DNA from: an archaeon
GTDB taxonomy: Archaea; Nanobdellota; Nanobdellia; SCGC-AAA011-G17; GW2011-AR17
Length of the DNA: 7,756 nucleotides
Direction of reading: 5' to 3'
Assembly (NCBI GenBank): GCA_023245975.1
Contig: JAHFJF010000040.1
Location: 1-7,756 of the forward strand
A program made the position numbers and the translations under genes. This document shows, piece by piece, positions 1 to 7,756 of this stretch; the stretch's first letter is position 1, and the number at the start of each line of letters is the position of its first letter. Below the pieces are notes generated by a model that worked only from the letters and a program-made list of their open reading frames with translations, was not told the origin of the DNA and ran no database searches.

Positions 1-228
1 GCTGATACTAACAGCATCTCGATTGATTTCTTTTCCTCTGGGTACTGAGACGCTTCAGTTCCCCAGGTTACCTTTCCTCTCGGAATATCCGAAGATGAGA
101 AGTCTCATTCGGGAATCTCTGGTTCAAAGGCTGCATGCGCCTCGCCGAAGCATTTCGTGGCTTGCCACGCCCTTCGTCAGCGTTCAGAGCCAAGTCTTCC
201 ACCTAACGGCTCAAGTGGATCTATATTA
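1..228 (-). rRNA. 23S ribosomal RNA, 5' end (partial)
   Basis: This is the first part of the large-subunit rRNA, read right to left and cut by the window edge at base 1. On the minus strand I recognise the GGTGGA-AGACTTGGCTC block close to the 5' end, the GATTCCCGAATGAGA block, and the GGGGAACTGAAGCGTCTCAGTACCC block, all standard landmarks of the first 250 bases of 23S. The mature 5' end is only approximate: about 25 bases upstream of GGTGG, by comparison with other archaea. It follows tRNA-Ala in the usual archaeal operon order. I see no intron in the visible part. Confidence 0.93.
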
Positions 229-374
229 AGCGAAAACTAATCCGTCCTTTGCACGGCATAATGAACATGTCATTCATGATACTTAACCAAGAAGCTATTG
301 CTTCGTGGACATCATGCCCTTACACCGCACCTTGCGGAGCGATGCGCATTTTTCATTTGATTGATGATTATGAA
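229..374 (-). other. tRNA-Ala to 23S spacer, with small hairpins
   Basis: This is the transcribed spacer between tRNA-Ala and 23S. It holds no gene. It can form small hairpins, for example GAAGC-AATA-GCTTC at 291-304. The part next to 23S would normally pair with the 23S trailer to form the large processing stem, but that trailer lies outside the window and cannot be checked. Confidence 0.5.
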
Positions 375-410
375 TGGACCCGTCGGGATTCGAACCCGAG
401 GCCCCTGCCT

Positions 411-435
411 CTCTTGTATGGACCTAAGCCCTAAA
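411..435 (-). other. tRNA-Ala anticodon-loop intron (37/38), BHB type
   Basis: This 25-nt intron sits at the canonical 37/38 site. The pre-tRNA forms a textbook bulge-helix-bulge: outer stem CTGCC/GGCAG, 3-nt bulge AGA at the 3' splice site, 4-bp central helix CTTG/CAAG, and 3-nt bulge CAT at the 5' splice site. Cutting CA^T and AG^A restores the loop CTTGCAA. It should be removed by the archaeal tRNA splicing endonuclease and ligase. Confidence 0.88.
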
Positions 436-453
436 TGCAAGGGCAGTGCTCTA

Positions 454-471
454 TTGCCCAACTTTTTGTTT
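454..471 (-). other. tRNA-Ala D-loop intron, BHB type
   Basis: This 18-nt intron lies at a non-canonical site in the D-loop. The precursor folds as GCUC/GAGC outer stem, an A-A mismatch, 3' bulge AAU, 4-bp helix GCCU/GGGC, 5' bulge GGA, and inner helix AAC/GUU closed by an AAAAA loop. Cutting GG^A and AA^U leaves AGCUCAGCCUGGUAGAGCA, a normal alanine D-arm. D-loop introns usually need a splicing endonuclease with relaxed specificity. Confidence 0.85.
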
Positions 472-504
472 CCAGGCTGAGCTACGGGCCCATAAAGTAA
501 GGAT

Positions 505-522
505 AATGCACGAACATATTTG
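505..522 (-). other. 16S trailer half of the precursor processing stem
   Basis: These 18 bases downstream of 16S can pair with 2875-2892 in the leader over all 18 positions, with two G-U pairs. Such a stem loops out 16S and is where the BHB-cutting endonuclease acts on archaeal pre-16S. Short pairing (leader AAGTA with trailer TACTT) continues beyond an internal loop. I could not assign an exact 3-4-3 BHB in it. Confidence 0.75.
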
Positions 523-544
523 CTTTTAATTGGAATAAAAAAAA

Positions 545-586
<42 letters not shown>

Positions 587-677
587 GACGACTTAGCCCT
601 TCTTACTGAATCTAGATTCGAATTTGGCACAAACCAAAACCTCACCTAAACCCTGCTCGAATGGCTTGACGGGCATT

Positions 678-690
678 GAGCTCGAAGCTC
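678..690 (-). ncRNA. Intron domain VI, reduced
   Basis: The hairpin is GAGCT-TCG-AGCTC, followed by AAT at the 3' splice site; AU fits the AY end of group II introns. Domain VI usually has a longer stem with a bulged adenosine 7-8 nt from the end as the lariat branch point. Here the adenosine at that distance is paired or next to the loop, so no clear branch point is seen. Confidence 0.65.
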
Positions 691-693
691 GTT

Positions 694-728
694 CCCACCG
701 TACGTACGAATTTCTCGTATACGGCGAG
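694..728 (-). ncRNA. Intron domain V, catalytic hairpin
   Basis: The hairpin folds as lower stem CTCGCCGTA/TACGGTGGG, a two-base CG bulge on the 3' side, upper stem TACGA/TCGTA, and a GAAA-containing loop (GAAAT). CGC occupies the place of the catalytic triad, as in group IIC introns (AGC in most others). It begins three bases after the ORF stop codon, as expected for an ORF housed in domain IV. This is the strongest single piece of evidence for a group II intron. Confidence 0.9.
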
Positions 729-731
729 CCC

Positions 732-1145
732 CTAATGCATCTTCTCTTTAAGTGCAGCGATTTCTTTCAATCCTTCTTCAGTTTTATCCGCATTTTCTTT
801 TACAAGATATGCAATTTTTCTGAAGAGGTCGAAATCTCTTTTTTTGCTGGCTATCATTGGTTTGTTTTCTTCAAAGAATGGAATTATTTTTTCCATTATC
901 TCCTTTCGATTTTGCACTTCATATCTAAAACACAAACCATGATTTGGTCTTTTATCGATTTGCCTGTAGACATTCCCGCATCTAAAGTATCTCTTTAGTT
1001 CATCAAGAATATCCTTGTCTTCTGCGCGAAGCTTAAGGCTAAATCTCAATTCGACCTTTGCACGCCTGCGTTTCAAAGTGTTTAATCTCAAGTTGAAGCT
1101 TCCTTCACCATCGACTAGACCAACAATATATTCTGCGCTTAGCAT
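732..1145 (-). CDS. LAGLIDADG homing endonuclease encoded by the 16S intron
   Basis: This 137-residue protein has one LAGLIDADG motif, YIVGLVDGEGSF at residues 6-17, with E14 in the place of the metal-binding acidic residue. A single motif in a protein of this length is typical of the homodimeric LAGLIDADG_1 family. The rest is a basic alpha/beta domain with KLRAEDKDILDELKRYF after the first strands. By family knowledge it would cut intronless 16S alleles at the insertion site and so spread the intron; it may also help RNA folding, as some relatives do. The start is the first in-frame ATG, placed just before the motif as in relatives, with a purine-rich AAGGGGGA about nine bases upstream. The stop lies three bases before domain V. 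No RT, maturase X or HNH domain is present. Confidence 0.93.
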   Translation of the reverse strand: MLSAEYIVGLVDGEGSFNLRLNTLKRRRAKVELRFSLKLRAEDKDILDELKRYFRCGNVYRQIDKRPNHGLCFRYEVQNRKEIMEKIIPFFEENKPMIASKKRDFDLFRKIAYLVKENADKTEEGLKEIAALKEKMH

Positions 1146-1287
1146 TAAGGTTATCCCCCTTCCCTTTTACGGTACTATGGAGATAGCTGACTTCCTATAA
1201 AACTTTTCTATAGGATCTCCTCTGGTCACTTACTCAACTTTTTCTTCCATCCATACTAGAGTTATTTATTTCCAATTTCCAACCTAC

Positions 1288-1291
1288 CACC
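1288..1291 (-). other. Candidate EBS1 of the intron
   Basis: GGUG lies in the loop CAGCGGUG closed by AUCUAU/GUAGGU, inside a longer UCCAA/UUGGA stem of domain I. It is complementary to CACC, the last four bases of 16S exon 1 (1472-1469), which supports both the exon boundary and the short EBS1-IBS1 contact usual for group IIC introns. Confidence 0.6.
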
Positions 1292-1455
1292 GCTGATAGA
1301 TGTCATTGGACTCCTTTTTTCTCTTACGAGAAAGCTGGCTGGATTTTGCCTCAAGCCCTTCAGACTCCCTGTTGCCAGAGATGTCCTGCCTTTTTGGCTA
1401 CCTTGTTTTTCAAGGGTTGGATTTGCACCAACTAGCTAAGTAAGCTGCAGAGCAC

Positions 1456-1468
1456 TTTATTTTTCATC
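1456..1468 (-). other. 13-nt insertion before the ribozyme start
   Basis: GATGAAAAATAAA lies between the 16S exon and GTGCT, the best match to the conserved GUGYG start. The distance from GTGCT to the GGTGCAAATCC block is what group II introns normally show, so these bases look like an addition at the 5' end. They must be removed with the intron for 16S to be continuous. Confidence 0.6.
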
Positions 1469-2333
1469 GGTGTGTGCAAGGCACCGGGACATATTCACCG
1501 CTTGCTGTTGACAAGCGATTACTACGGATTCCGACGTCATGAGGGCGAATTGCAGCCCTCAATCTGAACTTGGATAGGGGTTAGAGGATTAACTTCTCCT
1601 TTCGGAGTTGTGTCCCATTGTCCCTATCATTGTTGCGCGCGTGTAGCCCAGAGCATTCAGGGCATACCACCTACCGTTGCCTACGCCTTCCTCCTAGTTT
1701 CCTAGGCAGTCTTCATTGTGTGCTCGGTCACCACGGATGGCCCGGTTGCAACTATGAATGTAGGTCTTGCTCGTTGCCAGACTTAACTGGACACCTTACG
1801 GCACGAGCTGACGGCGGCCATGCACCCCCTCTCGGCTCGTTAGGTAAGACCTTCAATCTGACCTTCATCCTGCCGTCGGTTCTGGTAAGGTTCACGGTGT
1901 AGAATCTGATTAAACCGCACGCCGCACCCGTTGTAGTGCGCCCCCGCCAATTCCTTTAAGTTTCGGTCTTGCGACTATACTTCCCAGGCGGCGAACTTAA
2001 CACCTTCGCTACGGCACCGCGTGTCCTCTGAGGAAACGCGACACATAGTTCGCAGAGTTTACAGCTGGGACTACTCGGGTATCTAATCCGGTTCGCTCCC
2101 CCAGCTTTCGTCCATCACCGTCGGATTCGTTCTAGACTGACGTCTTCACCACAGGTGGTCTTCCAAGGATTAAAACATTTTACCGCTTCCCAAGGAATAC
2201 CTCAGTCCCCTCCCGATCCCTAACAAGACAGTTTTCCTTGCCATTCGTTACGTTGAGCGCAACAATTTCACAAGGAACTTATCAAGTCGGCTACGGACGC
2301 TTTAGGCCCAATAATTGCGATCCCCACTTGTGG

Positions 2334-2372
<39 letters not shown>

Positions 2373-2811
2373 CCACTTATTCGCCAAGCTATTTACACTT
2401 GGCAAAAGCTCATCGTGTGACGAGCACTTTGGGTCCCCATATCACGCTTTCGCGCATTGTATAGGTTTCCCGCCTGCTGCACCCCTTAGGGCTAGGACCC
2501 TTTTCTCAGTGTCCTTCTCGGGGCTAGGACTCTCATCCCCCCTACTGATCTAAGGTTTGGTGAGCCATTACCTCACCAACAGCCTAATCAGCCGCCGACC
2601 TATCCTATGACGTTGCCTTTAAAGGAAAGAGCATTCCAGCACCAATCCCCTATTCGGTATTATCCTCAGTTTCCCAAGGTTATCCCGAATCATAGGTTAA
2701 GTTGTCGACGTGTTACTGAGCATTCCGCCGGTGTGCATTGCTGCACGCCAGGACTTGCATGGCTAAATGGAACCCAAATAGCAGCGATCTCCCACAGGAT
2801 CAATGGGTAAT

Positions 2812-3052
2812 AAAACTTGTCGCAAAACTTAAAATAAGGGTAATTTGTAATTCTTTTTGCATTCCGCATTGTTACAAATATATTCGTGCATCATACTTAA
2901 TCATTCAATTAAGTAATCAGTATTGCATGTCAGCTCTCGCCGATATGCTGAATTTCCTTATTGAATTAAGGAATATAAAGAATGGGGTTGATATTGAAAG
3001 ATGGTTTCATGAATCGACCATCATTCATAAGGTATATTGGTGAATCGAAGTT
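2812..3052 (-). other. rRNA operon leader
   Basis: About 215 bases of transcribed leader lie between the predicted start near 3028 and mature 16S; no gene was found. It holds the 5' half of the 16S processing stem and two AT-rich inverted repeats: CTTAAT/ATTAAG (2896-2913) and TTCCTTA/TAAGGAA (2954-2973). These could fold in the leader or act as binding sites; nothing in the sequence decides between the two. Confidence 0.55.
2875..2892 (-). other. 16S leader half of the precursor processing stem
   Basis: GATGCACGAATATATTTG pairs along its whole length with the 16S trailer at 505-522, with two G-U pairs. This is the expected long-range stem enclosing 16S in the primary transcript. Confidence 0.75.
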
Positions 3053-3063
3053 GTATTTAAAGG
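3053..3063 (-). promoter_or_regulatory. rRNA operon TATA box
   Basis: CCTTTAAATAC is a strong archaeal TATA element, directly after the stop codon of the eL41-like gene. Transcription should begin about 25 bases downstream, near 3028, giving the 16S-Ala-23S precursor. Its position outside the processing stem fits this role. Confidence 0.65.
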
Positions 3064-3075
3064 TTGCTGTTACTT

Positions 3076-3180
3076 TTATCCTCGGATTTGTCTCTTCTTC
3101 TTTTCTCTCTTCATCCTTTTTCTCTGCCACTTCCATCTCATCTGGCGCTTCTTTTTCCAGCGCCTTGAACTGCGTTTCAA
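3076..3180 (-). CDS. Ribosomal protein eL41-like, small basic protein
   Basis: This is a 34-residue, strongly basic protein translated from TTG. The core MRWKWQRKRMKREKKKRQ (from residue 14) resembles eL41, a roughly 25-residue single helix rich in Arg, Lys and Trp that lies at the interface of the two ribosomal subunits. The TTG start is chosen because a perfect Shine-Dalgarno GGAGGT (3187-3192) sits six bases before it; an internal ATG at residue 14 would give a 21-residue protein of more usual eL41 length but has no good ribosome site. It lies just upstream of the rRNA promoter and has its own TATA box. The C-terminus (RQIRG) differs from the usual RQRSK, and at this size chance is a risk. 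Alternative: an unrelated basic peptide. Confidence 0.6.
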   Translation of the reverse strand: MKRSSRRWKKKRQMRWKWQRKRMKREKKKRQIRG

Positions 3181-3186
3181 TTTTCT

Positions 3187-3192
3187 ACCTCC
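3187..3192 (-). promoter_or_regulatory. Shine-Dalgarno that fixes the TTG start
   Basis: GGAGGT is fully complementary to the 16S 3' end (CACCTCC) and is six bases from TTG at 3180. The only ATG overlapping it, at 3193-3191, opens a frame that stops after five codons. Confidence 0.65.
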
Positions 3193-3227
3193 ATAGATTT
3201 TAGTAAATATTCTAATTGTTTTGAATT

Positions 3228-3238
3228 TCTATATAAAA
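3228..3238 (-). promoter_or_regulatory. TATA box of the eL41-like gene
   Basis: GTTTTATATAG lies about 50 bases before the TTG start. A start of transcription near 3207 would leave a leader of about 27 nt containing the GGAGGT site, so this gene is leadered, unlike most neighbours. Confidence 0.5.
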
Positions 3239-3320
3239 CTATCGGCGAGAAATTGTTTTTTTAAATTATGTGGGGCTGATGGATTTTATCAATTTTTTCT
3301 TTTTAGAAATTATTCTTATT

Positions 3321-3884
3321 CTATTTCCAGGGATCATTTTTATAGACGGGTTGATCGAACCAGATTCTCGCACTAATATTGTCGCAGACATGAGCGAAAG
3401 CGGCAAGTGGTGATTGAATCCTTTTCTTTGGGCTGTAATCATCACCTTCACCTTCCGCGTATTTTATTGCATTTCTATGCTCTTCAGTCAACTGGAAAGA
3501 ATATTCTTTTATTTTAGCATCGACAAAATCTTTTATTTTATTCTTGTCTTTCAATCCCGTTATCGGATTAATCAAGCCGAAATCTTTTGCTGAATGCTTC
3601 CATGGCTTCTCCAAATCATGCAGAAATAGGACCAATAATGAATCCGACAAGGAAAATGGCAATTTCCTTCTGCTATCTAGCGGCTCGTATAATGCAATTG
3701 CTATATTGCAAACTTCTGTGACATGATCCAAATATCCCCCTTCCCATGCCTGATGGTTATGGCTTGAGCCTGGAGCTTTTGAGAATAATTTATAATTTTC
3801 TTCTAATATTCTCCTGCAAGAATCCCCATTTGAGGGCTCAATTAATCCTATAATTTCATCTAATTTATAATATTTAGATACCAT
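3321..3884 (-). CDS. HD-domain phosphohydrolase
   Basis: This 187-residue soluble protein belongs to the HD superfamily of metal-dependent phosphohydrolases. Visible metal-binding positions are H42/H44 in SSHNHQAWEGG, H54 in GGYLDH, the defining H89-D90 in LFLHDLEKPW, and H165/D168 in AFAHVCDNISARIW. The first block, with a histidine pair followed by GGYLDH, recalls the HD domain of YhaM-like 3'-5' exonucleases and nucleotidases, but there is no OB-fold or other added domain. The substrate cannot be told from sequence; a nucleotide or RNA end is most likely. The start ATG is 26 bases downstream of a TATA box (3906-3915), so the mRNA is probably leaderless. It sits between tRNA-Glu and the eL41-like gene, all on the same strand. 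Confidence 0.85.
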   Translation of the reverse strand: MVSKYYKLDEIIGLIEPSNGDSCRRILEENYKLFSKAPGSSHNHQAWEGGYLDHVTEVCNIAIALYEPLDSRRKLPFSLSDSLLVLFLHDLEKPWKHSAKDFGLINPITGLKDKNKIKDFVDAKIKEYSFQLTEEHRNAIKYAEGEGDDYSPKKRIQSPLAAFAHVCDNISARIWFDQPVYKNDPWK

Positions 3885-3905
3885 TCAAAATTCTTAATTG
3901 TTGTT

Positions 3906-3915
3906 ATAATTTAAG
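3906..3915 (-). promoter_or_regulatory. TATA box of the HD-domain gene
   Basis: CTTAAATTAT is centred about 26 bases before the ATG at 3884, which predicts transcription starting at or next to the start codon. It lies in the gap after tRNA-Glu. Confidence 0.5.
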
Positions 3916-3929
3916 CTTTATGTAATGAA

Positions 3930-4004
3930 TGCCCCGGCCGAGATTCGAACTCGGGTCCCAGGCTCGAAAGGCCCGGATGATTGACCGGACTACACCACCG
4001 GGGC
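3930..4004 (-). tRNA. tRNA-Glu(UUC)
   Basis: This is a 75-nt tRNA without intron. The acceptor stem is GCCCCGG/CCGGGGC with discriminator A. The anticodon stem-loop CGGGC-CTTTCGA-GCCTG gives anticodon UUC, and the T-arm is CCGAG-TTCGAAT-CTCGG. The sequence closely follows archaeal tRNA-Glu, including the GTGGTGTAGTCCGG segment. CCA is not encoded. It has its own promoter and is divergent from the plus-strand gene at 4090. Confidence 0.96.
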
Positions 4005-4030
4005 AGGCAAGTAAAGTGGTAAAGCCGAGA

Positions 4031-4041
4031 ATTTAAATAAG
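4031..4041 (-). promoter_or_regulatory. TATA box of tRNA-Glu
   Basis: CTTATTTAAAT on the minus strand is centred about 32 bases upstream of the tRNA 5' end, so a transcript would start a few bases before the tRNA. Confidence 0.55.
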
Positions 4042-4057
4042 TTTGGGTTGGCGCAAA

Positions 4058-4065
4058 TTATTTAT
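4058..4065 (+). promoter_or_regulatory. TATA box of the PCMT-like gene
   Basis: TTATTTAT is centred 28 bases before the ATG at 4090 and is preceded by GCGCAAA as a possible BRE. This predicts a leaderless or nearly leaderless mRNA. Confidence 0.5.
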
Positions 4066-4089
4066 GCTTGGGGCTATTAACAGCCATGC

Positions 4090-4893
4090 ATGAAGCTTGA
4101 CCTAAAATCTTTAATAATTTTTGATGAGCTCTGTTCTGCATATGATTATAAAATAGGCTCAAATCAAAAGATGGTTGAAATCCTGGAAACATTTGCTCAA
4201 TCTTCCTTTACTTCTTTTCCTAAAGAATTCTTTGATGGAATGAGAATCTTAGACCGGAAGCATTTCGTTGTGAGCCAGGATGAGCTTGTCAGGTATGCCG
4301 GAGAAAAGCTTAACCTTACAGAAGAAAAAATACGCAGTGACAACATAATAATGGATGCCGCGGATTCTCTGCCTTATAATATCTCTGATAAATTAGCTAT
4401 TGAGAAATCAAGAAAACATTTTACGAATGATATTACAACAGATTTGATGACATATATGCTTCTTGAGATATCAAAAGATGATGATGTTTGCGAGATTCCT
4501 TCTTCCAATGGATATATGGCTGCAATAATAGGCATGAACTGCAGAAGCGTGACTTCTTTTGATTTGGTTAAAGACCTTAATGGATTAGCTTCAAGAAATA
4601 TCAGTTCTGCTGGCTATTCCAAAGGAAATATCAATTTTGTTGAAGATGTGCCGCCTTACAGGAAGACAATTAAAAATCTCGATAATTCTTTTAGCAAAAT
4701 CTACACCAATGCTGCCATAAGCAAATCCCAGTATTATGATACCAAGAAATTGTTAAGGGAAAAAGGGCGCATGGTTGCATTGGTCCAAGAGAATAATAAG
4801 CTGAGCCTTGTTTACCATGACGGGAGAGATAAGATTCTATTTGAAATGAAAGGGAAATACTTCTTGCTTGAAAACGATTCAAACCTAAACTGA
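4090..4893 (+). CDS. PCMT-like methyltransferase-fold protein, degenerate SAM motif
   Basis: This 267-residue soluble protein follows the layout of protein-L-isoaspartate O-methyltransferase. ITTDLMTYMLLEIS (115-128) matches the segment before the SAM site; CEIPSSNGYMAAIIG (134-148) replaces the usual LEIGTGSGYxAA; SFDLVKDLNGLASRNI (156-171) matches the acidic strand and following helix; FSKIYTNAAI (201-210) stands for the D-x-I-x-V-T-A-A block; and LREKGRMVALV (222-232) for LKPGGRLVxPV. The N-terminal 100 residues are poorly matched. Motif I has lost the G-x-G-x-G pattern, and the usual acidic residue is D158 within SFDLV. It may be a diverged enzyme or a non-catalytic relative. There is no operon partner: tRNA genes flank it on both sides. 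A second ATG at 4086 is out of frame. Confidence 0.65.
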   Translation: MKLDLKSLIIFDELCSAYDYKIGSNQKMVEILETFAQSSFTSFPKEFFDGMRILDRKHFVVSQDELVRYAGEKLNLTEEKIRSDNIIMDAADSLPYNISDKLAIEKSRKHFTNDITTDLMTYMLLEISKDDDVCEIPSSNGYMAAIIGMNCRSVTSFDLVKDLNGLASRNISSAGYSKGNINFVEDVPPYRKTIKNLDNSFSKIYTNAAISKSQYYDTKKLLREKGRMVALVQENNKLSLVYHDGRDKILFEMKGKYFLLENDSNLN

Positions 4894-4894
4894 A

Positions 4895-4908
4895 AAGGCT
4901 TATATATT
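4895..4908 (+). promoter_or_regulatory. BRE/TATA element of tRNA-Ser
   Basis: AAGGCTTATATATT begins two bases after the stop codon of the preceding gene and is centred about 31 bases before the tRNA 5' end. It is among the clearest archaeal promoters in the window. Confidence 0.65.
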
Positions 4909-4933
4909 CTCTATGGTTTTACTTCGCTAGTTT

Positions 4934-5017
4934 GCCACGGTGGCGCAACCTGGTACCGCGCTAGCCTTGAGAGCTGGTTCCCGAAAGGGTTTCCCCGTTC
5001 AAATCGGGGCCGTGGCG
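4934..5017 (+). tRNA. tRNA-Ser(UGA)
   Basis: This is an 84-nt class II tRNA. The acceptor stem is GCCACGG/CCGTGGC with discriminator G, as in serine tRNAs. The anticodon stem-loop CTAGC-CTTGAGA-GCTGG gives anticodon UGA. A long variable arm, CCC-GAAA-GGG within TTCCCGAAAGGGTTT, and the T-arm CCCCG-TTCAAAT-CGGGG complete it. No intron and no encoded CCA. Confidence 0.95.
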
Positions 5018-5019
5018 CC

Positions 5020-5030
5020 TTTTATTTTTT
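5020..5030 (+). terminator. T-rich terminator after tRNA-Ser
   Basis: TTTTATTTTTT starts three bases after the tRNA. Archaeal RNA polymerase stops at such T-runs without needing a hairpin. The next promoter begins directly after it. Confidence 0.55.
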
Positions 5031-5039
5031 CCAGAAAAG

Positions 5040-5050
5040 TTAATAAATAA
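5040..5050 (+). promoter_or_regulatory. TATA box of the zinc-ribbon pair
   Basis: TTAATAAATAA, preceded by GAAAAG as a possible BRE, is centred 25 bases before the ATG at 5070, which suggests a leaderless first gene. Confidence 0.55.
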
Positions 5051-5069
5051 GGATATTATCGTGATTTCC

Positions 5070-5219
5070 ATGGTGGTTTACGAAGATTATACATGTGAGT
5101 CGTGCAAGTATAAATTTAAGCTTAAACCAGGCAGTGTGCAAAATCACTGCCCTTACTGTGGCAAGAAAAACTCTTTCAGGAGAGATGTAACGGCTGCTGA
5201 ATTATTGGATGATTATTGA
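5070..5219 (+). CDS. Small zinc-ribbon protein, first of a tandem pair
   Basis: This 49-residue protein has four cysteines in two knuckles, CESC (9-12) and CPYC (27-30), enough to bind one zinc. The pattern C-x2-C-x14-C-x2-C is that of rubredoxin-like zinc ribbons found in small archaeal RNA polymerase subunits, transcription factors and ribosomal proteins. The tail RRDVTAAELLDDY is acidic and helical. The function is not recognised; binding of a nucleic acid or protein is the family expectation. ATG at 5070 is chosen because it sits 25 bases from the TATA box; a GTG three codons earlier is possible. The next gene, 23 bases on, is a paralogue with the same length and cysteine spacing. Confidence 0.8.
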   Translation: MVVYEDYTCESCKYKFKLKPGSVQNHCPYCGKKNSFRRDVTAAELLDDY

Positions 5220-5242
5220 TTAATAAAAATGAGGTGACAACT

Positions 5243-5392
5243 ATGGCTGAAGGCGTGAGATACAAATGCAAGAACTGCAATTTTGCTTTTAACAGGGATC
5301 CATATTCAAGTGATTATAGGTGCCCATATTGTAGCAAAGTAGGAATGTATGCAAGATCTAGCGTATCTGATAATTTGATGCGAGAACTTTAA
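5243..5392 (+). CDS. Small zinc-ribbon protein, second of a tandem pair
   Basis: This is also a 49-residue protein, with CKNC (9-12) and CPYC (27-30) at exactly the same positions as in its neighbour. It is a paralogue: both begin with a short leader to an aromatic residue at 7, share F16 and P20, and end in a helical tail, here SDNLMREL. It has a good ribosome site, GAGGTGA, five bases before the ATG, as expected for the second gene of a transcript whose first gene is leaderless. The stop codon TAA overlaps the stop of the convergent minus-strand gene in the palindrome CTTTAAAG. Exact role unknown. Confidence 0.8.
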   Translation: MAEGVRYKCKNCNFAFNRDPYSSDYRCPYCSKVGMYARSSVSDNLMREL

Positions 5393-5760
5393 AGATTTTC
5401 TTTTATGAATTCTTCCATTTCTTTATCGCCAATAGAGACAAAAGCTTTTAATGCAGCTTCCTTGTTGCCATTATTCATGCATGCAACGCCTGCCTTTTTG
5501 ATTAAATCTAAATTACCAGAACCCATCAGTGCATCAACTGCCAGTGCAGGCCTGCCTTCCCTAACGAACTTTAAGCCGAATTCAGCTTGCTTTTCTTTAT
5601 TGCCTGATTTTGAAATTATCTTAGCCGAATCATCCAATCTTCCTTGATTGAAAAGCAGCTCGGCTACTTCTGTTAGAATCTGTTTTTTATAGTCTTCAGG
5701 AAGCATCGAAACATCTATCTTATCTATTCCCTGGTCTATTAATTTAGATGCTAGTGACAT
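5389..5760 (-). CDS. Helical-repeat (TPR-like) hypothetical protein
   Basis: This 123-residue protein is all alpha-helical with paired helices: EDYKKQILTEVAELLFNQGRLDDSAKIISKSG, KQAEFGLKFVREGRPALAVDALMGSG, LIKKAGVACMNNGNKEAALKAFVSIG. The recurring pattern, a helix then a G/N-G turn then an A-rich helix, resembles TPR-like alpha-solenoids, which are usually protein-binding. No enzyme motif, signal peptide or membrane segment is seen. The ATG is about 29 bases downstream of a TATA box, so it is probably leaderless and separate from the two genes upstream. It converges on the zinc-ribbon pair, sharing four bases at the stops. I do not recognise a named family. Confidence 0.75.
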   Translation of the reverse strand: MSLASKLIDQGIDKIDVSMLPEDYKKQILTEVAELLFNQGRLDDSAKIISKSGNKEKQAEFGLKFVREGRPALAVDALMGSGNLDLIKKAGVACMNNGNKEAALKAFVSIGDKEMEEFIKENL

Positions 5761-5783
5761 TGAAAATAAAGAAAATTAAATCA

Positions 5784-5794
5784 AGTATATAAAC
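5784..5794 (-). promoter_or_regulatory. TATA box of the helical-repeat gene
   Basis: GTTTATATACT lies in the 39-base gap between the two genes, centred about 29 bases before the ATG at 5760. Confidence 0.6.
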
Positions 5795-5799
5795 TGTTG

Positions 5800-6057
5800 T
5801 CAGAATCTGTCTGCCAATCCCTTAGGCTTGCCTTGCGGTTTATTTTGTGCTTGAGGATGCTTTGCCATTTCCTGCTGTGCTTTCTTTGCTTCAGCTTCTA
5901 GGTCTACACCTAAATCTTTTAGTGCCTTGATATGGGCCTGCATCAACTGCTCAACAACTGTCACCATTCTTACTAATTCATTTCTTTCAGCTGCCAATAC
6001 TGACAATGAACCTTTGTGCACGCCTACCTGTTCGTCCTTGCCCATTTGCTCTGCCAT
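5800..6057 (-). CDS. Small coiled-coil hypothetical protein
   Basis: This 85-residue protein has a long amphipathic helix, roughly residues 17-64 (LSVLAAERNELVRMVTVVEQ onward), and a flexible tail rich in Gln, Lys and Pro ending in PKGLADRF. It looks like a coiled-coil or helical-bundle partner protein; I recognise no family. It is the second gene of a pair: the Shine-Dalgarno GGAGG overlaps the end of the upstream membrane-protein gene, whose stop TAA is two bases before this ATG. The two proteins are therefore likely translated together. Confidence 0.75.
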   Translation of the reverse strand: MAEQMGKDEQVGVHKGSLSVLAAERNELVRMVTVVEQLMQAHIKALKDLGVDLEAEAKKAQQEMAKHPQAQNKPQGKPKGLADRF

Positions 6058-6059
6058 TT

Positions 6060-6359
6060 TTATTCCTCCGACAATCCTTTTTCCAGCTGTATTATTTGCT
6101 CCTTTATTTTTCTTCTTGATTTTATGCCGTAATAACTACAAAATCCTATAATCCCACTTGATAGTAAACTGACAGACCCTTTCTTATAATCCCCTTCATA
6201 AAAATGTTCAGCACCCTTGTAAATTAAGAATGGTGTCATAATGCCAAACATAATATTTGTATATCTGAGGTATTTGTAAAACCATCTTTTTTCTACTAAG
6301 ACAATATCCTTTATTCTCGATGCAGTAATCATATCTTCAAGATTATTTTTTTCTGCCAT
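6060..6359 (-). CDS. Small two-helix membrane protein
   Basis: This 99-residue protein has two probable membrane helices, about residues 34-50 (TNIMFGIMTPFLIYKGA) and 62-78 (SVSLLSSGIIGFCSYYG), joined by a short charged loop. The N-terminus and the C-terminus (KSRRKIKEQIIQLEKG) are charged and probably both on the same side of the membrane, cytoplasmic by the positive-inside rule. No family is recognised. The ATG is 26 bases after a TATA box and looks leaderless. It heads a two-gene transcript with the coiled-coil protein, which suggests the latter could sit at the membrane with it. Confidence 0.75.
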   Translation of the reverse strand: MAEKNNLEDMITASRIKDIVLVEKRWFYKYLRYTNIMFGIMTPFLIYKGAEHFYEGDYKKGSVSLLSSGIIGFCSYYGIKSRRKIKEQIIQLEKGLSEE

Positions 6360-6380
6360 TTTTGATAAGGATTAACTATA

Positions 6381-6391
6381 CTTTATAAAAA
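6381..6391 (-). promoter_or_regulatory. TATA box of the membrane-protein pair
   Basis: TTTTTATAAAG is centred 26 bases before the ATG at 6359 and lies directly after the stop codon of the truncated Dph2 gene. Confidence 0.6.
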
Positions 6392-6398
6392 TTTGCTT

Positions 6399-6650
6399 TC
6401 AATACAGCTCTTTCCACTTGGCATGGCCCCACTGGATTAGTAGGTCTACGCCCCTGATGTCAGGGATGTCGCAGGCTCCAAAGCAGGTATCTGCCCATAT
6501 CAGGATATTTGCATTGGTTGACTTTTCCAAATTCTCTGCTATGCTCGTAGCTAAAGGCTTCATGCCATCAGGCAGTTGTATGCAGACTGTCTTTGCATTG
6601 GTTTTCTTAATCTCTTCTATTGCCCTTTCCATCTCTAAATCATATTCCAT
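6399..6650 (-). CDS. Dph2-like protein, only the first domain present
   Basis: This 83-residue protein matches the first domain of archaeal Dph2 (Dph1/Dph2 family), the [4Fe-4S] radical-SAM-type enzyme that starts diphthamide formation on elongation factor 2. Clear family motifs are VCIQLPDGMKPLA (22-34), LIWADTCFGACDIP (50-63) and DLLIQWGHA (69-77). The family is usually 300-340 residues with three cluster cysteines, one per domain; here only the first (in the CFGACD motif) remains, and the reading frame stops at the point where GHS-x-L normally continues. After the stop comes a promoter and a different gene, with no Dph2 sequence left. It is either a decayed remnant or a small protein with a new role. 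ATG start, 25 bases after zincin stop. Confidence 0.8.
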   Translation of the reverse strand: MEYDLEMERAIEEIKKTNAKTVCIQLPDGMKPLATSIAENLEKSTNANILIWADTCFGACDIPDIRGVDLLIQWGHAKWKELY

Positions 6651-6675
6651 GGTTATTGCCGTACTTAATTGGTTA

Positions 6676-7533
6676 TTAAAGTTTTCTGTGGGGAAAATAG
6701 GCTGCTTGTTTTCTTCTTTTGATTATGTCTTCAGTGAAATCCAGCATGCCATTAGATTCTAATTCACTTTTTCTAAAGAAATATTCGGCAAACATTTCTG
6801 CAAAGAATTCATGTTCAGCATTTTCTTGAGAATGGAATTGATAGATTATTATCGGCTTCTTGTGTCTTGGATTTTTCCCCATCAACTTCAATAATGGCAG
6901 AATTGTCGCTTCATATGCCATTCTTTTAAAGATTTCCTTATTATTATAAATGTAAACTTCACTGACTTTTCCAACAAAACCTTTGAGGCATGATTTTTTC
7001 CCAGTCTTTGGCAAAACCTTATTTGGGAAGAATGCATATCTAGTTAGTATGCTTTTGCTTGCGTATTCTGGGTCCTCTCCTGAAACAATCCTCTCCACAA
7101 GATTATCGTGCTTGTCTTCGAATACCCTCCTTACCATTTCAATTTCGTAATCTTTTAGAATAGTTTCATAGAAGAGATGGCCTAATTCATGAACTAAATT
7201 TCTTTCTCGGAATGGATCCATCATATTATCATACAATTTGATTACTGACCCTCCAATCATAGGAATATATTCATGATAGGCTGCAGCTTCACCTTCTATT
7301 GTTTTGGCATCTATATACCCAGGCCTAGAGTCGAATGCTATTCTTACCAGCCTTTCACGGTCTTCAACTAAAGATGGGAGTATTAAGATACGTTTTAGTT
7401 TCCTAGAAATCTTTGTTGATAGTATATCTTCTATATATAGAATATCTGCGGTGGCCTTGTTACAGAATTCCTCTATTTTCTCTTCCGGCAAATTGCTTTT
7501 AGAGTAGTCTACATCTATACCATTTACCTTCAT
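6676..7533 (-). CDS. HExxH zinc metalloprotease-like protein (zincin)
   Basis: This 285-residue protein has the zinc-protease motif HELGH at residues 115-119 (LVHELGHLFYE) and, near the C-terminus, EFFAEMFAEYF (242-252), where E242 or E246 could be the third zinc ligand. Such a HExxH plus E-x-x-A-E arrangement is seen in gluzincin-like families, including the fold of anthrax lethal factor-type domains. It has no signal peptide or membrane helix, so it is probably cytoplasmic. The middle part (150-230) is basic and unassigned. The ATG is 26 bases after a TATA-like GTTTTAATAATC, so it is probably leaderless. The C-terminus of a second copy lies directly upstream at 7571. Confidence 0.8.
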   Translation of the reverse strand: MKVNGIDVDYSKSNLPEEKIEEFCNKATADILYIEDILSTKISRKLKRILILPSLVEDRERLVRIAFDSRPGYIDAKTIEGEAAAYHEYIPMIGGSVIKLYDNMMDPFRERNLVHELGHLFYETILKDYEIEMVRRVFEDKHDNLVERIVSGEDPEYASKSILTRYAFFPNKVLPKTGKKSCLKGFVGKVSEVYIYNNKEIFKRMAYEATILPLLKLMGKNPRHKKPIIIYQFHSQENAEHEFFAEMFAEYFFRKSELESNGMLDFTEDIIKRRKQAAYFPHRKL

Positions 7534-7552
7534 AATTGCAGGGAATTATCGA

Positions 7553-7566
7553 TGATTATTAAAACT
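7553..7566 (-). promoter_or_regulatory. TATA box of the metalloprotease gene
   Basis: AGTTTTAATAATCA lies just after the stop of the upstream paralogue and is centred 26 bases before the ATG at 7533. Confidence 0.45.
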
Positions 7567-7570
7567 TTCC

Positions 7571-7756
7571 TCATGTGCATGGGAACCTTGCATGCTTTGT
7601 TAGTATGTCTTCTGCAAAATTAAGAATCCCTGCTTTTTTTAATTTTTTCCTGCCACAAAAATACAGCATGAACATTTCAGCAAAGAATTCCCTATCGTCT
7701 TCATGGAATGAGTATGCAGTTATTGGTTTTAGCCTGCTTTTCTTACTTAACCTCTT
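7571..7756 (-). CDS. Second zincin-like protein, C-terminus only
   Basis: The last 61 residues are open from the window edge to TGA at 7573-7571. They align with the C-terminus of the downstream metalloprotease: LKPITAYSFHEDDREFFAEMF matches KKPIIIYQFHSQENAEHEFFAEMF, and GILNFAEDIL matches GMLDFTEDII. The putative zinc-ligand motif EFFAEMF is kept. The HExxH motif would lie outside the window, so activity cannot be judged. The pair is a tandem duplication on the same strand. Confidence 0.8.
   Translation of the reverse strand, partial: KRLSKKSRLKPITAYSFHEDDREFFAEMFMLYFCGRKKLKKAGILNFAEDILTKHARFPCT

Follow-up and report, generated by a model that had tools for sequence, protein, structure and literature searches.

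A probable group II intron carrying a LAGLIDADG homing endonuclease gene in an archaeal 16S rRNA gene

Group II introns of the rns-1396 type in Thiotrichaceae/Thiomargarita were reportedly described by Salman et al. in 2012, and Li et al. in 2011 are said to have described group II introns of mitochondrial pre-rRNA that have 5′ insertions and have lost the branch point. For CPR bacteria, Tsurumaki et al. (2024; PMC11270868) report that 53 group II-like inserts (16IS9), 39 of them with a LAGLIDADG gene, occupy 16S position 1400, and these inserts are thought to move by DNA homing. The rns-1396 introns, which combine a IIC ribozyme with a LAGLIDADG homing endonuclease (LHE), are represented by 62 sequences, all from Thiotrichaceae and with a 5′ linker in all members, in the work of Liu et al. 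(2026; PMC13190283); the 753-intron survey in that paper spans green algae, fungi and bacteria, and CPR bacteria go unmentioned in the extracts of it that were consulted. From archaea, group II introns are reported in 28 of 296 genomes, mostly of Halobacterota, and examples with proteins of the bacterial-C type are on record (PMC8919778). In the open-licence literature, preprints aside, as far as its texts were available in extract, we found no report that assigns a group II intron to a named rRNA gene of an archaeon.

Here we describe a 794-nucleotide (nt) insert in the 16S rRNA gene of an archaeon, contained in a 7,756-nt stretch of DNA that was analysed as a whole (the window). From its domains, its pairing with the exons and its relatives in other genomes, we propose, with a probability of about 0.86, that the insert is a group II-LHE intron that is likely to be self-splicing, probably by hydrolysis, that is predicted to home at the DNA level and that is likely to have originated in CPR bacteria.

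Host gene and insertion site

The minus strand of the window carries an rRNA operon. Its 16S rRNA gene runs from 2810 to roughly 546; then come an interrupted tRNA-like gene and the beginning of a 23S rRNA gene. The best 16S model was Rfam SSU_rRNA_archaea (1262.7 bits, minus strand), which lends good support to the archaeal 16S identity given to the host gene in a preliminary description of this DNA, and Rfam also places an archaeal 23S 5′ end in the window. The 794-nt insertion that the same description had seen splitting CACACC from GCCCGTC was confirmed at 675–1468 (minus strand), at a junction that we take to lie between E. coli C1400 and G1401. The gene split in this way is the sole 16S copy found in the host, the source metagenome-assembled genome (MAG) being 75.7% complete. 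The features of the locus, in the order of transcription, are as follows.

1469–2810, minus strand: upstream exon of the 16S rRNA, ending in CACACC (Rfam SSU_rRNA_archaea)
1469–1472, minus strand: IBS1, CACC, E. coli 1397–1400 (pairs with EBS1)
675–1468, minus strand: predicted group II intron, 794 nt (Rfam, relatives, covariation, EBS1 pairing)
1456–1468, minus strand: 5′ terminal linker GATGAAAAATAAA, 13 nt, from the 5′ exon to GUGCU (sequence)
1171–1455, minus strand: domains I–III, from GUGCU to CATAGTACC (consensus fold of 20 introns; Rfam D1D4-7)
1292, minus strand: C next to EBS1, complementary to G1401, the first 3′-exon base (8 of 8 archaeal introns)
1288–1291, minus strand: EBS1 (GGUG) in a domain I hairpin loop, pairing with IBS1 CACC (pairing at its own junction)
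732–1145, minus strand: single-motif LAGLIDADG homing endonuclease, 137 amino acids, in domain IV (Pfam PF00961)
694–728, minus strand: domain V, with the CGC triad at 724–726 (13 pairs, 99% of cells paired, 4 pairs with two-sided changes, 15 introns)
678–690, minus strand: domain VI hairpin GAGCU-UCG-AGCUC without a bulged A (fold)
675–677, minus strand: 3′ end of the intron, AAU (sequence)
546–674, minus strand: downstream exon of the 16S rRNA, from GCCCGTC to the anti-Shine-Dalgarno (sequence; 3′ end placed by eye)

Two further observations concern the surrounding DNA. The tRNA-like gene between 16S and 23S (374–492, minus strand) is missed by ARAGORN at default settings; with introns allowed, the program returns a gene of 119 nt that has an intron of 24 nt and whose anticodon is nonsense, and by eye the interval reads as tRNA-Ala(UGC) with two introns, one of them in the D loop. 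An 83-amino-acid open reading frame (ORF) at 6399–6650 (minus strand) matches only positions 1–58 of the 302 of a diphthamide synthesis family, and is possibly a split or truncated gene.

Group II architecture of the insert

Taken alone, the Rfam evidence for a group II intron in the window is suggestive. Intron_gpII, covering domains V and VI (DV–DVI), matches 675–729 at 30.0 bits (E 9.4e-4; curated cut-off 40), group-II-D1D4-7 matches 1279–1416 at 25.8 bits (E 0.0034; curated cut-off 34) and D1D4-1 matches weakly at 1156–1213 (E 1.3); these matches lie in the right order and on the right strand, yet below the curated cut-offs, and at Rfam gathering thresholds no group II family is found in the window and one is found in a single relative (L008) of 14. 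Seven archaeal relatives likewise match group II families with scores below the curated cut-offs.

We consider the group II identity settled because the relatives show conserved, covarying domains, by which a group II architecture of the insert is well supported. A covariance model of DV–DVI with 15 exon letters per row, constructed from 14 relatives with the window left out, found the window at 67.3 bits (E 1.1e-17) as its sole match there, and the domain V hairpin that the preliminary description had recognized, with its bulge and CGC triad, was recovered with C726-G725-C724 in the triad position. Across 15 introns (6 archaeal and 9 bacterial), 99% of 195 cells are paired over the 13 pairs of domain V, and four of these pairs show two-sided changes; the covariation score was reached by none of 500 shuffles, and in a control with slid domain V structures the paired fraction fell to 28–52%. 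Domain I–III blocks had also been claimed for the 5′ part of the insert, and they are borne out by a consensus fold of 8 archaeal and 12 bacterial introns, in which two-sided changes are present in 41 of the 50 pairs. As aligned by MAFFT, the window keeps 42 of the 50; three of the eight failing pairs are gaps in a shorter stem, and the other five fall in the EBS1 arm and look like an alignment shift.

The ORF at 732–1145 lies between the domain III motif CATAGTACC (1171–1179) and domain V, which agrees with its earlier placement exactly where domain IV belongs. Its product matches LAGLIDADG_1 (PF00961; E 5.4e-20, 72.6 bits against a gathering score of 23.1), and among solved structures in the PDB the nearest in sequence are I-OnuI variants (E 2.5e-30). 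It is the one LAGLIDADG protein for which the intron codes, there being no reverse transcriptase, and its single LAGLIDADG motif suggests that it would act as a homodimer. Such an endonuclease is encoded by five of the eight archaeal introns, and L015 and L058 are without a long ORF. In L056 (genome G213), the place of the homing endonuclease in domain IV is taken by an open frame of 102 codons that lacks a LAGLIDADG motif.

Exon recognition and junction registers

Exon–intron junctions were readable in 39 of 42 loci (L079, L081 and L091 being unreadable); L094 and L095, which are domain-V-only matches, were kept out of the junction reading, L083 was excluded from the EBS1 counts as its loop is misaligned, and L053 and L015 are the same genome. 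The junction lies at 1400/1401 in all eight archaeal introns, the register of L056 having been set to 1400 by eye, as its exon differs at a letter outside the pattern of the script. The 31 bacterial junctions lie at 1399 (n = 14, of which L070, L071 and L075 could be 1398), 1398 (n = 7), 1397 (n = 4) and 1396 (n = 6, which could be 1395 if the exon has U1396), and the 1400 register is absent from these 31 CPR copies with readable junctions.

The EBS1 loop varies with the register. Among the archaeal introns it reads GGUGA in L056 and GGUGG in the other seven; at 1399 it is mostly GUGAG, at 1398 UGUGU, UGUGG or UGAGU, at 1397 GAGUAC or GUGUGC, and at 1396 UGUAC. When anchored at its own junction, EBS1 forms four or five Watson–Crick pairs in all 38 scored introns, five of them in 29, and the pair sum of 181 compares with 126.5 ± 5.7 (maximum 145) in 2,000 permutations of the loops among introns, none of which was as good. 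The EBS1–IBS1 helix of the window has 4 bp; in archaeal introns generally it is limited to 4 bp when position 1396 of the host is A. The first 3′-exon base is complementary to the base before EBS1 in 31 of 38 introns (maximum 28 in 5,000 permutations). This match is present in all eight archaeal introns (C facing G1401) and in all 14 introns at 1399 (G facing C1400), but in only three of seven at 1398 and one of four at 1397. The C opposite G1401 in every archaeal intron supports a junction after C1400 in the archaea.

The anchored permutation test replaced one based on the longest EBS1 run, and the outcomes of both are given. The longest-run test picked the true junction in 16 of 39 introns, including 8 of 8 archaeal ones, with shuffled loops averaging 12.3 and reaching 21 at most; true junctions were not singled out, because the complementarity continues into the 3′ exon.

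The preliminary description had placed the intron in subclass IIC, an assignment that is partly supported. The CGC triad is a mark of subclass IIC, and the ribozyme is short, with ORF-less archaeal copies of 424 and 428 nt. In a IIC intron the EBS1 loop would read the 5′ exon alone and an EBS3–IBS3 contact the 3′ exon. Less in keeping with this is the complementarity, resembling δ–δ′, of the base next to EBS1 with the first 3′-exon base in the 31 introns noted above, a feature that a review gives to IIA (PMC4424553); no EBS3 was located.

Intron ends and splicing

The 5′ linker, which like the reduction of domain VI had gone unremarked in the preliminary description, measures 13 nt in the window and 9–10 nt in the seven archaeal relatives, and it is followed by GUGC in the archaeal introns, or by GCGC in L058. 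The group II 5′ end GUGYG is thus not found at the splice site itself; GUGCU lies 13 nt inside the window intron, which is a variant and not an exclusion from group II. At the 3′ end, AAU closes all eight archaeal introns. Domain VI of the window is a plain 5-bp hairpin in which the bulged branch-point A is missing, and that of the seven archaeal relatives is a stem with an internal loop containing A residues. Group II families without a branch point are known, and in many IIB1 families of group II-LHE introns a 5′ linker accompanies its loss (PMC13190283). From the missing bulged A together with the 13-nt linker before GUGCU, splicing of the window intron is predicted to proceed by hydrolysis, although an intron that has neither a branch point nor a maturase may not be able to splice unaided in the cell. 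Four CPR introns of the 1397 register (L080, L089, L092 and L093) start with TAATCGCC, GGATGCC, TGGCGCC and GGATGCC, respectively, seemingly without an AT-rich 5′ linker, and they might serve to contrast branching with hydrolysis.

The bare hairpin of domain VI, the 5′ linker, the weak Rfam scores and the lack of a maturase could also be read as marks of a degenerate passenger that has ceased to self-splice: host or borrowed factors would take it out, or the 16S rRNA would work in a fragmented state. Such decay is at odds with the compensatory changes that keep the pairing in domain V (6 archaeal and 9 bacterial introns) and in domains I–III (8 archaeal and 12 bacterial introns), with an EBS1 that tracks the exon and with an ORF that is open, and in giant sulfur bacteria, whose rns-1396 family has a 5′ linker too, experimental characterisation of 16S group II introns is reported (PMC11270868, PMC13190283). 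We regard a degenerate passenger as unlikely and the intron as genuine and likely active.

The usual type of archaeal rRNA intron is the bulge–helix–bulge (BHB) intron cut by the archaeal splicing endonuclease (PMC6125680), and the preliminary description had named cutting by this enzyme as an outcome that would speak against a group II intron. Examined in sequence, none of the eight archaeal introns has a 4-bp core between two 3-nt bulges at its junctions with any bulge offset tried, the best central helix having three of four pairs in the window and two of four in the seven others. As the group II domains are, moreover, conserved, we rejected the BHB reading, which we consider highly improbable.

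Distribution and origin

A pattern scan for the domain V 3′ strand and the 3′ exon, across a collection holding one genome per species (84,980 species), returned 21 stretches, 10 of them with the context of domain V. Nine of the 10 carry the label CPR or simply ‘bacterium’, and the tenth comes from a Woesearchaeota archaeon (L015). The remaining 11 stretches were judged by eye to be chance matches. Within the phylum of the window, 35 of 371 genomes matched in a search with the endonuclease; 30 of the matching loci were examined, 29 of them (the window’s own aside) were scanned for exon flanks, and five of the 30, the window’s and, at 56–64% identity, L023–L026, lie in 16S at this site. The RNA model places the intron at the 16S site in eight of the 371 genomes, that of the window included, and matches 27 of 379 genomes in the phylum of L004, some of them in domain V only. 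A ninth match in the window’s phylum, G369, is weak and confined to domain V.

An intact 1400 site (two mismatches at most) was found in 189 of the 371 genomes and in none of the eight that bear the intron. The 11 genomes of the window’s family divide into seven with an intact site, two with the intron and two with neither, and genus g3 has both states, with the intron in G065 and an empty site in G110. Many of the DPANN sites listed in the phylum survey read CACACT-GCCCGTC, with U rather than C at decoding-centre position 1400.

In the RNA tree, which was drawn with midpoint rooting, the archaeal introns form a single clade (100/97) apart from the 31 CPR copies, and their sister group is five of the six CPR 1396 introns (96/93), as it is in a tree realigned without the linker and EBS1 columns (96/89). 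The LHE tree, rooted on 11 LHEs from other DPANN sites and including 7 of 982 other homologs (P0002–P0007 and P0034), places the five archaeal LHEs inside those of CPR bacteria, adjoining CPR L070 (98/93). The RNA and protein trees differ on the nearest CPR sister, a disagreement about the donor that would be expected if RNA and LHE had separate histories or if resolution were weak; both trees fit a transfer from bacteria to archaea. Given relatives within a few letters of the same site in CPR bacteria, the element is likely to have crossed domains, and we consider it likely that the archaeal intron lineage was acquired from CPR bacteria. An ordered walk from 1396 to 1400 would suit the LHE tree, where 1400 nests beside 1399-register CPR copies, but not the two RNA trees, where the archaea adjoin five of the six 1396 copies, and we claim no fixed register order.

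Two sequences met in these searches are recorded for their own sake. P0034, a 68% identical LHE fragment on a 2.9-kb contig with the source label Nitrososphaera sp., may represent a host outside DPANN or a mislabel. In L017, a group I intron (1518–1870; 75.9 bits) lies about 110 nt downstream of the CPR 16S group II intron.

As the source is a MAG of incomplete recovery and CPR homologs exist, an error of assembly or binning might have stitched a CPR intron into an archaeal 16S contig. We hold such a chimera to be very unlikely because eight genomes share the intron, because their copies cluster in one RNA clade that excludes the 31 CPR copies and because all eight are at the 1400 register, which is unseen in those 31; furthermore, archaeal 16S lies upstream in eight of eight, and six of the eight stretches (not those of L026 and L056) also carry archaeal 23S. 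Although 21 of the 39 group I introns reported from archaeal rRNA carry LAGLIDADG genes (PMC6125680), a group I intron has a negligible chance and was rejected, as the covariance search against both kinds of model that had been suggested at the outset returned the group II matches below cut-off and no Intron_gpI in the window (E up to 10) or in seven archaeal relatives (E up to 0.5), and the covarying domain V and EBS1 also speak against it.

Proposed mechanism

In the group II-LHE intron that we propose, EBS1 would align the exons, domain V would catalyse release of the 5′ exon by water and the exons would be joined across 1400/1401 in the decoding centre, restoring the only 16S copy found. 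At the DNA level, the LHE homodimer would cut the conserved site of an intron-less 16S gene, which repair would then fill with a copy of the intron. Tentatively, and at somewhat less than even odds, we suggest a history in which the lineage stepped in increments of 1 nt along the decoding-centre strand (1396–1400), retuning EBS1 and the neighbouring 3′-exon base, and crossed from CPR to DPANN hosts into an archaeal-only register; the LHE would have been swapped or kept independently of the RNA, and in the archaeon described here the branch-point domain would have been shed in favour of hydrolytic splicing of the only 16S.

Comparison with known systems

The set of junction registers offers a natural experiment on the retargeting of a ribozyme by single letters, and the window copy a direct test of whether a group II intron works without its branch-point domain. 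CPR bacteria and DPANN archaea, tiny and probably symbiotic cells, would be linked by a common rRNA parasite. Positions 1392–1406 presumably form a common 16S primer site that contains these inserts, and inserts within such a site would hide their hosts from 16S surveys.

The preliminary description had proposed a new combination, which holds for the archaeal host, new according to the literature searched, and not for the kind of element, which is known from CPR bacteria (PMC11270868) and Thiotrichaceae (PMC13190283). As far as our searches show, the new elements are the archaeal host, the archaeal-only 1400/1401 junction and the 1-nt junction steps with EBS1 and the 3′-exon contact retuned. 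A group II intron of the LAGLIDADG-carrying type is thereby placed in archaeal rRNA, for which the literature consulted describes BHB and group I introns.

The group I introns of archaeal rRNA (Nawrocki et al. 2018, PMC6125680) resemble the window intron in their archaeal rRNA hosts, DPANN included, and, in the proportion given above, in a LAGLIDADG ORF; they differ in the ribozyme and in location, with 36 of 39 in the LSU and 1498 as the SSU position named. Mitochondrial pre-rRNA group II introns and the fungal IIB1-LHE introns share an rRNA host, an LHE and a 5′ linker, and in many IIB1 families the linker occurs together with a non-canonical domain VI, as in the window, whereas the fungal IIB1-LHE introns have a IIB1 backbone, mostly two-motif LHEs and a mitochondrial location (PMC13190283). 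The rns-1396 introns of Thiotrichaceae/Thiomargarita also combine a 16S host, a single-motif LAGLIDADG protein in domain IV and a 5′ terminal linker, but they are inserted at 1396 in bacteria, as against the 1400 junction of the archaeal window (PMC13190283). The CPR 16IS9 inserts have the same 16S site within a few letters, a LAGLIDADG_1 ORF and no reverse transcriptase (PMC11270868), and the CPR copies found here are homologous to the archaeal introns in domains I–III, domain V and the LHE. From these copies the window intron is set apart by its archaeal host, by a junction at 1400/1401 rather than at 1396–1399, a shift of 1–4 nt, and by the archaeal EBS1, GGUG(G), with its C against G1401.
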